Source: an uncultured Gammaproteobacteria bacterium (lineage in GTDB: Bacteria; Pseudomonadota; Gammaproteobacteria; PS1; Pseudothioglobaceae). Taken from it: 64,000 nucleotides of DNA. Within the stretch, counting starts at the first letter, position 1. Every line of letters begins with the position of its first letter. The translations under genes and the position numbers were made by a program. Below the pieces are notes generated by a model. It searched no databases. It had not been told where the DNA came from and saw only the letters and a program-made list of their open reading frames with translations. Of this stretch, positions 1 through 64,000 are shown in pieces. Location: assembly GCA_902512305.1 (NCBI GenBank), contig CABXIU010000005.1, positions 62,001 through 126,000 of the forward strand, in the 5' to 3' direction.

Positions 1-1430
1 TTTTAACTGATTTAGAAAAAGATAAAAACGCCGTACTTTTCATTGATGAAATTCATACATTAATTGGTGCTGGAAGTGTTTCTGGAGGCTCTTTAGATGC
101 TTCTAATCTTCTAAAGCCAGCTTTAGCTGATGGTTCTTTAAAGTGCATTGGCTCTACTACTTATGAAGAATTTAGAAAAGTGTTTGAAAAAGATCATGCA
201 CTTGCAAGACGTTTCCAGAAAATTGATATAGATGAGCCTTCCGTTGAAGATACCATTAAGATTCTCCATGGTTTAAAAAAGTATTATCAAACACATCATA
301 AAGTTAAATTTTCATCAGCAGCTCTTGCTTCTGCTGCTGAACTAACTCATCGACATATTGGAGATAGGCGCCTTCCAGATAAGGCAATCGATGTAATGGA
401 TGAAGTTGGCGCACTTCAGCAGATTCTGCCTAAATCAAAACGCAAGATTAATATTGGGGTTTCTGATATTGAGAATATTGTTGCTAAACTCGCTAGAATC
501 CCATCAAAACAAGTTAATAGTGATGATAAGTCTCAACTTAAAAATCTTGAGAATGATTTAAAACTAGGCGTTTTTGGTCAAGATAACGCAGTTGACTCAT
601 TATCAACTGCTATTAAACTCTCTAGATCTGGACTCTCACCTGTTGAACAGCCAATGGGTTCATTTTTATTTGCCGGACCAACCGGTGTTGGAAAAACTGA
701 GATTTGTAAGCAACTATCCAGAATTATGGGCGTTAAGTTGTTGCGTTTCGATATGTCTGAATACATGGAAAGACATTCAATATCTAAACTAATTGGCTCT
801 CCTCCAGGTTATGTTGGATATGATGAAGGAGGACTTTTAACTGAAGCAGTTAATAGCAATCCATATGCCGTTCTTTTGCTTGATGAGATTGAAAAGGCAC
901 ATCCTGATATATTTAATCTACTTCTTCAAGTGATGGATCATGGGCTTCTGACTGATGCAAATGGACGAGAGGTAGACTTTCGTAACGTGATACTTATAAT
1001 GACTTCTAACGTTGGTGCTCAAAGTGTTCAGAGGGCATCCATAGGATTCAATGAGCAGGATCACTCCTTTGACTACGAAGGAGAGCTTAATAAGACCTTT
1101 ACCCCTGAATTTAGAAATAGACTCTCAGAAATTATTTACTTCAATTCATTAAGCGAAGATGTTGTGGTTTATGTTGTAAACAAATTTATTTTTGAGCTTG
1201 AAGATACCCTAGAGCAAAAAAATGTTTCATTAATTGTTTCAGAAAATGCTCGAAAATGGTTTGCAGAAAATGGCTATGACTCAAAAATGGGAGCTCGACC
1301 AATGTTTAGGCTAATTGAAAAAGAAATTCGCAAACCACTTGCTGATGAGCTTCTCTTTGGCAAGCTAAGCGCTGGCGGAATTGTTAAAGTTGATGTTAAG
1401 AAAGATAAAATTACCCTAAATATCTCTTAA
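1..1430 (+). CDS. clpA: ATP-dependent Clp protease ATP-binding subunit ClpA (5' end outside window)
   Basis: AAA+ unfoldase that feeds substrates to ClpP in the cytoplasm. The reading frame is open from base 3, so the gene starts before the window and about 475 C-terminal residues are present. Visible parts are the first-domain Walker B (FIDEIHTLIGAG at about 39-74), the second-domain Walker A (GPTGVGKT at 675-698), its Walker B (LLLDEIEKAH), and an IGF tripeptide at 1041-1049 that matches the ClpP-docking loop. That loop separates ClpA from the disaggregase ClpB. The stop codon directly abuts the surE start, so the two are probably co-transcribed. ClpS and the ClpA N-domain cannot be checked here. 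Confidence 0.95.
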   Translation, partial: LTDLEKDKNAVLFIDEIHTLIGAGSVSGGSLDASNLLKPALADGSLKCIGSTTYEEFRKVFEKDHALARRFQKIDIDEPSVEDTIKILHGLKKYYQTHHKVKFSSAALASAAELTHRHIGDRRLPDKAIDVMDEVGALQQILPKSKRKINIGVSDIENIVAKLARIPSKQVNSDDKSQLKNLENDLKLGVFGQDNAVDSLSTAIKLSRSGLSPVEQPMGSFLFAGPTGVGKTEICKQLSRIMGVKLLRFDMSEYMERHSISKLIGSPPGYVGYDEGGLLTEAVNSNPYAVLLLDEIEKAHPDIFNLLLQVMDHGLLTDANGREVDFRNVILIMTSNVGAQSVQRASIGFNEQDHSFDYEGELNKTFTPEFRNRLSEIIYFNSLSEDVVVYVVNKFIFELEDTLEQKNVSLIVSENARKWFAENGYDSKMGARPMFRLIEKEIRKPLADELLFGKLSAGGIVKVDVKKDKITLNIS

Positions 1431-2177
1431 ATGAGAATTCTTATAAGTAACGATGACGGCTACAAGGCTGATGGAATTATTCAGCTTGCGAAATCCCTTA
1501 ATGAAATTGCTGAGGTAATCGTTGTTGCCCCAAGTAAAAATAAGTCGGCCGCTAGTAGTTCATTAACTTTAGGGAAGCCTTTAAAACCAATTCAAATCGA
1601 TAAAAATGTTTACGCGATTGACGCTACTCCAAGTGATTGTGTTCATCTGGCTTTGTGTGGGTTTATTAAAGAGACAATTGATTTAGTTGTTACTGGTATT
1701 AATTTCGGAGCAAATCTAGGAGATGATGTTATTTATTCTGGAACTGTAGCGGGAGCGATTGAGGGAAGATTTTTAGGACTTCCTTCAGTCGCAATCTCTT
1801 TGGCTAGTTTTGAATGTAATCATTTTGAAACTGCTGGAACTATTGCTAAGATTCTTGTTGACCAAATTGATAAAGCTCCGTTATCTAGAAATACTATCAT
1901 TAATGTAAATATACCAGATATTCCAATGGATGAGATTTTGGGAATTAAGAGTACTCGCTTAGGAAGTCGTCACAAATCAGCACCCAGCATTCAAGACTCA
2001 CAGAATTCATCTTTATATTGGATTGGAGAAAATGGAAAAGAAGCTGACAATGGGGAGGGGACAGACTTTCATGCAATTTCACACAACTTCGTATCTGTCA
2101 CTCCTTTGCAAATTGATTTAACAAAATACTCTGAAGTGAAACAAGTGTCTGATTGGCTTTCAGATATTGACTATTGA
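1431..2177 (+). CDS. surE: 5'/3'-nucleotidase SurE
   Basis: Metal-dependent survival-protein phosphatase acting on nucleoside monophosphates. The N-terminus [11 protein letters not shown] is the family signature, with the Asn-Asp-Asp metal ligands at residues 7-9. The conserved [22 protein letters not shown] region (split here by function: GxNxGxN, then YSGTVxAA) lies near residues 86-107. Length 248 aa is normal for SurE. The start abuts the clpA stop without a gap, and the 3' end overlaps the convergent glnS by 7 bases. Confidence 0.95.
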
Positions 2178-3850
2178 TTCCAATTATCTCTCAATCCAAC
2201 TGTTTTATTGAACACTAACCCATTTGCTTCGCTGTCCCTACAAAAATATCCCTCTCGCTCAAATTGATATGCTTTTTCTATTTCAGCATCTTTAAGATTA
2301 GGTTCAACATAACCATTTTTAATAATTAGTGAATTTGGGTTCATTATTACTGAAATCTCATCAAATTGAGAAGGATTAGGGTCTAAGAATAGACGATCAT
2401 AAATATTAAATTCAGCTTGAATTGCTTTACTGGACTCAACAAAATGAATCACTCCTTTAACTTTTCTTCCGTCAGCTGGGTTTTTACCAAGAGTGCTCGG
2501 GTCATAAGTGCAATAAATAGTGGTAATGTTATCTTCATTATCTTTATCAACACGAGTAGCTTTTACAATGTATGCATTTCTTAAGCGAACCTCTTTATTG
2601 ATAGCTAGTCGTTTAAATTTATTATTCGGTGCAATTTCCTGAAAGTCTGCCTTATCTATATAGATTTCTTTACTAAAGAATATTTCTCTAGTTCCCATTG
2701 TTTCATTTTGTGGATGATTTGGAGCTTGGATTGACTCCAGCTTTTCTTCTGGGTAATTCTCAATGATTAACTTGATTGCATCAATTACAGCCATTGATCT
2801 TGGAGCATTTGTATTCAAATCGTCTCTAATCGAAGATTCTAAGATTGAAATATCAGTAAGGCTATTAACTTTTGAAACTCCAATTCTTTCAGAGAAATCT
2901 CTAATTGATTCAGGTGTATAGCCTCTTCTTCGAAGTCCTGAAATTGTTGGCATTCTAGGATCATTCCAACCAGTCACAAAGTTATTATCAACAAGAAGTT
3001 TTAATTTCCTTTTTGAGGTTGTTGCATATTCAAGATTGAGTCTTGAAAACTCATACTGATGAGGTCTGTCAGGCTTATTAAACTTGTCTAAATTCTCAAG
3101 AGTCCAATCATATATCCTTCGGTTGTCTTGAAATTCTAGAGTACAAATAGAATGAGTTACTCCCTCAATTGCATCTCCAATGCAGTGAGCAAAGTCATAC
3201 ATAGGATAAATACACCAATCATCTTTTGTCTGATGGTGGGTTTCAAAACGGATACGATAAAGTGTAGGGTCTCGCATACACATGAAGCTTGAAGCCATAT
3301 CAATTTTTGCTCTTAGTACACATTCACCTTCTTTAAACTCACCTAACTTCATCTTTTTAAAAAGGCTTAAGTTTTCTTTAACTGAGGTGTCCCGATAGGG
3401 GCTATTTTTTCCAGGATTTTTAAGAGTTCCACGATATTCACGAGTTTTATCTGCACTCAAAAAGCAGACATATGCTAATTCTTTTTCTATTAGCTCTAAA
3501 GCACACTCATAGAAAATATCAAAATAATCTGAGCTAAATTTAATTTCTTTATGCCAGTTGAATCCAAGCCAACTAACGTCATTCTTTATTGAGTTAACAA
3601 ATTCAATATCCTCTTTTGACGGATTAGTGTCATCAAATCTTAAATTGCAATATCCATCATAATCAGATGCGGTTCCAAAATTAAGACAGATAGATTTGGC
3701 ATGACCAATATGAAGATATCCATTTGGCTCTGGTGGAAAGCGAGTAACGACTTTCTGATGCTTACCTATTGAAAGATCTTCATTAATGATATTGCGAATA
3801 AAATTTGTTCCCTTTTCAGAAGCCTTCTTAATGTCCATAGATCTCAACAT
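2171..3850 (-). CDS. glnS: Glutaminyl-tRNA synthetase
   Basis: Class Ic aminoacyl-tRNA synthetase charging tRNA-Gln. [12 protein letters not shown] at residues 39-50 contains the class I HIGH motif, and TTSKRKL near residue 280 is the KMSKS-like loop (GlnS enzymes typically have MSKRKL). Length 559 aa compares with about 554 aa in E. coli. The first ATG (3850) and a second one four codons downstream are both possible; the second gives a length closer to the family. The 3' end overlaps surE tail-to-tail by 7 bases. A good -10 hexamer lies 24 bases upstream. Confidence 0.96.
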
Positions 3851-3873
3851 TGGCGGTAGTTTTATGTGTATAA

Positions 3874-3879
3874 ATTATA
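3874..3879 (-). promoter_or_regulatory. Candidate -10 element of the glnS promoter
   Basis: On the minus strand this reads TATAAT, about 24 bases upstream of the glnS ATG. An upstream TTTAAA at 3895-3900 lies 15 bases away, which is short for a -35 spacer, so only the -10 is credible. Confidence 0.35.
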
Positions 3880-4000
3880 TCATTAAAAGAATAATTTAAA
3901 ATGTAGCGTTTAATGATGAATTAGTTTTAAAAGGAAGATTGTCTAATATTTCGCTATTAATAAAAATACTTTTTTTGGATAGAAAACTGTACAAATATTA

Positions 4001-4747
4001 TTAATTAATAATATTCAAAATTGTTTCCTGAGGAAAAATTTTTCTAAATATTGGTTTTCTGATAAAAATAATATCAGCTTGAACGAGAATGTTATCAATG
4101 TGATGAACTTCACATATATCATAAGGCACAAAATCTATAGAATCTAAGAAAGAAATATAATCGTCTAATTTTGGAGACCCAGCATTATATTCGATAATTG
4201 GGCACTCCATATATATCAACTTACATTTAGATATGGTTTTTTTTCCACCCTTCAAAATATCTAGTTCACTACCTTGAGTATCAATTTTAATAAAGTCAGG
4301 AAAGGTTAAGTTATTTGATTTTGTCACATCATCAAGGGTATTAGTTAATATATTTTTTCCATCCGATGATTTGTAAAAGCTAGTTTGTTCGCGGTAATAT
4401 GAATCTCCCGATAGAGATTTTGAATAAAAGGTAACTTCTCTGACACTATCAGATAATGCCCCTATAAAGTACTTGAAATTTAACTTATCAAGATATTCTG
4501 AATTTTTTTTATTTGCCTCAAAAAGATAAAAACTTCTTTTTTTTAAAATTGATTGATTTAAATAGTCACTGAACTCACCTCTATATGCTCCAATATCATA
4601 AATGATATTGATTTCTACTCCTTTATTTAATAAGTCCAGTAAGACACTATTTAATTTTTGCTTATAGATTGAGTTAAAGATTTTTGAATACCTTTTGCTA
4701 AAAAGTTTAAACAATTTGTACTTAAATATTTTTTTATTGAATTTCAT
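4001..4747 (-). CDS. FkbM-family SAM-dependent methyltransferase
   Basis: Predicted O-methyltransferase of the FkbM family, common in polysaccharide loci. Visible motifs are the SAM-binding YDIGAYRGEFS near residue 50 and the family hallmark FIKIDTQGSELDILKGG near residues 152-168. Length 248 aa fits. The gene is AT-rich and stands alone on the minus strand, divergent from waaC across 191 bases. Its acceptor is unknown; from its position it most likely methylates an LPS core or O-chain sugar (inference). Confidence 0.85.
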   Translation of the reverse strand: MKFNKKIFKYKLFKLFSKRYSKIFNSIYKQKLNSVLLDLLNKGVEINIIYDIGAYRGEFSDYLNQSILKKRSFYLFEANKKNSEYLDKLNFKYFIGALSDSVREVTFYSKSLSGDSYYREQTSFYKSSDGKNILTNTLDDVTKSNNLTFPDFIKIDTQGSELDILKGGKKTISKCKLIYMECPIIEYNAGSPKLDDYISFLDSIDFVPYDICEVHHIDNILVQADIIFIRKPIFRKIFPQETILNIIN

Positions 4748-4938
4748 TATTGGTAATTAGAAAGTAATTAATTGACAATTATTTCTTGGGGATAAATATT
4801 GAAACATTATTAAGATATTTGATAAACATTAAACTTAAACCCAATACCAACTGCAAAGATTAAGGTATTGAATTATATCACCAATTAACCAAATTAATAT
4901 GCAGTGCTGGATGAATGATGCCGTTGTAAAATAGTTTT

Positions 4939-5925
4939 ATGAAAATAGCTATTGTTAAACTTTCTTCGCTTGGTGATATTATTCACTCAATGGTGGCATT
5001 GCAATTTATTAAAAGAAGTTATCCTGATTCACAAATTGATTGGATTGTTGAGGAAAAATATAAAGGTCTTTTGGAAAATAATCTTCATTTAGACAATATA
5101 TTTACGGTAAGTTTACAAAAAGCAAAAAAACGAAAATCTATTTTTTTGTTATTTAAAGAATTAAAAAAAATTAGAAAGTTAAAGGGCTATGATTTTGTGA
5201 TTGATGCTCAAGGCTTATTAAAGTCAGCATTAGTCGCTAAAATGATTTCAACAAAACAAAATGCGGGGTTTGATAAAAAATCTATCCGAGAGCCTTTGGC
5301 GGCAATGTTTTATAATCATAAAGTCTCAGTCGCTTACGATGAAAACTCAATTGATCGAAATGTTGAAGTTATTTGCAGCCCTCTAGGTATTAGCATACAA
5401 AGCATCGATATTATTGATAAAAATCCTTTTATTATTTCTTCATTTAAAAATAAACCCTTAAGTAAAAATTATATTGTTTTTGTTATTGGATCTACCTGGG
5501 ACAGTAGAAATTATCCTAAAGAAAAATATGTTGAAATAGCAAATAAATTGCAAAAAAAATGTCTAACTATTTGGGGTAATGAGTCTGAAAAGATAAAGGC
5601 CAAGTGGATGGCGCTTCAATCTGAGTTTATTGAAGTTGCTCCAAAATTAACACTGGATGAGTTGAAAGGAGTAATTAAGAATTCTACTTTACTTATTGGA
5701 AATGATACTGGGCCGTCACATATGGCTTGGGCTATGAACCTACCATCAATTATTTTATTTGGGCCAACTCCAATTAATAGGGTTTACCAAACTAAGATTA
5801 ACAGAGTTTTAAAATCTAGCTCTAAAGTAGATCACTTCAACTTAGATAAAAATGACTATTCAATTAAGGAAATTCGAGTAGATGATATTGTTGAGATTTC
5901 ACAAGAGTTATTAAGGGTGAATTAA
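4939..5925 (+). CDS. waaC: Lipopolysaccharide heptosyltransferase I (WaaC)
   Basis: GT9-family enzyme that adds the first L,D-heptose to Kdo of the inner core at the cytoplasmic face of the inner membrane. The start KIAIVKLSSLGDIIHSM and the following DWIVEE are typical of WaaC. The C-terminal donor-binding motif GNDTGPSHMAWAM lies near residues 254-266 and leads into FGPT. Length 328 aa matches the family. It has its own upstream region, and the next gene, gmhB, is convergent. Confidence 0.9.
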   Translation: MKIAIVKLSSLGDIIHSMVALQFIKRSYPDSQIDWIVEEKYKGLLENNLHLDNIFTVSLQKAKKRKSIFLLFKELKKIRKLKGYDFVIDAQGLLKSALVAKMISTKQNAGFDKKSIREPLAAMFYNHKVSVAYDENSIDRNVEVICSPLGISIQSIDIIDKNPFIISSFKNKPLSKNYIVFVIGSTWDSRNYPKEKYVEIANKLQKKCLTIWGNESEKIKAKWMALQSEFIEVAPKLTLDELKGVIKNSTLLIGNDTGPSHMAWAMNLPSIILFGPTPINRVYQTKINRVLKSSSKVDHFNLDKNDYSIKEIRVDDIVEISQELLRVN

Positions 5926-6022
5926 TGAAAATTTTAATAATAGATTTGGTGTAAATTATTAATTCTAAACCAGTTTTGTTCTCTCAAAGTTTTTTTAGTT
6001 GTTATAAGGACTACTTGAAAAT

Positions 6023-6550
6023 TTAAAGACTAATCACATCTTTAGATTCTTTAATAGAATTTATTATATGTCTAGCATTTGAATTTAATTCATCATTCTC
6101 ATGGCCACTTTTAACTAGGATAGTCTTTTTAATTCCAGCGTTATTTGCTGCTGAAATATCAGTCTCTTTGTCACCAATCATCCAAGATTCTTCCATACTA
6201 ATATTATGTTTATGTTTGGCATCAATCAACATGCCTGGTTTGGGCTTCCTGCAATTGCATTTAGAGTTTGGATCATGTGGACAATAGAAGGTATCTAATA
6301 TTGAAATACTTTTTTGCTCAAATTGCTTGAGTATCCATGCTGTAAGCTTCTTATAGTCTTTCTCACTGTAATATCCTCTTGCTATTCCTGATTGATTAGA
6401 AACAATAATAATTCTGTAGTTCAGTTTTTGAAAATGTAGGCACGCCTCAAAAACTCCACCAATAAATTTAAATTTTTCAATTTGGTAAAGATAGTTAACT
6501 TCTTCATTAATAACCCCATCGCGATCCAGAAAAATAGTTTTTATGGCCAT
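6023..6550 (-). CDS. gmhB: D-glycero-beta-D-manno-heptose 1,7-bisphosphate 7-phosphatase (GmhB)
   Basis: HAD-family phosphatase that removes the 7-phosphate in ADP-heptose synthesis. The DxD nucleophile motif is LDRDGV (D9, D11) and SNQSG sits at 51-55. A zinc site is formed by C90, H92, C98 and C100, a hallmark of GmhB. Length 175 aa is normal. It is divergent from the 6598 glycosyltransferase across 47 bases and completes the heptose pathway with gmhA, hldE and hldD in the same locus. Confidence 0.93.
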   Translation of the reverse strand: MAIKTIFLDRDGVINEEVNYLYQIEKFKFIGGVFEACLHFQKLNYRIIIVSNQSGIARGYYSEKDYKKLTAWILKQFEQKSISILDTFYCPHDPNSKCNCRKPKPGMLIDAKHKHNISMEESWMIGDKETDISAANNAGIKKTILVKSGHENDELNSNARHIINSIKESKDVISL

Positions 6551-6563
6551 AAAACAGTACGAG

Positions 6564-6569
6564 TATAAT
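6564..6569 (+). promoter_or_regulatory. Candidate -10 of the core glycosyltransferase operon
   Basis: TATAAT on the plus strand in the 47-base gap between divergent gmhB and the GT2 gene starting at 6598. The position about 29 bases before the ATG is sensible; no convincing -35 is seen. Confidence 0.3.
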
Positions 6570-6597
6570 TTGTTTATAGTAAATTAATTAATTTTAA

Positions 6598-7302
6598 ATG
6601 AGTAATCCCCTTTCGGTAGTCATTATTACAAAAAATGAAGAAGATTTTATTGAAGAAGCAATAAAATCTGCTCAATTTGCTGAAGAGGTAGTTGTGGTTG
6701 ATAGTTTTTCAGTTGATAAAACATGTGAAATTGCAAAGAAACTTGGTGCTAGTGTTATTCAAAAAGAATGGCTGGGGTTTGGAGCGCAAAAAAATTTAGC
6801 TGTTAGCCTTGCTTCTAATGAATGGGTTTTTGTTCTTGATTCAGATGAAAGAATAACTAAAGAATTAAAAAAAGAAATTATTGAAACCTTAAAAAATCCA
6901 TCATTTGACGGATATCAAATAGCAAGGCTTAATAGTTTTTTTGGTAAAAATATCAAATCTTGTGGGCTTTATCCAGACTATAGTATTCGGTTGTTTTCCC
7001 GTCTCAAAGGAAAGTTTGAAAATGTGCCTGTTCATGAGAGTGTCAGGGTTAATGGAAGGGTATCAAAACTAAAAAATCATATGATCCATATAGCATATGA
7101 TAATGTTGAGGAATTTATAGAAAAACAAAAAAGGTATGCGAGTCTCAGTAATAAAAAGAAAAGCCTTGTAAGAGCTTTATTTTCACCAATGTGGACCTTC
7201 ATAAATCTCTATTTTTTTAAATTTGGATTCTTAGATGGTCGACATGGTTTTTTGATTTCCAAAATTTATGCTATGTATACTTTTTGGAAGTACTATAAAT
7301 AA
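6598..7302 (+). CDS. Family 2 glycosyltransferase, WaaE/KdtX type (LPS core glucosyltransferase)
   Basis: GT-A enzyme likely adding a beta-glucose to inner-core heptose. VVIITKNEE at residues 7-15 and the DSDE metal motif at 81-84 identify a GT2. The downstream pattern GFGAQKNLA and the conserved C-terminal FxxxYxxxxGFLDGRHGF fit the WaaE/KdtX subfamily. Length 234 aa is slightly below the family's usual ~255. It heads a tightly packed plus-strand core run reaching waaF at 17267. Acceptor assignment is from family knowledge. Confidence 0.8.
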   Translation: MSNPLSVVIITKNEEDFIEEAIKSAQFAEEVVVVDSFSVDKTCEIAKKLGASVIQKEWLGFGAQKNLAVSLASNEWVFVLDSDERITKELKKEIIETLKNPSFDGYQIARLNSFFGKNIKSCGLYPDYSIRLFSRLKGKFENVPVHESVRVNGRVSKLKNHMIHIAYDNVEEFIEKQKRYASLSNKKKSLVRALFSPMWTFINLYFFKFGFLDGRHGFLISKIYAMYTFWKYYK

Positions 7303-7308
7303 AACTAT

Positions 7309-8382
7309 ATGAAAATTCTTTTGATTAAGTACAGAAATATTGGCGATGTATTATTAGTTACTCCTCTAATAAATAATTTAAAGTTATTTTATCCAAATGC
7401 TCAAATTGATATCGCATTGAATCATGGCACTGAAGATATGGTCACTTTAAATCCTAATATTTCAAGAGTTTTGGTCTATGATAGAAAACAAGTAAAGTCT
7501 CAAAATTTTCTTAGAAGAACCATGGAAGAATGTAAATTCCTTTTTTCATTTAGAAAAAATAACTATGAAATAGTAATCAATTTAACTGAAGGAGATCGTG
7601 GTGGTTTAATTGCAAAGTTCTCAAATGCTCCAATCAGGATTGGCCACAAAAGTAATAAATGGCTTTTGAGAAATGCCTATACTCAATTTTTGCCTAATCA
7701 AAAGTTTAGACATACAATTGAAACCAATTTAGATCCTCTTTTAAGCTTAGGAATTCCGATTAAAAGTAAAGAAGTAAATATATATTGGTCTGGTAATGAC
7801 GATGAAATTATTAACAAAGAATTGTTTAATATTGATCAATTTGTTCATATCCATCCAGTATCACGATGGTTGTTTAAATGTATTAATGACAAAATGATGG
7901 CAAAGATAATTGACTTTTGTGAGCATGAGTTAGATTGTAAAGTTGTTCTCACTTCAGATTCTAATAAATATGAAATAAATAAAATCAATACAATACTCAA
8001 GCACTGCTCTTCAAATCCAATAAATTTATCAGGCAAGTTGACTTTAAAACAAACAGCAGCACTTAATAAGAGGGCAAATTTATTTATTGGAGTTGATACT
8101 GCAATTATGCATATTAGTGCTGCAAATAGTGTGCCAGTTTTTGCTTTTTTTGGCCCCAGTGGAGCAGATCATTGGGGGCCATGGGACAACAACTTTCAGA
8201 CTTCAGAGTATTTTGAAAGAAATGGCCGCCAGAGTATGGGTATGCATAGAGTTTTTTCTGAAAACAGAGCTTGTCAGCCATGTGGAAAAGATGGATGCAA
8301 TGGGTCCAAAATTAGCGATTGTTTAATGAATATGGATTTCATTAAAATAAAGAAAGATATTCAGGAAATGATTAATGCGTGA
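7309..8382 (+). CDS. GT9 heptosyltransferase, WaaQ-type (heptosyltransferase III)
   Basis: Predicted transferase of a third heptose to the inner core. It begins MKILLIKYRNIGDVLL like GT9 enzymes. The stretch IHPVSRWLFKC near residues 182-192 closely resembles the WaaQ (RfaQ) donor-site segment. A GVDTAIMHISAAN motif lies near residue 262 and a Cys-rich RACQPCGKDGC segment is near the C-terminus. Length 357 aa fits WaaQ. It overlaps the next gene by 8 bases, implying translational coupling. Confidence 0.82.
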   Translation: MKILLIKYRNIGDVLLVTPLINNLKLFYPNAQIDIALNHGTEDMVTLNPNISRVLVYDRKQVKSQNFLRRTMEECKFLFSFRKNNYEIVINLTEGDRGGLIAKFSNAPIRIGHKSNKWLLRNAYTQFLPNQKFRHTIETNLDPLLSLGIPIKSKEVNIYWSGNDDEIINKELFNIDQFVHIHPVSRWLFKCINDKMMAKIIDFCEHELDCKVVLTSDSNKYEINKINTILKHCSSNPINLSGKLTLKQTAALNKRANLFIGVDTAIMHISAANSVPVFAFFGPSGADHWGPWDNNFQTSEYFERNGRQSMGMHRVFSENRACQPCGKDGCNGSKISDCLMNMDFIKIKKDIQEMINA

Positions 8383-9466
8383 CAACGACATCAGAGTTTT
8401 GCATACAGAATGGTCAGATGGATGGGGCGGTCAAGAAATACGAATAATTAATGAAATGAAAGCTCTAAGAAATCTAGGCATAAGGGTCTATTTAGCGTGT
8501 AGACAGCATTCCTTAATTAAGAGAAAAGCCGAAGAACATAATATAGAAGTTTTTGTATTACCTTTCAGAGGTAATGCTGACCTTTTGACGCTTTCTAAAC
8601 TCATTAGGATAATTAAAACCCACTCAATTGATATTGTTAATACTCATAGTGGCAAAGATACTTGGGTTGGCGGTTTGTCTGCAAAGCTTGCTAGAGTTAA
8701 GTTTATTAGAACACGCCATTTATCAAATCCAATTAAAGAATCGCGATTGAACTTTATTAATGAGTTAGCTGACTATACTTTTACAACAGGTGAAAGTGTT
8801 AAATCTAATATGATTAAAAATAATCGAATTAAACCTGAAAAAATTCAATCAATCCCAACAGGGATTGATGCTAGTTTTTTTGATCCAGCTAAATTTAATC
8901 AAATTGAGTGTAAAAAGCTTTTCAGTATCAGTACTGATGATATTTCCATTGGCATAGTCGCAGTATTAAGAGAGTTTAAAAGGCATGACTTGTTTCTAAA
9001 AATGGCTAAAGACATCAAAAGTAGATTTCCAAACAAAAACTTTACCTTTTTGATTGCCGGTGATGGGCCACAGAGAGATAACATTGTTTCATTGATTGAT
9101 AAATTGGATTTAACAAAAAATGTAAGGATACTTGGACATGTTGATAAAGTTGTGGAGCTTTTTTCAGCACTAGACTTAGTTATTTTAAGTTCAGATTCAA
9201 AAGAAGGTGTTCCTCAGTCAGTCATTCAAGCATTAATGATGAATAAGCCAGTAGTTTCAACTAATTCTGGTTCAACGGTAGACCTATTTCATAAGAATAA
9301 CTTTCAATTAGTTGAAACAAACTCATTCGAAGCACTATCATCAGGTGTAATGCATTTTTTATCCAAGAATCAAGAAATTAATTCTAGAGATTATATTCAA
9401 TTGAACTTTTCATTAGAAGTTATGTCAAGAAAAATTGTTGCTGTATATGAGGAATTACTTTCATGA
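8375..9466 (+). CDS. Family 4 glycosyltransferase
   Basis: GT-B retaining glycosyltransferase. The N-terminal WGGQEIRIINEMKAL is the acceptor-side glycine loop. The donor-side region SSDSKEGVPQSVIQAL near residues 270-285 is the EX7E region, but the second Glu is Gln, a change I also associate with some LPS-core GT4 enzymes. Length 363 aa is typical. It overlaps the genes on both sides by 4-8 bases within the core operon. Sugar and acceptor are not readable. Confidence 0.82.
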   Translation: MRDNDIRVLHTEWSDGWGGQEIRIINEMKALRNLGIRVYLACRQHSLIKRKAEEHNIEVFVLPFRGNADLLTLSKLIRIIKTHSIDIVNTHSGKDTWVGGLSAKLARVKFIRTRHLSNPIKESRLNFINELADYTFTTGESVKSNMIKNNRIKPEKIQSIPTGIDASFFDPAKFNQIECKKLFSISTDDISIGIVAVLREFKRHDLFLKMAKDIKSRFPNKNFTFLIAGDGPQRDNIVSLIDKLDLTKNVRILGHVDKVVELFSALDLVILSSDSKEGVPQSVIQALMMNKPVVSTNSGSTVDLFHKNNFQLVETNSFEALSSGVMHFLSKNQEINSRDYIQLNFSLEVMSRKIVAVYEELLS

Positions 9467-10524
9467 AATTTCTGTTTGGTATAAATAAATTCTTGCCATA
9501 TTTTCAAAAAAAGTCAAAGTCTCATTGTTTAGAAAAAATTTTGGTTGTTTCTAATACTGGACTAGGAGATACAATTCTATCTACACCCGCAATTAAAAGT
9601 TTAAAAAAAAGCTTTCCATATATCCATATAACATTTATGGTTCATAAGAAAATGTTCCCACTTTTTAAAGATTTTGAGTACGTAGATGATTTTGAAATTT
9701 ATAGTCCTGGATTTTTTAATCAAGTAAGAACAGTGTATAAATTAAGAAAGAGGAGGCTTGACACTATTTTTCTTTTTCACTCAAATGGCCCAGAAGATGT
9801 ATTTTTTTCGATTTTAAGTGGTGCAAAAAATATTTTGAAGATGACAGATAATTTAGACCATGAATTCAAACATTGTTTTTCAAATCAGCCTAATTCAAAA
9901 CCTCAGCATGATATAGAAAAAAAACTTGATTTAGTAAGAGTTTATAAACCTAAAATTATTAGTAAGAAATTGTATATTCCAAAAAAATTCTATGAAAATA
10001 TTGGCTTCTTTGAAAAAGATAAAAGTTTTATACATATAGGTTTTCAAATTGGCGCCCAAGATGAATATAAAATCTGGCCAATAAATAAATTTATTAATTT
10101 GGCAAATAAGCTTTGTTTAGAGTATAACAAAATTAAATTTGTTCTATTGGGCTCTACTGAATATGAAATCAATTTAGCTAAAGAATTCTGTGAAGGGCTT
10201 GATGAGTCAGGATTAGTCATAAATTTGTGTGGAAAATCATCTTTAGATGAACTGCCATCAATAATAAATGATTTAGATCTATTAGTTTCTAATGATACTG
10301 GGACATTGCATTTAGCTATTGCTTTGGGTGCAAAGACGGTGTCTCTTTTTGGACCCACAAACCAGAATGAATTTGGACCTTATCAAGACTATAATATTCA
10401 CAGAGTTGTCAATACTGGTAGTCCTGGATTTGTAAAAGACAGGGAAAAAGATTTTAGAAAACATAATTCAATGATGAATATAGATTCAGATGATGTTTTC
10501 TCTTCAATTAATGAGCTTATATGA
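9463..10524 (+). CDS. GT9 heptosyltransferase-family glycosyltransferase
   Basis: Has the GT9 pattern: ILVVSNTGLGDTILSTPAIKSL after a short N-terminal extension of about 25 residues, and SNDTGTLHLAIALGAKTVSLFGPT near residues 280-300. It lacks the WaaC, WaaF and WaaQ signatures, so the acceptor is open; an outer-core or branching heptose is likely. Overlaps of 4 bases at both ends place it firmly in the core operon. 353 aa. Confidence 0.78.
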   Translation: MKFLFGINKFLPYFQKKSKSHCLEKILVVSNTGLGDTILSTPAIKSLKKSFPYIHITFMVHKKMFPLFKDFEYVDDFEIYSPGFFNQVRTVYKLRKRRLDTIFLFHSNGPEDVFFSILSGAKNILKMTDNLDHEFKHCFSNQPNSKPQHDIEKKLDLVRVYKPKIISKKLYIPKKFYENIGFFEKDKSFIHIGFQIGAQDEYKIWPINKFINLANKLCLEYNKIKFVLLGSTEYEINLAKEFCEGLDESGLVINLCGKSSLDELPSIINDLDLLVSNDTGTLHLAIALGAKTVSLFGPTNQNEFGPYQDYNIHRVVNTGSPGFVKDREKDFRKHNSMMNIDSDDVFSSINELI

Positions 10525-11126
10525 TGTTAAGAGAGTCAGATAGATTTATTAAAGCTACTGAGATGATTTCGGATAGTCAATATCAAACGATATTGGATAT
10601 TGGCTGTAGAGATAAAGCGTTAAAAAAATATTTAAAAGAAAACGTCACATATCAAGGTATTGATTTTGAAGATGATGATGATGTTCTTGGACATAATTTA
10701 GAGGAAGGGATACCTTTCCCTGATAAAAGTTTCGATATAGTTTTTGCATTGGATGTTCTTGAGCATGTTGAAAATATTCATTTTTTGTTTTCAGAAATTT
10801 TGAGGGTATCAAAAAATGAGGCAGTTGTTGCCCTGCCTAACATGTCATATTGGAAGTTTCGATTGAGGTATCTAAAAGGGAGGGATATAAGTGATAAATA
10901 TATATTGCCAGCAAAAAAAATATTGGATAGGCACAGGTGGCTTACTTCATATAAATCATCGAAGTTTTTAATACAAAGTTTAAGTGGCAACTTAAAAATA
11001 GTCGAAAAAAAATACTATTACCAGTACAACAGTAAATTGTTGAAGTGGTTTGATTTGAACCTTTCTAAAAAATTTCCAAATATTTTTGTCTATGCCACTA
11101 TATTTAAGATATCAAAGTATGATTAA
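10521..11126 (+). CDS. Class I SAM-dependent methyltransferase
   Basis: Small methyltransferase of the Methyltransf_11/MetW-like group. Motif I is LDIGCRDKALKKYL near residue 25, with an acidic strand-2 end (GIDFEDDDD). FDIVFALDVLEHVEN near residues 70-84 is the typical post-II motif. Length 201 aa. It overlaps the GT9 gene by 4 bases, so it probably modifies a core sugar or its carrier (inference). No specificity can be assigned. Confidence 0.75.
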   Translation: MMLRESDRFIKATEMISDSQYQTILDIGCRDKALKKYLKENVTYQGIDFEDDDDVLGHNLEEGIPFPDKSFDIVFALDVLEHVENIHFLFSEILRVSKNEAVVALPNMSYWKFRLRYLKGRDISDKYILPAKKILDRHRWLTSYKSSKFLIQSLSGNLKIVEKKYYYQYNSKLLKWFDLNLSKKFPNIFVYATIFKISKYD

Positions 11127-11154
11127 TATAGATTTCATCATTGTCTCCAAATAA

Positions 11155-12282
11155 ATGAAAAATATATGCTTTATTATTGATTCATTAAGTGGAGGGGGGG
11201 CTGAACGTGTAGTTATTAATTTATCCCAATCAATAATAGAATTAGGTCACCATGTTCACATAGTGATATTGGAAAATAAAATTAGCTATGATATTTCTAG
11301 AAGTATTTTTAAACTACATGTTTTAACTGAAAATAGAAAATTATCTTCAAACAAATTTTGGAATAAAGTCCTTCTCTCAAGAAAACTTAAGCAAAAAGTG
11401 GAGAATTTGGAAAAGAAATATGGTGAGTTCGACTTAATTGTTTCAAACTTAGAAGACTCAGATAAAACTAGCTCAATGGCTAGGCTCCCCAATTTATATC
11501 ATTGTTATCACGTTTCAATGCGAAACTTTCTAGCAAATAAAACAACTCATCAGAAATACTATAAACACATTTATAGAAAATTTAAAGAGAATTTTCGCCA
11601 TAAGCGCCTTTACAAAAATAGTAATATGATTGCAGTTTCCAAAGGCGTGATGGACGATATTTTGGAATTTGGTGTAAATCCAAAAAGTATTATAAATATA
11701 TATAATCCTTTTGACTTTGAGGAGATTAGGAAAAAGTCGCTTGAATATAATTCAGAAATTCCAAGAGCTAAATATATTATCAACATTGCTAGATTTGCAA
11801 AACATAAGAGACATGATGTTTTGATTAAAGCTTATGCAAATGCCAATATTAATCATAAGTTAGTTCTCATGGGTACAACTGATAAACCAGCAGATGAAGA
11901 GAATTTGCGAAATATTAAAAACCTAATTAGTAAACTTGGTATAAAAAATCAAGTGATATTTGCCGGTTTTGTTACTAACCCATATCCATGGTTAAAAAAG
12001 GCAGATTTGTTTGTGTTATCATCTGACATTGAGGGCTTGGCAAATGTATTAGTTGAGTCATTAATTTTAAATACCATGGTAGTGAGTACAAATTGCCCAT
12101 TTGGCCCTTCCGAAGTTTTAACTGGTAAACTAAGTGATTTCCTTTCCCCTGTTTCAGATGTTAATGCTCTATCTGAAAATATAATAAGAGCTCTTAAAAA
12201 TCCAGTGCAAATAACTGAAAAGCATATTTCAAAATTTAATGCTGAAACTATTTCAAAACAGTATCTTTCATTGGCAAAATAA
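11155..12282 (+). CDS. Family 4 glycosyltransferase
   Basis: GT-B enzyme with the N-terminal SLSGGGAERVVINLSQ loop (residues 10-25) typical of GT4 galactosyl/N-acetylgalactosaminyl transferases. The donor site has SSDIEGLANVLVESL, a complete EX7E motif, near residue 295. Length 375 aa is standard. It lies 28 bases after the methyltransferase and 2 bases before the next gene. Substrate unknown. Confidence 0.85.
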   Translation: MKNICFIIDSLSGGGAERVVINLSQSIIELGHHVHIVILENKISYDISRSIFKLHVLTENRKLSSNKFWNKVLLSRKLKQKVENLEKKYGEFDLIVSNLEDSDKTSSMARLPNLYHCYHVSMRNFLANKTTHQKYYKHIYRKFKENFRHKRLYKNSNMIAVSKGVMDDILEFGVNPKSIINIYNPFDFEEIRKKSLEYNSEIPRAKYIINIARFAKHKRHDVLIKAYANANINHKLVLMGTTDKPADEENLRNIKNLISKLGIKNQVIFAGFVTNPYPWLKKADLFVLSSDIEGLANVLVESLILNTMVVSTNCPFGPSEVLTGKLSDFLSPVSDVNALSENIIRALKNPVQITEKHISKFNAETISKQYLSLAK

Positions 12283-12284
12283 AA

Positions 12285-13106
12285 ATGACAATTAGATATC
12301 ATATTTTATTTAGAGCTTGCGATAAAGTTGAGTCAGTTCACCAAGTTAATAGACCATTTGGATTGAATAAGCTTGAATCAATAAAAGTTTCCTTTTACAG
12401 CCTTTATCAGTCAATTAAAGGTCTTCCATGTGAATTTAGAATAATTGGTGATGATCTTTCACCTGAAGCGATTAATTTCTTTGAGAAATTTGATAACTTA
12501 ATTATTGATAATTCTATTTTAGGTAGCGCCTCCAAATCACTTCAGAAACAAATTAAACTTGCACAAAAAGTACCCAGCAATGATTGGATTTATTTGTGTG
12601 AGGATGATTATCTACATTCGCCAAATGCTTTCAAATTTATTTCAGAATTTATTAAAAACAAAGAGCAATACCTAAAAACTTCGTCTAAAAAGAAAAATTA
12701 TATGAATAAGATAATTGGTGACTTGTCAGAATTACCATTAATCATTCATCCACCTGATTACCCTGATCGATATTTACCTCAATGGAAGAGACATTCTTAT
12801 ATTTTTCTATCAAAGTATTGTCATTGGAGGCAAATTACAAATACGACCCATACTTTTATGCTTCAATCAAGTACATTTCAAAAATTTGAAAAGTACATTA
12901 AATTATCAGCTATTGGACCAAGTGATTCTAAATTGAGTGAGAAAGTATATGGACGTATATTTTTTAAAAATAAAGCACTTTGTGTCTCACCAATTCTTGG
13001 TTTATCTACTCATTTGACTGATGGAGTTATGACTCCTTTGGTTGATTGGGAGAAAATATGTAAACATAATATTGAATACATGAAGAAAGATCAGGTTTGG
13101 AAATGA
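12285..13106 (+). CDS. Unassigned GT-A-like glycosyltransferase candidate
   Basis: I do not recognise the family. The 273-residue protein begins IRYHILFRACDKV, includes EFRIIGDDLSP near residue 50, and has WIYLCEDDYLHSPNAF near residue 100. An acidic Glu-Asp-Asp cluster at the end of a hydrophobic strand is how GT-A glycosyltransferases hold a metal-nucleotide donor. No membrane segment or signal peptide is seen. It sits between a GT4 and a GT9 gene with 2-base and 4-base junctions, which supports a role in core assembly. Function is inferred only. Confidence 0.6.
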   Translation: MTIRYHILFRACDKVESVHQVNRPFGLNKLESIKVSFYSLYQSIKGLPCEFRIIGDDLSPEAINFFEKFDNLIIDNSILGSASKSLQKQIKLAQKVPSNDWIYLCEDDYLHSPNAFKFISEFIKNKEQYLKTSSKKKNYMNKIIGDLSELPLIIHPPDYPDRYLPQWKRHSYIFLSKYCHWRQITNTTHTFMLQSSTFQKFEKYIKLSAIGPSDSKLSEKVYGRIFFKNKALCVSPILGLSTHLTDGVMTPLVDWEKICKHNIEYMKKDQVWK

Positions 13107-13957
13107 TAAATGCCTTTCTACAGTTTAAAATTAGAAATAAGTCTAGCCACCATCTTAATTTAGGAGATATTCAAGAAGCAAAGAAAGTTCTATTTGCCAC
13201 GTTTACTAGATATGGGGATACAATAATTGATCTGGTGGTAATCCAAGAGTTTATTGAGCAATATCCATCAAAGGAATATTTAGTCTTATGTCCAAAACAA
13301 ATGAAACCTTATTGCAGTGAGCTTATTCCAAAAGTTAAATGTATAGGAATTAATAAACGTAACTATTTGGATATGATTAAGTTGAACTCTTATTTAAAAA
13401 AATGGAGTCCCGATATAGCTTTTAACCCCTGGTCCTTTGGGCTCGAAAGCAGCTTTTTTTTGACTTACAGTAAGAAGTATCAGTTTTATAAGAGTTTTAA
13501 AAGGCCTGAAATAATTAATCACTATGCAGTTGTTAGGAGATATTTAAAGTTGCCTGAAAAAATCTGGAAAATAGAAGATTTAACATTGAACTTAGATTGT
13601 AAGCGAGTTCTAATTTGTCCAGAATCTACAGATAATGAAAGAAGCATTTCAGTTGAACAGCTTGAAAAGATTATTAAAAATGCTATGATAAATTTTGAAA
13701 ATCCCATAATTACCATTGCCTCATTAAGCTCACATTATCTTCGATCCAATTGTAATGGTTTTATTTTCAAAAAAACTGACAAATCTTCTAGAAATTTCAT
13801 CAAATTGGTTAAAGATAGTGATTTAGTTATTTGTGCAGATTCTGCACCACTGCATATTGCCAATGCATTAAAAAGAAATATAGTTGCAGTATTTAATTCA
13901 ACAACTCCTAAAATAGTATTGAATTCAGGCAGTAGACTCAGTTTATATAAAAGTTGA
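13103..13957 (+). CDS. GT9-like glycosyltransferase (short)
   Basis: About 284 aa, shorter than the usual 320-350 for GT9. VLFATFTRYGDTIIDLVVI resembles the GT9 N-terminal loop (RxGDxxL). ICADSAPLHIANAL near residue 245 is the donor motif, with Asp-Ser replacing Asp-Thr. The C-terminal FGPT becomes FNST, and the normal C-terminal helix is absent, so the enzyme may be divergent or reduced. I chose the ATG at 13103, which overlaps the previous stop (ATGA); a TTG six bases earlier is in frame. Confidence 0.68.
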   Translation: MINAFLQFKIRNKSSHHLNLGDIQEAKKVLFATFTRYGDTIIDLVVIQEFIEQYPSKEYLVLCPKQMKPYCSELIPKVKCIGINKRNYLDMIKLNSYLKKWSPDIAFNPWSFGLESSFFLTYSKKYQFYKSFKRPEIINHYAVVRRYLKLPEKIWKIEDLTLNLDCKRVLICPESTDNERSISVEQLEKIIKNAMINFENPIITIASLSSHYLRSNCNGFIFKKTDKSSRNFIKLVKDSDLVICADSAPLHIANALKRNIVAVFNSTTPKIVLNSGSRLSLYKS

Positions 13958-13965
13958 CAAAGTTA

Positions 13966-15327
13966 ATGATAGATATATCAAAAATGAATCTTACCACAAC
14001 AATTATATTAAGTAATTTGGCTCTATTGATTTTTATATTGAATATCCCTGGAACTATAGCTTTAAGAAATATTTTAGCTGCAACACTACTCATGATTCTA
14101 ATTACATACTGGGCTCAAGCTAAAATTTCTATTAAACCAATTTTGAGCAATAAATTTTTTAGAGGCAATCTAGTTATGTTGCTAGTGATTACTATTTATC
14201 TTTTCATTCATAGTATATTTGTTGCAGATGATGTAAGTTGGTCGCTGTCTCAATTCAGAACTCAATGGGTTTATCCCATGATTTATTTTATGATGGGAGT
14301 CTCTCTGGCTTCTATGGCGTCTATTAATCAATACTTCAAAGTTGAAACTTTGATTACTTTATTGTTTCTCTCTTTATTTATCCACATAATTTATATAGAT
14401 TTAGTTGCAATATATAGTTATATTGAAACTAGCACCTTATTGTTACGCTATGGCGGCTTGACAAAGAGCCCTGTATTGTCAAGCTATATTTCAAATATAT
14501 TGATATCAATGATTATTGTGGAGTTTATTCATAGACTTAAAAAGAAAAAAAGAATACTTCAGATAGGTTCTTTTTGGCTCGCCTTTTGTTTATTTCTTTG
14601 CATATTTAGTTCAATTATTAACGGAATGAGATTCGGAGCTATTAGTATATTTTTTATGTCTTTAAGCGCCGTTATTCTTATAATTATTGGCAATCAGAAT
14701 TTTAATAAAACTAAAGTCCTTATCTCAATCTCTGTAATAATTCTTTGCACATACCCCCTTATTTACAATGCAAAATATGATGTAAGATGGCAAACGCTTG
14801 TTGAAACTATTCCAATCGCAATTGATACTGAAAATAATTTATTCTGGAGAGAATTAGATACTCCACCACCAGTACTTTCTAATGGAAATAGAGTTAACGA
14901 TTCAAATTATTTGAGAATTGCATGGGCAACCAAGGGCCTTGAGTATATAAAGAATGATATATTTGGAATTGGCTATGGAAGAAATATATTCGGTCATGCG
15001 ATTCAAAAATATGAAAAAGATATTGAATCTTTGCGAGGTTTTCATTCTCACAGTGGGATTATAGACTTTACGATTGGGGTTGGAATTATTGGGCTGTTAT
15101 TATGGTTATTTTTTGTGGGTAGAATTGTTGTATTTTCAGCATTGATTTATGTTAATTCTGGACATTATTTTTCATTGATGAGTTTATTTATCACATCAGG
15201 TTTTTTCTTTAGAAGTATTGTGGATAGTAATATGAGAGACCATATGTTTAAGCAGTTTTTTTTACTTGTTGGTATAGCTCTAACTCTGGCTGCATTTGAA
15301 AATAAAAAGAAAGTTAATGACTCGTAA
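13966..15327 (+). CDS. O-antigen ligase/polymerase family membrane protein (WaaL-like)
   Basis: Polytopic inner-membrane protein with about ten hydrophobic helices and a long soluble loop in the second half (roughly residues 265-355). That loop includes YLRIAWATKGLEYIKNDIFGIGYG and FHSHSGIIDFTI; a Gly-rich and His-bearing periplasmic loop of this kind is typical of the WaaL/Wzy_C family. Its place in the core cluster, beside waaF and core glycosyltransferases, favours the ligase joining O-antigen to lipid A-core over a polymerase. The ATG at 13966 is used; an in-frame TTG at 13954 overlaps the preceding stop. Confidence 0.72.
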   Translation: MIDISKMNLTTTIILSNLALLIFILNIPGTIALRNILAATLLMILITYWAQAKISIKPILSNKFFRGNLVMLLVITIYLFIHSIFVADDVSWSLSQFRTQWVYPMIYFMMGVSLASMASINQYFKVETLITLLFLSLFIHIIYIDLVAIYSYIETSTLLLRYGGLTKSPVLSSYISNILISMIIVEFIHRLKKKKRILQIGSFWLAFCLFLCIFSSIINGMRFGAISIFFMSLSAVILIIIGNQNFNKTKVLISISVIILCTYPLIYNAKYDVRWQTLVETIPIAIDTENNLFWRELDTPPPVLSNGNRVNDSNYLRIAWATKGLEYIKNDIFGIGYGRNIFGHAIQKYEKDIESLRGFHSHSGIIDFTIGVGIIGLLLWLFFVGRIVVFSALIYVNSGHYFSLMSLFITSGFFFRSIVDSNMRDHMFKQFFLLVGIALTLAAFENKKKVNDS

Positions 15328-16357
15328 AAAAATTTATTTTATCCGAGAAAAATATACTAATTTTGGTGGCGCTGAAGTTTATTTATCTCGACTTTCACAT
15401 GCTCTAAAAAATCAGAATATCGATCATGAAATTATTTTCTCTAATGTCCCAGTTTTCCTCCCTTCGTGGCTTAGAATTATTCTCTTCAATCTGAAATTAA
15501 TTATTTCAAAGCGAGATCGTTTGTATTTTTCGCTAGAGCGAATCATATGCCCTGATATTTATCGTGCAGGTGATGGAGTTCATAAAATATTCTTAAGTAT
15601 CGAAAAAAAATCTAAGCTGAATCCTCTTCATCCTTTGTATTTGTATCTTGAGAGGCAATGCTTTAAAAATGCAAAAAAAATTATTGCTAATTCTGAAATG
15701 GTTAAAAATGAAATTATAAATTCTTACAAGATTAACCCTGAAAAAATCAGAGTTATATACAGTGGTATAGAATTAAAAGAATTCGAGTATAGGCTATCAT
15801 TTCATAAGTTATCTAATGAGTTTGATATTAAAGAAAACTCACCTATAATTTTATTCGTTGGAAGTGGTTATAAGCGAAAAGGAGTGTATGAATTTTTAAA
15901 TATTATTGCTTCTCTTGATAATAGTGATGTAATTGCGTTTATTGTAGGTAAAGAAAAAAAAATAGAATTTTATAAAAATTTAGCAGAACAATTAGGAATT
16001 GAATCAAGAGTTTTTTTTGTTGGAGCTAGAAATGATGTTGATGATTTTTATACTATAAGTGATATTTTTTTGTTTCCAACTCATTATGAGCCCTTTGGGA
16101 ATGTTATTCTTGAAGCAATGAATAAAAAAAATGTTATTTTTACAACCATGCAAAATGGAGCAAGTGAAATAATTGATAAGGAGTTTTTAATGCAAAGTCC
16201 ATCCGATTATTCAGTGGTTGATAAGATAAACAAATTAATAAGTGACCCGATAAAAATAAAATCAATTCAAGAAGAAAATTTATCTATGTCCAGAAATTTT
16301 TCTATTGATAATAATTTAAAGCAAACCATAGATTTAATAGATGAAGTTACTAATTGA
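15317..16357 (+). CDS. Family 4 glycosyltransferase, WaaG-like
   Basis: GT-B enzyme. YTNFGGAEVYLSRLSHAL near the N-terminus is the acceptor loop, DIYRAGDGVHK occurs near residue 80, and the donor EX7E motif is YEPFGNVILEAM near residue 250. The RAGDGVH segment is typical of LPS-core WaaG-like transferases, which add the first outer-core glucose. 346 aa. ATG 15317 overlaps the ligase gene by 11 bases; an in-frame TTG at 15296 would extend it by 7 residues. It overlaps waaF by 17 bases. Confidence 0.75.
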   Translation: MTRKKIYFIREKYTNFGGAEVYLSRLSHALKNQNIDHEIIFSNVPVFLPSWLRIILFNLKLIISKRDRLYFSLERIICPDIYRAGDGVHKIFLSIEKKSKLNPLHPLYLYLERQCFKNAKKIIANSEMVKNEIINSYKINPEKIRVIYSGIELKEFEYRLSFHKLSNEFDIKENSPIILFVGSGYKRKGVYEFLNIIASLDNSDVIAFIVGKEKKIEFYKNLAEQLGIESRVFFVGARNDVDDFYTISDIFLFPTHYEPFGNVILEAMNKKNVIFTTMQNGASEIIDKEFLMQSPSDYSVVDKINKLISDPIKIKSIQEENLSMSRNFSIDNNLKQTIDLIDEVTN

Positions 16358-17267
16358 ACTTCCAACATGGCTGGGTGATGCTGTAATGACCACTCCAGCA
16401 ATAGAAAATATAATTAGCCATTTTAAAAATGTGGAAATTACACTAATTGGTTCATTAGTATCTGTTGAGGCTTTACAAAGTCATCCTAGTGTTATTAAAA
16501 CTTATTTTGTGGATAAAAGGTTTAGTAATTTTTATAAAACTTTAAGTGATCTTGATGAGTTTGATTTATTTTTCTCTTTTAGGGGCTCACTTCGAGCAAA
16601 ATTGTTTAAATTATTCGTATCTTCTAAAGTAAAAAATCAATATTTTAAAGATAAATATAAAAGTGGACACCAAGTAGAAAAATATAATAATTTTATAAAT
16701 GATAGTTTAGGTATAGATTCTAAACCAGGCAGATTAATAGTTCACTCCAAAGGTCAAAAGAAAGTTAATAAAAATAGGTTATTAGGCATTAATCCAAGTG
16801 CTGCATTTGGAAGTGCAAAACAATGGTATCCTGAAAATTTTGCTAAAGTTGCTTTGGGACTATCTACTGAATATGACATAATTATTTTTGGCGGCCCACA
16901 AGACTATGATATTGCCCAAGATATTGAAAGTTACTTAATTGAGATGGGTGTAGTCAATTATCTGAATCTCGCTACAAAATTATCTGTTACTCAGCTTATC
17001 TCGCAAATTGAGAATCTTGATCTATTAGTAACCTGTGATAGTGGGCCAATGCATTTAGCTGCTGCATTAAATATTCCTACAGTTGCAATTTTTGGCCCTA
17101 CAAAAGTAAATGAGACTTCTCAATGGATGAATGAAAAAAGTATTGTTGTAAAAAAGAATTTTGAATGTCAGCCTTGCATGAAGAAGAACTGTCCACTTAA
17201 GCATCATAATTGCATGAAATTAATAGATGAATCAGATATTTTTGATGCGACAAAAAAGTTTAATTAG
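16341..17267 (+). CDS. waaF: Lipopolysaccharide heptosyltransferase II (WaaF)
   Basis: GT9 enzyme adding the second L,D-heptose. LPTWLGDAVMTTPAI at residues 7-21 is a strong WaaF signature. NPSAAFGSAKQWYPENFA near residue 152 matches the WaaF donor-site segment, SGPMHLAAALN lies near residue 235, and the Cys-rich tail CQPCMKKNCPLKHHNCM matches WaaF C-termini. 308 aa is slightly short versus ~345. The stop overlaps the convergent gmhA by 4 bases. Confidence 0.92.
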   Translation: MKLLIELPTWLGDAVMTTPAIENIISHFKNVEITLIGSLVSVEALQSHPSVIKTYFVDKRFSNFYKTLSDLDEFDLFFSFRGSLRAKLFKLFVSSKVKNQYFKDKYKSGHQVEKYNNFINDSLGIDSKPGRLIVHSKGQKKVNKNRLLGINPSAAFGSAKQWYPENFAKVALGLSTEYDIIIFGGPQDYDIAQDIESYLIEMGVVNYLNLATKLSVTQLISQIENLDLLVTCDSGPMHLAAALNIPTVAIFGPTKVNETSQWMNEKSIVVKKNFECQPCMKKNCPLKHHNCMKLIDESDIFDATKKFN

Positions 17268-17833
17268 TCTATAAGTTCTAGATCAATTAAGTGGCAAATA
17301 GTGTGCCCAATAAGAATGTGCATCTCTTGAATACGAGGCGTATCATTTGAATCTACTAATAAGTTCACATCACATATGGCATTAAACTCACCTCCATCCT
17401 TACCACTAAAGCCTATGGTTTGACACCCTAGTTCATTTGCAGTTTTTAATGCATTGACTACATTAGCACTGGTTCCTCCGGTGCTAATACCAATGACTAC
17501 ATCTTCTTTTTGTGCTAATGCTTTAACTTGACGATCAAAAACATGAAGAAAACCATAATCATTTGCAATTGATGAAATTACGGATGTATCAGTAGTGAGT
17601 GCAATAGCAGGTAGCCCTCTGCGTTCAATTTTGTATCTACCAATTATTTCTGCTGCAATATGTTGAGCGTCGGCGGCACTTCCACCATTGCCCATAATAA
17701 AAATTTTTCTATTTTTTTTAAGGCAGCTAATGCAAATTTTAGCAGCATCTTCAATTTGCTTGGTAATTGAAATTAATGTCTTTTGACTTGTTTTGATATG
17801 ATCATTAAACTCATGTTTGATTATTGATTGCAT
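17264..17833 (-). CDS. gmhA: Sedoheptulose-7-phosphate isomerase (GmhA)
   Basis: Converts sedoheptulose 7-phosphate to D-glycero-D-manno-heptose 7-phosphate, the first step of heptose synthesis. MGNGGSAADAQHIAAE (residues 47-62) is the SIS-domain phosphosugar site and supplies His and Glu zinc ligands. ISTGGTSANV follows near residue 117, and EMHILIGHTICHLI at the C-terminus carries the remaining His ligand. 189 aa is the normal length. It is the third gene of the hldD-hldE-gmhA operon, 12 bases after hldE. Confidence 0.96.
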   Translation of the reverse strand: MQSIIKHEFNDHIKTSQKTLISITKQIEDAAKICISCLKKNRKIFIMGNGGSAADAQHIAAEIIGRYKIERRGLPAIALTTDTSVISSIANDYGFLHVFDRQVKALAQKEDVVIGISTGGTSANVVNALKTANELGCQTIGFSGKDGGEFNAICDVNLLVDSNDTPRIQEMHILIGHTICHLIDLELID

Positions 17834-17845
17834 ATTTATTTATAT

Positions 17846-19267
17846 TTATTGCCTAATTTTTTCAATGGTTTGAGTTGAACTTTTGCCATCTATAAATTCA
17901 ACTAATTTTAATTCATCTACTAAATCTTGTCCTACTACTTTTTTTCCAAAATAGTCACCACCCTTGACTAAAATATGAGGTTGAATTGATTTTATTAATT
18001 CATACGGAGTATCTTCATCAAAGATCACAACATAGTCCACGGGTTCAAGAGCTGCAAGTATGTATGCCCTGTCAGCTTGCAAATTGATTGGGCGATTCCT
18101 GCCTTTTAAGGAAGTGACAGAGCGATCTGAATTTAGGCCAATTATTAAAATATCACCAAATTTTTTAGCTTTCTCTAAGTAATTAATATGTCCAGCATGA
18201 AGTAAATCAAAACAACCATTAGTAAAAACAATTTTTTCTCCTTTTAACTTTAACTCTTGACATATTTTAGTAATCTCATTTTTTGATTTAATATATTTAT
18301 CAATCAAAGATTTGTTTTGACTAGATTCATATTCAATAACTTCATTTAGAGTTGCTGTCGCACTTCCAATCTTTCCAACAACAACTCCACCAGCTAAATT
18401 AGCAAACATAACAGCTTCATCAATATTGAAGCCACAAGCGATAGCAAATCCTAATGAGGCAAGAACAGTATCACCTGCACCAGTTACATCAAAAACTTCT
18501 TTAGCAATTGTAGGATGCGTTCGAAGTCCTTCATCATATATAGCTATACCATTTTCACTAAGAGTAATTAATGAAATATCTAAGTCACAATTTGATTTAA
18601 GCTTCAGAATTGCTTTAGTTAAGCTAGTATCATCTGCAATTTTAATTTTCGTAGCTATGCTTGCTTCTTTTTTATTTGGAGTAAGTAAATATGCGCCTTT
18701 ATACTTAGAATAATCTGTACCTTTTGGATCAATTAGAACCTTTTTTTTATATTTTTTTGCAGTTTTAATTAAAAATTGAGTAAGTGGTTTTGTCAGGACG
18801 CCTTTTCCATAATCAGAGAGAAGTATTACATCATAGTTTTGCACTATTTTGCTATAAGTCTCTATAATATTATTTTGAGAATTTAAATCAATATCTTCAG
18901 AGCTTTCATGATCATATCTCACCACTTGTTGTTGAGATGCAATAATTCTAGTTTTTCTTGAACATATACGATTTTTTTGTGTGATTAAATATTTTGTATG
19001 AACTTTTATATCATCAAGAAGTTTTACAAGTTCACTTGATGTATCACAGTTTCCAACTACACTAATAACATCTACTTGAGCGCCAAGTTTCTTTAGGTTA
19101 TTAACAACATTCCCAGCGCCACCTAGTAATACAGTTTCGTTACTAATTTTAATCACTTGAACTGGTGCTTCAGGTGAAATGCGCTCGCAAGAACCCCAAA
19201 GGTATTTATCAACCATTAGATCACCTAATACTAATATTTTAGGTGATTGATTTGTTAAATTAATCAT
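17846..19267 (-). CDS. hldE: Bifunctional heptose-7-phosphate kinase / heptose-1-phosphate adenylyltransferase (HldE)
   Basis: Two-domain enzyme. The N-terminal ribokinase-like domain (about 1-320) has LVLGDLMVDKYLWG-type opening residues, GGAGNVVNNL and the DVTGAGDTV catalytic motif. The C-terminal cytidylyltransferase-like domain (about 340-473) has FTNGCFDLLHAGHINYL, with the HxGH motif. Together they phosphorylate C1 and form ADP-heptose, with GmhB acting in between. Length 473 aa matches E. coli HldE (477). The start overlaps the hldD stop by 4 bases. Confidence 0.96.
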   Translation of the reverse strand: MINLTNQSPKILVLGDLMVDKYLWGSCERISPEAPVQVIKISNETVLLGGAGNVVNNLKKLGAQVDVISVVGNCDTSSELVKLLDDIKVHTKYLITQKNRICSRKTRIIASQQQVVRYDHESSEDIDLNSQNNIIETYSKIVQNYDVILLSDYGKGVLTKPLTQFLIKTAKKYKKKVLIDPKGTDYSKYKGAYLLTPNKKEASIATKIKIADDTSLTKAILKLKSNCDLDISLITLSENGIAIYDEGLRTHPTIAKEVFDVTGAGDTVLASLGFAIACGFNIDEAVMFANLAGGVVVGKIGSATATLNEVIEYESSQNKSLIDKYIKSKNEITKICQELKLKGEKIVFTNGCFDLLHAGHINYLEKAKKFGDILIIGLNSDRSVTSLKGRNRPINLQADRAYILAALEPVDYVVIFDEDTPYELIKSIQPHILVKGGDYFGKKVVGQDLVDELKLVEFIDGKSSTQTIEKIRQ

Positions 19268-20268
19268 GTTAGTTTTGTTCCAAATAATTGCTTAATTTCT
19301 GGAGCATAAGATTTGATACCTTGCTCTAATGTAAATTTGGGGTCAAATCCTATATTTTCTTTTGATTTTTTAATGTTTGCTTGGGTATGCATTTGGTAGC
19401 CTTCATATGGGTTTATAAAATATTCTGTTTTATAGTTAGTTCCCAATTCACTTTGGAGAATATCGACAATATCTTGAAAACTTCTTGAAATACCTGTCCC
19501 TATGTTGTAGACCCCATTTTTATTTGGACTGCATGCTTTAATTAAAGCCTGAACAACATCTTCAATGTAAACAAAGTCACGAAATATCCTATCTGAGCCA
19601 TGAAATAAGCGAGGCTTTTCTCCATTTAGTATTTGATGTCCAAGTTGAATTATCATAGATGAAGTTTTGGCTTTATAGTATTCTCTTGGTCCATAGACAT
19701 TGAAAAACCTCAATCCAACTATTGTCAAATCTGAGTTTTCTTTAGAATAACTGTTGGCAATTTGATCCATAATGCATTTACTATAACCATATGGATTTTC
19801 AGGATTCTCTTTACCTTCAGTTTGTGGAGAAGATTGGTTGCCATATGTTGCAGCAGAGCTGGCATAAACCATTACAGCTTGATTTTTTTTTGCTATTGCC
19901 AATAAATCATAAAATGAGTTTACATTTGTTTTCATTATTATTTCTTGGTCATAAACACGAGTGTCAGAAATTGCCGCCTGGTGAAATACAAAGTCAAACT
20001 TATAATCACCTAATAATGCTAAGTCATTTTGATTATTAATGTTGCCACAAATGATTTCACCTTTAAAACCAATCAAGTTTTTGAAATGTCCAAAGCTTTT
20101 AAGATTACCATTAGGAAAAACTTCAGTACTTCTAAAGCAGTCGAATACGATAACTTTTGAGTTTGGAAAGTTCTCTTGAAAATAAAAAGCAAGGTTGCTG
20201 CCAATGAAACCGGCACCACCAGTGATAAGAATAGTCTTTTTGTTGAAATCTATATTGTTATACATCAT
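19264..20268 (-). CDS. hldD: ADP-L-glycero-D-manno-heptose 6-epimerase (HldD)
   Basis: Extended SDR that epimerises ADP-D,D-heptose at C6. The NADP-binding TGGAGFIGSNLA is near residue 16, the Ser of the triad is in YASSAATYG near residue 136, and YGYSK near residue 160 gives the Tyr-x3-Lys pair. RFFNVYGPREYYK is typical of HldD. 334 aa versus about 310 in enterobacteria, mostly from an N-terminal extension. First gene of the minus-strand heptose operon, divergent from the O-antigen cluster. ATG at 20268 or the adjacent ATG codon may start it. Confidence 0.94.
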   Translation of the reverse strand: MMYNNIDFNKKTILITGGAGFIGSNLAFYFQENFPNSKVIVFDCFRSTEVFPNGNLKSFGHFKNLIGFKGEIICGNINNQNDLALLGDYKFDFVFHQAAISDTRVYDQEIIMKTNVNSFYDLLAIAKKNQAVMVYASSAATYGNQSSPQTEGKENPENPYGYSKCIMDQIANSYSKENSDLTIVGLRFFNVYGPREYYKAKTSSMIIQLGHQILNGEKPRLFHGSDRIFRDFVYIEDVVQALIKACSPNKNGVYNIGTGISRSFQDIVDILQSELGTNYKTEYFINPYEGYQMHTQANIKKSKENIGFDPKFTLEQGIKSYAPEIKQLFGTKLT

Positions 20269-20288
20269 AGTTTATTTAATTTTATCTA

Positions 20289-20294
20289 ATTATA
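20289..20294 (-). promoter_or_regulatory. Candidate -10 of the hldD-hldE-gmhA promoter
   Basis: Reads TATAAT on the minus strand, about 20 bases upstream of the hldD start. The -35 region is not well matched, so the call rests on the -10 alone. Confidence 0.3.
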
Positions 20295-20381
20295 GAGCAT
20301 AATGAAGAAACACAAAATGAGAAGAAACCGCAAGCAATAGATTTAAATCATATTTATACATAAATAAATTATGTTCATTAG

Positions 20382-20410
20382 TTGAACAATAACAATATTG
20401 ATGATAGTAT
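20382..20410 (+). promoter_or_regulatory. Candidate promoter of the O-antigen cluster
   Basis: TTGAAC at 20382-20387 and TAGTAT at 20405-20410 are separated by 17 bases, the ideal sigma-70 spacing, each matching 4 of 6 consensus positions. Transcription would start near 20417, leaving a leader of about 95 bases that carries the ops element before the regulator gene. Confidence 0.5.
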
Positions 20411-20436
20411 AAACACTTTAAAAAGATTCTATTTTT

Positions 20437-20454
20437 ACATAAGTATTTTTATGT
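20437..20454 (+). repeat. Small inverted repeat just upstream of the ops element
   Basis: ACATAA at 20437-20442 and TTATGT at 20449-20454 can pair as a 6-bp stem with a 6-base loop, ending 5 bases before the ops sequence. It may stage RNA polymerase pausing in the leader, but it is short and AT-rich. Confidence 0.3.
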
Positions 20455-20459
20455 GAAAG

Positions 20460-20470
20460 GGCGGTAGCAT
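20460..20470 (+). promoter_or_regulatory. ops element (RfaH recruitment site, JUMPStart core)
   Basis: GGCGGTAGCAT matches the ops consensus GGCGGTAGNNT exactly. In enterobacteria this sequence, in the non-template strand of a paused transcription complex, recruits the NusG paralogue RfaH, which suppresses termination over long polysaccharide, LPS-core and toxin operons. Here it lies in the predicted leader, about 43 bases after the inferred start of transcription and 43 bases before the first gene of a cluster of more than 43 kb on one strand. Sequence and position both fit; RfaH itself is not in the window. Confidence 0.82.
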
Positions 20471-20512
20471 ACCTAATTTTTTTTTTACTTGCAATTATTT
20501 GATCATTATCTA

Positions 20513-20854
20513 ATGAACCAAAAAGATATTCGTCTTGATTTGCTTCGAAAGATAGAGCTAAATCCTGAATACACTCAAAGAAAGCTCTCCCAAGAGATGG
20601 GGGTAAGTCTGGGCAAGGTAAACTACTGTATGAAAAAACTGACTGAAAAGGGATGGGTAAAGCTAACAAACTTTACTCATAATCCAAACAAAATTAACTA
20701 CATGTACATCCTTACCCCCAGTGGAATTGAAGAAAAGTCAAGGCTAACTTTTTACTTTCTTAAAAGAAAGATTATTGAATATAAAATACTTAAAAGAGAG
20801 ATTAATGAGCTAAAACTTGAATCAGAAGAAATGTTTAATGAAAATTTAAAATAG
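20513..20854 (+). CDS. MarR-type EPS-associated transcriptional regulator
   Basis: Small winged-helix protein of 113 aa matching the family found beside exopolysaccharide and O-antigen clusters. YTQRKLSQEMGVSLGKVNYCMKKLTEKGWVK (shown as two overlapping parts: the HTH ARKLSQEMGVS-like helix pair and the recognition helix VNYCMKKLTEKG) lies at about residues 21-51. It is followed by a wing (NKINYMYILTPSG) and a C-terminal coiled-coil-like helix rich in Lys and Glu that may dimerise. ATG 20513 gives the family length; an in-frame TTG at 20489 is possible. It is the first gene after the ops leader. Confidence 0.85.
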   Translation: MNQKDIRLDLLRKIELNPEYTQRKLSQEMGVSLGKVNYCMKKLTEKGWVKLTNFTHNPNKINYMYILTPSGIEEKSRLTFYFLKRKIIEYKILKREINELKLESEEMFNENLK

Positions 20855-20915
20855 CCATTATTATTCATGAAAAATAGTCAATCAAAATGACCAAAGAATT
20901 ATTAAGGATAGTTAA

Positions 20916-22082
20916 ATGAAAATAGCAGTGGCTGGCATTGGCTTCGTAGGGCTTTCTAACGCCATACTCTTGTCTCAAAACCATGAAGTCGTTGCCCTTG
21001 ATATCATTCCAAAGAAGATAGACCAACTTAATAACAAGATCTCTCCAATAGTCGAGACAGAGATTGAAGATTTTCTAGCTAATAAAGATCTTAACTTTAC
21101 TGCTACACTAGACAAAGAGCTAGCCTATAAAAATGCTGACTTTGTCATTATCTCTACACCGACTGATTACGATACAACTAGCAACTACTTTGACACCTCT
21201 TCAGTAGAAGCAGTTATTCAAGACGTGATTGATATTAACCCTAGGGCAGTTATGATTATTAAGTCAACCGTGCCGGTTGGCTATACTAGAAGTATTAAAG
21301 AGAAGTTCAATGTCGATAATATCATCTTCTCGCCAGAATTTTTAAGAGAAGGTAGTGCACTGCAGGACAACCTGTACCCTTCTCGTATTATTGTGGGCGA
21401 ACAATCAAAACGTGCCAGAAAATTTTCTGATTTACTGGTAGAGGGTGCGATTAAAGAAGACATTGATGTACTTTTTACTAGCTCAACTGAAGCTGAGGCA
21501 GTTAAATTATTCTCCAATACTTATTTGGCAATGCGTGTGTCATACTTTAATGAGCTTGACTCATTCGCAGAAGCACATAGTCTTGATTGTAAACAAATTA
21601 TTGAAGGTGTCGGGCTAGATACGAGAATTGGTAATCATTACAATAACCCATCATTTGGTTATGGTGGATATTGCTTACCCAAAGACACTAAACAGCTTAA
21701 AGCCAATTATCAAGACGTTCCAAATAGCTTAATCAATGCTATTGTTGATGCCAACTCAATAAGAAAAGACTTTATTGCAGATTCAATCATTAGTAAGAAT
21801 CCTAATGTGGTGGGTGTTTATAGGTTGATTATGAAAAGCGGCTCTGATAACTATAGAGAATCTTCCGTCCAAGGTATTATGAAGCGCATTAAGGCCAAAG
21901 GCATTAAAGTAATCATCTATGAGCCAGTAATAGAAGAAGACGAATTCTTTCATTCAAAAATAATTAGAGATCTTGATGAGTTTAAAAAACTATCTGATTT
22001 GATTGTGGCTAACCGTATGTCGGATAATCTCAGAGATGTTAAGGATAAGGTCTACACTAGAGATTTGTTTAATGGGAATTAA
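20916..22082 (+). CDS. ugd: UDP-glucose 6-dehydrogenase
   Basis: Oxidises UDP-glucose to UDP-glucuronate with NAD. The GIGFVGLSN nucleotide-binding motif is at residues 7-15, STPTDYD near 85, and the catalytic Cys is in [14 protein letters not shown] near residue 252. The protein is co-linear with E. coli Ugd over its 388 aa and ends in the same VYTRDLF motif. Downstream, the UDP-glucuronate epimerase would use its product. 61 bases separate it from the regulator. Confidence 0.95.
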
Positions 22083-22091
22083 GTTGATCAT

Positions 22092-23099
22092 ATGAAATTG
22101 TTGGTAACGGGTGCGGCAGGATTCATTGGTTCAGCTCTTTCAATTAGGCTCTTAGATAGAGGGGATGAGGTACTCGGCATTGATAATCATAATGATTATT
22201 ATGACCCGGCTCTTAAAGAAGCTCGTTTAGCTCGCCATATTAACCATAATAACTATACTCATATCCGAATGGATATTGAAGATGGCAAAGCTGTTGCAGA
22301 GATGTTTATGGAACATCAGTTTGATGGAGTAGTTAATTTGGCAGCACAGGCGGGTGTTCGGTATTCTATTGAAAATCCACTTACCTACATTAACACTAAT
22401 GTGGTTGGCTTTAGCCATATTTTGGAAGGTTGCCGGCATAATAATGTTGGCCATCTTGTTTATGCATCTAGTAGTTCGGTCTATGGATCAAATACCAAAA
22501 TGCCTTTTTCAGTCCATGATAATGTCAATCATCCTTTGAGTCTGTATGCGGCGAGTAAAATAGCCAATGAATTGATGGCTCATACCTACAGCCATTTATA
22601 TGATTTACCAACAACAGGATTGCGATTTTTTACGGTTTATGGTCCTTGGGGTCGCCCCGACATGGCGTTGTTTAAATTTACTAAGGCGATCTTAGCAGGT
22701 GAAAAAATTTCAGTGTTTAGTTATGGCAAGCACCGTCGAGACTTTACTTATATTGATGACATTATTGAGGGCGTGATTAGAGTCTTGGATAAACCAGCGA
22801 AACCAAATCCACATTGGAATGGTGATATGCCAGACTCCGGCACCTCCAATGCGCCTTGGCGTATTTACAATATAGGAAATAATTCGCCAGTAGAGTTGTT
22901 GGATTACATTGAGGCAATTGAAGAGGCTTTGGGTATTGATGCTGAGAAAGAGTTTCTACCACTTCAGCTAGGAGATGTTCCATATACTTATGCTGATGTG
23001 GATAACTTAGTTAAGGAGTTTGACTATAAGCCTTCAATGAGTGTTAAACAAGGTGTTAAGAATTTTGTTGATTGGTTTAAAGAATATCAGAGCCTATGA
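22092..23099 (+). CDS. UDP-glucuronate 4-epimerase (SDR family)
   Basis: Extended SDR converting UDP-glucuronate to UDP-galacturonate. [11 protein letters not shown] at residues 6-16 binds [13 protein letters not shown] carries the catalytic Ser near residue 124, and YAASK near residue 149 gives the Tyr-x3-Lys. The internal [17 protein letters not shown] is characteristic of the Cap1J/LspL-type glucuronate epimerases. 335 aa. It follows ugd by 9 bases, so the pair probably supplies galacturonate to the O-chain. Confidence 0.92.
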
Positions 23100-23203
23100 C
23101 GTTGATAAATCATGTAATTTTGTACAGTTGGCTTAAAGAAATGAAAATTGATTTACTGCACGGAAAGAAAATAATAGATACCTGTGGATTTGTTAATCCG
23201 TGA
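23096..23203 (+). CDS. Small coupled ORF (35 aa), possible gene remnant
   Basis: An open frame of 35 codons fits exactly between its neighbours. Its ATG overlaps the epimerase stop (ATGA), and its stop overlaps the GTG start of the ABC gene (GTGA). The C-terminal half, [16 protein letters not shown], vaguely resembles the last residues of nucleotide-sugar dehydrogenases. It could be a coupling peptide or the tail of a lost gene. No function is claimed. Confidence 0.3.
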
Positions 23204-24942
23204 ATAGCGTAATGAAAATGTGGTCTATGCTATCCACCAGTAAACAGCATGCTGCAGTAGCTCTGTTATTCCTCATGATAATAGGAATGGTTTTTGAGAC
23301 AATTGGCGTTGGGTTGATAGTTCCATTAATTGTGGTTCTTTTACAAGAAGACATAGCTACAAAGTATCCCATAATACAGCCAGTTATTGATTTTTTAGGG
23401 AATCCAAGCCAAAAGATGATTATTGTTTACTCGATGCTTTTTATGCTAGGAGTATATACAGTTAAAAATTTATTTCTTGTGGCGCTTGAGTGGAGAAAAA
23501 GGCATTTTGCTTATACTGTAAGGACATATCTCAGCTATAAATTATTCAATATTTATTTGCATCAACCATATACATTCCATTTGCAACACAATTCAGCACA
23601 ACTGATTCGTAATATTAGTGGAGAAGTAAGTATGCTAATAAGTTATGGCCTTAATTCAGTACTAACAGTATTTACGGAGGGGCTGGTGTTGTTGGGAATT
23701 TTAGGTATGCTGATAGTAGTAGAGCCTGTGGGGGCTATATTAGTTATAGGAGTAGTAGGGTTTTCCAGTGTAGGTTTTCATTGGCTGCTTCGATCTAGAG
23801 TGGTTCGCTGGGGAAAAGACAGACAATATTATGATGGTATGATAATACAGCATCTTCAACAGGGATTAGGTGGTGTTAAAGACGTTAAAATATTTGGTCG
23901 TGAGGAGAGTTTTCTAAATGGCTTTGATTTCCACAATAAAAAAAGTTCAAAGATAGCTCAATGGGAGCAAACGATGCAGGTGATGCCTCGCTTGTGGATT
24001 GAACTTGTTGCTGTTGTGGGCCTTGTCATATTAGTTTTGAGCGTGATTAGTAAAGGGGATGAAAATGCTAATAATATAGTACCAATTCTAGGATTATTTG
24101 CAGCTGCAGCATTTAGATTGCTTCCATCTCTGAGTAGAATAATGAGTGCGCTGCATGCCTTTCGGTTTAGTATGCCAGTTATTGAGACGCTTTACAAAGA
24201 TATAAATTTACAACTCCCAGTGAGAAAATTACAGGCAGTAGAACATCAAGATAGTTTTCATGAAAAAATAAAACTAGCAAATGTAGACTATACATATCCT
24301 TCTGCATCCACAAAGACACTTATAGATATATCAATTACTGTAAATCATAACGAGTCAGTAGGGCTTATTGGAACAAGTGGGGCAGGTAAAAGTACTCTTG
24401 TAGATGTTATATTAGGCTTGTTAACACCAGATTCTGGAAAAGTAATTGTGGATAAAAATGATATCGCAAATAATATACGAGATTGGCAAAATCAAATTGG
24501 CTATGTGCCTCAGTCAGTATATCTTACGGACAGTACTTTGAAGAACAATGTAGCCTTTGGGATAGTAGATAATGAAATTGATGAAGACGCAGTATGGAGA
24601 GCAATTCAATCTGCACAACTAGGAGAGTTTGTTGCTAGTCAACCAGAAGGGCTAGAAGTAATAGTTGGTGAAAGAGGTGTAAGGCTGTCGGGAGGTCAAC
24701 GACAGAGAATTGGTATTGCCAGAGCGCTTTACCATAATCCATCCATAATAGTTTTGGATGAAGCGACAAGCTCATTGGATATTAAGACTGAAAAGGGAGT
24801 CATGGAAACAATCAACGCCCTTCATGGGCGAAAAACTCTAATAATAATAGCTCATCGTATTTCTACGGTTGAACATTGTGACCGGTTGTACCGTTTAGAG
24901 AGTGGACGAGTTGTTGAAGAAGTCGTAAATGGATCTATTTAA
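23200..24942 (+). CDS. PglK-type ABC flippase for lipid-linked oligosaccharide
   Basis: Half-transporter with a membrane domain (about residues 1-320, five to six helices) fused to an ATPase domain. The ATPase has Walker A GTSGAGKST from residue 391, LSGGQRQRIGIARAL from about 496, and Walker B IIVLDEATSSLD. The NISGEV segment near residue 145 and AAAFRLLPSLSRIMSALHAF near 305 match PglK/WlaB, the ATP-driven flippase of undecaprenyl-diphosphate oligosaccharides in Campylobacter, better than MsbA. 580 aa. GTG 23200 is used; ATG 23212 is in frame. It would take the role of Wzx in this cluster. Confidence 0.82.
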   Translation: MNSVMKMWSMLSTSKQHAAVALLFLMIIGMVFETIGVGLIVPLIVVLLQEDIATKYPIIQPVIDFLGNPSQKMIIVYSMLFMLGVYTVKNLFLVALEWRKRHFAYTVRTYLSYKLFNIYLHQPYTFHLQHNSAQLIRNISGEVSMLISYGLNSVLTVFTEGLVLLGILGMLIVVEPVGAILVIGVVGFSSVGFHWLLRSRVVRWGKDRQYYDGMIIQHLQQGLGGVKDVKIFGREESFLNGFDFHNKKSSKIAQWEQTMQVMPRLWIELVAVVGLVILVLSVISKGDENANNIVPILGLFAAAAFRLLPSLSRIMSALHAFRFSMPVIETLYKDINLQLPVRKLQAVEHQDSFHEKIKLANVDYTYPSASTKTLIDISITVNHNESVGLIGTSGAGKSTLVDVILGLLTPDSGKVIVDKNDIANNIRDWQNQIGYVPQSVYLTDSTLKNNVAFGIVDNEIDEDAVWRAIQSAQLGEFVASQPEGLEVIVGERGVRLSGGQRQRIGIARALYHNPSIIVLDEATSSLDIKTEKGVMETINALHGRKTLIIIAHRISTVEHCDRLYRLESGRVVEEVVNGSI

Positions 24943-24967
24943 ATGAAATGAAAATAGCTTTGGTTTC

Positions 24968-25011
24968 GGGACTGACAACTAACATTTAAAATGCTAGGAT
25001 GTTGTTATGTA
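24968..25011 (+). mobile_element. Solo insertion-sequence end (IS1595-like footprint)
   Basis: This intergenic segment aligns with 42312-42354, which lies directly upstream of an IS1595-family transposase remnant. Shared blocks in order are GGG, CTGACA, CTAA, ATTTAAAATG, TTG and ATGTA, with one base of length difference at the start. It looks like the terminal repeat left after loss of the element. It sits between the flippase and pseB, at a cassette border. Confidence 0.5.
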
Positions 25012-25079
25012 ATAAATTAAAAAATAATAAGTTAGAATTAATGAAATACTTTATATCTTAAAATGAGAGAGTAATAATT

Positions 25080-26060
25080 ATGTTTGAAAATAAAACTATA
25101 CTTGTTACTGGAGGTACTGGCTCATTCGGGCACACCTTCATACCAATGACATTAGAGAAATTCAATCCTAAGAAGATAATTGTATTTTCCAGGGATGAGA
25201 TGAAACAATGGGAAATGGCTAAATTATATCAGGACGATGAAAGAATACGGTTTTTTATCGGAGACGTCAGAGATAAAGATAGGTTATATAGGGCTTTAGA
25301 TGGAGTGGACTATGTCGTCCATGCCGCCGCGATTAAAATTCTACCCACTGCGGAATATAATCCGTTTGAATGCGTAAAAACCAACATAAATGGTGCTATG
25401 AATGTTATAGATGCATGCATTGATAAAGGTGTTAAACATTGTGTTGCACTTTCTACTGATAAGGCAAGTAGTCCAGTTAACTTATATGGTGCTACAAAGT
25501 TGGCATCAGATAAACTATTCGTGGCTGGAAATGCCTATTCCGGAGAGCATAAGGCGAAATTTTCGGTAGTTAGATATGGGAATGTTATGGGTTCTCGAGG
25601 CTCAGTTATCCCATTTTTTAATCAAGTAAAAGTTAACGGATTTGTTCCAATTACAGATGTAGGAATGACCCGATTTATGATTTCTCTGGAGCAGAGTGTA
25701 GAGCTTGTTTGGCATGCATTTGAGGATATGATTGGAGGAGAAATTTATGTTAGAAAAATACCGTCTATGAAGATTATCGATTTGGCTTCTGTTGTTGCTC
25801 CAGGAGTGAAACAAAAGATTGTTGGAATTCGACCGGGTGAAAAAATGCATGAACAGATGATTAGTTTAGAAGATGCGGTGTCAACATACGAATACGCAAA
25901 TTGCTATAAAATTTTGCCGTTAATTCATAATTGGGCTGACGATGAGAGCAGAATAAAAGATGGGCAAAAGGTTCCAGAAGATTTTGTTTATGATAGTGAA
26001 ACAAACAAAGATTGGATGAGTCCTGATGATCTTAAAGATTGGTTGAAAAAAAATATATAA
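25080..26060 (+). CDS. pseB: UDP-N-acetylglucosamine 4,6-dehydratase (inverting), PseB
   Basis: First enzyme of pseudaminic-acid-type synthesis, making a UDP-4-keto-6-deoxy-L-AltNAc-type sugar from UDP-GlcNAc. TGGTGSFGHTF near residue 10 binds NADP, HAAAIKILPTAEYNPFE near residue 82 matches the PseB active site, and YGATKLASDK near residue 141 gives Tyr-x3-Lys. The C-terminal RPGEKMHE is also conserved. 326 aa is the family length. It opens the nonulosonic cassette, right after the IS footprint. A paralogue with Met in place of the catalytic Tyr lies at 57485. Confidence 0.9.
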   Translation: MFENKTILVTGGTGSFGHTFIPMTLEKFNPKKIIVFSRDEMKQWEMAKLYQDDERIRFFIGDVRDKDRLYRALDGVDYVVHAAAIKILPTAEYNPFECVKTNINGAMNVIDACIDKGVKHCVALSTDKASSPVNLYGATKLASDKLFVAGNAYSGEHKAKFSVVRYGNVMGSRGSVIPFFNQVKVNGFVPITDVGMTRFMISLEQSVELVWHAFEDMIGGEIYVRKIPSMKIIDLASVVAPGVKQKIVGIRPGEKMHEQMISLEDAVSTYEYANCYKILPLIHNWADDESRIKDGQKVPEDFVYDSETNKDWMSPDDLKDWLKKNI

Positions 26061-26137
26061 AAATTAAGTGAAATTTCAGTGAGATATTTATTTATTATTA
26101 AATCTTTATTAAACTTAATATTAAAAAAGACATTTTT

Positions 26138-26824
26138 ATGAATGTGGCAATTATTCCAGCAAGAGGTGGTAGTAAGAGAATTCCAAGGAAAAATATTAAA
26201 TCCTTTTGCGGGAAGCCAATGATAGCCTGGGCTATAGAAGTTGCGAAGAAATCAGAGATATTTGATCACATAATCGTTTCAAGTGATGATTCAGAAATCA
26301 TTGAGATAGCTATCGAATGGGGTGCTGAAACTCCGTTTTTGAGACCTGAGCACCTTGCTGATGATCTCACTCCAACGGTGCCGGTTATCGCTCAAGCTGT
26401 TGAGGCTTGTCAGAGTATGGGTTGGTCAGTTGATAATGCTTGTTGTATCTATCCTAGTGTGCCTTTTTTAGAGTCGAATGATCTAATCATAGCTCGCGAT
26501 CTTCTTTATGAAACCCAGGCAAATTTTGTTTACCCTGTAGCTGAATACCCCCATCCAATACAAAGAGCAATGCGCCAGCGATCAAGTGGTCAAATGGAAT
26601 TTATTGATCCAAGCAGTGAGATGACTCGAACACAAGATTTAGAAACAACATTTCATGATGCTGGGCAGTTTTATTGGGGTAAAGCAACTGCTTGGCTTAA
26701 ACATAAAAAGATGCATTCGGATGCAATAGGCTTGGTGATTCCAAGTTGGAGAGTCGTTGATATAGATAATTTAGATGACTGGAAAAGAGCAGAGTTATTG
26801 AATGCAGTCCTCGAAATGGACTAA
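26138..26824 (+). CDS. pseF: Pseudaminic acid cytidylyltransferase (PseF)
   Basis: Activates a nonulosonic acid with CTP to its CMP form. AIIPARGGSKRIPRKN at residues 4-19 is the CMP-sialate-synthetase P-loop. YPHPIQRAM near residue 140 and FHDAGQFYWG near residue 173 are diagnostic of PseF rather than NeuA or KdsB. 228 aa is normal. It implies that the cluster ends in a CMP-linked nonulosonate. Confidence 0.9.
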   Translation: MNVAIIPARGGSKRIPRKNIKSFCGKPMIAWAIEVAKKSEIFDHIIVSSDDSEIIEIAIEWGAETPFLRPEHLADDLTPTVPVIAQAVEACQSMGWSVDNACCIYPSVPFLESNDLIIARDLLYETQANFVYPVAEYPHPIQRAMRQRSSGQMEFIDPSSEMTRTQDLETTFHDAGQFYWGKATAWLKHKKMHSDAIGLVIPSWRVVDIDNLDDWKRAELLNAVLEMD

Positions 26825-26838
26825 GATAGGCGTATCTC

Positions 26839-27711
26839 ATGAAAATTGTCGTTATTGGAGCATCAGGTTTATTAGGTTCTGTTTTGGTGCCAAAGTTGGA
26901 GCTAATCAGTAATGAAGTTATTACCCTTGGATGGTCAGCCTCAAATCACTATCGGTGCGATGTTGGTAATAGAGAATCAATCAATCATACGCTTGATATA
27001 TTAAAGCCGATTATCATAATAAATTTAGTAGCTTTAACTGATATAGATCTTTGTGAGTCTGATCCTAGGCAAGCATTCAAAGTTAATGTTCAGATTTTAG
27101 AAAATATTGTGAGTTGGATTGAAACGTCAAGTAGAATTTGTCATCTAGTGCAAATTTCAACAGATCATGTTTACGATGGTATGGGACCTCATCTGGAATC
27201 CCAGGTCATGTTAACTAATTATTATGCCTTTTCCAAATATGCTGCTGAGCTTGTGGCATTAAGAGTTTCTGCCACTGTTCTGAGAACAAACTTTTTTGGC
27301 AAGAGTAAGCGTGATAAAAAAGTGAGTTTTACAGATTGGATTATTAAAAACATTAAAGATAATGAATTTTTTTTCCTGTTTAATGATGTTTTTTTTAGTC
27401 CACTTTCAATGGAAACACTGGCTCAAATGATCTCTATAGTAATTACTGAGAAGCCCCAAGGAGTCTACAATTTGGGTTCTCGGGAAGGGTTAAGTAAATC
27501 TGCATTTGCTCTACTATTTGCAGATAAATTGAATCTTGAATCAAGCAATATGAAGGCTACATCAATTGATGATGTTACCTTCATGAAAACTTATAGACCC
27601 AAAGATATGCGTATGGACGTCACTAAGTTTGAGAAGCATTTGGGTGTTAGTTTGCCAACATTAGAAGATGAAATTGATAGTGTGATTGATGATTATTATG
27701 AAACAGCCTGA
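26839..27711 (+). CDS. RmlD-like SDR reductase
   Basis: NAD(P)-dependent reductase of the dTDP-4-dehydrorhamnose reductase family. GASGLLGSVLVPKL is the nucleotide-binding motif at residues 8-21. QISTDHVYDG near 110 has the catalytic Thr/Ser, and YYAFSKYAAE near 135 gives Tyr-x3-Lys. 290 aa. It lies between pseF and the synthase gene, overlapping the latter by 14 bases. It probably reduces a keto intermediate of the nonulosonate or a linked sugar; PseB-PseF pathways do not normally need it. Confidence 0.78.
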   Translation: MKIVVIGASGLLGSVLVPKLELISNEVITLGWSASNHYRCDVGNRESINHTLDILKPIIIINLVALTDIDLCESDPRQAFKVNVQILENIVSWIETSSRICHLVQISTDHVYDGMGPHLESQVMLTNYYAFSKYAAELVALRVSATVLRTNFFGKSKRDKKVSFTDWIIKNIKDNEFFFLFNDVFFSPLSMETLAQMISIVITEKPQGVYNLGSREGLSKSAFALLFADKLNLESSNMKATSIDDVTFMKTYRPKDMRMDVTKFEKHLGVSLPTLEDEIDSVIDDYYETA

Positions 27712-28777
27712 TCAAATACTAAAAATAAATGAGAAATTTATAGGAGATGATTTCCCTACATATTTTATTGCCGATGTAGCAGCTAATCATGATGGTGACA
27801 TAGCACGAGCTAAGGATCTTATTTATCTTGCGGCCGAAAAAGGGGCTGATGCAGTGAAGTTCCAGCATTTTTCAGCTGAAACTATCATAAGTGACAAAGG
27901 GTTTAGATCATTAAATACTGTTTCTTCACATCAATCGAAATGGAAGAAGTCAGTATTTGAGGTCTACAAGGATGCTAGCGTTGATCTGGCGTGGACTGAG
28001 GAGCTTAAAGATACCTGTAACAAAGCGGGAATTGCCTTCTTTACTAGTCCTTATTCCAAGGAATTACTAAATCATATTGATCCTTTTGTCCCTGCTCATA
28101 AGATTGGGTCAGGTGATATTACTTGGCTAGACATGATTCGGTTGATTGCCTCTAAGGGTAAGCCAACAATACTAGCATCTGGAGCATCATGTTTTGATGA
28201 TGTTACTCATGCCATGGATGCGGCTCTAGAGGTTAACTCGAAAATATGTTTAATGCAATGCAATACAAACTATACAGCTAGTTTAGAAAATTTTAAATAT
28301 ATTCAATTAAATGTATTAAAGGCCTATCGTCAAATGTATCCAACCCTTGTTTTAGGTTTAAGTGATCATACTCCAGGCTATACCACAGTGCTTGGAGCAG
28401 TCTCTTTAGGGGCTCGGATGATAGAGAAACATCTTACTGATAGCAATAATAGAGAAGGCCCTGACCATAAGTTTTCCATGAATGGTGATTCTTGGCAGGA
28501 GATGGTTGATAGAACTAGGGAGCTTGAAAATGCCCTCGGTGATGGTATTAAGCGTGTTGAGGAAAACGAGAAGGAAACTGTAATTTTACAGAGGAGAGCA
28601 GTTTGTTGTTCCAAGGATCTAGCTTTGGGGCATGTTCTAACTGATGCTGATTTAGATGTTCTAAGACCGTGTCCACCGGATGGAATTTCACCTCGTTATC
28701 GCAGTGATATGATAGGTAAATCTATAGTAAGAGATCTGAGTAAAGGGGAGAGTCTTAAATGGCAAGACCTAAGCTAG
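27698..28777 (+). CDS. N-acetylneuraminate/pseudaminate synthase family protein (NeuB/PseI-like)
   Basis: Condenses a 6-carbon amino sugar with phosphoenolpyruvate to a nonulosonic acid. The TIM barrel has ADVAANHDGD near residue 26, AVKFQHFSAETI near 53 and KIGSGDITW near 137. A C-terminal SAF (antifreeze-like) domain occupies the last ~65 residues (GHVLTDADLDVLRP). About 359 aa. It looks separate from classical NeuB and PseI (FQHFSAE instead of FQTxKxD/AQTYTPD). Start taken at ATG 27698; 27689 is also possible. Confidence 0.85.
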   Translation: MKQPDQILKINEKFIGDDFPTYFIADVAANHDGDIARAKDLIYLAAEKGADAVKFQHFSAETIISDKGFRSLNTVSSHQSKWKKSVFEVYKDASVDLAWTEELKDTCNKAGIAFFTSPYSKELLNHIDPFVPAHKIGSGDITWLDMIRLIASKGKPTILASGASCFDDVTHAMDAALEVNSKICLMQCNTNYTASLENFKYIQLNVLKAYRQMYPTLVLGLSDHTPGYTTVLGAVSLGARMIEKHLTDSNNREGPDHKFSMNGDSWQEMVDRTRELENALGDGIKRVEENEKETVILQRRAVCCSKDLALGHVLTDADLDVLRPCPPDGISPRYRSDMIGKSIVRDLSKGESLKWQDLS

Positions 28778-29400
28778 CTGTAGTTATTCCTGCATTCAAC
28801 GAAGAAAAAACTATAAGTAATGTCGTTAATGAGGTTATTCATCATGGAATTCCTATTGTAGTTGACGACGGATCAACTGATGATACTACTCGCATAGCAA
28901 CTGAGGCTGGTGCGACTGTTGTTAGTCATATCCAAAATCGTGGATATGACTATGCCCTAAATTCGGGATTTGAGAAAGCTCGACTATTAAATACTCAGAT
29001 AATTATGACATTCGATGCTGATGGGCAACATTCAGCATCCCTAATAGAAGATTTCATAGTTGCAATGGATGATGGGGCAGATGTGGTTATTGGTATCCGC
29101 AATCGGAGAGAAAGATTTACGGAAACTTTTTTTGCCTTAATTTCTACAAGACTTTGGGCCATTAAAGATCCTCTGTGTGGCATGAAGGCTTATCGCTCAG
29201 AGGTATACCAGATGTTAGGTTATTTTGACTCTTATAGTTCAATTGGTACAGAGCTTTGTATATTTGCTTCGAAAAAGAATTTCCGAATTACGGAAATTCC
29301 ATTTGATGTCAAAGAGAGATTTGATAAACCAAGGATGGGCAGTGTTTTGTCTGCTAATTGGAAAATTCTTCGAGCTCTAGTACTTGGAGTTTTGAAATAA
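28759..29400 (+). CDS. Family 2 glycosyltransferase, polyprenyl-phosphate-sugar synthase-like
   Basis: GT-A enzyme of 213 aa. AVVIPAFNEEKTI at residues 7-19, VVDDGSTDDT near 32 and FDADGQHS near 89 are the GT2/DPM1 motifs. It lacks the C-terminal membrane helices of DPM1-type enzymes with anchors, so it resembles the short soluble form. It overlaps the synthase gene by 19 bases, so it may transfer a cassette product. Donor unknown. Confidence 0.8.
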   Translation: MARPKLAVVIPAFNEEKTISNVVNEVIHHGIPIVVDDGSTDDTTRIATEAGATVVSHIQNRGYDYALNSGFEKARLLNTQIIMTFDADGQHSASLIEDFIVAMDDGADVVIGIRNRRERFTETFFALISTRLWAIKDPLCGMKAYRSEVYQMLGYFDSYSSIGTELCIFASKKNFRITEIPFDVKERFDKPRMGSVLSANWKILRALVLGVLK

Positions 29401-29463
29401 AGATCTTTTGTCTACTAAAGACTTGTAGGTTTCTTTATAGGAATAATAAGTAAATTAAATGAT

Positions 29464-30447
29464 ATGGAAAAACTTAGTGTCCTCATAGTTGGTTGTGGAA
29501 ATATTGCTGGAGGCTTAGACTCAAATAAGATTGAAGATGGTCCCCCTTTGACACACGCAGGTGCGTTCACGTTAAGTCCAAATTTCAAGATTGTGGGTTG
29601 TGTAGATATTGATAAAGAAAAAAGTAAGAAATTTGCAGAGCTGTGGAATATTAATAACGCATACGTTAGTATGGAAGAGGCGCTTCAAGCGGACATTCAG
29701 TTTGATGTTATCAGTATATGCTGCCCAACCCAGTACCATAACTCTTATTTGAATGCCTGTCTATTGCTATCTCCTCAATTAATTTTTTGTGAAAAACCAT
29801 TAACAGATTCAGTAAAAAATACCAATAAAATAAAGACTGCTTGCGAACAAGCGGGTATTTTGCTAGCAGTAAACTATCTCAGACGATGGGATGAAAAAAT
29901 TATTAGGTTGAAGAAGGAAATTCAAGCTAATAAAAGAGGTTCATTGCGCTCTGTGGTGGGTTATTATAATAAAGGCATTTTGAACAATGGCTCTCACCTA
30001 ATTGATATTCTTCTTTTTCTTATCGGTGACATGAGGCTAAAACATGTCGGACAACCTAATTATGACTTCTTTCCAAATGACCCTTCAGTAAGCGTGACCC
30101 TAGAGGCTGGGTCCTCTGTTCCTGTGATACTTGTCCCTGGAGCAAAAGCGAGCGATTACAGTATTTTTGAAATACAGATGATTTTTGAAAAAGGTATGAT
30201 AACAATGTTTGATGGGGGTTTAAGATGGATTGAGAGACAAGTAGTGGATAGTGAAGTCTTCGATGGTTATCAAGTACTTGATTCAGGAAGTGAGAATAAG
30301 GGAGGTTATTTGGATACTATGTCAAATGCAGTCGATAACATATGGCGAGCACTATCTCAAGGAGATTCGCTCAATAGTTCTGGTGATACGGCAATAATTT
30401 CACAAAATTTATGTGAAAGAATTTTATTAGAGTCGAGGCTTCGTTAA
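29464..30447 (+). CDS. Gfo/Idh/MocA-family oxidoreductase
   Basis: NAD(P)-dependent sugar oxidoreductase of 327 aa. VLIVGCGNIAGGLDS at residues 6-20 binds the nucleotide. CEKPLTDSVKNT near residue 118 is the conserved Lys of the active site. The C-terminal domain has the usual alpha/beta arrangement with GSHLIDILLFL near residue 178. It precedes an aminotransferase by 53 bases; oxidation to a keto sugar before amination is the common pairing. Confidence 0.85.
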   Translation: MEKLSVLIVGCGNIAGGLDSNKIEDGPPLTHAGAFTLSPNFKIVGCVDIDKEKSKKFAELWNINNAYVSMEEALQADIQFDVISICCPTQYHNSYLNACLLLSPQLIFCEKPLTDSVKNTNKIKTACEQAGILLAVNYLRRWDEKIIRLKKEIQANKRGSLRSVVGYYNKGILNNGSHLIDILLFLIGDMRLKHVGQPNYDFFPNDPSVSVTLEAGSSVPVILVPGAKASDYSIFEIQMIFEKGMITMFDGGLRWIERQVVDSEVFDGYQVLDSGSENKGGYLDTMSNAVDNIWRALSQGDSLNSSGDTAIISQNLCERILLESRLR

Positions 30448-30500
30448 TGCCTTTAAAGTATTACATTAGACATTTGTGTTTATTCAGTAGGTTTAATTAA

Positions 30501-31784
30501 ATGGATAAGTTGGCGATTTTTGGAGGCTCCAAGGCTATTGAACGACCATTAAAACCATATAACTCGATAGGTGTTGAAGAAGCCGAAGCGGTTAAAAAGG
30601 TCATTGAGAGTGGTATTTTGTCCCGATATCTTGGTACTTGGAGTTCTGATTTTTATGGTGGTGATAAGGTTAAAGAATTTGAGCGTGATTGTGAGAAGTT
30701 CTTTAATGTTAAACATGCTGTTACAGTGAATTCTTGGACTTCTGGCCTTACTGCAGCAGTTGGAGCTGTTGGAATAGCTCCAGGCGATGAAGTGATTGTG
30801 ACCCCCTGGACAATGTGCGCTACTGCAACTGCTATATTACACTGGAATGCTATTCCGGTATTTGCGGATATTGACCCTCAAACCTTTAATATCGATCCAG
30901 CATCTGTTGAAGCCAACATAACTCCTTACACAAAGGCAATTATGGCAGTTGATATTTTTGGGCATCCCGCTGATGTTGATAGCCTGATGGAAATAGCAGA
31001 GCGCTACAATCTTAAACTTATAACTGACAGTGCGCAGGCTCCAGGTTCTTTTTATAAAGGCGCATTAACAGGAACTTCTAGTCATGTGGGTGGTTTTAGT
31101 CTCAATTATCACAAACATATTCATACCGGAGAAGGCGGTATTTTGGTGACCAATGATGATGAAATTGCAGATCGATTGCGTCTTATTCGTAATCATGCCG
31201 AGGCTGTTGTCGAAGGCATGGGTATCACCGACATCAACAACATGGTTGGACACAATTATCGGCTGGGTGAAATAGAGTGTGCAATTGGAATAGAGCAACT
31301 TAAAAAATTACCAAAACTAGTATTGGGGCGTCAGAAAGCGGCAGAACGATTAACGGGATGGCTAAGTAGTCTCCAGGGATTGCGAGCTCCTATCGTAATG
31401 CCTGAGTGCACTCATTCCTATTATATGTATCCAATGGTATTGGATATTGAAGTTCTTGGAATTCATAGGGCTAAAATAATCGAAGCATTGACTGCTGAAG
31501 GCGTTACAGGACTAACTGCGGGTTATGTTAACGTTCATCTTCTTCCAATGTATCAAAACAAAATAGCCTATGGATCAAATGGTTTCCCATGGTCATCAGA
31601 TATATGTAGAAGAGATGTGAGTTATAAAAAAGGTATATGCCCAGTAGCTGAGGAGCTGCATAGTTCAACCTATATGGGATTATCTGTTTGTATGCATGAT
31701 ATGAGTGAGATAGATGTAAAAAATATTGCAAATGCATTTTTAAAAGTTTGGAGTAACTTAGATTATCTGCGGGAAAGAAAGTAG
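30501..31784 (+). CDS. DegT/DnrJ/EryC1/StrS sugar aminotransferase
   Basis: PLP-dependent aminotransferase of 427 aa acting on keto sugars. GFSLNYHKHIHTGEGG near residue 205 carries the PLP-binding Lys, ITDSAQAPGS near 175 the Asp that contacts the PLP nitrogen, and NYRLGEIECAIG near 254 the closing motif. Longer than PseC (about 380) because of an N-terminal extension (AIFGGSKAIERPLKPYNSIG). It may act as the PseC step or with the neighbouring Gfo/Idh enzyme. Its stop overlaps the next GTG start. Confidence 0.88.
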   Translation: MDKLAIFGGSKAIERPLKPYNSIGVEEAEAVKKVIESGILSRYLGTWSSDFYGGDKVKEFERDCEKFFNVKHAVTVNSWTSGLTAAVGAVGIAPGDEVIVTPWTMCATATAILHWNAIPVFADIDPQTFNIDPASVEANITPYTKAIMAVDIFGHPADVDSLMEIAERYNLKLITDSAQAPGSFYKGALTGTSSHVGGFSLNYHKHIHTGEGGILVTNDDEIADRLRLIRNHAEAVVEGMGITDINNMVGHNYRLGEIECAIGIEQLKKLPKLVLGRQKAAERLTGWLSSLQGLRAPIVMPECTHSYYMYPMVLDIEVLGIHRAKIIEALTAEGVTGLTAGYVNVHLLPMYQNKIAYGSNGFPWSSDICRRDVSYKKGICPVAEELHSSTYMGLSVCMHDMSEIDVKNIANAFLKVWSNLDYLRERK

Positions 31785-32659
31785 TGATTAGTTCTAAAGA
31801 ATCCATTGGAGTTGTTTGTCATGATGCTGGGGGCGCTTATTTGGTATTATCGTTTTTAGCGCATCTTAGATCCAATCAACTGAAAGCATATGTTGAAGGC
31901 CCCGCTGTAGCTATTTTCAATAGTCTATTCTCCAATTTAAAACCAGAAAAAAATTTAAAATTTGCTTTTGATGAGATAGATATTTTGGTTTCAGGCACGG
32001 GTTGGGCTAGTGATCTTGAGCATGAGGCTCGAAAACTAGCGAGATCACGTGGCATTAGGTCGGTCGCCATAATTGACCATTGGACTAACTACGAAGAAAG
32101 GTTTATTCGTAATGGTGAGATAATTCATCCTGATGAAATTTGGGTGTGCGATTCTTACGCTTTTGAAATGGCACAAGTATTTTTCCCGGATTGCGTTATA
32201 AAACAGATAAGAAATTATTATCTAGATGATTTAGTAGGAGAAATAGCTTGTATATCAGAAGTTAATCCTCCGGAAATCCTTTATGTTGCAGAGCCTGCCA
32301 GAAGTACATGGGGGAAATCCGATTTAGGAGAGTTTCAGGCTCTAGAGTTCTTTAAAAGTAAATTCGACTTACTTGAGTTGCCGACAACTACAATTATTAA
32401 AATGCGAGCACATCCGTCAGATGAGATTGGTAAATATGATTCATGGATTGCAAAACAAAAGGACTTGAGATTTGTATTAGAAAAAAAAATAAATCTTCAG
32501 GAGTCTATAGCTAGGTCATCCATGGTGATTGGATGTGAATCTTTTGCTCTCGTAATAGCATTATTGGTGGGTAAAAAAGTTTTTTGTAGTTTACCGCCTT
32601 GGGCTCCAGTCTGTCGTCTTCCTCATGATGGGCTAATTCACTTGAAGAAATGGGAGTAA
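31784..32659 (+). CDS. Orphan GT-B-like protein in the nonulosonic cassette
   Basis: I cannot name this 291-residue protein. It begins IGVVCHDAGGAYLVLSFL, a Rossmann-like start with a Gly-Gly turn. It has VAIIDHWTNYEERF near residue 96, ILVSGTGW, IKMRAHPSDEIG near 206, and RSSMVIGCESFALVIALLVG near 243. The last segment is placed like the UDP-binding helix of GT-B enzymes such as PseG or MurG. The cassette lacks a recognisable UDP-sugar hydrolase (PseG), and this protein is a candidate. GTG start overlaps the aminotransferase stop; the next gene follows after 1 base. Confidence 0.55.
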   Translation: MISSKESIGVVCHDAGGAYLVLSFLAHLRSNQLKAYVEGPAVAIFNSLFSNLKPEKNLKFAFDEIDILVSGTGWASDLEHEARKLARSRGIRSVAIIDHWTNYEERFIRNGEIIHPDEIWVCDSYAFEMAQVFFPDCVIKQIRNYYLDDLVGEIACISEVNPPEILYVAEPARSTWGKSDLGEFQALEFFKSKFDLLELPTTTIIKMRAHPSDEIGKYDSWIAKQKDLRFVLEKKINLQESIARSSMVIGCESFALVIALLVGKKVFCSLPPWAPVCRLPHDGLIHLKKWE

Positions 32660-32660
32660 T

Positions 32661-33803
32661 GTGAAATATTGTATAAGATGTGTCCAACCTGACACTCGTC
32701 CAAATACTAAGTTTTCTCCTGAAGGAATTTGTCCAGCGTGTGCTTATTATGATGAGCTGAAAAAGGTTGACTGGCAAGAAAGATACGAAATCTTGCAGAG
32801 TGAATTAGCGCAATATAGGTCGCAACCTAATCAGATGTTTGACTGTATTATAGGCGTAAGTGGAGGGAAAGATAGTACGCGACAAGCCCTATGGGTTAGA
32901 GATAAGCTTAAATTAAAGCCTCTTTTAGTATCCCTTAGCTATCCTCCTGAGCAAATCACAAATCGTGGAACAGACAACATCTCAAATTTGATTGAACTAG
33001 GGTTTGACGTCATAATATCTGCACCTGCGCCCCAGACTTGGCGGAATTTGATGCGCGAATCTTTTTTAAAGTTTACAAACTGGGCCAAATCTACAGAGTT
33101 AGCACTATTCTCTTCAGTTCCACAAATGGCTATAAGGTACAAAATTCCACTAATCCTTTGGGGAGAAAATCCTGGATTACAACTTGGTGATATGAAGTCA
33201 TTAGGTAAAAATGGTTATGATGGTAATAATCTTAGACATCTAAATACTCTTTCTGGTGCTCAATCTGATTGGATGAATGGTGTTGTCGCCAACGAACAAA
33301 ATCTAATTCCATATATATATCCTTCGGAAAAGGAGTTTATCGCCAACAATATTAAAATTATCTATCTTGGTTGGTTTTTGGGCGACTGGTCTCATAAAAA
33401 CAATAGCGCATATTCAGTTTTAAGTGGGCTGGATATTCGAGGAGATGATAAGTTAGACTCGGTCGAAAATACTGGCGATCTTCATAGATCAACTTCACTA
33501 GATGAAAACTGGGTTACCCTTAATCAATTAATAAAATACTACAAATTTGGCTTTGGTAGAGTGACCGATTATTTGAGCGAGGATATACGGTTGGGAAGGT
33601 TATCAAGAAATGATGCTATAGAGCTAGTTAATCGATATGACTCTTCATGCAGTGAAGAGTTCATTCATACTTTCACCGATTATATTGGGATATCTGTGCA
33701 GGATTTTTGGAAAGTTATTCACTCCTCTCTTAATAAAGATTTATTTGATATCAATCATAATGGAGTGATAACATCCAAGTTCATAGTTGGAGTTGGATTA
33801 TGA
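32661..33803 (+). CDS. N-acetyl sugar amidotransferase (PseA/WbuX/WbpG family), copy 1
   Basis: Converts an N-acetyl to an acetamidino group using ammonia from a HisH/HisF-type glutaminase. Two CxxC pairs (C4/C7 and C24/C27) look like a zinc ribbon. GVSGGKDSTRQA near residue 63 is the ATP-pyrophosphatase P-loop that adenylates the substrate. GENPGL and YPSEKEF are typical of the family. 380 aa. GTG start with GGGAG upstream. It is coupled to hisH (4-base overlap). A second family member lies at 35161. Confidence 0.88.
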   Translation: MKYCIRCVQPDTRPNTKFSPEGICPACAYYDELKKVDWQERYEILQSELAQYRSQPNQMFDCIIGVSGGKDSTRQALWVRDKLKLKPLLVSLSYPPEQITNRGTDNISNLIELGFDVIISAPAPQTWRNLMRESFLKFTNWAKSTELALFSSVPQMAIRYKIPLILWGENPGLQLGDMKSLGKNGYDGNNLRHLNTLSGAQSDWMNGVVANEQNLIPYIYPSEKEFIANNIKIIYLGWFLGDWSHKNNSAYSVLSGLDIRGDDKLDSVENTGDLHRSTSLDENWVTLNQLIKYYKFGFGRVTDYLSEDIRLGRLSRNDAIELVNRYDSSCSEEFIHTFTDYIGISVQDFWKVIHSSLNKDLFDINHNGVITSKFIVGVGL

Positions 33804-34414
33804 GAAAGGTTTCTATTGGTATAGTAGATTCTGGTATTGGCAATGTATCGTCTCTATATTCTGCACTGAGTATTTTGGGTTATTCGGTAAGGGTTACTGA
33901 TGATCCGTCACTTTTAGATTTAGTTGACATAATGGCTCTTCCTGGCGTGGGGGCCTTTCCAGCTGTTATGAAAATTTATGACTCTAATGGCATTAGTGAC
34001 TACATCAAGTCTGCCGCTGATAAAGATAGGCCCATTATTGGTATTTGCCTAGGAATGCAGTTATTAACAGACTCATCTGAGGAATCTAATTCGTTTAAGG
34101 GGCTTGGTTTAATTCCTGGCAAAGTAGTTCGTATTAGTAATTCTAGGTGGCATATAGGATGGAATACTCTTAAATCGAGTGGTCAATCTGAATTTTTAAA
34201 AAGTGATATGGGGTCTACTGTATATTTTAATCATGGTTTTCAGTATCAAGGAGATCTTGATTATCATGTTGCGGTGGTTGATTATTTTGATGAGATCCCG
34301 GCTATTATCAAATATAGAAATTTGATTGGTTTTCAATTTCATCCTGAGAAAAGCCAGGATGCTGGAAGATATATTTTGCAGAATACTATTGAGGAACTTA
34401 TGAATGCTAAATAA
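33800..34414 (+). CDS. hisH: HisH-type glutamine amidotransferase of the sugar amidination system (WbuY-like)
   Basis: Class I glutaminase of 204 aa that releases ammonia from glutamine. The triad is complete: C83 in GICLGMQLL, and H181 and E183 in FQFHPEK. The N-terminal IGIVDSGIGNVSSLYSAL is HisH-like. Sitting between two sugar amidotransferases and coupled to a HisF paralogue, it most likely serves acetamidino-sugar formation rather than histidine synthesis. No other his genes are in the window. Confidence 0.88.
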   Translation: MRKVSIGIVDSGIGNVSSLYSALSILGYSVRVTDDPSLLDLVDIMALPGVGAFPAVMKIYDSNGISDYIKSAADKDRPIIGICLGMQLLTDSSEESNSFKGLGLIPGKVVRISNSRWHIGWNTLKSSGQSEFLKSDMGSTVYFNHGFQYQGDLDYHVAVVDYFDEIPAIIKYRNLIGFQFHPEKSQDAGRYILQNTIEELMNAK

Positions 34415-35189
34415 AAGAATTATTGGGGTTGTGACCGTTAGAGGTGGTTGGGCTGTTCAGTCCTTTGGGTATAAATCTTATTTGCCTCTGGGTAAGCCCG
34501 AGGTTTTGGTTGAAAATCTGGATAGATGGGGTGCCGATGAAATTCTAGTCAATGTGATTGATCGATCTTCCAAAAAATTGGGCCCAGATTTCAATTTAAT
34601 TGGGAAAATTGCAGACTTAGGTGTTTCTACTCCCATTATTTATGGTGGTGGAATTAGAAATGAAAATGACGGTATTAATGTTGTTCAAAGAGGTGCAGAT
34701 AGAATTTCTATAAATAATATGCTCTTTGAAAGCCAAGACTCTGTTTGTAAAATTTCAGATAATCTTGGTTCTCAGGCGATTATAGCGTCCTTGCCATTAT
34801 CTTTTATAGATGGGCAACTGCAACATTATAATTATATTACTAGAAAGTCAGTAGATATAAGTAGTGAAATAATAGCCCTTTTTAGGACCAAAATTGTATC
34901 AGAATTAATGATTTCAGATTGGATGAATGAAGGCTCATTAGATAGATTTAATATTGATTTAATTAAAAGTAGGGAGCTTATAGGCTCGAAATTAATAGCA
35001 TTTGGTGGTGCTGGAGATCCTCGAGTTGGTAAAAAAATCATGGAATATAATAATGTTTCAGCAGTAGCTATTGGTAATCCTTTTTCATATAAAGAGCATG
35101 CGATTCAAAATTATAGTAATCAACTAAACGCTGATTTTCTAAGACCCCCATACTTTAGAGATGAACTCACTTATGATTGGAATCAATAA
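34404..35189 (+). CDS. wbuZ: HisF paralogue acting as ammonia channel (WbuZ-like)
   Basis: TIM-barrel protein of 261 aa homologous to imidazole glycerol phosphate synthase cyclase. Compared with Thermotoga HisF, the two catalytic aspartates are gone: position 11 is Thr (RIIGVVTVRGG) and position 131 is Pro (SLPLSFIDG). The ammonia-gate residues remain as R5, E46, R100 (for Lys) and E167. It therefore should channel ammonia but not make the histidine intermediate, as proposed for WbuZ proteins. It overlaps hisH by 11 bases and the next amidotransferase by 29. Confidence 0.88.
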   Translation: MLNKRIIGVVTVRGGWAVQSFGYKSYLPLGKPEVLVENLDRWGADEILVNVIDRSSKKLGPDFNLIGKIADLGVSTPIIYGGGIRNENDGINVVQRGADRISINNMLFESQDSVCKISDNLGSQAIIASLPLSFIDGQLQHYNYITRKSVDISSEIIALFRTKIVSELMISDWMNEGSLDRFNIDLIKSRELIGSKLIAFGGAGDPRVGKKIMEYNNVSAVAIGNPFSYKEHAIQNYSNQLNADFLRPPYFRDELTYDWNQ

Positions 35190-36417
35190 ATTGCAGACTT
35201 GCACTAAATGTTTGTATACCAGCGACCATCCTTTGGGTTTAGTATTTGATGATGAGGGTGTTTGCTCTGGTTGCAGAGTCCATGAAGAAAAAGATCTTTT
35301 AGATTGGAATTCCCGTTTAGATGATTTAAAAAGTTTGAGTGCCCCATATAAATCTAAAACTGGGAAGAATTATGATTGTATAGTCCCTGTATCTGGTGGA
35401 CAGGACTCATATTTTATACTCCACGTAGTTAAAAATATATTGAAGCTTAATCCATTATTAGTGTCTTATAATAAGTACTTTAATACTCGGTTAGGCATAA
35501 GAAACCTGGCCAATCTGAGAATAAAGTTTGACTGCGATATTCTTATCAAAAATGTAAATCCTAAATCTGTAAAAAACATCACTCGACACACCTTAAGAAA
35601 ATATGGAAATATGTATTGGCCTATTTTAGCAGGTCATTCCGTATTTCCAGTTCAAGTCGCCGTAAGCCATAAAATTCCTCTAATAATATGGGGTGCGCAT
35701 CAAGGTATTGAGCAAGTCGGCATGTTTTCACACTTAAATGATGTTGAAATGTCTCGGCGGTATAGAAAAGATCATGACCTTTTTGGAGTTGAAGCAGATG
35801 GTTTGCTCGATATATTTGACAATCTTAACGAAGAAGATGTTTGGCAATATAGGTATCCATCAGATACTGATATTCATGAGGTAGGTGTAAGAGGGATATA
35901 TATAGGAAACTATATAAGGTGGGACCCAAAGGCACAGCACGAGAAAATGATTAGAATGTACGATTATAGAACGGACAAATTTACGAGAACATTTGATAAA
36001 TATGACTATGTAGATTGTTTTAACTATATGCAAATACACGATCAGTTAAAATATTATAAGTGTGGTTTCTCTAAGGTCACTGATCATGCTTGCAGAGAAA
36101 TTAGACATGGCCGCATTACCCGATCTGATGCTCTAAACGCCGTTAATTATTATTCGAATCTTGGATTTGATAATATTGAGTTATTTGCAGCATGGTTGGG
36201 TACTACGAGCAACTCAATTAAGTTTGTAATGGATATGCATAGAAATCCTATATATTGGAATGAAAGATCTCCTCAGGTCTGGGAATATACCAAACCAGAA
36301 AATAATCTTCATAGCATAGATTCGCTAGATATATCTGATGAGCTTGACTTTCTTGACAACTCGTATGAAGGAAGCAATAAAGAAAAATATATTACAATAG
36401 GAAAAGGATATCCTTAA
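35161..36417 (+). CDS. N-acetyl sugar amidotransferase (PseA/WbuX/WbpG family), copy 2
   Basis: Second amidotransferase in the same module, 418 aa. Cys pairs C14/C17 and C35/C38 repeat the zinc-ribbon pattern of copy 1. PVSGGQDSYF near residue 76 is the P-loop, with Gln in place of the Lys of copy 1. WGAHQGIEQ and YPSDTDIHE correspond to the family motifs. It has a C-terminal extension of about 40 residues rich in Asp and Glu. The clear divergence from copy 1 suggests a different acceptor. Start at 35161 overlaps wbuZ by 29 bases; ATG 35173 is an alternative. Confidence 0.87.
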   Translation: MNSLMIGINKLQTCTKCLYTSDHPLGLVFDDEGVCSGCRVHEEKDLLDWNSRLDDLKSLSAPYKSKTGKNYDCIVPVSGGQDSYFILHVVKNILKLNPLLVSYNKYFNTRLGIRNLANLRIKFDCDILIKNVNPKSVKNITRHTLRKYGNMYWPILAGHSVFPVQVAVSHKIPLIIWGAHQGIEQVGMFSHLNDVEMSRRYRKDHDLFGVEADGLLDIFDNLNEEDVWQYRYPSDTDIHEVGVRGIYIGNYIRWDPKAQHEKMIRMYDYRTDKFTRTFDKYDYVDCFNYMQIHDQLKYYKCGFSKVTDHACREIRHGRITRSDALNAVNYYSNLGFDNIELFAAWLGTTSNSIKFVMDMHRNPIYWNERSPQVWEYTKPENNLHSIDSLDISDELDFLDNSYEGSNKEKYITIGKGYP

Positions 36418-36451
36418 TTTAGACTTAAATATTAGATGTTTTATTTTTATT

Positions 36452-36605
36452 GTCCGCATACAATAGAGTATAAAGGAATCACTAAACAGCGATTCTATTT
36501 CATATGAATTTGAAGCCTTCTAAACTAAAAGTGAGACAAACCATAAACCAGTCTTGTTTTATAGTCAGCCTTATAAGACTGCGATTAAAATATGTAGGAT
36601 TTAGC
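36452..36605 (+). pseudogene. Decayed IS1595-family transposase C-terminal remnant
   Basis: In the gap after the second amidotransferase, a plus-strand reading gives EYKGITKQRFYF, like the KFNGIPKxxFxLxLKE segment near the end of IS1595 transposases. After frameshifts it continues with TNHKP and YKTAIKICR, which could be the final RFNHR and C-terminal helix. Stops and frameshifts are dense. Identification is by pattern only. Confidence 0.4.
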
Positions 36606-36682
36606 TACAATAGAGACCTAATTATTACTCATTGATGAGTATTACAAATCACAAGTTTAAATTATATTAATGGAGAACCCCT

Positions 36683-37693
36683 ATGTCGAGTCAAATAAAT
36701 AACTTTGTCCCAGTTAAGGTTGAAGATTATTATCCTAAAGTCACAGTTAGGCTGCTTAATAAGATTCTCAAGGCAGCACCTGATAAGGTTGTCTTATATG
36801 GTTTTAGTGAGAATATGAAATGGTTACTTAAGTTGCTTCAAGAACGTTCAATCACTCCTATACTAACTGATTGGCGAGATAAATATAAAGACTATGATTG
36901 TGGAGGTCATGGTTTGGTTCCAGTGAAAACATTAGAAGATACTTCAAGCACTCTTCTAGTGGTTTGTGTCGAAGAAATAAATGACTTAAAGGATGGTATA
37001 AAATTTCTTTACCATCTGGGTAAAAATAGTATTCGAGTTATATACGATAGAGCAGATGCTAATCTTCCATTTCGTCAGGAGGAGCCATATAAAGAAATTT
37101 CAGAAAGAGCCTGTGCTAGAGCTACTTCTATGATTTCTGATTCTCAATTATTTGACTTAATCCAGTTTATTGAACAGACTAATAATATCCAGGGCGATGT
37201 TGTCGAATATGGCTCTTTACATGGTGGATCTGGAGCTGTAATTGCTGAGGCAGTTAAATTCTTTGGTGAAAAACCAGTTTGGCTTTTTGATACATTTGAT
37301 GGAATTCCAGATTCGAAATATGGATTAGATTATCACTGGAATGGCTCTTTTTCGGATAATTCATTCTCACAAGTGCGGGATGCATTTTCTGATATGGATA
37401 ATGTGACCATAGTAAAAGGCAATATTTGCGATACGTATAATACAGTTTCTGATAATCCAATTAGTTTTGGCTATCTGGCAAGCGATACTTTAGAATCTGG
37501 TGAGTTACTTATGAACTATATGTGGCCAAAATTGAGTCCTGGAGGTATTATCGCTGTATGTGACTACGGTTCGTTCCCGAATGCAATACCACTTACTGTT
37601 TTTATGGATGAATTCATAAAAGAAATAAGTTCAGAGGCTTTTATTTTTCGTGCAGATAAGTTCGGAATATACATTATGAAAAATATAGTCTGA
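36683..37693 (+). CDS. TylF/MycF-like O-methyltransferase with extra N-terminal domain
   Basis: 336 aa. The C-terminal part (about 140-336) is a TylF-family SAM methyltransferase: GDVVEYGSLHGGSGAVIAEA near residue 173 binds SAM and PVWLFDTFDGIPDSKYG near 192 is the family signature. SPGGIIAVCDYG near 287 is where metal-dependent members bear Asp. The N-terminal part (about 25-130) has LYGFSENMKWLLKLL, a Rossmann-like motif often fused to sugar methyltransferases. GGAG-type ribosome site (GGAG at 36672) supports the start. Probable sugar O-methyltransferase. Confidence 0.78.
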   Translation: MSSQINNFVPVKVEDYYPKVTVRLLNKILKAAPDKVVLYGFSENMKWLLKLLQERSITPILTDWRDKYKDYDCGGHGLVPVKTLEDTSSTLLVVCVEEINDLKDGIKFLYHLGKNSIRVIYDRADANLPFRQEEPYKEISERACARATSMISDSQLFDLIQFIEQTNNIQGDVVEYGSLHGGSGAVIAEAVKFFGEKPVWLFDTFDGIPDSKYGLDYHWNGSFSDNSFSQVRDAFSDMDNVTIVKGNICDTYNTVSDNPISFGYLASDTLESGELLMNYMWPKLSPGGIIAVCDYGSFPNAIPLTVFMDEFIKEISSEAFIFRADKFGIYIMKNIV

Positions 37694-37815
37694 ACAAAAT
37701 AGATTTTATATAGTGGCGCTCTGAGTGAACATTTTTACTAAAAGGAGAGATTTTCAGCAAAATAATAACGACTTATTTGTTTTAGATAATTTTTTATAAC
37801 AAGTATTTAATACTT

Positions 37816-38685
37816 ATGAAAAATATAAAATTAAAAAAAATTTCTCTTGATGAAATTGCCAATTATTCTGCCTGGCCTCCTCGTCTTTTTTCGCTTGATT
37901 ATTTTGCCGACAGACATAAGAATTCGACGGAGGTTAATCGTGAATTTGGTGATGAAAAGTGGGGTAGGTTACTAAAATCTTTTAAGGATGAACCTATTTT
38001 AAAAATTGATGATATTGAAGCTGCTGAACAAGACTTAGAGCAAGAAATACCTTGTTTTGATAGTTCTCTAGGATTATATTTAGTTAGAGCAAAGGATGCT
38101 CAAAGGCAGCAAATGAAAATTTATGAAAAAGTACTTTCAAAGTATGCTGATGAAGCTCACGGATTAGTCGAGCTTGGGGCTGGGTATGGATCAAAAATAA
38201 TTCGGTTAGCGAATTTAAATGTTATGAAAGAACTGCCTTTATTCGCTGGGGAATATACACAGTCAGGCTGTGATTTGATTAGTTTACTTGCGAAAAAAAC
38301 AAAAAAAAATATTCAAGTGGGTAGGTGTGATTTCGATAAGTTAGATTTATCAGGTTTAGATATTCCTGAAAACTCAATAATTTTTACTTCATATTCTGTA
38401 CATTACGTTTCGGAGTTAAAAGAAGGGTTTGTTGATTTCCTCTATCAATTTAAGCCAAAAGTTGTAGTGCATTTCGAGCCATGTTACGAATATTTTGATA
38501 CTAGAAGTTTGCATGGACTTATGTGTAAGCGTTATATGGAGCTTAATGGATATACTGAAAATATTGCCTCAGCTATTGATTTTGGATGCCAAAGAATAGG
38601 TGCTCGCGTTCAATTACAAAAAAATGTTTTTGGTTGTAATCCCTTTTTGCCTTTTTCTGTTATTGAGTGGTCTCCCCAATATTAA
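37816..38685 (+). CDS. Putative sugar O-methyltransferase
   Basis: 289 aa. GLVELGAGYGSKIIRLA near residue 116 is a SAM-binding motif I. EYTQSGCDLISLLAKKT near 140 follows where motif II would lie. FTSYSVHYVSELKEGF near 193 is a motif post II-like segment. VVHFEPCYEYFD near 217 is typical of the putative sugar O-methyltransferase group. It stands alone with gaps of more than 100 bases on each side. Substrate unknown. Confidence 0.65.
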   Translation: MKNIKLKKISLDEIANYSAWPPRLFSLDYFADRHKNSTEVNREFGDEKWGRLLKSFKDEPILKIDDIEAAEQDLEQEIPCFDSSLGLYLVRAKDAQRQQMKIYEKVLSKYADEAHGLVELGAGYGSKIIRLANLNVMKELPLFAGEYTQSGCDLISLLAKKTKKNIQVGRCDFDKLDLSGLDIPENSIIFTSYSVHYVSELKEGFVDFLYQFKPKVVVHFEPCYEYFDTRSLHGLMCKRYMELNGYTENIASAIDFGCQRIGARVQLQKNVFGCNPFLPFSVIEWSPQY

Positions 38686-38848
38686 GATGTCGCATTCTCC
38701 AAATAGAAAATTTTCTTTCTTCTAATTATGCAAAAGTCACTTTTGATTATATTTTTTCGTTTTTTTGATTTAGGTCAATTTATTTATTGACTGGCTTTGT
38801 GATAATTCTTCCTATTTAACTTATTTCCGTTTTCTTAGATTAATTATT

Positions 38849-38852
38849 GAGG
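38849..38852 (+). promoter_or_regulatory. Ribosome-binding site deciding a TTG start
   Basis: GAGG lies 5 bases before the TTG at 38858, supporting that codon as the start of the flavoprotein gene; no suitably placed ATG exists upstream. Confidence 0.5.
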
Positions 38853-38857
38853 TATTT

Positions 38858-39994
38858 TTGAAAGAAGAACTAAATGAGCTCTCGATAGAGCAAGTTCCTA
38901 TAGGAAACACATCTATTTTAGAATACGATTGTATTTGTATCGGCACTAGCATGATAATTTCTTTAGAGGCGTGTTACCAAGTCAGTAAAGGTTGCCGCGT
39001 ACTTATGGTGGATAAAGAAAAAACTTTTGGTGGAGCTTGGAAAACCATAACTATAGATGGTATAAAAAACGTTGAAAATGCGATTCACTATTTCTTACCA
39101 GACGAAAGAGCTATTGAGTTTATGGATCAAACACTAGGCTTTCCTGTTGAAGTCTCCAAGGGAAAATATCGGTATTTTAATATTTTTAATTTGGGATATA
39201 TTAAATTTTCATATAATTCCTGGATTTCGCGTTTGATTCATAAATTGTTCTATTCTGGTTCAATAGATGGATTTATACCTTTGGTTCGTCATATTTTCAG
39301 AAGTATTATTTTGGTTTATAGTGGAAGAGGATCTCGTTCATACTACGTATCTTCTGGGTCAGCAAAAATGTTAGAAAAGATTAAAGATCGTTTAGATAAG
39401 CATCAGGTGGAAATTTGGTACCAATCTGAAATAAATAATGTCTATTTTGATCTTGGAGAAAAAAAAGTCAAGTGCCAAATTGGTGATAAGATCGTTGTTG
39501 CACGCTCAATAATTTTGGGACATGGAGCTCGATTGCCTGAAATTGATAGCTCTAATGGTGAATTGAAACTTCAGGAAAAAATTCATCCTCGACCAGCTTT
39601 TCATCTGGTAGTTGAAGATAAGAAACGGCCAAGGAGTCTTGAAGTTGTTATGACATCAGATTCTTTAATAAAATATGTACATGATGTCACTAGATTCAGT
39701 TCTTTACGTGATTCTAACCGTTTTAACAAAAAAATATTTGTATTTGCTTTACATCCTAACATATTGGACGATGATGGTCTTTGTGATAAATTATTTAACA
39801 AACTTATAGATATAAAGCTCATAAATGCAGATGCTCAAGTTATAACAAGTTTATACTCTGACATAATATTACCAACAAATGATGATGAAGATTTAAACAT
39901 TTTAAAAGATAGTTTTGGTGATCTAGTTAATATCTTAAGGACCGAAAATTTTGCCAGAGGAATTGGCTATTATGCAGAAAGATGGAATAGTTAG
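38858..39994 (+). CDS. FAD/NAD(P)-binding amine-oxidase-like protein
   Basis: 378 aa. CICIGTSMIISLEACYQVS near residue 25 replaces the usual GxGxxG by a looser Gly pattern. It is followed by VLMVDKEKTFGGAWKTI, the end of strand 2 with a dinucleotide-binding acidic residue and a GGAW turn, as in UDP-galactopyranose-mutase-like and protoporphyrinogen-oxidase-like flavoproteins. SSGSAKMLEKI near 167 and ILGHGARLP near 219 fit the fold. TTG start with GAGG. A sugar-modifying flavoenzyme is likely, but the reaction is unknown. Confidence 0.6.
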   Translation: MKEELNELSIEQVPIGNTSILEYDCICIGTSMIISLEACYQVSKGCRVLMVDKEKTFGGAWKTITIDGIKNVENAIHYFLPDERAIEFMDQTLGFPVEVSKGKYRYFNIFNLGYIKFSYNSWISRLIHKLFYSGSIDGFIPLVRHIFRSIILVYSGRGSRSYYVSSGSAKMLEKIKDRLDKHQVEIWYQSEINNVYFDLGEKKVKCQIGDKIVVARSIILGHGARLPEIDSSNGELKLQEKIHPRPAFHLVVEDKKRPRSLEVVMTSDSLIKYVHDVTRFSSLRDSNRFNKKIFVFALHPNILDDDGLCDKLFNKLIDIKLINADAQVITSLYSDIILPTNDDEDLNILKDSFGDLVNILRTENFARGIGYYAERWNS

Positions 39995-40087
39995 TTTTAT
40001 TCGCCAATGATGACTTAAATTTATACACCATGATTTTGGAAAGAATATTTTTTAATTGTCGGATATTTACAGCTAGATTAGTACTTT

Positions 40088-40093
40088 AAGGAG
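40088..40093 (+). promoter_or_regulatory. Strong ribosome-binding site deciding a TTG start
   Basis: AAGGAG with 8 bases to the TTG at 40102 fixes the start of the MDR dehydrogenase gene. Confidence 0.6.
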
Positions 40094-40101
40094 ATTTATT
40101 T

Positions 40102-41112
40102 TTGATAAATGTCAAAGTAGTGTCACTTCAAGCGCCAAAAAAAATTAAGTTTCTTGATGAGATTCTAGAAGTGGAGTCAATAGGGCCTTCTGATGTTTTG
40201 TGCGAAACTCTAGTATCAGCTATTTCACCTGGTACTGAGCTAGCTGCTTATAACGGGCTTCCAGCGCTCAGGCCGTCTACTAATTATCCTCGTCTGCAAG
40301 GTTACTGTAATGTAAGCAGGATCATCGCCAAAGGAGCTCAAGTCACAGAATTTGATCTTGGGGAGAGAGTACTTACATTCGCTTCCCACCGAAGTCATTT
40401 TCAAATTTCCAAGGATAAAATTATTTGCAAAGTGCCAGAAACTATTTCAGATAACGATGCAGCCTGCACTTATCTTTTCCATATAGGTTATGACGCGCTA
40501 CTTCGATCTCCTATTCGTTATGGTAGTAAAGTATTGGTAGTTGGTCTGGGCGTTCTGGGCTTGGCTACTGTAGCAGTAGCTGCGTGTTCGGGTATGGAGG
40601 TTTATGCCATATCTGATCAAAGTAAACTTCGAAATGTTGCGCAAGAGTTCGGCGCAAATAAAGCGTTTGATCGTTCCGATATTCCCAGTATCAAAGAGGA
40701 GTTAGGGCTAACCTTGGTTGACACAGTGATTTCTACCACAAACAGCTGGAAAGACTGGGAGCTTTGTTTAAAGCTAGTGCGACCTAGAGGATCCATTGGC
40801 GTGATTGGATTTCCAGGTCGTGGAGAGCCAATACCAAAGAAGAACCCTTTTGATAGCCAGTACTTCTATGACAAACAACTTACTATTCAGTGTATGGGAC
40901 TGGCCCCCGAAAATGATGATTCTAGAAACCATCTTCGGTTTAATGAAAAAACTAATATGCAATTTCTACTTTCTCAAATTTCATCAGGAAATTTAAATCC
41001 AGGACGATTAGTTTCTGGAGACTGGCCATGGTACGACATAGAAAGTGCGTATAAAAAAATTAACTCCAGAGAGGATTCTCCCATAACATTCATTCTTAAA
41101 TGGAAAGGTTGA
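40102..41112 (+). CDS. MDR-family (zinc-type alcohol dehydrogenase-like) oxidoreductase
   Basis: Medium-chain dehydrogenase of 336 aa. SAISPGTELAAYNG near residue 40 replaces the catalytic-zinc Cys motif, and the structural-zinc Cys cluster is missing, so it is probably zinc-free. VLVVGLGVLGLATVAVA near residue 147 binds NAD(P). By eye its base composition is less AT-rich than its neighbours. It overlaps a Gfo/Idh gene by 13 bases; in other polysaccharide clusters these two domains are fused in one bi-domain oxidoreductase. Confidence 0.8.
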   Translation: MINVKVVSLQAPKKIKFLDEILEVESIGPSDVLCETLVSAISPGTELAAYNGLPALRPSTNYPRLQGYCNVSRIIAKGAQVTEFDLGERVLTFASHRSHFQISKDKIICKVPETISDNDAACTYLFHIGYDALLRSPIRYGSKVLVVGLGVLGLATVAVAACSGMEVYAISDQSKLRNVAQEFGANKAFDRSDIPSIKEELGLTLVDTVISTTNSWKDWELCLKLVRPRGSIGVIGFPGRGEPIPKKNPFDSQYFYDKQLTIQCMGLAPENDDSRNHLRFNEKTNMQFLLSQISSGNLNPGRLVSGDWPWYDIESAYKKINSREDSPITFILKWKG

Positions 41113-42206
41113 TAAAAATTAAAGCTGTAAACTCGGCAGTTATCGGATTAGGAAGAATGGGAGCATTCACTAGTAAGAAAGTAAAAGATTATGCCCCCTC
41201 CTGTTGGTTTCCATTGAGTCATTTAGAGGCATTGAAAATGATCGATGAAGTTAATTTGGTCGCTGTGTGTGACAAGAGCAACGAGTTGTTAAAACAGGTT
41301 AAACAGATATATGAACCAACTAGTACCTTTAATGATTTCAATGATATGTTAGAAAAAACGACTATTGATTTAGCTTGTGTAGCTACCCGGACGCCAATCA
41401 GGACCGAAATCATCACTTCCTGTATTAGAAATGGTGTGAAAGCACTGCATGTTGAAAAACCACTTTGTAACTCTTTAGATGAATTGGTGATGTTAGAGGC
41501 AACGATAAAAGAAAGTGGAGCCATTTTGACATACGGAGCTATTAGACGGCATTTTGAAGTTTACAAAATGGCTAAAAAAATGATAGATTCTGGTGATTAT
41601 GGAGAGTTACAACAAATTGAAGTGGCATTTGGTCATAGCCAGCTTTTTTGGAGTCACCCCCACTCTGTTGACTTAATCCTATTTTTTGCTGGACACAGAG
41701 AATTCAAGTCTGCACAAGCTAGGTTGACTGAGCTCGAATTCTATTATAAAGATGGAAGTTTAGTTATTGAATCTGACCCTTATGTTGATAATGCGACGCT
41801 TAATTTTTCAAATGGGTTGACTGCAATTATTACAAAAAATCAAGGTATGGATCTTGTACTGTCTTGTTCGAAAGGAAAGATAGTTGTTAGTGGTGATGGA
41901 GAAAGGATTATGTCTCAAGTTTTTATAAAAGATAACCCGTACTTAGATCAGATTGTTAGTTTTGAGCACAAAACTGATCTCCCTCAAGGTACTTACTCAG
42001 CTTTAATAGAGACTGTTACAGACTTAAATTCTAGTGATGGTAGCAAGCTATCAGTTGCAGAATGTCAGAGCGACTATATCTTTCTCGGACATCGAATATT
42101 ATTTTTACTTGTGCAATCTCATATGAATAATAGTGCTCTAAAAACCATGGCTGATTTAAAAGAAGGGATGACGATTCTAGGAAAATCTGGCGACTTATAT
42201 GCATAA
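41100..42206 (+). CDS. Gfo/Idh/MocA-family oxidoreductase
   Basis: 368 aa. AVIGLGRMGAFTSKKV near residue 14 binds NAD(P), VEKPLCNSLDEL near residue 117 has the active-site Lys, and SHPHSVDLILFFAG near residue 183 corresponds to the second-domain His segment. It is translationally coupled to the MDR dehydrogenase. The pair probably performs a two-step redox change on a nucleotide sugar. It is the last intact gene before an IS1595 remnant. Confidence 0.83.
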   Translation: MERLIKIKAVNSAVIGLGRMGAFTSKKVKDYAPSCWFPLSHLEALKMIDEVNLVAVCDKSNELLKQVKQIYEPTSTFNDFNDMLEKTTIDLACVATRTPIRTEIITSCIRNGVKALHVEKPLCNSLDELVMLEATIKESGAILTYGAIRRHFEVYKMAKKMIDSGDYGELQQIEVAFGHSQLFWSHPHSVDLILFFAGHREFKSAQARLTELEFYYKDGSLVIESDPYVDNATLNFSNGLTAIITKNQGMDLVLSCSKGKIVVSGDGERIMSQVFIKDNPYLDQIVSFEHKTDLPQGTYSALIETVTDLNSSDGSKLSVAECQSDYIFLGHRILFLLVQSHMNNSALKTMADLKEGMTILGKSGDLYA

Positions 42207-42311
42207 AAACTAGCTCATCTAATATCATGTTTTGGATTATTTGTTAGCTGTAAAGAGCTGGGTAAAATAGTCTTAGAGAAATAAACTTACAACTAGATAA
42301 TTATCAAAAAA

Positions 42312-42354
42312 GGGCTGACATCTAATATTTAAAATGTTATGAAATTGACATGTA
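42312..42354 (+). repeat. Left end of an IS1595-like element
   Basis: GGGCTGACATCTAATATTTA and the following bases lie about 80 bases upstream of the transposase remnant and align with 24968-25011. Together they define the terminal inverted repeat of a lost IS family in this locus. Confidence 0.5.
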
Positions 42355-42395
42355 TATACAGCATTGTAAATTATAGAAAATAGCAGTTGGAAATT

Positions 42396-42602
42396 ATGAA
42401 AGAGTTTGTAGTAGTTGCAACAGTTTGAACTGCAGCAGACTTAAGTGGCGTTCATCGCAATACTGAGGCAAGGTTTTTCTATAAATTGTGAGAGAATATC
42501 ACACTTAAACAGCATGAAAGTAGTGGGCAATTTTTGTGGGAAATTGAGCCTGATAAAAGTTATTTTGATGAGATACGAAAAGTTAGAAGAGCTAAAGGCT
42601 AA
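42396..42602 (+). pseudogene. IS1595-family transposase remnant (N-terminal part)
   Basis: From the ATG at 42396 the frame reads TAADLSGVHRNTEARFFYKL and later LWEIEPDKSYFDEIRKVRRAKG. This matches the TAADLxGVNxxTAxxFxxKLR and GEIEVDESYFGGxRKGKRGRG blocks of IS1595 (ISXO2-like) transposases. Internal stops at 42426 and 42489 and a stop at 42600 show it is dead. DESYF has become DKSYF, so a catalytic Asp-Glu region is altered. It ends 2 bases before the next gene, whose ribosome site lies inside it. Confidence 0.78.
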
Positions 42603-42604
42603 TT

Positions 42605-44362
42605 ATGAGTAGAAAATTTCTTGTCACTTCAGCTATTCAAGAGACTTGGGGAGATAAAAGAGATGTCTTTTTTTTAGGGGAATGGTGCAAATTATATTCG
42701 GAGAAAAATAAGTGGTCTATTCTCAACTCCAAAACCCAATCACACCACTGGAAAGATAGAGTTAAATATAAAAAAGATCACGATTACATTCATATATTTT
42801 ATGAAGATTTATTAAATAGATTAAGCTCACTTATGAATGATTTCTATGATGTTAACCATAGTGTAAAGTATTGGAGAATAATATTAGGGCCATGGCTGAT
42901 ATCATATTTAGGAATAAGTTTTGATAGGTGGGAAACCCTGCGAATATTTTTTGAAAATAATTCTGGCATAGTCGATACATGTTGGATTTTAAACGAAGGA
43001 ATTGAAACAACTTCTTGGGACGATTTGGTCTTAAGAGCTGCAGATGATGACCATTGGAACTATTCTCTATTCATCCAGATTATCCAGTATCAATACTTAG
43101 AAAAAGTTAATTTCATCAAAGTTGATAAGAGAACCAGTAATGACGATCTACAATACATTAATATCAAAAACATTATTCGTGATATTTATTTGAAATTTAA
43201 AGATTACGCAGGGGTAATAAAACTTTATACATCATTAAGGATAAATAAATATGTCTTTCATACTTCTCAGTTTTCTAAGGAGAGCTTTACTGAAATTAAC
43301 AAAGCACTGAATCAAGTATCAATAAATTGTGATAGTGCGTTTTCTGGCCCTGTATTTAAAAAAAATAATAGTAAACACCGTCCCATATTGGTCGATCAGT
43401 TAGAGTGTGTTGAAAATAGTTTTGAGAACTATATTTTACAAAATGTTGTTAGAGATATGCCAGAGATATATTTTAATATTTCTAATAAAATATCATGGTT
43501 AATTCCATCGTTTAAAGATAGGAGAATATCATTATTTAGTAGTCACTCTTATGTTAATAATGAGAATTTCAGGGTATTAGCGGCAGAAATGGTAGAAAGC
43601 GGCCACAATCTAAATATAATTTTTCATGGTGGCTCTCTGCAATCAGCATTTGACTTTTTTGAACATGAGTATGACATTGCAAACAATGTAATTACTTGGT
43701 ATCGCCCCTTAGATGATAAATCGACACAGTTAACTCCAGCAAAGTTAGCTGGAAATAAACTAGTCAAAAAAAGTGGAGTATTTTGTACAATTATTGGTTG
43801 TGAATTAGCAAGATATCCATACAGGATTTCTGCTATGCAACCTCCAGTAGAAACAAATCTAGAGCATTTCATGTTTACTAATACAATGATTGATTCTTTA
43901 TGTAGGAATGCTTATAAAAAACTTATTATCCGTCCATATTTTAATATGGGGTGGGATACTAGACAACGGTTCATAGATATTCATGGTGTAAATAAGGTTA
44001 CCAGAATAGATGAAACATACACTCAAACATTAGAAAATTCAAAATTAATAATCTGTACATATCCAGTGACCACATTTGCCGAAGCGATGTCATCTAACAT
44101 ACCAACTATATTGTGCTATCCATTCGAGTTGTTTGATTTAAGCTATGAAACAAAAAATATAGTTGCTATACTGATTGATGCAAATATCTTATTTGGCTGT
44201 CCAATAACAGCAGCAGATCATATTAACGCAATATGGCCCAATATTTCTGATTGGTGGAATTCTCAGACTGTTGTTGATGCTCGTGTTGCATTTGCAACTG
44301 AGGCATGTAATGTTAAAGAAGATTGGGTTAAAGAGTGGTGCGATTTTATAACTAGTGAATAA
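42605..44362 (+). CDS. LIC12162-type putative surface-carbohydrate transferase
   Basis: 585 aa, no membrane helix evident. The opening LVTSAIQETWGDKRDVFFLGEWC matches the start of the LIC12162 family named from a Leptospira O-antigen locus. A conserved W-rich region follows (WRIILGPWL near residue 92). The C-terminal half has FHGGSLQSAFDFFEHE near 340, RPYFNMGWDTRQRF near 442 and TTFAEAMSSNIPTILC near 495; the last resembles a GT-B nucleotide-binding helix. Function is inferred from family context: transfer of an unusual sugar. Confidence 0.7.
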   Translation: MSRKFLVTSAIQETWGDKRDVFFLGEWCKLYSEKNKWSILNSKTQSHHWKDRVKYKKDHDYIHIFYEDLLNRLSSLMNDFYDVNHSVKYWRIILGPWLISYLGISFDRWETLRIFFENNSGIVDTCWILNEGIETTSWDDLVLRAADDDHWNYSLFIQIIQYQYLEKVNFIKVDKRTSNDDLQYINIKNIIRDIYLKFKDYAGVIKLYTSLRINKYVFHTSQFSKESFTEINKALNQVSINCDSAFSGPVFKKNNSKHRPILVDQLECVENSFENYILQNVVRDMPEIYFNISNKISWLIPSFKDRRISLFSSHSYVNNENFRVLAAEMVESGHNLNIIFHGGSLQSAFDFFEHEYDIANNVITWYRPLDDKSTQLTPAKLAGNKLVKKSGVFCTIIGCELARYPYRISAMQPPVETNLEHFMFTNTMIDSLCRNAYKKLIIRPYFNMGWDTRQRFIDIHGVNKVTRIDETYTQTLENSKLIICTYPVTTFAEAMSSNIPTILCYPFELFDLSYETKNIVAILIDANILFGCPITAADHINAIWPNISDWWNSQTVVDARVAFATEACNVKEDWVKEWCDFITSE

Positions 44363-44419
44363 CATTAGATACATATCTGCTTCCATAGCATAAATGAAGT
44401 TTCTATAATACGAATATGA

Positions 44420-44891
44420 ATTGTATTTTAATTTCCAGGTTATGATCCTATTATTGAACCTATCGTGATAGACTCACTTGTGAATGAGTATAAGAAATAC
44501 AGCGAAAAGTAAATCGCATATATCCTCTATAAAATAATTAATGATAAGGCTGAAATTAATGGTAGTACGATAATTAAAGTCATAGTTAATGAGAACAATG
44601 GATTTATATACATGTCAAGATTACCATTTCATTATTCAAATGATGGTTTACCGTCTGTTCATAAAATGTAAGTTCCTGTTTATTGCTTCACTTCTGAAGC
44701 ATTAGAAATATTTTCAACCTATTTAAAAACAATAAATGAACAATTTGAAAACACAGAACTACTTAGGTTTTTTAGGTCTTGGTTGTAAATTACAGATGGC
44801 CGAAACAAAAACTACTTTCATTGCTGTTGATGTGCCAAGTGATATTATTAAGGTGGAAAATCAGCTAAATAGAATTCTAAATCCTTATTAG
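44420..44891 (+). pseudogene. Decayed 3-deoxy-manno-octulosonate cytidylyltransferase-like gene (kdsB-like)
   Basis: The 553-base gap between two large genes holds the C-terminal two thirds of a KdsB-family protein in pieces. Near 44432-44452 a frameshifted NxQGxDP motif is seen. From 44438 the frame continues with EPIVIDSLVNEYKKY, then IIKVIVNENNGFIYMSRLPF, then VPVYCFTSEALEIFS and ENTELLRFF. After a +1 shift at about 44787 it reads MAETKTTFIAVDVPSDIIKVE. In-frame stops lie at 44510, 44669 and 44786. Order and spacing match KdsB. Confidence 0.7.
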
Positions 44892-44915
44892 AGTCGAAAA
44901 GATTAGTACTACTTT

Positions 44916-46826
44916 ATGAGCATAAACTTGAGTAATAAAACAATGGAATTATGGTTTGATGCCAATCCTAACCTAGCCTCTGAAAAAGGCATGATCTACA
45001 CTTGGAACAGCACTGAACTTCAAGATCATTGTTATTCATTGGTTGATTATGTGGAAACTAATAGTAGGGAGTTACGTGCTAAGTATTTAGCGTTTACACA
45101 TGATGTTGGTGAGTATAAATTAAATGGAAAACCAATAATTGAGCATCTCAGTGATTCTCGTGGATACAGTCTATGGTGGATGTCAAAACTTGCAGAAAAA
45201 AGCCATCTTAATTCTCCACAACTAACTGATTGCATAAAACTATTTGCTCTAGAAAAAATTTTACTAGAGGAAGAAATAGGGTCTGTGGTGATCCGAGGAG
45301 ATACTCATAATATTCGACTATTAGATGCTATAAAATCATTATGTATTAATCTAGATATTGAAGTTTCTAGTCAGATACCTAACAGACACAAGAGATTTAA
45401 TATTAAGGAATTTTTGCATAGATATCGTCCTGAAATTCTATCTGTGATTTTCTGGTTGTTCCGTTATCTTAAGTTGCATTGGGTTCTTAGGAATAGAAAA
45501 GAGACTAAATGGTTTTCTGATAATAAGTCAATAATGGTATTTTCATATTTTTTTGGTTTGGATGTTGAGAAATGTTCAAAAGGACAATTTTTTTCAAAAC
45601 AATGGGGGATCTTGCCAGAAAAACTTCAGAATAAAGGTATAAAAATCAATTGGATTCATCATTTTATGAGATTTAATGGGATGAATGATACTAGTACAGC
45701 TCTTTCATGGATCGAACAATATAATGATAATCCTGAACAACAAGGTAAGCACACTTTTTTTGAATCTCAATTAAGTTTTTTATTATTACTGCAAGTTTTA
45801 TTGAGTTACACAAAGTTTTTCTTAAAATCATTTGCACTTATAAATGCCAGAGATGCTTTTAGACCGAAAGAATCATCAGTAGATCTATGGCCAATATTAG
45901 AGAATGAGTGGGTTGTTTCTGTTAGGGGAGGTACAGCAATAAGAAATTGCATGTTTATTGAGCTAGTTGATACTGCGTTAAAGAATGCTCCACATCAAAA
46001 AAATGCGTTCTACTTGCAAGAAAATCAATTTTGGGAGAGGGCACTAATTCATGCATGGCGCCGTTATGGTCATGGGATTATTGTTGGATTCCCTAATGGG
46101 ACTGTTAACTATTGGGATATGAGATATTTTGACGACAAGCGAACTATTTCTGAAAATGGTCGGTTTTGTCAACCACAGCCAGATCTTGTGGCTTTACATG
46201 GTCCTGTTGCAAAAAAACATTTCATTGATGCAGGTTATTCATTGCAAAACATTATTGAGGTAGAAGCTCTTCCTTACCTCTATCTGGACGAAAACAAACA
46301 TGATGAATATCATGAGAAAGTACATAAAGCAGCGGATAAGGTTAATGTTCTTATTGTTGGGGAATTTCAACTAAAATCAACACTTGAGATGCTTCATGCT
46401 ATTGGTATGGCAATGTCTCAAAACGATGCAATATCATCACTTGTATTTAAACCTCATCCAGCATGCCCAATTGATGAAAGCATGATCACTATGTTGGATA
46501 TTTCATTTACAAGTGAGTCACTTGATTTGATACTGCCAAACTTTGATATTGCCATTGTCGCTGGATCAACAAGTGCTGCTGTCAATCTTTACTATTCAGG
46601 TATTGATACAGTTGTTTATCTGGGAACAAAAGAACTGAATTTAAGTCCATTACGTGACATAGTTGGATCTGTCTTTGTCAGAACTGCTAGTGATTTTAAA
46701 AACATACTATCACGAGATGATAATAGAAAATATAATGTTTATGATAATGAAGTGATTTTCTGGACTGATAAGAATTTACCACGCTGGAACATATTGTTAA
46801 ATATAATGGGATACGATTATGATTAG
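44916..46826 (+). CDS. TIGR04326-type surface carbohydrate biosynthesis protein
   Basis: 636 aa with no clear signal peptide; one hydrophobic stretch near 160-185 (SVIFWLFRYLKLHWVL). WWMSKLAEKSHLNSP near residue 87, IVGFPNGTVNYWDMRYF near 388, ALHGPVAKKHFIDAGY near 427, and VFKPHPACPID near 511 fit the large family seen in Leptospira and marine O-antigen loci. The FKPHP and AGSTSAAVNLYYSG parts resemble GT-B polysaccharide transferases. It overlaps rfbG by 8 bases. The family name is from memory and the activity unproven. Confidence 0.65.
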   Translation: MSINLSNKTMELWFDANPNLASEKGMIYTWNSTELQDHCYSLVDYVETNSRELRAKYLAFTHDVGEYKLNGKPIIEHLSDSRGYSLWWMSKLAEKSHLNSPQLTDCIKLFALEKILLEEEIGSVVIRGDTHNIRLLDAIKSLCINLDIEVSSQIPNRHKRFNIKEFLHRYRPEILSVIFWLFRYLKLHWVLRNRKETKWFSDNKSIMVFSYFFGLDVEKCSKGQFFSKQWGILPEKLQNKGIKINWIHHFMRFNGMNDTSTALSWIEQYNDNPEQQGKHTFFESQLSFLLLLQVLLSYTKFFLKSFALINARDAFRPKESSVDLWPILENEWVVSVRGGTAIRNCMFIELVDTALKNAPHQKNAFYLQENQFWERALIHAWRRYGHGIIVGFPNGTVNYWDMRYFDDKRTISENGRFCQPQPDLVALHGPVAKKHFIDAGYSLQNIIEVEALPYLYLDENKHDEYHEKVHKAADKVNVLIVGEFQLKSTLEMLHAIGMAMSQNDAISSLVFKPHPACPIDESMITMLDISFTSESLDLILPNFDIAIVAGSTSAAVNLYYSGIDTVVYLGTKELNLSPLRDIVGSVFVRTASDFKNILSRDDNRKYNVYDNEVIFWTDKNLPRWNILLNIMGYDYD

Positions 46827-47937
46827 ACCAATCTCAATGTCAGAGTCATTAAAAATCTTTTATGGCGCCAATGTTTTAATTACAGGGCATACCGGATTCA
46901 AAGGCTCCTGGCTAAGTTTATGGCTAACTCAAATGGGGGCTAAGGTTACAGGAATTTCAGTCGATATTCCTTCTGATCCTTCTCACTTTAATGCAGCTAG
47001 TTTATCTGATCAAATAACAGATTGCCGTATAGATATTCGTGATGGTGAAGCGTTAAAAATAATTGTCAAGCAGACTCAACCAGATTTTGTTTTTCACCTT
47101 GCTGCGCAACCACTTGTACGTCGTTCTTATACGCAGCCTGTTGATACATGGCAAACGAATACAATGGGTACCATAAACCTGTTGGAAGCACTTCGTCAAT
47201 TAAATCAACCTTGTTCTGCTGTGTTTATTACTAGTGATAAATGCTACGACAATGTGGAATGGGAATGGGGTTATCGTGAAACTGATGCGCTGGGTGGGCC
47301 AGATCCTTACAGTGCGTCAAAGGGCGCTGCAGAATTGGCAATTCGCTCCTATGTTCGTTCATTCTTTCCAGTAGATGGCAATGTAAGAATTGCTGTGGGC
47401 CGAGCTGGTAATGTAATTGGAGGAGGAGACTGGGCAGAGGACCGAATTGTTGTTGATTGTATGCGTGCATGGTCAATTGGCGAGAGTGTTTCATTGCGTA
47501 ATCCATTAACCACAAGACCTTGGCAGCACGTATTAGAGCCCCTAAGTGGTTATTTAACGTTGGCGATGGCACTGCACAATGATGTTGCCTTGCATGGAGA
47601 GCCCTTCAATTTTGGACCGCCAGCGCATCAGAATCATTCTGTAAGGGAGCTGGTCGAGCAAATGGCTAAATATTGGGAGCAGGTTCGTTGGGAAGATCTT
47701 TCATCTGGATATAGTGGCCCCTATGAGTCAGGATTACTTAAGCTTAATTGCGATAAAGCATTACATCATCTTAAGTGGCAAGCAGTATGGACGTTTGAAG
47801 AGACGGTGCGAATGACTGTCTTATGGTACAGGCACTATTATGAGCAATCTCAGACCTCTATTTCTGATTTTTCATTGAGACAAATACAGGAATATATTGA
47901 TTTTGCGAAACAACAAGGACAACCATGGGCCCAGTAA
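46819..47937 (+). CDS. rfbG: CDP-glucose 4,6-dehydratase
   Basis: Forms CDP-4-keto-6-deoxyglucose from CDP-glucose. TGHTGFKGSW at residues 22-31 is the characteristic NAD-binding motif of RfbG (Thr-Gly-His-Thr). ITSDKCYDNVEW near 136 and DPYSASKGAAE near 161 supply the Thr and Tyr-x3-Lys catalytic residues, and TRPWQHVLEPLSGYL near 233 is typical. 372 aa. By eye its G+C content is higher than neighbouring genes, suggesting a different origin. It overlaps the cupin gene by 13 bases. Confidence 0.93.
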   Translation: MIRPISMSESLKIFYGANVLITGHTGFKGSWLSLWLTQMGAKVTGISVDIPSDPSHFNAASLSDQITDCRIDIRDGEALKIIVKQTQPDFVFHLAAQPLVRRSYTQPVDTWQTNTMGTINLLEALRQLNQPCSAVFITSDKCYDNVEWEWGYRETDALGGPDPYSASKGAAELAIRSYVRSFFPVDGNVRIAVGRAGNVIGGGDWAEDRIVVDCMRAWSIGESVSLRNPLTTRPWQHVLEPLSGYLTLAMALHNDVALHGEPFNFGPPAHQNHSVRELVEQMAKYWEQVRWEDLSSGYSGPYESGLLKLNCDKALHHLKWQAVWTFEETVRMTVLWYRHYYEQSQTSISDFSLRQIQEYIDFAKQQGQPWAQ

Positions 47938-48359
47938 ATGTTGATTCAATTTACGTAACACCATTAAAACAAATACCTATTTTAGGTGGTGATGTATTGC
48001 ATGCGATGAAGCGTTCAGACCCTGGGTTTGTGGATTTTGGTGAAGCTTATTTCTCAAAAGTTGAGAAGGGGGCTGTAAAAGCATGGAAGCGGCACCTCCA
48101 GATGACGCTCAATTTAATTGTTCCCTTTGGTTCAGTGCGCTTTGTGTTTGTTGATGGTGATGGCAGTTTGCGTGAAGAGGTGATTGGGGAAAATTGCTAT
48201 GCGCGGCTTACAGTCCCACCTGGTATCTGGTTTGGTTTTCATGGAGAAAGTGCACCATACAGTTTGGTGTTGAATATTGCAGATATTCCACACTTTGCTG
48301 ATGAGGTTGAGCGTAAAAAAATAAACGAAATAGAATTTAATTGGGAGAAGAAAAAATGA
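47925..48359 (+). CDS. RmlC-like cupin, dTDP-4-dehydrorhamnose 3,5-epimerase family
   Basis: Single-domain cupin of 144 aa. It has GEAYFSKVEKGAVKAWKRH near residue 37 (the KxWxxH strand of RmlC relatives), FGSVRFVFVDGDG near 67 and LTVPPGIWFGF near 93. It lies between rfbG and rfbF with overlaps on both sides, so it probably acts on CDP-4-keto-6-deoxyglucose, by epimerisation or ketoisomerisation (inference). It is shorter than RmlC (about 180). Confidence 0.75.
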   Translation: MGPVNVDSIYVTPLKQIPILGGDVLHAMKRSDPGFVDFGEAYFSKVEKGAVKAWKRHLQMTLNLIVPFGSVRFVFVDGDGSLREEVIGENCYARLTVPPGIWFGFHGESAPYSLVLNIADIPHFADEVERKKINEIEFNWEKKK

Positions 48360-49129
48360 AGGTAATTATTCTTGCTGGTGGATTTGGGACGCGGTTATCC
48401 GAGTACACGGAAACAATACCTAAACCGATGGTTAATATTGGGGGAAGACCAATTCTTTGGCATATTATGAATAGTTATTCGTTTTTTGGTTACAATGATT
48501 TTTATCTGGCATTAGGCTATAAGGCTGAGATTATCAAAGAATATTTTCTTAACTATCGATCTCTAAACTCAGACTTTACTGTAAATCTTGCAAGTGGCAA
48601 AATAGATAATCATCAATTAAGAAAAGATGACTGGAATGTTACCCTCGTTGATACAGGAATAAAATCTATGACTGGTGGAAGAGTAAAGCGCCTTAAATCG
48701 TTTATAGGGAGTGAAACATTTATGTTGACATATGGAGATGGAGTGTCAGATATCAACATTAATGATTTAATGGATTTTCATAAAAGTCATGGAAAAATGG
48801 TAACAATAACAGGTGTTCATCCTCCTGCTCGATTTGGTAAGTTGGACATGGATGATGATAGAGTTGTATCTTTCAAAGAAAAACCCTCGGTACAAACTAA
48901 AGATGGATGGATCAATGGAGGATATATGGTTATTGAGCCAGAGTTCATAGATCTAATTGACTCAGATGAAACTATGTTGGAAAAGGAGCCATTTGAATAT
49001 GCTGCAAAACATGGTGAAATGATGGTGTATCGTCATAATGGTTTTTGGCGTTGTATGGATACTAAAAGGGACCATGATGCCTTAGAAGAAATGTACGCAA
49101 ATGATCAAGCAATATGGATTCATGTATGA
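48356..49129 (+). CDS. rfbF: Glucose-1-phosphate cytidylyltransferase
   Basis: Makes CDP-glucose from CTP and glucose 1-phosphate. ILAGGFGTRLSEYTETIPKP at the N-terminus is the nucleotidyltransferase signature of RfbF. YGDGVSDIN near residue 123, GWINGGYMVIEPEF near 178 and MDTKRDHDALE near 240 are conserved. 257 aa is normal. The ATG at 48356 has GGGAGAAG 6-13 bases upstream and overlaps the cupin stop (ATGA). In the usual order rfbF precedes rfbG; here it follows. Confidence 0.94.
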   Translation: MKVIILAGGFGTRLSEYTETIPKPMVNIGGRPILWHIMNSYSFFGYNDFYLALGYKAEIIKEYFLNYRSLNSDFTVNLASGKIDNHQLRKDDWNVTLVDTGIKSMTGGRVKRLKSFIGSETFMLTYGDGVSDININDLMDFHKSHGKMVTITGVHPPARFGKLDMDDDRVVSFKEKPSVQTKDGWINGGYMVIEPEFIDLIDSDETMLEKEPFEYAAKHGEMMVYRHNGFWRCMDTKRDHDALEEMYANDQAIWIHV

Positions 49130-49257
49130 TCTATAATTTCAATAATATAGACTATAATAGCAAATCGTTTTATCATGTATGTGATAAGTTCATGAGCCAA
49201 GACAGGAAGATCGGAAGTCAATCAAGTAATGAATTACAAAATAATAATATTGGGTAA
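49126..49257 (+). CDS. Small coupled ORF (43 aa) after rfbF
   Basis: An ATG overlapping the rfbF stop (ATGA) opens 43 codons with a normal-looking, Asn- and Ser-rich sequence (FNNIDYNSKSFYHVCDKFMS), ending with TAA at 49255. The coupling suggests it is translated, perhaps as the N-terminus of a gene that has been replaced by the glycosyltransferase at 49282. No homology recognised. Confidence 0.35.
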   Translation: MIYNFNNIDYNSKSFYHVCDKFMSQDRKIGSQSSNELQNNNIG

Positions 49258-49281
49258 ATAATTAATAGGTTGATAAGCTAG

Positions 49282-50028
49282 ATGATGAAGTTAAATATTA
49301 TTGTTAATGTATATAATGGTGAGGTTTATCTGTCCAAAGCTCTTGAAACATTAGTTTCTCAAGAATACGAGAATATTTCTATACATTGTTTTGATAATCA
49401 TTCAACAGATAAGACTCAAGAAATTATTCAAGAATATGCTAATTCGTATAGTAACTTGATAAGCTATTCCACGCCTGAGCACATTCCTCTTGTCAAGGCA
49501 AGAAATTATGCCGTCTCAATATTAAAGAAAAATATGAGCGAACCGTTTTACTTTGGTTTTTGCGATGCCGATGACCTTTGGGATAAGAACTGGGCCTCAT
49601 CTCTTATGGCCTTTTGCAATCAAAATTATGACCTTTTAGTTTGCAATTATTATTCCGTAGAAGGCAATCAAAAAACACGTGTTAGTTCCTGCTTATCTCT
49701 GGCGCGACCAAGTCCATTTAATTGTCCAGTTGGAATACTGTCTTGTTTATTTAGTTCAAGGCTTATTGAAATTGAATCAACATTGTTTAACAATGACTTT
49801 CCAATTAGTTGGGATACAGAGTTTTGGATACGAAGAGGACTTGACCTTAGTTATCTCCATATTTCAGATCATCTTTGCTATTATAGAATACATTCAAATT
49901 CATTGGTGCAATCGAATTTTATCCCATTACTACGAGAAAGATGGGGTATTTTGAAATTGCATAAGTTGCCTAAGATACGATTCATATATGGGTTTATTAG
50001 ACAAATCCTAAAGATAATTAAAACATAA
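49282..50028 (+). CDS. Family 2 glycosyltransferase
   Basis: GT-A enzyme of 248 aa. NIIVNVYNGEVYLSKALETL at residues 4-23 is the GT2 opening, HCFDNHSTDKTQEI near 37 the nucleotide-binding strand, and FCDADDLWDKNW near 95 the metal-binding DxD. RIHSNSLVQSN near 205 is the C-terminal HxxS-type motif. No membrane helices. Sugar specificity unknown. Confidence 0.83.
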   Translation: MMKLNIIVNVYNGEVYLSKALETLVSQEYENISIHCFDNHSTDKTQEIIQEYANSYSNLISYSTPEHIPLVKARNYAVSILKKNMSEPFYFGFCDADDLWDKNWASSLMAFCNQNYDLLVCNYYSVEGNQKTRVSSCLSLARPSPFNCPVGILSCLFSSRLIEIESTLFNNDFPISWDTEFWIRRGLDLSYLHISDHLCYYRIHSNSLVQSNFIPLLRERWGILKLHKLPKIRFIYGFIRQILKIIKT

Positions 50029-50115
50029 TAATAGACTTTTTTATTGGACTAATATAGATAGCCTTAGAGCTAACTTTTATTGACAGTGATAGTGAAGCTA
50101 TAGATTTATTTGAAT

Positions 50116-50139
50116 AAACCTAATTTAATCATTAGGTTT
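50116..50139 (+). terminator. Candidate hairpin terminator or attenuator
   Basis: AAACCTAAT at 50116-50124 and ATTAGGTTT at 50131-50139 form a perfect 9-bp stem with a 6-base loop, and the run TTTTT straddles its 3' end. The U-tract is short, so termination would be weak; it lies in the gap between two cluster genes, where an RfaH-modified polymerase would read through. Confidence 0.45.
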
Positions 50140-50221
50140 TTAGTTTAACTCTGATACTCCAATAGAAGTTTCTTTATTGGCGGCTCAAGTTTCGTACATA
50201 TTAATTATAGGATGCAAGCAA

Positions 50222-51220
50222 ATGTATAGGATATATCAAATTATTTTTAAGTTTAAATTTATCAGAAAAATTTTCAGAGCAATTAAAACAAAGTTTTTCC
50301 AAGTATCAGACGCCATTAATATATTTAAAATGAAGAGAGAAATAGATACTCTTTATACTTTATTTTACAATCAAGTACACGATCTAGATAACTCCCTAGA
50401 CTTTTCATCTAAACAAACGCAAAATGCCTTTAGTACTCAGTGGGATCAATTTGAGGAGGGTTTATTGTTAGTTGATAGTGATCCCTGGTTTAAAGAAAAT
50501 TGCATTAAATTTTTATGTGAGCAAGAAATTCAAATAAAGCCCGAATGGTTTAAAGGTAAGAATGTTTTGGATGCGGGGTGTGGAAACGGTCGATGGGCAT
50601 ATGCGCTGGCTAAGCTTGGGGCTAACTATACTGCTGTGGATATAAATGAGGTTGCTTTGGAGAAAACAAAAGAGCTCATTAAAGATATTGATGTAAAGAA
50701 AGAATTCATCCATTCTTCATTAGAAGATATTTTGGACAAACTACCTGAAGACAATAAATTTGATTTGGTGATATCTTGGGGGGTTGTCCACCATGTCAAA
50801 AGATTTAATAAAGCCCTTGATAACCTTACGAAACTCGTAAAGGATGATGGTATCTTATATCTTTATTTGTATGGTCAAGAAAGTGTTCCATTTAATGAAG
50901 AGTTAAGAATCTTTAAAGAGCGTGTTAGATATAATAATCTAAACTCAGACGATGAAAGATATAACTTCTTGTTGAAAAAATCATGGGGGATTAAAAGTAG
51001 AGTTCATAGTAATCACGATCATTTTGCACCGCTAATTAATAGGAGGGTAGACTTTAATTATGTTCAAGATTTTTTAGTGAGCAGGGGATTTGAAAATGTT
51101 GTTCGCACCCAAAAACATCCGGAGGTATTTGTTAGAGCGATCAAGAGTCACCCAGAAATATATAAAGAATACATTCTGCCTCCCAATAAAGATCCTATTT
51201 GGATAGAATACTATTCTTAA
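50222..51220 (+). CDS. Class I SAM-dependent methyltransferase
   Basis: About 332 aa. NVLDAGCGNGRWAYALAKL near residue 118 is motif I, YTAVDINEVAL motif II and FDLVISWGVVHHVKRF near 180 the post-II region. The N-terminal third is helical and basic, with no clear domain. HSNHDHFAPLINRRVDF near 263 suggests a His-rich metal or substrate loop. ATG 50222 with AGGA upstream is preferred over an in-frame TTG at 50177. Substrate unknown. Confidence 0.75.
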   Translation: MYRIYQIIFKFKFIRKIFRAIKTKFFQVSDAINIFKMKREIDTLYTLFYNQVHDLDNSLDFSSKQTQNAFSTQWDQFEEGLLLVDSDPWFKENCIKFLCEQEIQIKPEWFKGKNVLDAGCGNGRWAYALAKLGANYTAVDINEVALEKTKELIKDIDVKKEFIHSSLEDILDKLPEDNKFDLVISWGVVHHVKRFNKALDNLTKLVKDDGILYLYLYGQESVPFNEELRIFKERVRYNNLNSDDERYNFLLKKSWGIKSRVHSNHDHFAPLINRRVDFNYVQDFLVSRGFENVVRTQKHPEVFVRAIKSHPEIYKEYILPPNKDPIWIEYYS

Positions 51221-51394
51221 GCTTTATGAGTTAATTATATTGTTATTGGGTTTAGTGATTCAGAGTGATAGAATTGGATTTTGTGCTCGTTTAGATAATG
51301 AAGATGATTAATTTGGTAAGACTTTTGTTTAAATTCTTTAATATAATACGGTAGTTGTATGGGCTGGCATAAATGATATCTTTACGGAATTAAT

Positions 51395-53338
51395 ATGTGC
51401 GGATTATCAGGATTTTATTGTCCTAGTGGATTTCAATCTAGGGATGGAATTGAGCTTGCTCAAAAGATGGCAAATGCAATAACTCACAGAGGGCCAGATG
51501 ATTTCGGAGAGTGGGTTGATGGAGATGCCGGTATAGCATTAAGTCATCGCCGATTATCTATTTTAGATTTATCTGATGCTGGGCATCAACCTATGATTTC
51601 TCAATCTGGGCGTTTTGTTTTAGCCTTTAATGGTGAAATATACAATCATTTAGAGATTCGTAAGAAAATAGATTCCTTTGATAATGTTTCTTGGAATGGA
51701 CATAGTGATACAGAAACTTTGCTTGCAGGTTTTGAACATTTTGGATTTGAGGACACACTTAAACAAACAGTAGGCACATTTGCTATTGCGTTATGGGATC
51801 GGAAAAATCATGTTCTTTCAATTGCCAGAGATAGAATGGGTGAAAAACCACTCTATTATGGATGGCAAAATAGTGTATTCCTTTTTGGCTCTGAGTTAAA
51901 AGCTTTGCGTCAACATAGTTCATTTCAAAATGATATTCACTATAATGTCATAGAGCCATTTCTTCAATATGGTTCTATATCTGCGCCCTCCTCAATATAC
52001 AAGGGTATTTATAAATTAGTTCCAGGGTCATATATTCATATATCATCTGAATCTGACAGAAATTCATATCAAAAACCATCAAAATATTGGGACCTCCATT
52101 GTATTTCTAATGAAGGTTTGCGGTCTCCATTTCAGGGAAATGATAATGAAGCGATAGACTATTTAGATGGACTTGTTAAGGAATCAGTAAAACTACAAAC
52201 AATTTCGGATGTGCCATTAGGTGCATTTTTGTCAGGGGGAGTTGACTCATCTCTCATAACTGCCCTTCTTCAATCAGTGTCGACTGATAAGATTAAAACA
52301 TTTACAATTGGTTTTGAAGAACAGAATTACAATGAAGCTGTTTATGCTGAAGAAATTGCAAATTATTTAGGGACAGATCACACAACACTTTATCTGTCTG
52401 AAAAAGAAATCATTAATTCAATTCCGAATATACACGATATATATGATGAACCATTTAGCGATTCTGGGGGGGCTCTTCAAGTATCAACTTTGGCTGGAAA
52501 CCATGTAAAAGTTGCACTTTCAGGAGATGGTGGGGATGAGCTGTTTGCGGGATACGATGTTTATTCAAAGCTAAATAGAGTTAATAATATCTTCAGTAAA
52601 ATACCTTCTAATATTAGAAATATTATATTTAATGTTATGTCATCTATTCATCCAAATATTTCTAATTATCCTTTGTCTTTAATTCTTGAGTTGGCTAATA
52701 GGAAAACGACTATTCCACTGAGCATGAGACTGGATCAATTAATATTGGCACTAAAATCATTAAGCCATATTGATTTTTATAGGTTAATGAAGTCAAATGG
52801 TCTAATTGAACAACAAATAATGGAAAAACGTCATTTAAATAGTAGAAACCCACTTCGTTTTGATACTTCTGATTTAGATCAGTTTGTGAGCTCGCTACTT
52901 TATTATGATCAAGTTGATTACCTTCCTAGTGATATACTTGTAAAAGCAGATCGCACCTCTATGTCTGTTGGCCTCGAAAATAGAGCACCTTTACTTGATC
53001 ATCGTATCGTTGAGTTTTCTTGGCGACTATCTAATGATATGAAAATTCGTAACGGTATCAATAAGTGGCCTCTTCGTCAGGTTCTTTATCGTTATATACC
53101 GCAAAATCTGGTTGATCGTCCTAAAATGGGTTTTAGTCTCCCAATGTCTGAGTGGCTTCGTGGGCCATTAAGGAGTTGGACAGAGGATTTGTTGAGTAAA
53201 GATCTCATTGAGCGGCACGGTATTTTCAATGCTGATCATGTCCAATCTATTTTGAAGCAGCATATGGAGGGGAAATATAATTGGCAAGCTACTTTATGGA
53301 GACTGATGGCTTTTCAGTGTTGGTTGCTAAATAGGTGA
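51395..53338 (+). CDS. Glutamine-dependent asparagine synthase-family amidotransferase (AsnB/WbpS-like)
   Basis: 647 aa. The mature N-terminus begins with the nucleophile Cys (MCGLSGFYCP). HRRLSILDLSDAGHQP near 51 and AFNGEIYNH near 75 complete the Ntn glutaminase domain. SGGVDSSLITALL from about residue 280 is the ATP-pyrophosphatase loop, and DEPFSDSGG and SGDGGDELFAGY follow. In O-antigen clusters such enzymes amidate sugar carboxylates; here a galacturonate from ugd and the epimerase would be a logical acceptor (inference). Confidence 0.88.
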   Translation: MCGLSGFYCPSGFQSRDGIELAQKMANAITHRGPDDFGEWVDGDAGIALSHRRLSILDLSDAGHQPMISQSGRFVLAFNGEIYNHLEIRKKIDSFDNVSWNGHSDTETLLAGFEHFGFEDTLKQTVGTFAIALWDRKNHVLSIARDRMGEKPLYYGWQNSVFLFGSELKALRQHSSFQNDIHYNVIEPFLQYGSISAPSSIYKGIYKLVPGSYIHISSESDRNSYQKPSKYWDLHCISNEGLRSPFQGNDNEAIDYLDGLVKESVKLQTISDVPLGAFLSGGVDSSLITALLQSVSTDKIKTFTIGFEEQNYNEAVYAEEIANYLGTDHTTLYLSEKEIINSIPNIHDIYDEPFSDSGGALQVSTLAGNHVKVALSGDGGDELFAGYDVYSKLNRVNNIFSKIPSNIRNIIFNVMSSIHPNISNYPLSLILELANRKTTIPLSMRLDQLILALKSLSHIDFYRLMKSNGLIEQQIMEKRHLNSRNPLRFDTSDLDQFVSSLLYYDQVDYLPSDILVKADRTSMSVGLENRAPLLDHRIVEFSWRLSNDMKIRNGINKWPLRQVLYRYIPQNLVDRPKMGFSLPMSEWLRGPLRSWTEDLLSKDLIERHGIFNADHVQSILKQHMEGKYNWQATLWRLMAFQCWLLNR

Positions 53339-53341
53339 TTT

Positions 53342-54007
53342 ATGAGGGTTGAAGAAGCGCATGCTATAAAATCATCATTAGATCAATTTGCTAATAATGA
53401 TCATGAAGTTCTATTGAATATAGGAAGCAGCACTGATGATTTTAGAATAGTACAGCAACCACACATAGATAATGTAATTTTTTCGAAATTAGATTCAGCA
53501 AGGTTTACAGTTGTTCACTTTGATTTAAAGAAGGATCATGGAGTTGATATCTCAGGCGATATTTTTAATCCTGAGGTGCAGCATAACCTTCAATCGATTA
53601 AGCCATCAATCATTTTGTGTTGTAATTTACTGGAGCACCTAGTTGATATCTCACGAAATAATATACCTCCAATTATTAACAATATTCTTTCCAAAGGGGG
53701 AGTGTTGATTATGAGTGTCCCTTTTTCATATCCTTTGCATTTTGATCCTATAGATACTTACTTTAGACCAACTCCTAACGAGATTAGTAAACTATTTCCA
53801 AATTATGATATCTTAGAGCAAGAAATTATTAGAAGCAACACATTCATGCGCGAGTATGCTTTATATAGTATGAGTATAAAAATTAAAACTATAATTCGAC
53901 TAATGCTTCCAATCTATAAGTTTAAAGAATGGATATGTTTGGCGCATAGAGTGTTATGGTTATTTCGATCCTATAAAGTAAGCTATATCGTTCTCAGAAA
54001 AAAATAA
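53342..54007 (+). CDS. Putative SAM-dependent methyltransferase (divergent)
   Basis: 221 aa. LLNIGSSTDDFRI near residue 23 stands where motif I should be, but the Gly-rich loop is reduced. HFDLKKDHGVDISGDIF follows, and IILCCNLLEHLVDISRN near 87 is a good post-II motif. GGVLIMSVPFSYPLHFDP near 118 is the next strand. A C-terminal basic and hydrophobic tail (about 180-221) may touch the membrane. It overlaps the polymerase gene in a TAATG junction. Confidence 0.6.
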   Translation: MRVEEAHAIKSSLDQFANNDHEVLLNIGSSTDDFRIVQQPHIDNVIFSKLDSARFTVVHFDLKKDHGVDISGDIFNPEVQHNLQSIKPSIILCCNLLEHLVDISRNNIPPIINNILSKGGVLIMSVPFSYPLHFDPIDTYFRPTPNEISKLFPNYDILEQEIIRSNTFMREYALYSMSIKIKTIIRLMLPIYKFKEWICLAHRVLWLFRSYKVSYIVLRKK

Positions 54008-55158
54008 TGTCTGTTATATTAAGTATCTATTTTCCAGTTTTTTTGTTGTTGTCTCTTTTTTCAATAGTAACTATTGATAGGGAGGGTTCTAGATATATTA
54101 ATTTGTATCTAGCGTTTTCACTTATACTCCTTGTGCTGCTTGCAGCATTAAGAGACTTAAGCCCTGATCAGATAACATATGCTATAGTTTTTGAGCATAC
54201 AAATTCATTACTCGAGTGGTTTAAGAATGGTAGTAATTTTAATCATAGCAAATTAATACAGTACAATCCGGGTTTTTTGACTTTCTTATCAATCATTAAG
54301 GTATTCACAAGTAATGCGACACTGATGTTTTTAACGATTGCTTTTAGCAATGTTTGGATGGTTATATATTCATGTAAAAAATTATCACCATACCCTGTGC
54401 TGAGTGTTTTGATCTATTATTCTTGGTTTTATTATAGTAACCTTGGTGCCCTTAGGCACGCCGTCTTGGTTGCAGTATTGATGCTTCTTCTTGTTGTAGT
54501 TATTAATAACAAAGCAATTAAATCATTTTTGCTGTATTTATATGCTATGACTATACATAAGGTTGGCGCATTTGTCTTATCAATATATTTATTGAAAAAA
54601 TTAAAATTTAAAAGTAAGAGCTACTCCTTCTTTCTGATTGTTGCATTTGCAATTGGATTTTTTGGCGGTATTTCATACCTTGCAATTGATTTGCTATATC
54701 AGTTTCTTCCTGGATCTTGGCAAGAAAAAATAGATGCGCATGTTGCATGGGGCTTATTTAGTGGGAAGGAGGACCTGTTTCGTGGCCAAGTGATCAAACA
54801 GATGGCTATATTGGTAGCTTGCTTGTTTTATTTTTCTCCACTAACAAAGCGTTATTCTGATAAATTTAATATTTTATTTGGAACATACCTCGTCAGCACA
54901 GTTAGTTTGTTTTTATTCGTAGATTTTAAACTTATTGGAGATCGAGTTTCAAATCTATTAGGTGTTGTGGAAATAATTTTAATTCCAATGTTATTATCTA
55001 TTGTCATTTCCCGTGATCGATTTTATGCCTTACTGCTTATTATTATTGTAATGTTCTTACAGATAACGTTGTTGTATGGCGAACAGTTTTATTACTACAA
55101 ATCTATTCTTAATTCTACAGAATATTATGATATTGAAGAATATTTAAGTAATGACTAA
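54007..55158 (+). CDS. EpsG-family O-antigen polymerase (Wzy-like)
   Basis: Polytopic membrane protein of 383 aa with about ten to eleven helices. LAALRDLSPDQITYAIVFEH near residue 40 has the R-x(n)-D-x-x-Y segment of EpsG-type polymerases, followed by NPGFLTFLSIIK. LGALRHAVLVAVLMLLL near 148 and AMTIHKVGAFVLSIYLL near 178 correspond to the conserved RQ/Hx and H segments. It would polymerise repeat units in the periplasm. It is followed directly by two GT4 genes with overlaps of 8 bases. Confidence 0.75.
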   Translation: MSVILSIYFPVFLLLSLFSIVTIDREGSRYINLYLAFSLILLVLLAALRDLSPDQITYAIVFEHTNSLLEWFKNGSNFNHSKLIQYNPGFLTFLSIIKVFTSNATLMFLTIAFSNVWMVIYSCKKLSPYPVLSVLIYYSWFYYSNLGALRHAVLVAVLMLLLVVVINNKAIKSFLLYLYAMTIHKVGAFVLSIYLLKKLKFKSKSYSFFLIVAFAIGFFGGISYLAIDLLYQFLPGSWQEKIDAHVAWGLFSGKEDLFRGQVIKQMAILVACLFYFSPLTKRYSDKFNILFGTYLVSTVSLFLFVDFKLIGDRVSNLLGVVEIILIPMLLSIVISRDRFYALLLIIIVMFLQITLLYGEQFYYYKSILNSTEYYDIEEYLSND

Positions 55159-56338
55159 AAATAAACATATAAATGTGTTGATGGTTGTAGCAAATTATCC
55201 GTATCCTATAGTTGGAGGTTTGGAGAAACAGGCGCATGAACTGTCTAAATTGTTAATAAATAAAAATATTAAAATAACTATTTTGTCAGGTAAGTTTGCC
55301 CCATCGCAAAATAGATATGAATTAATAGATAATGTACCTGTCCATAGATTGACTTGGCCTGAGAGTAGGATTATTAGGTACAGCATTTTGCCTTTTAGGC
55401 TGCTATATTTCTTTCTGAAAAACAAAAATGATTTTGATATCGTACATCTACATACTTTAAGTTGGCTTAGTATTTATGCCCTATTAGTGGCAAAAGTATT
55501 AAATAAGTACACTGTCTTGAAATTAGCTAATGTTGGCGAATTTGGGTTAACTGGGTTGAGTAATTCATTCCTAGGTGCCCTGAAGCTTAGAATTGTAAAA
55601 ATGTCTGATACTCTAGTCTCAATGTCCCATATAAGTAAACAAGAAGCTATAGATATTGGTTATCCAGTGGGTAGAGTATTCATGACACCAAATGGTATCT
55701 CCTTAAATAGTGATTTAACTAAAATATATTCTCATAAGTCTGATATTTGTACTGTTGTATTTGTTGGAAGGTTGGATTATCAGAAAAATCTAGAATCATT
55801 TTTATATGTATGGAATAAAATCAAACTCAATATCGCCCAAGATACTGTTCTTGAAATATGGGGTGATGGCAAACTCAGGAAAAAATTGGAGGCTCTTTCT
55901 GAAACTTTGAATCTTTATGACAGTATTATATTCAGAGGGAGTGTGACTTCTGTTCAGTCAAAATTGAAAAAAGTAGATATTTTTGTTTTGCCATCGCTTG
56001 CGGAAGGAAATTCTAATGCAATTTTAGAGGCTATGGCTGTCGGATTGCCAGTGATTTCGACTAATGTCGGTGGCACATTGATGCAGGTTGGTTGTGAAGG
56101 TGCTAAGTACATATCGGAACCTAATGATGATCTTGAGTTATATCTTAATCTCAAGAATATGATTGAAGATGGTGAATTAAGAATAAGGATTGGAAAAGCT
56201 ATGTATAGTCGAGTAGACAAATACTTTAAAATGGATACAATTGCAGATGGATATATTTCTATGTATTCCTACCTTGTCTCAGGCAAAAAGAATCAAATTG
56301 TAAAATTAACTAATAAAGTTTTCGCTGATAATGGTTGA
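55151..56338 (+). CDS. Family 4 glycosyltransferase
   Basis: GT-B enzyme of 395 aa. NYPYPIVGGLEKQAHELSKL near residue 14 is the acceptor Gly loop. FVGRLDYQKNLESFL near 205 and PSLAEGNSNAILEAMAVGLP near 280 (EX7E) form the donor domain. The stop overlaps the next start by 8 bases, so both are translated together. Specificity unknown. Confidence 0.86.
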   Translation: MTKNKHINVLMVVANYPYPIVGGLEKQAHELSKLLINKNIKITILSGKFAPSQNRYELIDNVPVHRLTWPESRIIRYSILPFRLLYFFLKNKNDFDIVHLHTLSWLSIYALLVAKVLNKYTVLKLANVGEFGLTGLSNSFLGALKLRIVKMSDTLVSMSHISKQEAIDIGYPVGRVFMTPNGISLNSDLTKIYSHKSDICTVVFVGRLDYQKNLESFLYVWNKIKLNIAQDTVLEIWGDGKLRKKLEALSETLNLYDSIIFRGSVTSVQSKLKKVDIFVLPSLAEGNSNAILEAMAVGLPVISTNVGGTLMQVGCEGAKYISEPNDDLELYLNLKNMIEDGELRIRIGKAMYSRVDKYFKMDTIADGYISMYSYLVSGKKNQIVKLTNKVFADNG

Positions 56339-57485
56339 AGTTCTTACTTTCAATCATCATTACTATCCTGGCTATAAATCAGGGGGTGCATTGAGAACAA
56401 TTGTAAATATGGTCGAACAGATCGGTAATAATATCCAATTTAATATTGTCACATCAGACAGAGATCTTGGAGACTTTAAAGCTTATAGTGGCATCAAAAT
56501 TAATCGATGGCATAAAGTAGGTAATGCTAATGTTTATTACAAGAATGAAGTGAGTTCTTTCTTTGAATTAATCAAAATTATTAACAATGCGGATTATGAC
56601 CTGGTTTATTTGAATAGTTTCTTCGACTATAATTATTCCATCAAAATTTTATTATGCTTACGATTAATAAAATCAAACAAGAAAATAATTATAGCGCCTA
56701 GAGGAGAATTTTCGAAAGGTGCCATGAATATCAAAAAGCACAGAAAAAAGCTATTTCTGATATTAGCTAGGGTTTCTAGAATATATAATAATGTGCTTTG
56801 GCAGGCGTCATCTCAGTATGAGAAGGGCGATATTGAAAGCATCTGTATGCCTGGAAGAGTGGCTATAGTGCCTGATATGCCCCCTATGCCAGTTAGCTAT
56901 TTTGATAACACTAGAAAAAAAGTAGATGGACAACTGAAATTATGCTTTATTTCTCGAATAAGCAGAATAAAGAACCTCGATTTTGCATTAAAGGTATTAT
57001 CTGAATTGGATATTCATGTTGAGTTTGATATATACGGACCGATTGAGGATGAATCCTACTGGTCTGAATGTAAATTGCTTATAGACAATATTTCAAACGA
57101 TGTCATCATTCGTTATTGTGGATTAATTAATCATAATGATGTGATTGATGTTTTTGGAGAATATGACTTGTTCTTTTTTCCTTCTCATGGAGAGAATTAT
57201 GGTCATATTATTTTGGAGTCAATGATATCAGGCACGCCTGCGTTAATTTCCGATATGACCCCTTGGACCAATTTTGAAAGTCATGGTATTGGTTGTGTTT
57301 CATCTTTGAATAATCGATGTAAATTTGCTGATTATATTAAGCATATTTATTCTATGAATGCGACTGAGTATTCTGATTTGAGAGAGAGAGTAAATCAATA
57401 TGCTATTAGTGTTTTAAGTGACAGGTCTGTAAAAGAGAAAAATATACAACTGTTTTCTAATGAAAAATCTAAGGTATCTTTGTAA
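56331..57485 (+). CDS. Family 4 glycosyltransferase
   Basis: 384 aa. FNHHYYPGYKSGGALRTIVNMV near the N-terminus is the acceptor loop (YKSGGxxR is common in GT4 from O-antigen clusters). APRGEFSKGAMNIKKHRKK near residue 122 and FISRISRIKNLDFAL near 212 follow. FPSHGENYGHIILESMISG near 283 is the EX7E motif. Overlaps the next gene by one base (TAATG). Confidence 0.86.
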   Translation: MVEVLTFNHHYYPGYKSGGALRTIVNMVEQIGNNIQFNIVTSDRDLGDFKAYSGIKINRWHKVGNANVYYKNEVSSFFELIKIINNADYDLVYLNSFFDYNYSIKILLCLRLIKSNKKIIIAPRGEFSKGAMNIKKHRKKLFLILARVSRIYNNVLWQASSQYEKGDIESICMPGRVAIVPDMPPMPVSYFDNTRKKVDGQLKLCFISRISRIKNLDFALKVLSELDIHVEFDIYGPIEDESYWSECKLLIDNISNDVIIRYCGLINHNDVIDVFGEYDLFFFPSHGENYGHIILESMISGTPALISDMTPWTNFESHGIGCVSSLNNRCKFADYIKHIYSMNATEYSDLRERVNQYAISVLSDRSVKEKNIQLFSNEKSKVSL

Positions 57486-58507
57486 TGTTTGATAATAAAA
57501 TATTATTAATTACTGGAGGTACAGGTTCATTTGGTAATGCTGTACTGAAGAAATTTTTGACTACAGACGTTAAAGAGGTGCGTATTTTTTCTAGAGATGA
57601 GCTTAAGCAAGATGATATGAGAAGGTTTTACAATAACGATAAAGTTAAATTCTATATTGGCGATGTCAGAGATAAATACTCAACTGATGATGCAATGAGG
57701 GGAGTTGATTATGTTTTCCATGCGGCTGCACTTAAGCAAGTACCATCGTGCGAGTTTTATCCAATGCAGGCAGTTAAAACTAACATTATTGGTACTGAAA
57801 ATTTATTAAATTCAGCTATTTTAGCTGGTGTTAAAAAAGTTATTGCACTGAGTACAGATAAAGCGGTTTATCCAATAAATGCAATGGGCATCAGTAAGGC
57901 TATGATGGAAAGAGTGATTGTATCAAAAGGTAGAAATGTAAAAGACACTATGATTGCTTGTACTAGATATGGCAACGTGATGGCTAGTCGTGGTTCGGTT
58001 ATTCCGTTATTTATCGATCAGGTAAGGAATGGAAAGCCTATAACTATTACAGATCCTAATATGACCAGATTTATGATGACTCTAGATCAGGCTGTAGATT
58101 TGGTGTTATTTGCATTTGACAAAGGACAGAGCGGTGATATTTTTGTGCAGAAAGCTCCCGCTGCAACTATTGAATTACTTGCTAATACTATGAAAAATGT
58201 TCTAGGTGTCCCTGACCACAAAGTGAAAACTATTGGTACAAGGCATGGTGAGAAACTGTACGAAACTTTACTGACGAAAGAGGAAATGTTGAAAGCAATT
58301 GATATGGGTGATTATTATCGTATTCCAGCTGATACAAGAGATCTAAACTATAACCAGTTTTTTGAAGAGGGTGAAGAGGTTGCTAAAGAAGCAGGTGAAT
58401 ACCATTCCCACAATACCAGCAGACTGAATGAGGAGGAGTTGACAGAGTTGCTGTTGAGTATTAGAGAGATTCAGGACGATTTAAAGGGGTTCAAGAAAAA
58501 TGGATAA
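57485..58507 (+). CDS. fnlA: UDP-GlcNAc 4,6-dehydratase/5-epimerase (FnlA/WbjB/CapE-like)
   Basis: 340 aa. LITGGTGSFGNAVLKKF near residue 7 binds NAD(P), and FHAAALKQVPSCEFYPMQAVKTN near 78 has the active-site Lys. MGISKAMMERV near residue 138 carries Met where most SDRs have Tyr, exactly as in CapE/FnlA. It makes a UDP-4-keto-6-deoxy-L-hexosamine, the entry to L-FucNAc, L-RhaNAc or L-QuiNAc. It overlaps the epimerase gene by 8 bases. Confidence 0.9.
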   Translation: MFDNKILLITGGTGSFGNAVLKKFLTTDVKEVRIFSRDELKQDDMRRFYNNDKVKFYIGDVRDKYSTDDAMRGVDYVFHAAALKQVPSCEFYPMQAVKTNIIGTENLLNSAILAGVKKVIALSTDKAVYPINAMGISKAMMERVIVSKGRNVKDTMIACTRYGNVMASRGSVIPLFIDQVRNGKPITITDPNMTRFMMTLDQAVDLVLFAFDKGQSGDIFVQKAPAATIELLANTMKNVLGVPDHKVKTIGTRHGEKLYETLLTKEEMLKAIDMGDYYRIPADTRDLNYNQFFEEGEEVAKEAGEYHSHNTSRLNEEELTELLLSIREIQDDLKGFKKNG

Positions 58508-59636
58508 GCTGAAGGTAATGACTATTGTAGGCACTAGGCCGGAAATCATTAAGCTTAGTCAAGTAATGAAAGAGCTGGATCGACATGTAGATCATACAAT
58601 AGTTCATACTGGTCAGAATTATGATTATGAACTAAATGAATTATTCTTTGAACAGTTAGATATTAGAAAGCCTGATATCTTCTTGGAGGCTCTTAAAGGT
58701 ACGCCATCAGAAACTATTGGAGATATTATTGCAAAGGCCGATAAGGTCTTTGATGAAATGCAGCCGGATGCCTTATTAATTTATGGAGATACCAACAGTT
58801 GTTTAAGTGTTATTCCTGCAAAGAGGAGAAAGATACCAATCTTTCATATGGAGGCGGGTAATCGATGTTTTGACCAAAGAGTTCCAGAAGAAGTTAATAG
58901 AAAAATTGTAGATCATTTGAGTGATATCAACCTACCTCTTTCCGAACATGCAAGAGATTACTTGATTGCAGAAGGCATTAAACCTGAAACAATTATTAAA
59001 ACTGGTTCGCCGATGACAGAAGTTTTAACTGTCAATATGGAAAAGATTAAATCTAGCGATATTCTAGTAAGAGAAGGGCTAAAGCCAAAAGCATATATTG
59101 TTATGAGTATCCATAGAGAAGAAAATGTTGACTCGCCTAAAAACTTTAGTGACTTACTTGAATCAATTGATGAGCTGGCTAAGAAATATAAAATGCCAAT
59201 TATTATTTCTACACACCCAAGAACAAAAAAGAAATTGGAAGATATTGACTACCAAAACAAGAATCCCTTAATTAGATTCTCGAAGCCTTATGGTTTTCAT
59301 GAGTATAACAACCTGCAAATGAATGCATTTTGTGTGATTTCAGATAGTGGAACTATTGCTGAAGAGGGGTCAATACTGAATTTACCTGCTGTCACAATAC
59401 GCCAGGCGCACGAAAGACCTGAAGGTATGGATGAAACAACTGTAATCATGTCCGGTTTGAATAAGACTAGAGTTATTCATGCAGTTGAAGTTGCAACAGG
59501 TCATAATTCGCAAGATATTAGAGCTATAAAGCCTGTCAAAGATTACGAAGTTGATAATGTCTCTAAAAAGATCTTAAGAATCATCTTGTCATATGTTGAT
59601 TATGTAAACAGAACTGTCTGGAATAAAGAGGTATAG
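58500..59636 (+). CDS. fnlC: UDP-N-acetylglucosamine 2-epimerase family (FnlC/WbjD/CapG/WbvD-like)
   Basis: Non-hydrolysing 2-epimerase of 378 aa. IVGTRPEIIKLSQVMKEL near residue 8 is the signature. VHTGQNYDYELNELFFEQL and HMEAGNRCFDQRVPEEVNRK near 118 are characteristic of the group acting on 6-deoxy-hexosamines. SDSGTIAEEGSILNLPA near 281 closes the active site. Here it sits before, not after, the reductase gene. It completes UDP-L-FucNAc or UDP-L-QuiNAc. Confidence 0.88.
   Translation: MDKLKVMTIVGTRPEIIKLSQVMKELDRHVDHTIVHTGQNYDYELNELFFEQLDIRKPDIFLEALKGTPSETIGDIIAKADKVFDEMQPDALLIYGDTNSCLSVIPAKRRKIPIFHMEAGNRCFDQRVPEEVNRKIVDHLSDINLPLSEHARDYLIAEGIKPETIIKTGSPMTEVLTVNMEKIKSSDILVREGLKPKAYIVMSIHREENVDSPKNFSDLLESIDELAKKYKMPIIISTHPRTKKKLEDIDYQNKNPLIRFSKPYGFHEYNNLQMNAFCVISDSGTIAEEGSILNLPAVTIRQAHERPEGMDETTVIMSGLNKTRVIHAVEVATGHNSQDIRAIKPVKDYEVDNVSKKILRIILSYVDYVNRTVWNKEV
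59628..59631 (+). promoter_or_regulatory. Ribosome-binding site deciding a TTG start
   Basis: GAGG, 7 bases before the TTG at 59639, inside the end of the epimerase gene, supports that TTG as the start of the reductase. Confidence 0.45.
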
Positions 59637-59638
59637 TT

Positions 59639-60499
59639 TTGTATAAGACTCTTGTTCTTGGCTCTGCAGGTTTAATAGGTCATCAGGTTTATAATTATTT
59701 GAATGATAGCAATAATTATGAGCTATACAATATATCATATCGAAATAAATTTCAAGATGATACAATCTTGTTAGATGCCAGAGATGAGAAACATTTTATT
59801 GATAAAGTAATAAGTATCAGACCACATTACATTATTAACTGTATGGGTATTTTGATTAATGGATCAGACAAAGATCCTGAAAATGCTATCTTTCTCAACT
59901 CATATATGCCGCATAGATTGGCCAGACTGGCAGATAAAATTAATGCAAAATTAATCCATATATCAACTGACTGCGTTTTCTCAGGTGACAAGAAAGGACC
60001 GTATGTTGAAACTGATGAGAAGGATGGAAGAGGTATATATGCCAAAACTAAAGGGCTCGGGGAAGTTGTTAATAACAAGCACCTTACTTTAAGAACCTCG
60101 GTTGTAGGTCCTGAATTAAAAACTGATGGAGAGGAATTGTTTCATTGGTTTATGAGTCAAAAAAGTGACATTTCTGGTTTTACTAAAGCGATTTGGTCAG
60201 GTGTTACTTCAATAGAGCTTGCAAAGGCTGTTAAGTGGGCAATTGATAATGAAGTAACAGGCTTATACCATGTGACTAATAACTCTTCAATTAGTAAGTA
60301 TGACCTTCTTAAATTGTTCCAAAAGTATACAAAAAAAGATATTAGCATTAGGCCAGTGTATGGAAAAAATGTCGATAAGAGTTATATTGATACTAGATTA
60401 TTAATGAACTACGAAATCCCATCTTACGATCAAATGATTTCTAATATGGTTAGTTTGATTTCTGACAACGTGACACTGTATTCCCAATATAAACTATGA
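59639..60499 (+). CDS. RmlD-like reductase for L-hexosamine synthesis (WbvR-like)
   Basis: 286 aa SDR. VLGSAGLIGHQVYNYL near residue 6 binds the cofactor, LIHISTDCVFSGDKKGPYVE near 101 holds the catalytic Thr, and GIYAKTKGLGEVV near 128 has Tyr-x3-Lys. FnlB/WbjC/CapF reductases of the L-FucNAc pathway are about 370 aa with a C-terminal cupin domain; that domain is absent here. This favours the RmlD-like WbvR branch leading to UDP-L-QuiNAc. Stop overlaps the next start (ATGA). Confidence 0.78.
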   Translation: MYKTLVLGSAGLIGHQVYNYLNDSNNYELYNISYRNKFQDDTILLDARDEKHFIDKVISIRPHYIINCMGILINGSDKDPENAIFLNSYMPHRLARLADKINAKLIHISTDCVFSGDKKGPYVETDEKDGRGIYAKTKGLGEVVNNKHLTLRTSVVGPELKTDGEELFHWFMSQKSDISGFTKAIWSGVTSIELAKAVKWAIDNEVTGLYHVTNNSSISKYDLLKLFQKYTKKDISIRPVYGKNVDKSYIDTRLLMNYEIPSYDQMISNMVSLISDNVTLYSQYKL

Positions 60500-61689
60500 A
60501 GATAGCGATAATAACTGATTCATTTCCACCATTAAAAAATTCTGGTGCAGCTCAAGTTATGGATTTGGCGGAAGAGTTTAAAAGACAAGGTAATCAAGTA
60601 ACTGTTATAACTCCTTCTTCAGAAATTATTGTAAATTTCTTAATAGACATTATAGAAAATATACAAATCATAAGAGTCAAATCTCCAAAATTTAGAGATG
60701 TTAGTTATATTCGTAGAGTTATTGGTGAATTTTTAATGCCTTTTTCGATGATTTATAAATTAAATCGAAGTTCCGTCTCTCTTAGTCAATTTGATGGAGT
60801 GATTACTTATGCTCCATCAATATTCCTTGGTCCAGTTGCAAAAAAATTAAAAAAAGATAGTCAGTGCAAAAACTATCTTATCATAAGAGATATCTTTCCA
60901 CAGTGGGCAGTGGACTTGGGATTAATTAGTAATAATAGACCACCATATTTTTTTTTTAAATTAGTTGAAAAAAATCTTTATTCAACGGCAGATATTATTG
61001 GAATTCAAACACTTGCTAACATGCCTTATTTTCAAAAAGAGATACCTGGTAATGCGAATATAGAAGTATTACAAAATTGGTTGTCTAATGAAGAGAAGGG
61101 TGTAAATTATTGTAGTATTGAAATAGATAGCACAAAGCTTAAGGGGCGAACTATTTTTGTATATGCAGGAAATATGGGTGATGCTCAAGGACTTGAGATT
61201 TTTATTGATATCGCAGAAAAATTTTCTGGTAATACTAATGTAGGATTCTTATTTGTAGGAAGAGGGTTGGCATCAAATCGCCTGAAAATTGATGCTGAGA
61301 AAAGAAAACTTGAGAATATATTATTTTATAATGAAATAAGTCCTAAAGAGATATCTGGATTATATGAACAGTGTAGTTATGGAATTATTTCCTTAGATAA
61401 GAGGCATAAGACGCACAATATTCCAGGTAAATTTTTATCCTATATGCGCTCAGGTCTTCCTGTTTTAGCTGTTATTAATAAAAACAATGATTTAGAGAAA
61501 ATTATTCAAGAAAATAGTGTTGGTCTAGTGGCAACAAATCATTCTGTTAATCTATTAGTTGATAACATATATGAATTATTGAATAATTCATATAATGCTG
61601 AAGATATGAGGAAAAGGTGTCAGAAATTACATAATGAATTATTTTCTACAGAAAAAGTTGTGAAACAGATAGCACATGGATTGGTTTAA
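60496..61689 (+). CDS. Family 4 glycosyltransferase, WbuB-like
   Basis: 397 aa. TDSFPPLKNSGAAQVMDLAEEF near the N-terminus and IRDIFPQWAVDLGLI near 128 match WbuB, the L-FucNAc/L-QuiNAc transferase coded beside fnlABC. YAGNMGDAQGLEIFIDIAEKF near 225 and FVGRG follow; KTHNIPGKFLSYMRSGLPVLAV near 308 is the donor helix. It probably adds the deoxy-hexosamine made by the upstream genes. Overlaps the next gene by 14 bases. Confidence 0.84.
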   Translation: MKIAIITDSFPPLKNSGAAQVMDLAEEFKRQGNQVTVITPSSEIIVNFLIDIIENIQIIRVKSPKFRDVSYIRRVIGEFLMPFSMIYKLNRSSVSLSQFDGVITYAPSIFLGPVAKKLKKDSQCKNYLIIRDIFPQWAVDLGLISNNRPPYFFFKLVEKNLYSTADIIGIQTLANMPYFQKEIPGNANIEVLQNWLSNEEKGVNYCSIEIDSTKLKGRTIFVYAGNMGDAQGLEIFIDIAEKFSGNTNVGFLFVGRGLASNRLKIDAEKRKLENILFYNEISPKEISGLYEQCSYGIISLDKRHKTHNIPGKFLSYMRSGLPVLAVINKNNDLEKIIQENSVGLVATNHSVNLLVDNIYELLNNSYNAEDMRKRCQKLHNELFSTEKVVKQIAHGLV

Positions 61690-62686
61690 ATATTTAATTA
61701 TTCCTATTATTGCCTGTAGCTGGGTAGGTGTATTTCTATATAAAAAATATGCAATTTATATAGGAATAATTGCACTTCAAAATCATCGGACCCTTCATGA
61801 TAGTCCTATTCCAAGAGGTGGTGGAATTGTTTTTTCTATATTATTTATATTATTTTTATTATTGATCTGGCCTTACCTGGAATTATCAAATAATCTATTT
61901 TTAATACTTGGAGTGGGAGGAGGTTTGGCTTCACTATTTGGCTTTATAGATGACATTTTGAATATTAAAGCTAGAATTAAGTTAATTATTCAGTTGCTTC
62001 TTTCTGGGTTAGTGGTCTATTGGCTATATTTAGATAGTTTATTTGTAGGAAATTGGGTTCCGATTTATGTAATTATTATTGCCTGTTTATTTTTTATGGT
62101 CTGGATGATGAATGCTTATAATTTCATGGATGGAGTTGATGGAATGGCTTCTTCTGAAGCGATATTTTCGAGTTTAACTCTTGCTCTTATTCTATTTTTC
62201 ACCAATAGCTCTGTCGAATTAGCGCCTATTTTTATTTTAATTGCAGCAACAGTTAGTGGTTTTATTATCTTTAATTGGCCTCCAGCAACTATCTTTATGG
62301 GAGATGCAGGTAGTGTTTTTTTAGGCTATATCTTTGGATCTCTCTTAATATTTACGACATTTAGTGGCACTCTCTCTGTTTGGAACTGGCTGATAGTGTT
62401 TGGATGTTTCTTTGCGGATACTACTGTAACCCAAATTGTAAGGGTTATTTTCATTAAGAAGTGGTATTTGGCGCACCAAAGCCATGCTTATCAAAACTTT
62501 GCAAGGATAACTGGAAGTCACCTAAAGGCAACTCGAACTGTTACTCTTTATAATATAATTTGGATTTTACCGATTGCAATATGGTCGGCATTGCAGCCTG
62601 AAATGGAGATAATTGCTGCGATACTTGTCATTACTCCAGCATTGATAGTTGCTTATAAATATGGTCCATTATTATCTTCATCTTAG
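61676..62686 (+). CDS. Undecaprenyl-phosphate sugar-1-phosphate transferase (WbpL/WecA family)
   Basis: Integral membrane protein of 336 aa with about ten helices. It starts repeat-unit synthesis by transferring a HexNAc-1-phosphate to undecaprenyl phosphate. HDSPIPRGGGIVF near residue 42, FGFIDDILN near 90, NAYNFMDGVDGMASSE near 156 and IFMGDAGSVFLGYIFG near 203 are the family's catalytic motifs. The IPRGGG and VDGMAS forms are typical of WbpL. It lies beside the L-hexosamine cassette as in Pseudomonas. Confidence 0.88.
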   Translation: MDWFKYLIIPIIACSWVGVFLYKKYAIYIGIIALQNHRTLHDSPIPRGGGIVFSILFILFLLLIWPYLELSNNLFLILGVGGGLASLFGFIDDILNIKARIKLIIQLLLSGLVVYWLYLDSLFVGNWVPIYVIIIACLFFMVWMMNAYNFMDGVDGMASSEAIFSSLTLALILFFTNSSVELAPIFILIAATVSGFIIFNWPPATIFMGDAGSVFLGYIFGSLLIFTTFSGTLSVWNWLIVFGCFFADTTVTQIVRVIFIKKWYLAHQSHAYQNFARITGSHLKATRTVTLYNIIWILPIAIWSALQPEMEIIAAILVITPALIVAYKYGPLLSSS

Positions 62687-62701
62687 GAAAGAGGGTTAAA
62701 T

Positions 62702-63412
62702 ATGAATAATATTGAACTTAATGAGATTAGAAAAAAAATCGAACTAGATAAAGAAGATGCCTTAGAAAAAGCGTTTAAATTAATTTTGACAGGTGTAGAA
62801 GTTAGTAATCCTGAGTCTTTACATATTCGAGGTAAGGTTAGTTGTGGTGAGAATGTAAAAATTGAATTAAATGTAATTATTGAGGGTGATGTCAAACTCG
62901 GTGATAATGTTACAATAGGATCTCATAGTATTCTCAGAAATTGCATAATTGGTAAAGGAACTATTGTCAAACCATTTTCTCTTGTAGAAGGTTCAATTAT
63001 TGGTGAAAACTGCTTTATTGGCCCTTATGGGCGTATTCGTCCAGATGTATCGATTGGAGACAATGTATCAATTGGTAACTTTGTTGAGATTAAAAATTCT
63101 AATATTGCATCAAAGTGTCAAATTAATCATCATTCTTTTGTGGGAGATTCAGATTTGGCGGAGCAAGTTATAATTGGTGCGGGAGTTATTACTTGCAATC
63201 ATGATGGAGTTGGTATTAAACGAACTGAAATAAGTCGAGGGGTTTATGTAGGTTCAGGTTGTAATTTAGTGGCGCCATTAAAGATTAATGCCAATGCAAC
63301 AATTGCGGCTGGATCTACCATTACTGATGAGGTTGCACCTGATACATTGACAGTTGCTCGCTCTCGACAAGTACAGGTTGAGAATTGGAAGGGCTCAAAA
63401 TTAAGAAAATGA
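62702..63412 (+). CDS. Stand-alone GlmU-type acetyltransferase domain (left-handed beta helix)
   Basis: 236 aa that align with the C-terminal half of GlmU only. Residues 21-44 match the linker helix (LEKAFKLILTGVEV), and 45-215 form hexapeptide repeats. Conserved positions are R113 (RIRPD), K131 (VEIKN), H143 (the catalytic-base position) and N166 (TCNHDG); the Tyr three residues after the His is Phe146. The uridylyltransferase domain is absent and upstream DNA is a different gene. It may N-acetylate an amino sugar of the repeat unit. GAAAGAGGG ribosome site upstream. Confidence 0.78.
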   Translation: MNNIELNEIRKKIELDKEDALEKAFKLILTGVEVSNPESLHIRGKVSCGENVKIELNVIIEGDVKLGDNVTIGSHSILRNCIIGKGTIVKPFSLVEGSIIGENCFIGPYGRIRPDVSIGDNVSIGNFVEIKNSNIASKCQINHHSFVGDSDLAEQVIIGAGVITCNHDGVGIKRTEISRGVYVGSGCNLVAPLKINANATIAAGSTITDEVAPDTLTVARSRQVQVENWKGSKLRK

Positions 63413-64000
63413 GTTTACTGAATGTTGTAGTTTGGGGTTTAGGCGGCCATGCTCAGAATCGAATCCTTCCGGCATTAGCTGCTATGGATCAGATTAAATT
63501 AGTTGGCGTTTGTTCCCGAAACTATCAGGTTGTTAACGCTTGTGCAAAAAAATGGAATTGCTATGGTTGGACTGATCATAAGCAAATGCTTAATTCAACT
63601 GAAGTGGATATTGTCTATATTGCCACACCAATTGGTATTCATTTCTCTATGGCTAAACAATCACTTGAAGCTGGGAAGCATGTTTGGTGTGAAAAGCCAT
63701 TAACATGCAGTTATATTGATACTCAGGAATTGGTTTCACTTGCAGAGAAGAGGGGTAAAGTTATAACTGAATCATTTATGTATCTTTTTCATCCTCAGTT
63801 TCAGAGGGTAAAAAAGTTTGTAAATGATAGTAAAGATTTACACTCTGTTATTTGTCGATTTGGTATTCCAACTATTGATAATCCCGGGTTTCGTAATAAC
63901 TCTGAGTTATGTGGCGGTGCTTTATGGGATGTAGCAACTTACACAATTTCTGCACTACTTTCCCTATTTTCTGATCAGCAGATAAAGTTGATTTTTTCTG
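63409..64000 (+). CDS. Gfo/Idh/MocA-family oxidoreductase (3' end outside window)
   Basis: The ATG at 63409 overlaps the acetyltransferase stop (ATGA), and the frame is open to the end of the window (about 197 residues visible). VVWGLGGHAQNRILPAL near the N-terminus binds NAD(P), CEKPLTCSYIDTQEL near residue 102 gives the active-site Lys, and GGALWDVATYTISAL near 177 is the GGxxxDxxxY segment of the family. Coupling to an acetyltransferase suggests a sugar oxidation/amination/acetylation pathway continuing downstream. Confidence 0.88.
   Translation, partial: MSLLNVVVWGLGGHAQNRILPALAAMDQIKLVGVCSRNYQVVNACAKKWNCYGWTDHKQMLNSTEVDIVYIATPIGIHFSMAKQSLEAGKHVWCEKPLTCSYIDTQELVSLAEKRGKVITESFMYLFHPQFQRVKKFVNDSKDLHSVICRFGIPTIDNPGFRNNSELCGGALWDVATYTISALLSLFSDQQIKLIFS

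Follow-up and report, generated by a model that had tools for sequence, protein, structure and literature searches.

Amidine groups give bacterial surface sugars that are otherwise acidic a positive charge. In Pseudomonas aeruginosa O5 they are formed by the WbpG/HisH2/HisF2 system (ManNAc3NAmA), in which ammonia passes from HisH through HisF and a single amidotransferase is present. The WbuX/WbuY/WbuZ system of Escherichia coli O145 (L-FucNAm), on which the WbuX family was founded, also has a single amidotransferase. The substrate of WbuX is L-FucNAc and that of WbpG a uronic-acid amino sugar rather than a nonulosonate, while the family hallmarks are a PP-loop of the form SGGXDS and a tetracysteine motif (PMC10607449). 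The only solved relative that we found, LpNASAT of Legionella pneumophila (PDB 8WEX), is a homodimer with a poorly conserved interface (PMC10607449).

Passages of PMC4195440 describe a Campylobacter jejuni 11168 mutant in PseA (Cj1316) without Pse5Ac7Am, and another in PtmG (Cj1324) without the Leg5Am forms and also without Pse5Ac7Am. HisH and HisF proteins with neighbouring locus numbers (Cj1315c and Cj1314c) are assigned to histidine synthesis by the authors of PMC12102941, in an excerpt of that paper. As far as these excerpts go, C. jejuni resembles the locus described here in combining two amidotransferases for nonulosonates with what is apparently a single HisH/HisF pair nearby, but PtmG lies apart from the pair by its locus number, and PseA and PtmG serve the Pse and Leg pathways. 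The existence of PseA and PtmG makes doubtful the premise of our preliminary description, that known systems use one amidotransferase per HisH/HisF pair; two amidotransferases with one pair are also present at four other, non-orthologous loci of our survey (L038, L097, L104 and L106).

Layout of the locus

The window, a 64,000-nucleotide stretch of DNA from an uncultured gammaproteobacterium, contains two WbuX-family genes, here called A1 and A2, on either side of one HisH/HisF-like pair (Table 1).

Table 1. The four-gene module and its neighbours, in coordinates of the window
Feature	Position	Strand	Evidence
PseB, UDP-GlcNAc 4,6-dehydratase (inverting)	25080..26060	+	TIGR03589, 528.1 bits (cut-off 407.75)
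PseF, CMP-pseudaminate cytidylyltransferase	26138..26824	+	TIGR03584, 287.3 bits (cut-off 205.7)
NeuB-type nonulosonate synthase	27686..28777	+	PF03102, 226.4 bits; NnaB, 257.0 bits, and PseI, 229.7 bits (cut-off 340.25), both below cut-off
Gfo/Idh/MocA dehydrogenase	29464..30447	+	PF01408, 68.5 bits; homologues near the module elsewhere
DegT-type sugar aminotransferase, PseC-like	30501..31784	+	PseC, 225.2 bits, below cut-off (423.5)
291 aa protein, no family assigned, between aminotransferase and A1	31784..32659	+	no NCBIfam, Pfam or PDB sequence match
A1, WbuX-family N-acetyl sugar amidotransferase copy 1, 380 aa	32661..33803	+	TIGR03573, 285.4 bits (cut-off 203.2)
HisH-type glutaminase (predicted ammonia source), 204 aa	33800..34414	+	TIGR01855, 177.1 bits (cut-off 105.4); motifs
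HisF-like ammonia-channel protein (putative), 261 aa	34404..35189	+	WbuZ, 109.7 bits, below cut-off (299.7); residue tables
A2, WbuX-family amidotransferase copy 2, 418 aa	35161..36417	+	TIGR03573, 302.2 bits (cut-off 203.2)

The four genes belong to the same three protein families as the P. aeruginosa system, and both copies pass the family model derived from WbuX in a profile search. Each reading frame overlaps the next, and an open reading frame check reproduced exactly the order and coordinates given earlier. The copies share 31% identity and differ in length and in the PP-loop (SGGKDS in A1, SGGQDS in A2), again as first described; both show the family hallmarks, the tetracysteine being present as two CxxC pairs. 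They are the only WbuX-family proteins above cut-off in the assembly, which is 89.6% complete.

Of the pair between them, the glutaminase has the GICLG Cys and the HPE motif. The HisF-like protein is further from its relatives: WbuZ is its best-matching model, yet the cut-off is missed, as are those of the AglZ-HisF2 (91.0 bits, cut-off 310) and histidine-synthesis HisF (73.9 bits, cut-off 294.55) models, and its likening to the amidation-associated WbuZ and AglZ-HisF2 comes from gene context only. The catalytic residues of the HisF cyclase are Asp11 and Asp130. In what we take to be the corresponding positions in Thermotoga maritima HisF numbering, the cyclase aspartates are absent (D11T, D51V, K99R, D130P), with R5, E46 and E167 kept. 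A canonical HisF is encoded elsewhere in the same assembly.

Upstream, the models of the pseudaminic acid pathway are satisfied for PseB and PseF, with PseC and PseI below cut-off. The Gfo/Idh/MocA dehydrogenase is the probable partner of the DegT aminotransferase. Relatives of the 291-residue protein are found at L008-L011, and two of three scanned distant relatives match PF04464 (GT-B type).

Recurrence and descent of the two copies

The same four genes, mostly in the same order, were found in other phyla when looked for in a locus survey. This recurrence makes the set more than chance, ruling out an accidental neighbourhood, and the arrangement first described, one glutaminase/channel pair with two divergent copies, which prove well conserved, recurs often enough to be a real system.

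The survey took in 222 proteins of the WbuX family, found in Pseudomonadota, Bacteroidota and Cyanobacteriota, 16 of the A1 clade and 18 of the A2 clade; two Thalassospira near-copies (L015 and L039) and WbuX pieces shorter than 250 residues were left out, and gene labels came from HMMs built from the window proteins and their matches rather than from curated models. Among these proteins A1 adjoins A2 in 16/16 cases and A2 adjoins a second amidotransferase in 18/18, the partner at L043 and L181 being a complete non-A1 enzyme. Three phyla have kept the pair, the aligned orthologs being 36-67% (A1) and 45-61% (A2) identical to the window proteins. Each of the seven genomes carrying L008-L014 has exactly two WbuX proteins. 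Long WbuX frames were seen at L042, L060 and L067.

These counts are to be read with the sampling in mind. L008-L015 were drawn with A2, which biases the sample towards it; L043, L091-L093, L096, L175, L176, L178, L180, L181 and the G411 copy (L039) stem from searches across the whole family, in which some loci were prioritised because two matches lay close together. From one such search about 53 of 110 places (a hand count) were taken in, the rest, together with eight genomes of another, being checked with the A2 query only, so that A1-only loci are possible there; in two samples the places taken in were mostly above the family cut-off. Three samples had every above-cut-off place taken in, one incomplete place excluded, and yielded eight A1 and eight A2, always together, two of the eight pairs lying in genomes round which the samples were drawn. 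No A2 was recognised in 51 further genomes, where the best match (41% identity) fell outside the clade on the tree and the rest reached at most 37%; clade members have at least 45%, and tree placement covered the two best matches only. Searches of plasmids with A1 and A2 (tblastn) met only family members with 21-32% identity, and a search of phages with A1 gave zero matches.

The distance matrices of A1, A2, HisH and HisF correlate at 0.60-0.88 over 12 loci, none of 5000 permutations being as high in any of the six comparisons, and the subgroups of A1 match those of A2 on the tree. The tree places A1 and A2 in two distinct, supported groups (42 rows at 95/96; 29 rows at 99/97), which rules out a recent tandem duplication as their origin; on this tree they appear as old, separate lineages. 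Both belong to the half of the family linked to nonulosonates, in which NeuB or PseF-like genes occur within 6 kb for 72/106 rows, as against 4/67 in the other half. Round the pair loci themselves the enrichment in nonulosonate genes is weak (12/18 versus 79/167 for all other WbuX loci), so that it is the division of the family into halves that carries the argument. The DegT subfamily of the window occurs at 11/18 pair loci and 3/167 others. Most pair loci have longer stretches around them than the other loci, which favours both the DegT and the nonulosonate counts there.

Recurrence as a unit in distant bacteria points to joint action of the two enzymes on a single sialic-acid-like sugar. Our preferred, still tentative, reading is that the four genes form an amidination module for a single nonulosonic acid, A1 and A2 being an obligate pair and most likely subunits of a heteromer. 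The complete non-A1 partners at L043 and L181 speak against this reading, as does the homodimeric state of LpNASAT. The preliminary description had supposed that the copies probably amidinate different sugars. Such a scheme, with for example a nonulosonate and L-FucNAc of the same polysaccharide having ammonia alone in common, could draw on the FnlABC-like L-FucNAc gene set at 57485-60499 of the window, on the action of E. coli O145 WbuX on L-FucNAc (PMC10607449) and, from the excerpts cited above, on the two C. jejuni amidotransferases for two nonulosonates. It appears improbable to us: the position of both clades in the nonulosonate-linked half does not favour it, at every locus examined each clade was accompanied by a second amidotransferase, and FnlA, B and C were not the best match anywhere in the L008-L014 stretches (up to about 8 kb per side, less in some).

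Residues divided between the two copies

Conserved residues are lost from both copies, at different places. In A1 the acidic residue slightly downstream of the WGE Glu, a criterion that comes from the present alignments rather than a curated source, is Gln174; the A2 equivalent is Glu183. This site is acidic in 0/16 A1 but is E or D in 18/18 A2 and in 187/188 other proteins. Two proteins outside both clades, L209 and L215, each the sole WbuX in its stretch, have Asn there, which speaks against the preferred reading. A2 has replaced the WGE Glu by Ala178 and the PP-loop Lys by Gln80, the former gone in 18/18 A2 and the latter in 17/18; both are kept in 16/16 A1 and in 103/103 other nonulosonate-half proteins. 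The second PP-loop Gly is also gone in 12/18 A2. Neither copy keeps the two glycines, Asp and second acidic residue together in 12/16 A1-A2 pairs, as against 183/188 others that do. In a clade-by-clade control within the nonulosonate half, A2 showed the largest number of lost columns (four) among those with conservation of 90% or more elsewhere; for A1 the number was zero, since some other proteins have Asp at the second acidic site (88% Glu).

Some of these losses need not be fatal. In the family's other half the Lys and WGE sites often carry other residues (K in 18/85, E in 18/85), so that activity could survive their loss, and the window's own A2, which retains its second PP-loop Gly, is among the 6/18 that keep the glycines, Asp and second acidic residue and could therefore be a full enzyme. 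That one copy is dead or vestigial, the other doing all the work as in an ordinary WbpG/HisH2/HisF2-type system, is very unlikely in our estimation. The residue missing from A1 and the Gly missing from most A2 would fit it, but the window's copies are both full length, have confidently predicted folds and retain the tetracysteine, the pair has persisted in three phyla, and A2 has a fixed motif of its own, WGAHQG, in 15/15 core members. Missing catalytic residues, named at the outset as telling against two working copies, were thus found in part, conserved residues being absent from each copy in the alignments; such losses may or may not mean inactivity.

AlphaFold2 models (pLDDT 93.1 for A1, 87.5 for A2) have LpNASAT as their top PDB match by Foldseek, with a TM of 0.82 for A1 and query TM values of 0.73-0.82 for the two copies. 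Fold, PP-loop and tetracysteine are shared. At only 23-24% identity, however, LpNASAT differs from A1 and A2 in carrying SGGKDS, the GE motif and the second Glu all in one chain.

A possible, though doubtful, elaboration of the preferred reading is an obligate heteromeric amidotransferase that joins two ancient, paralogous lineages. One subunit would carry the ATP-binding signature and the other the second acidic residue, and the whole would dock on a HisH-HisF pair whose barrel is, in the window's subgroup, a pure ammonia pipe; the four-gene cassette would be spreading between phyla.

The main rival, which we hold possible but far from secure, has two regiospecific amidotransferases acting successively on the same nonulosonic acid, one HisH/HisF pair feeding both in turn, to give a bis-amidino sugar. 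The sites could be, for example, N5 and N7, or an extra amine produced through the Gfo/Idh/MocA and DegT proteins. Both lineages being old, nonulosonate-linked, conserved across phyla and free of recent tandem duplication is consistent with this, as is the concentration of the DegT subfamily at pair loci. According to excerpts of PMC4195440 and PMC3958885, legionaminic acid can carry an amidine (Leg5Am7Ac), as can pseudaminic acid (Pse5Ac7Am in the notation of the former, Pse5Am7Ac in that of the latter), and part of PMC3210612 reports an 8-amino nonulosonic acid in Flexibacter maritimus. Against it, neither clade was seen without a second amidotransferase, although the literature passages cited name mono-amidino sugars; the frequent loss of the second PP-loop Gly from A2 would be odd in an ATP-driven enzyme; and bis-amidino nonulosonates were sought in the open-access literature with nothing relevant found.

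Proposed function and significance

Under the preferred reading, that of one obligate pair, HisH would split glutamine and the HisF-like barrel, stripped in the window's subgroup of its cyclase residues, would only conduct the ammonia. A1 and A2 would jointly use it to convert an N-acetyl into an acetamidino group at the expense of ATP. Neither interchangeable nor independent, they would most likely be subunits of one heteromeric amidotransferase, in which the PP-loop of A1, still intact, would bind ATP while A2 has a complementary function.

For genome annotation, WGAHQG in core A2, together with GEN or GES lacking a following acidic residue in A1, offers a signature by which the module may be spotted. 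We found no description of a co-inherited amidotransferase pair with split conserved residues in the open-access literature searched, and it would accordingly be a new way of building the amidine modification, whether through an enzyme of two subunits or by way of a bis-amidino sugar.

The four-gene module and its recurrence

The gene order proposed in the preliminary description, in which two WbuX-family N-acetyl sugar amidotransferases (A1, 380 aa, and A2, 418 aa) enclose one HisH glutaminase and one HisF-like ammonia-channel protein, is borne out at 32661-36417, where a single plus-strand run has each gene overlapping the next. The divergence claimed for the two copies likewise holds: they are 31% identical and are placed in different supported groups of the tree, which rules out a recent tandem duplication. 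They are the only WbuX-family proteins above cut-off in a profile search of the assembly. The AlphaFold models of both (pLDDT 93.1 for A1, 87.5 for A2) have 8WEX, an N-acetyl sugar amidotransferase, as top PDB match, and both the Cys motif and HPE are found in the HisH. Upstream of A1 are encoded PseB, PseF, an RmlD-like protein, a NeuB-type synthase, a glycosyltransferase, a Gfo/Idh/MocA dehydrogenase, a DegT aminotransferase and a 291 aa protein. Several loci carry distant relatives of this last protein close to the module, and a GT-B type glycosyltransferase is a possible identity for it.

Genes of the module and two further features of the window
Feature	Position	Strand	Profile match
291 aa protein	31784-32659		no family match
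A1	32661-33803	+	above TIGR03573 (WbuX) cut-off
HisH	33800-34414	+	above TIGR01855 cut-off
HisF-like protein	34404-35189	+	WbuZ is nearest model; score well under WbuZ cut-off
A2	35161-36417	+	above TIGR03573 (WbuX) cut-off
FnlABC-like set	57485-60499		Polysacc_synt_2, UDP-GlcNAc 2-epimerase, RmlD-like

With A2 as query, a collection of species genomes yielded eight loci, from Flavobacteriaceae, another Bacteroidetes, Rubrivivax, Flavobacterium, Rhizobium, Prochlorococcus and two Thalassospira. All eight contain all four genes, six in the window's order and the two Thalassospira as HisH-HisF-A2-A1, and the seven whole genomes searched (one Thalassospira omitted) each encode exactly two WbuX proteins, namely the pair. 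The order first noted in the window is thus found in other genomes, and the four genes are a conserved module.

Wider sampling with TIGR03573 placed above cut-off 41 of 398 genomes in the window's phylum, 54 of 395 in the phylum of L008 (L-numbers denote surveyed loci in other genomes, and G411 the copy in one further genome), 26 of 292 in the phylum of L013, 78 of 385 in the class of L014 and 11 of 397 in the family of L008; the five samples partly overlap, and matches from the last two were retrieved in part. Stretches were retrieved, genes placed by HMMs, and a tree of 222 WbuX proteins then built. Its A1 clade has 16 members and its A2 clade 15, or 18 with L043, L180 and L181 (support 1.0; 100/100 in a careful 76-row tree). 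For every A1 (16/16) an A2 lies in the same run of genes, and A1 stands beside 16 of the 18 A2; the exceptions, L043 (whose genome belongs to the same genus as the window) and L181, have another complete amidotransferase directly downstream. The cleanest test, comprising the window's phylum and those of L008 and L013 with all places above cut-off but one, gave eight A1 and eight A2, never apart (window, G411, L008, L013, L091, L092, L093 and L096); for two of these loci, the genome had served as the centre of a sample. An A2-only query of 51 genomes found at best a match of 41% identity, outside the A2 clade, and otherwise none above 37%. At L180 (6608-13201) the run comprises another WbuX gene, HisH, HisF, A1, HisH, HisF and A2: three amidotransferases and two HisH/HisF pairs.

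Pairwise distances of A1, A2, HisH and HisF correlate across 12 loci (r 0.60 to 0.88), and in each of the six comparisons 0 of 5000 permutations were as high. Since the main subgroups are common to the larger A1 and A2 trees and mix phyla, we infer that the four-gene set spreads as a unit by horizontal transfer.

Conserved residues of the two copies and of the barrel

Of the 188 proteins outside the A1 and A2 clades, 183 retain four residues together: both glycines and the Asp of the PP-loop, and an acidic residue situated a few positions past WG. SGGKDS is intact in all 16 A1, and the acidic residue is gone from all of them (replaced by Q, A, S, T or R). That residue is present in all 18 A2 (8 Glu, 10 Asp), but their WGE Glu is always replaced, by Ala or Val (18/18), and 17 have lost the Lys and 12 the second Gly of the PP-loop. 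The Lys and WGE Glu are kept in 103/103 other proteins of the nonulosonate-linked family half; each is found in only 18 of 85 in the other half, which counts against over-reading the A2 losses, as does Asn at the second acidic site of L209 and L215, outside both clades, against over-reading that of A1. A comparison of clade with clade, run as a control, adds a further caution: A2 is conspicuous for the loss of four columns with 90% or higher conservation among the other members of its half, while A1 has lost no column of that conservation; at its own lost site those members are 88% Glu, and Asp was scored as a change.

By the standard of glycines, Asp and acidic residue, neither copy is complete in 12 of the 16 pairs. 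The earlier concern that one copy might lack conserved residues is therefore justified in part: A1 is without the acidic residue and A2 without the WGE Glu, but the window is among the four pairs whose A2 is complete by that standard. That one copy is dead seems the least probable reading, fitting more poorly than either a joint enzyme or successive amidinations by A1 and A2.

The HisF-like protein of 7 of the 18 pair loci, window included, carries D51V/C, K99R and D130P and retains R5, E46 and E167, which we take, from T. maritima HisF, to be ammonia gate residues. Among 138 other HisF-like proteins, position 99 is K in 136 and position 130 is D, E or Q in 136 (two gaps each). Judged by these residues, the barrel of the window's subgroup would hardly be a cyclase and presumably carries ammonia. 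The WbuX genes of L155, L156, L162, L165 and L066 have no HisH or HisF detected within 6 kb in the retrieved stretch.

The sugar substrate

A 173-protein tree divides the WbuX family into two parts, with a NeuB or PseF-like gene (markers of the pathway to nonulosonic, sialic-acid-like sugars) within 6 kb in 4 of 67 rows versus 72 of 106; A1 and A2 both belong to the latter. Such a gene occurs in the retrieved stretch of 12/18 pair loci versus 79/167 others, so the nonulosonate link is a property of the family half rather than of the pair. Like the window, the pair loci L091, L092 and L096 combine PseB-like, aminotransferase, NeuB and PseF-like genes. DegT aminotransferases closely resembling that of the window (220 bits or more) occur at 11 of 18 pair loci and, elsewhere, at 3 of 167 (Fisher p 6e-11); a caveat is that the flanks of pair loci are mostly longer.

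The FnlABC-like set suggests that L-FucNAc is also part of the polysaccharide; in the retrieved stretches of L008-L014, FnlABC-like genes were nowhere the best hit. Taken together, these results make it likely that both copies act on a nonulosonic acid. The earlier proposal that A1 and A2 serve two different sugars is accordingly not favoured; it appears quite improbable, again fitting more poorly than a joint enzyme or successive amidinations. Two complete WbuX, HisH and HisF sets, with one WbuX from each family half, are present at L037, L041, L105 and L109.

Precedents and a putative joint enzyme

The WbuX family, its PP-loop and its zinc tetracysteine are already described (PMC10607449). 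PMC4195440 and PMC12102941 provide a likely precedent in C. jejuni, where two amidotransferases accompany one neighbouring HisH/HisF pair, assigned by the authors to histidine synthesis (PMC12102941). The survey adds L038, L097, L104 and L106, with two amidotransferases and one pair non-orthologous to the module, and the arrangement by itself is therefore not without parallel. What survives of its supposed novelty is the obligate A1-A2 partnership, of which, as of the residue signature, no description was found in the open-access literature searched. WbuX domains also occur inside long open frames (635-805 aa) at L042, L060 and L067, possibly fusions.

If the two copies amidinated one and the same sugar in turn, the partnership would be accounted for nearly as well as by a joint enzyme; this is a possible if doubtful explanation. 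A joint enzyme formed by A1 and A2 is the most likely reading, albeit a tentative one drawn from sequence comparison, because it best accounts both for a partnership this strict and for the way the conserved residues are divided between the copies. HisH would generate ammonia, the HisF-like barrel would hand it on, and A1, binding and splitting ATP, would together with A2 constitute one amidotransferase acting on a CMP-activated or precursor nonulosonate.
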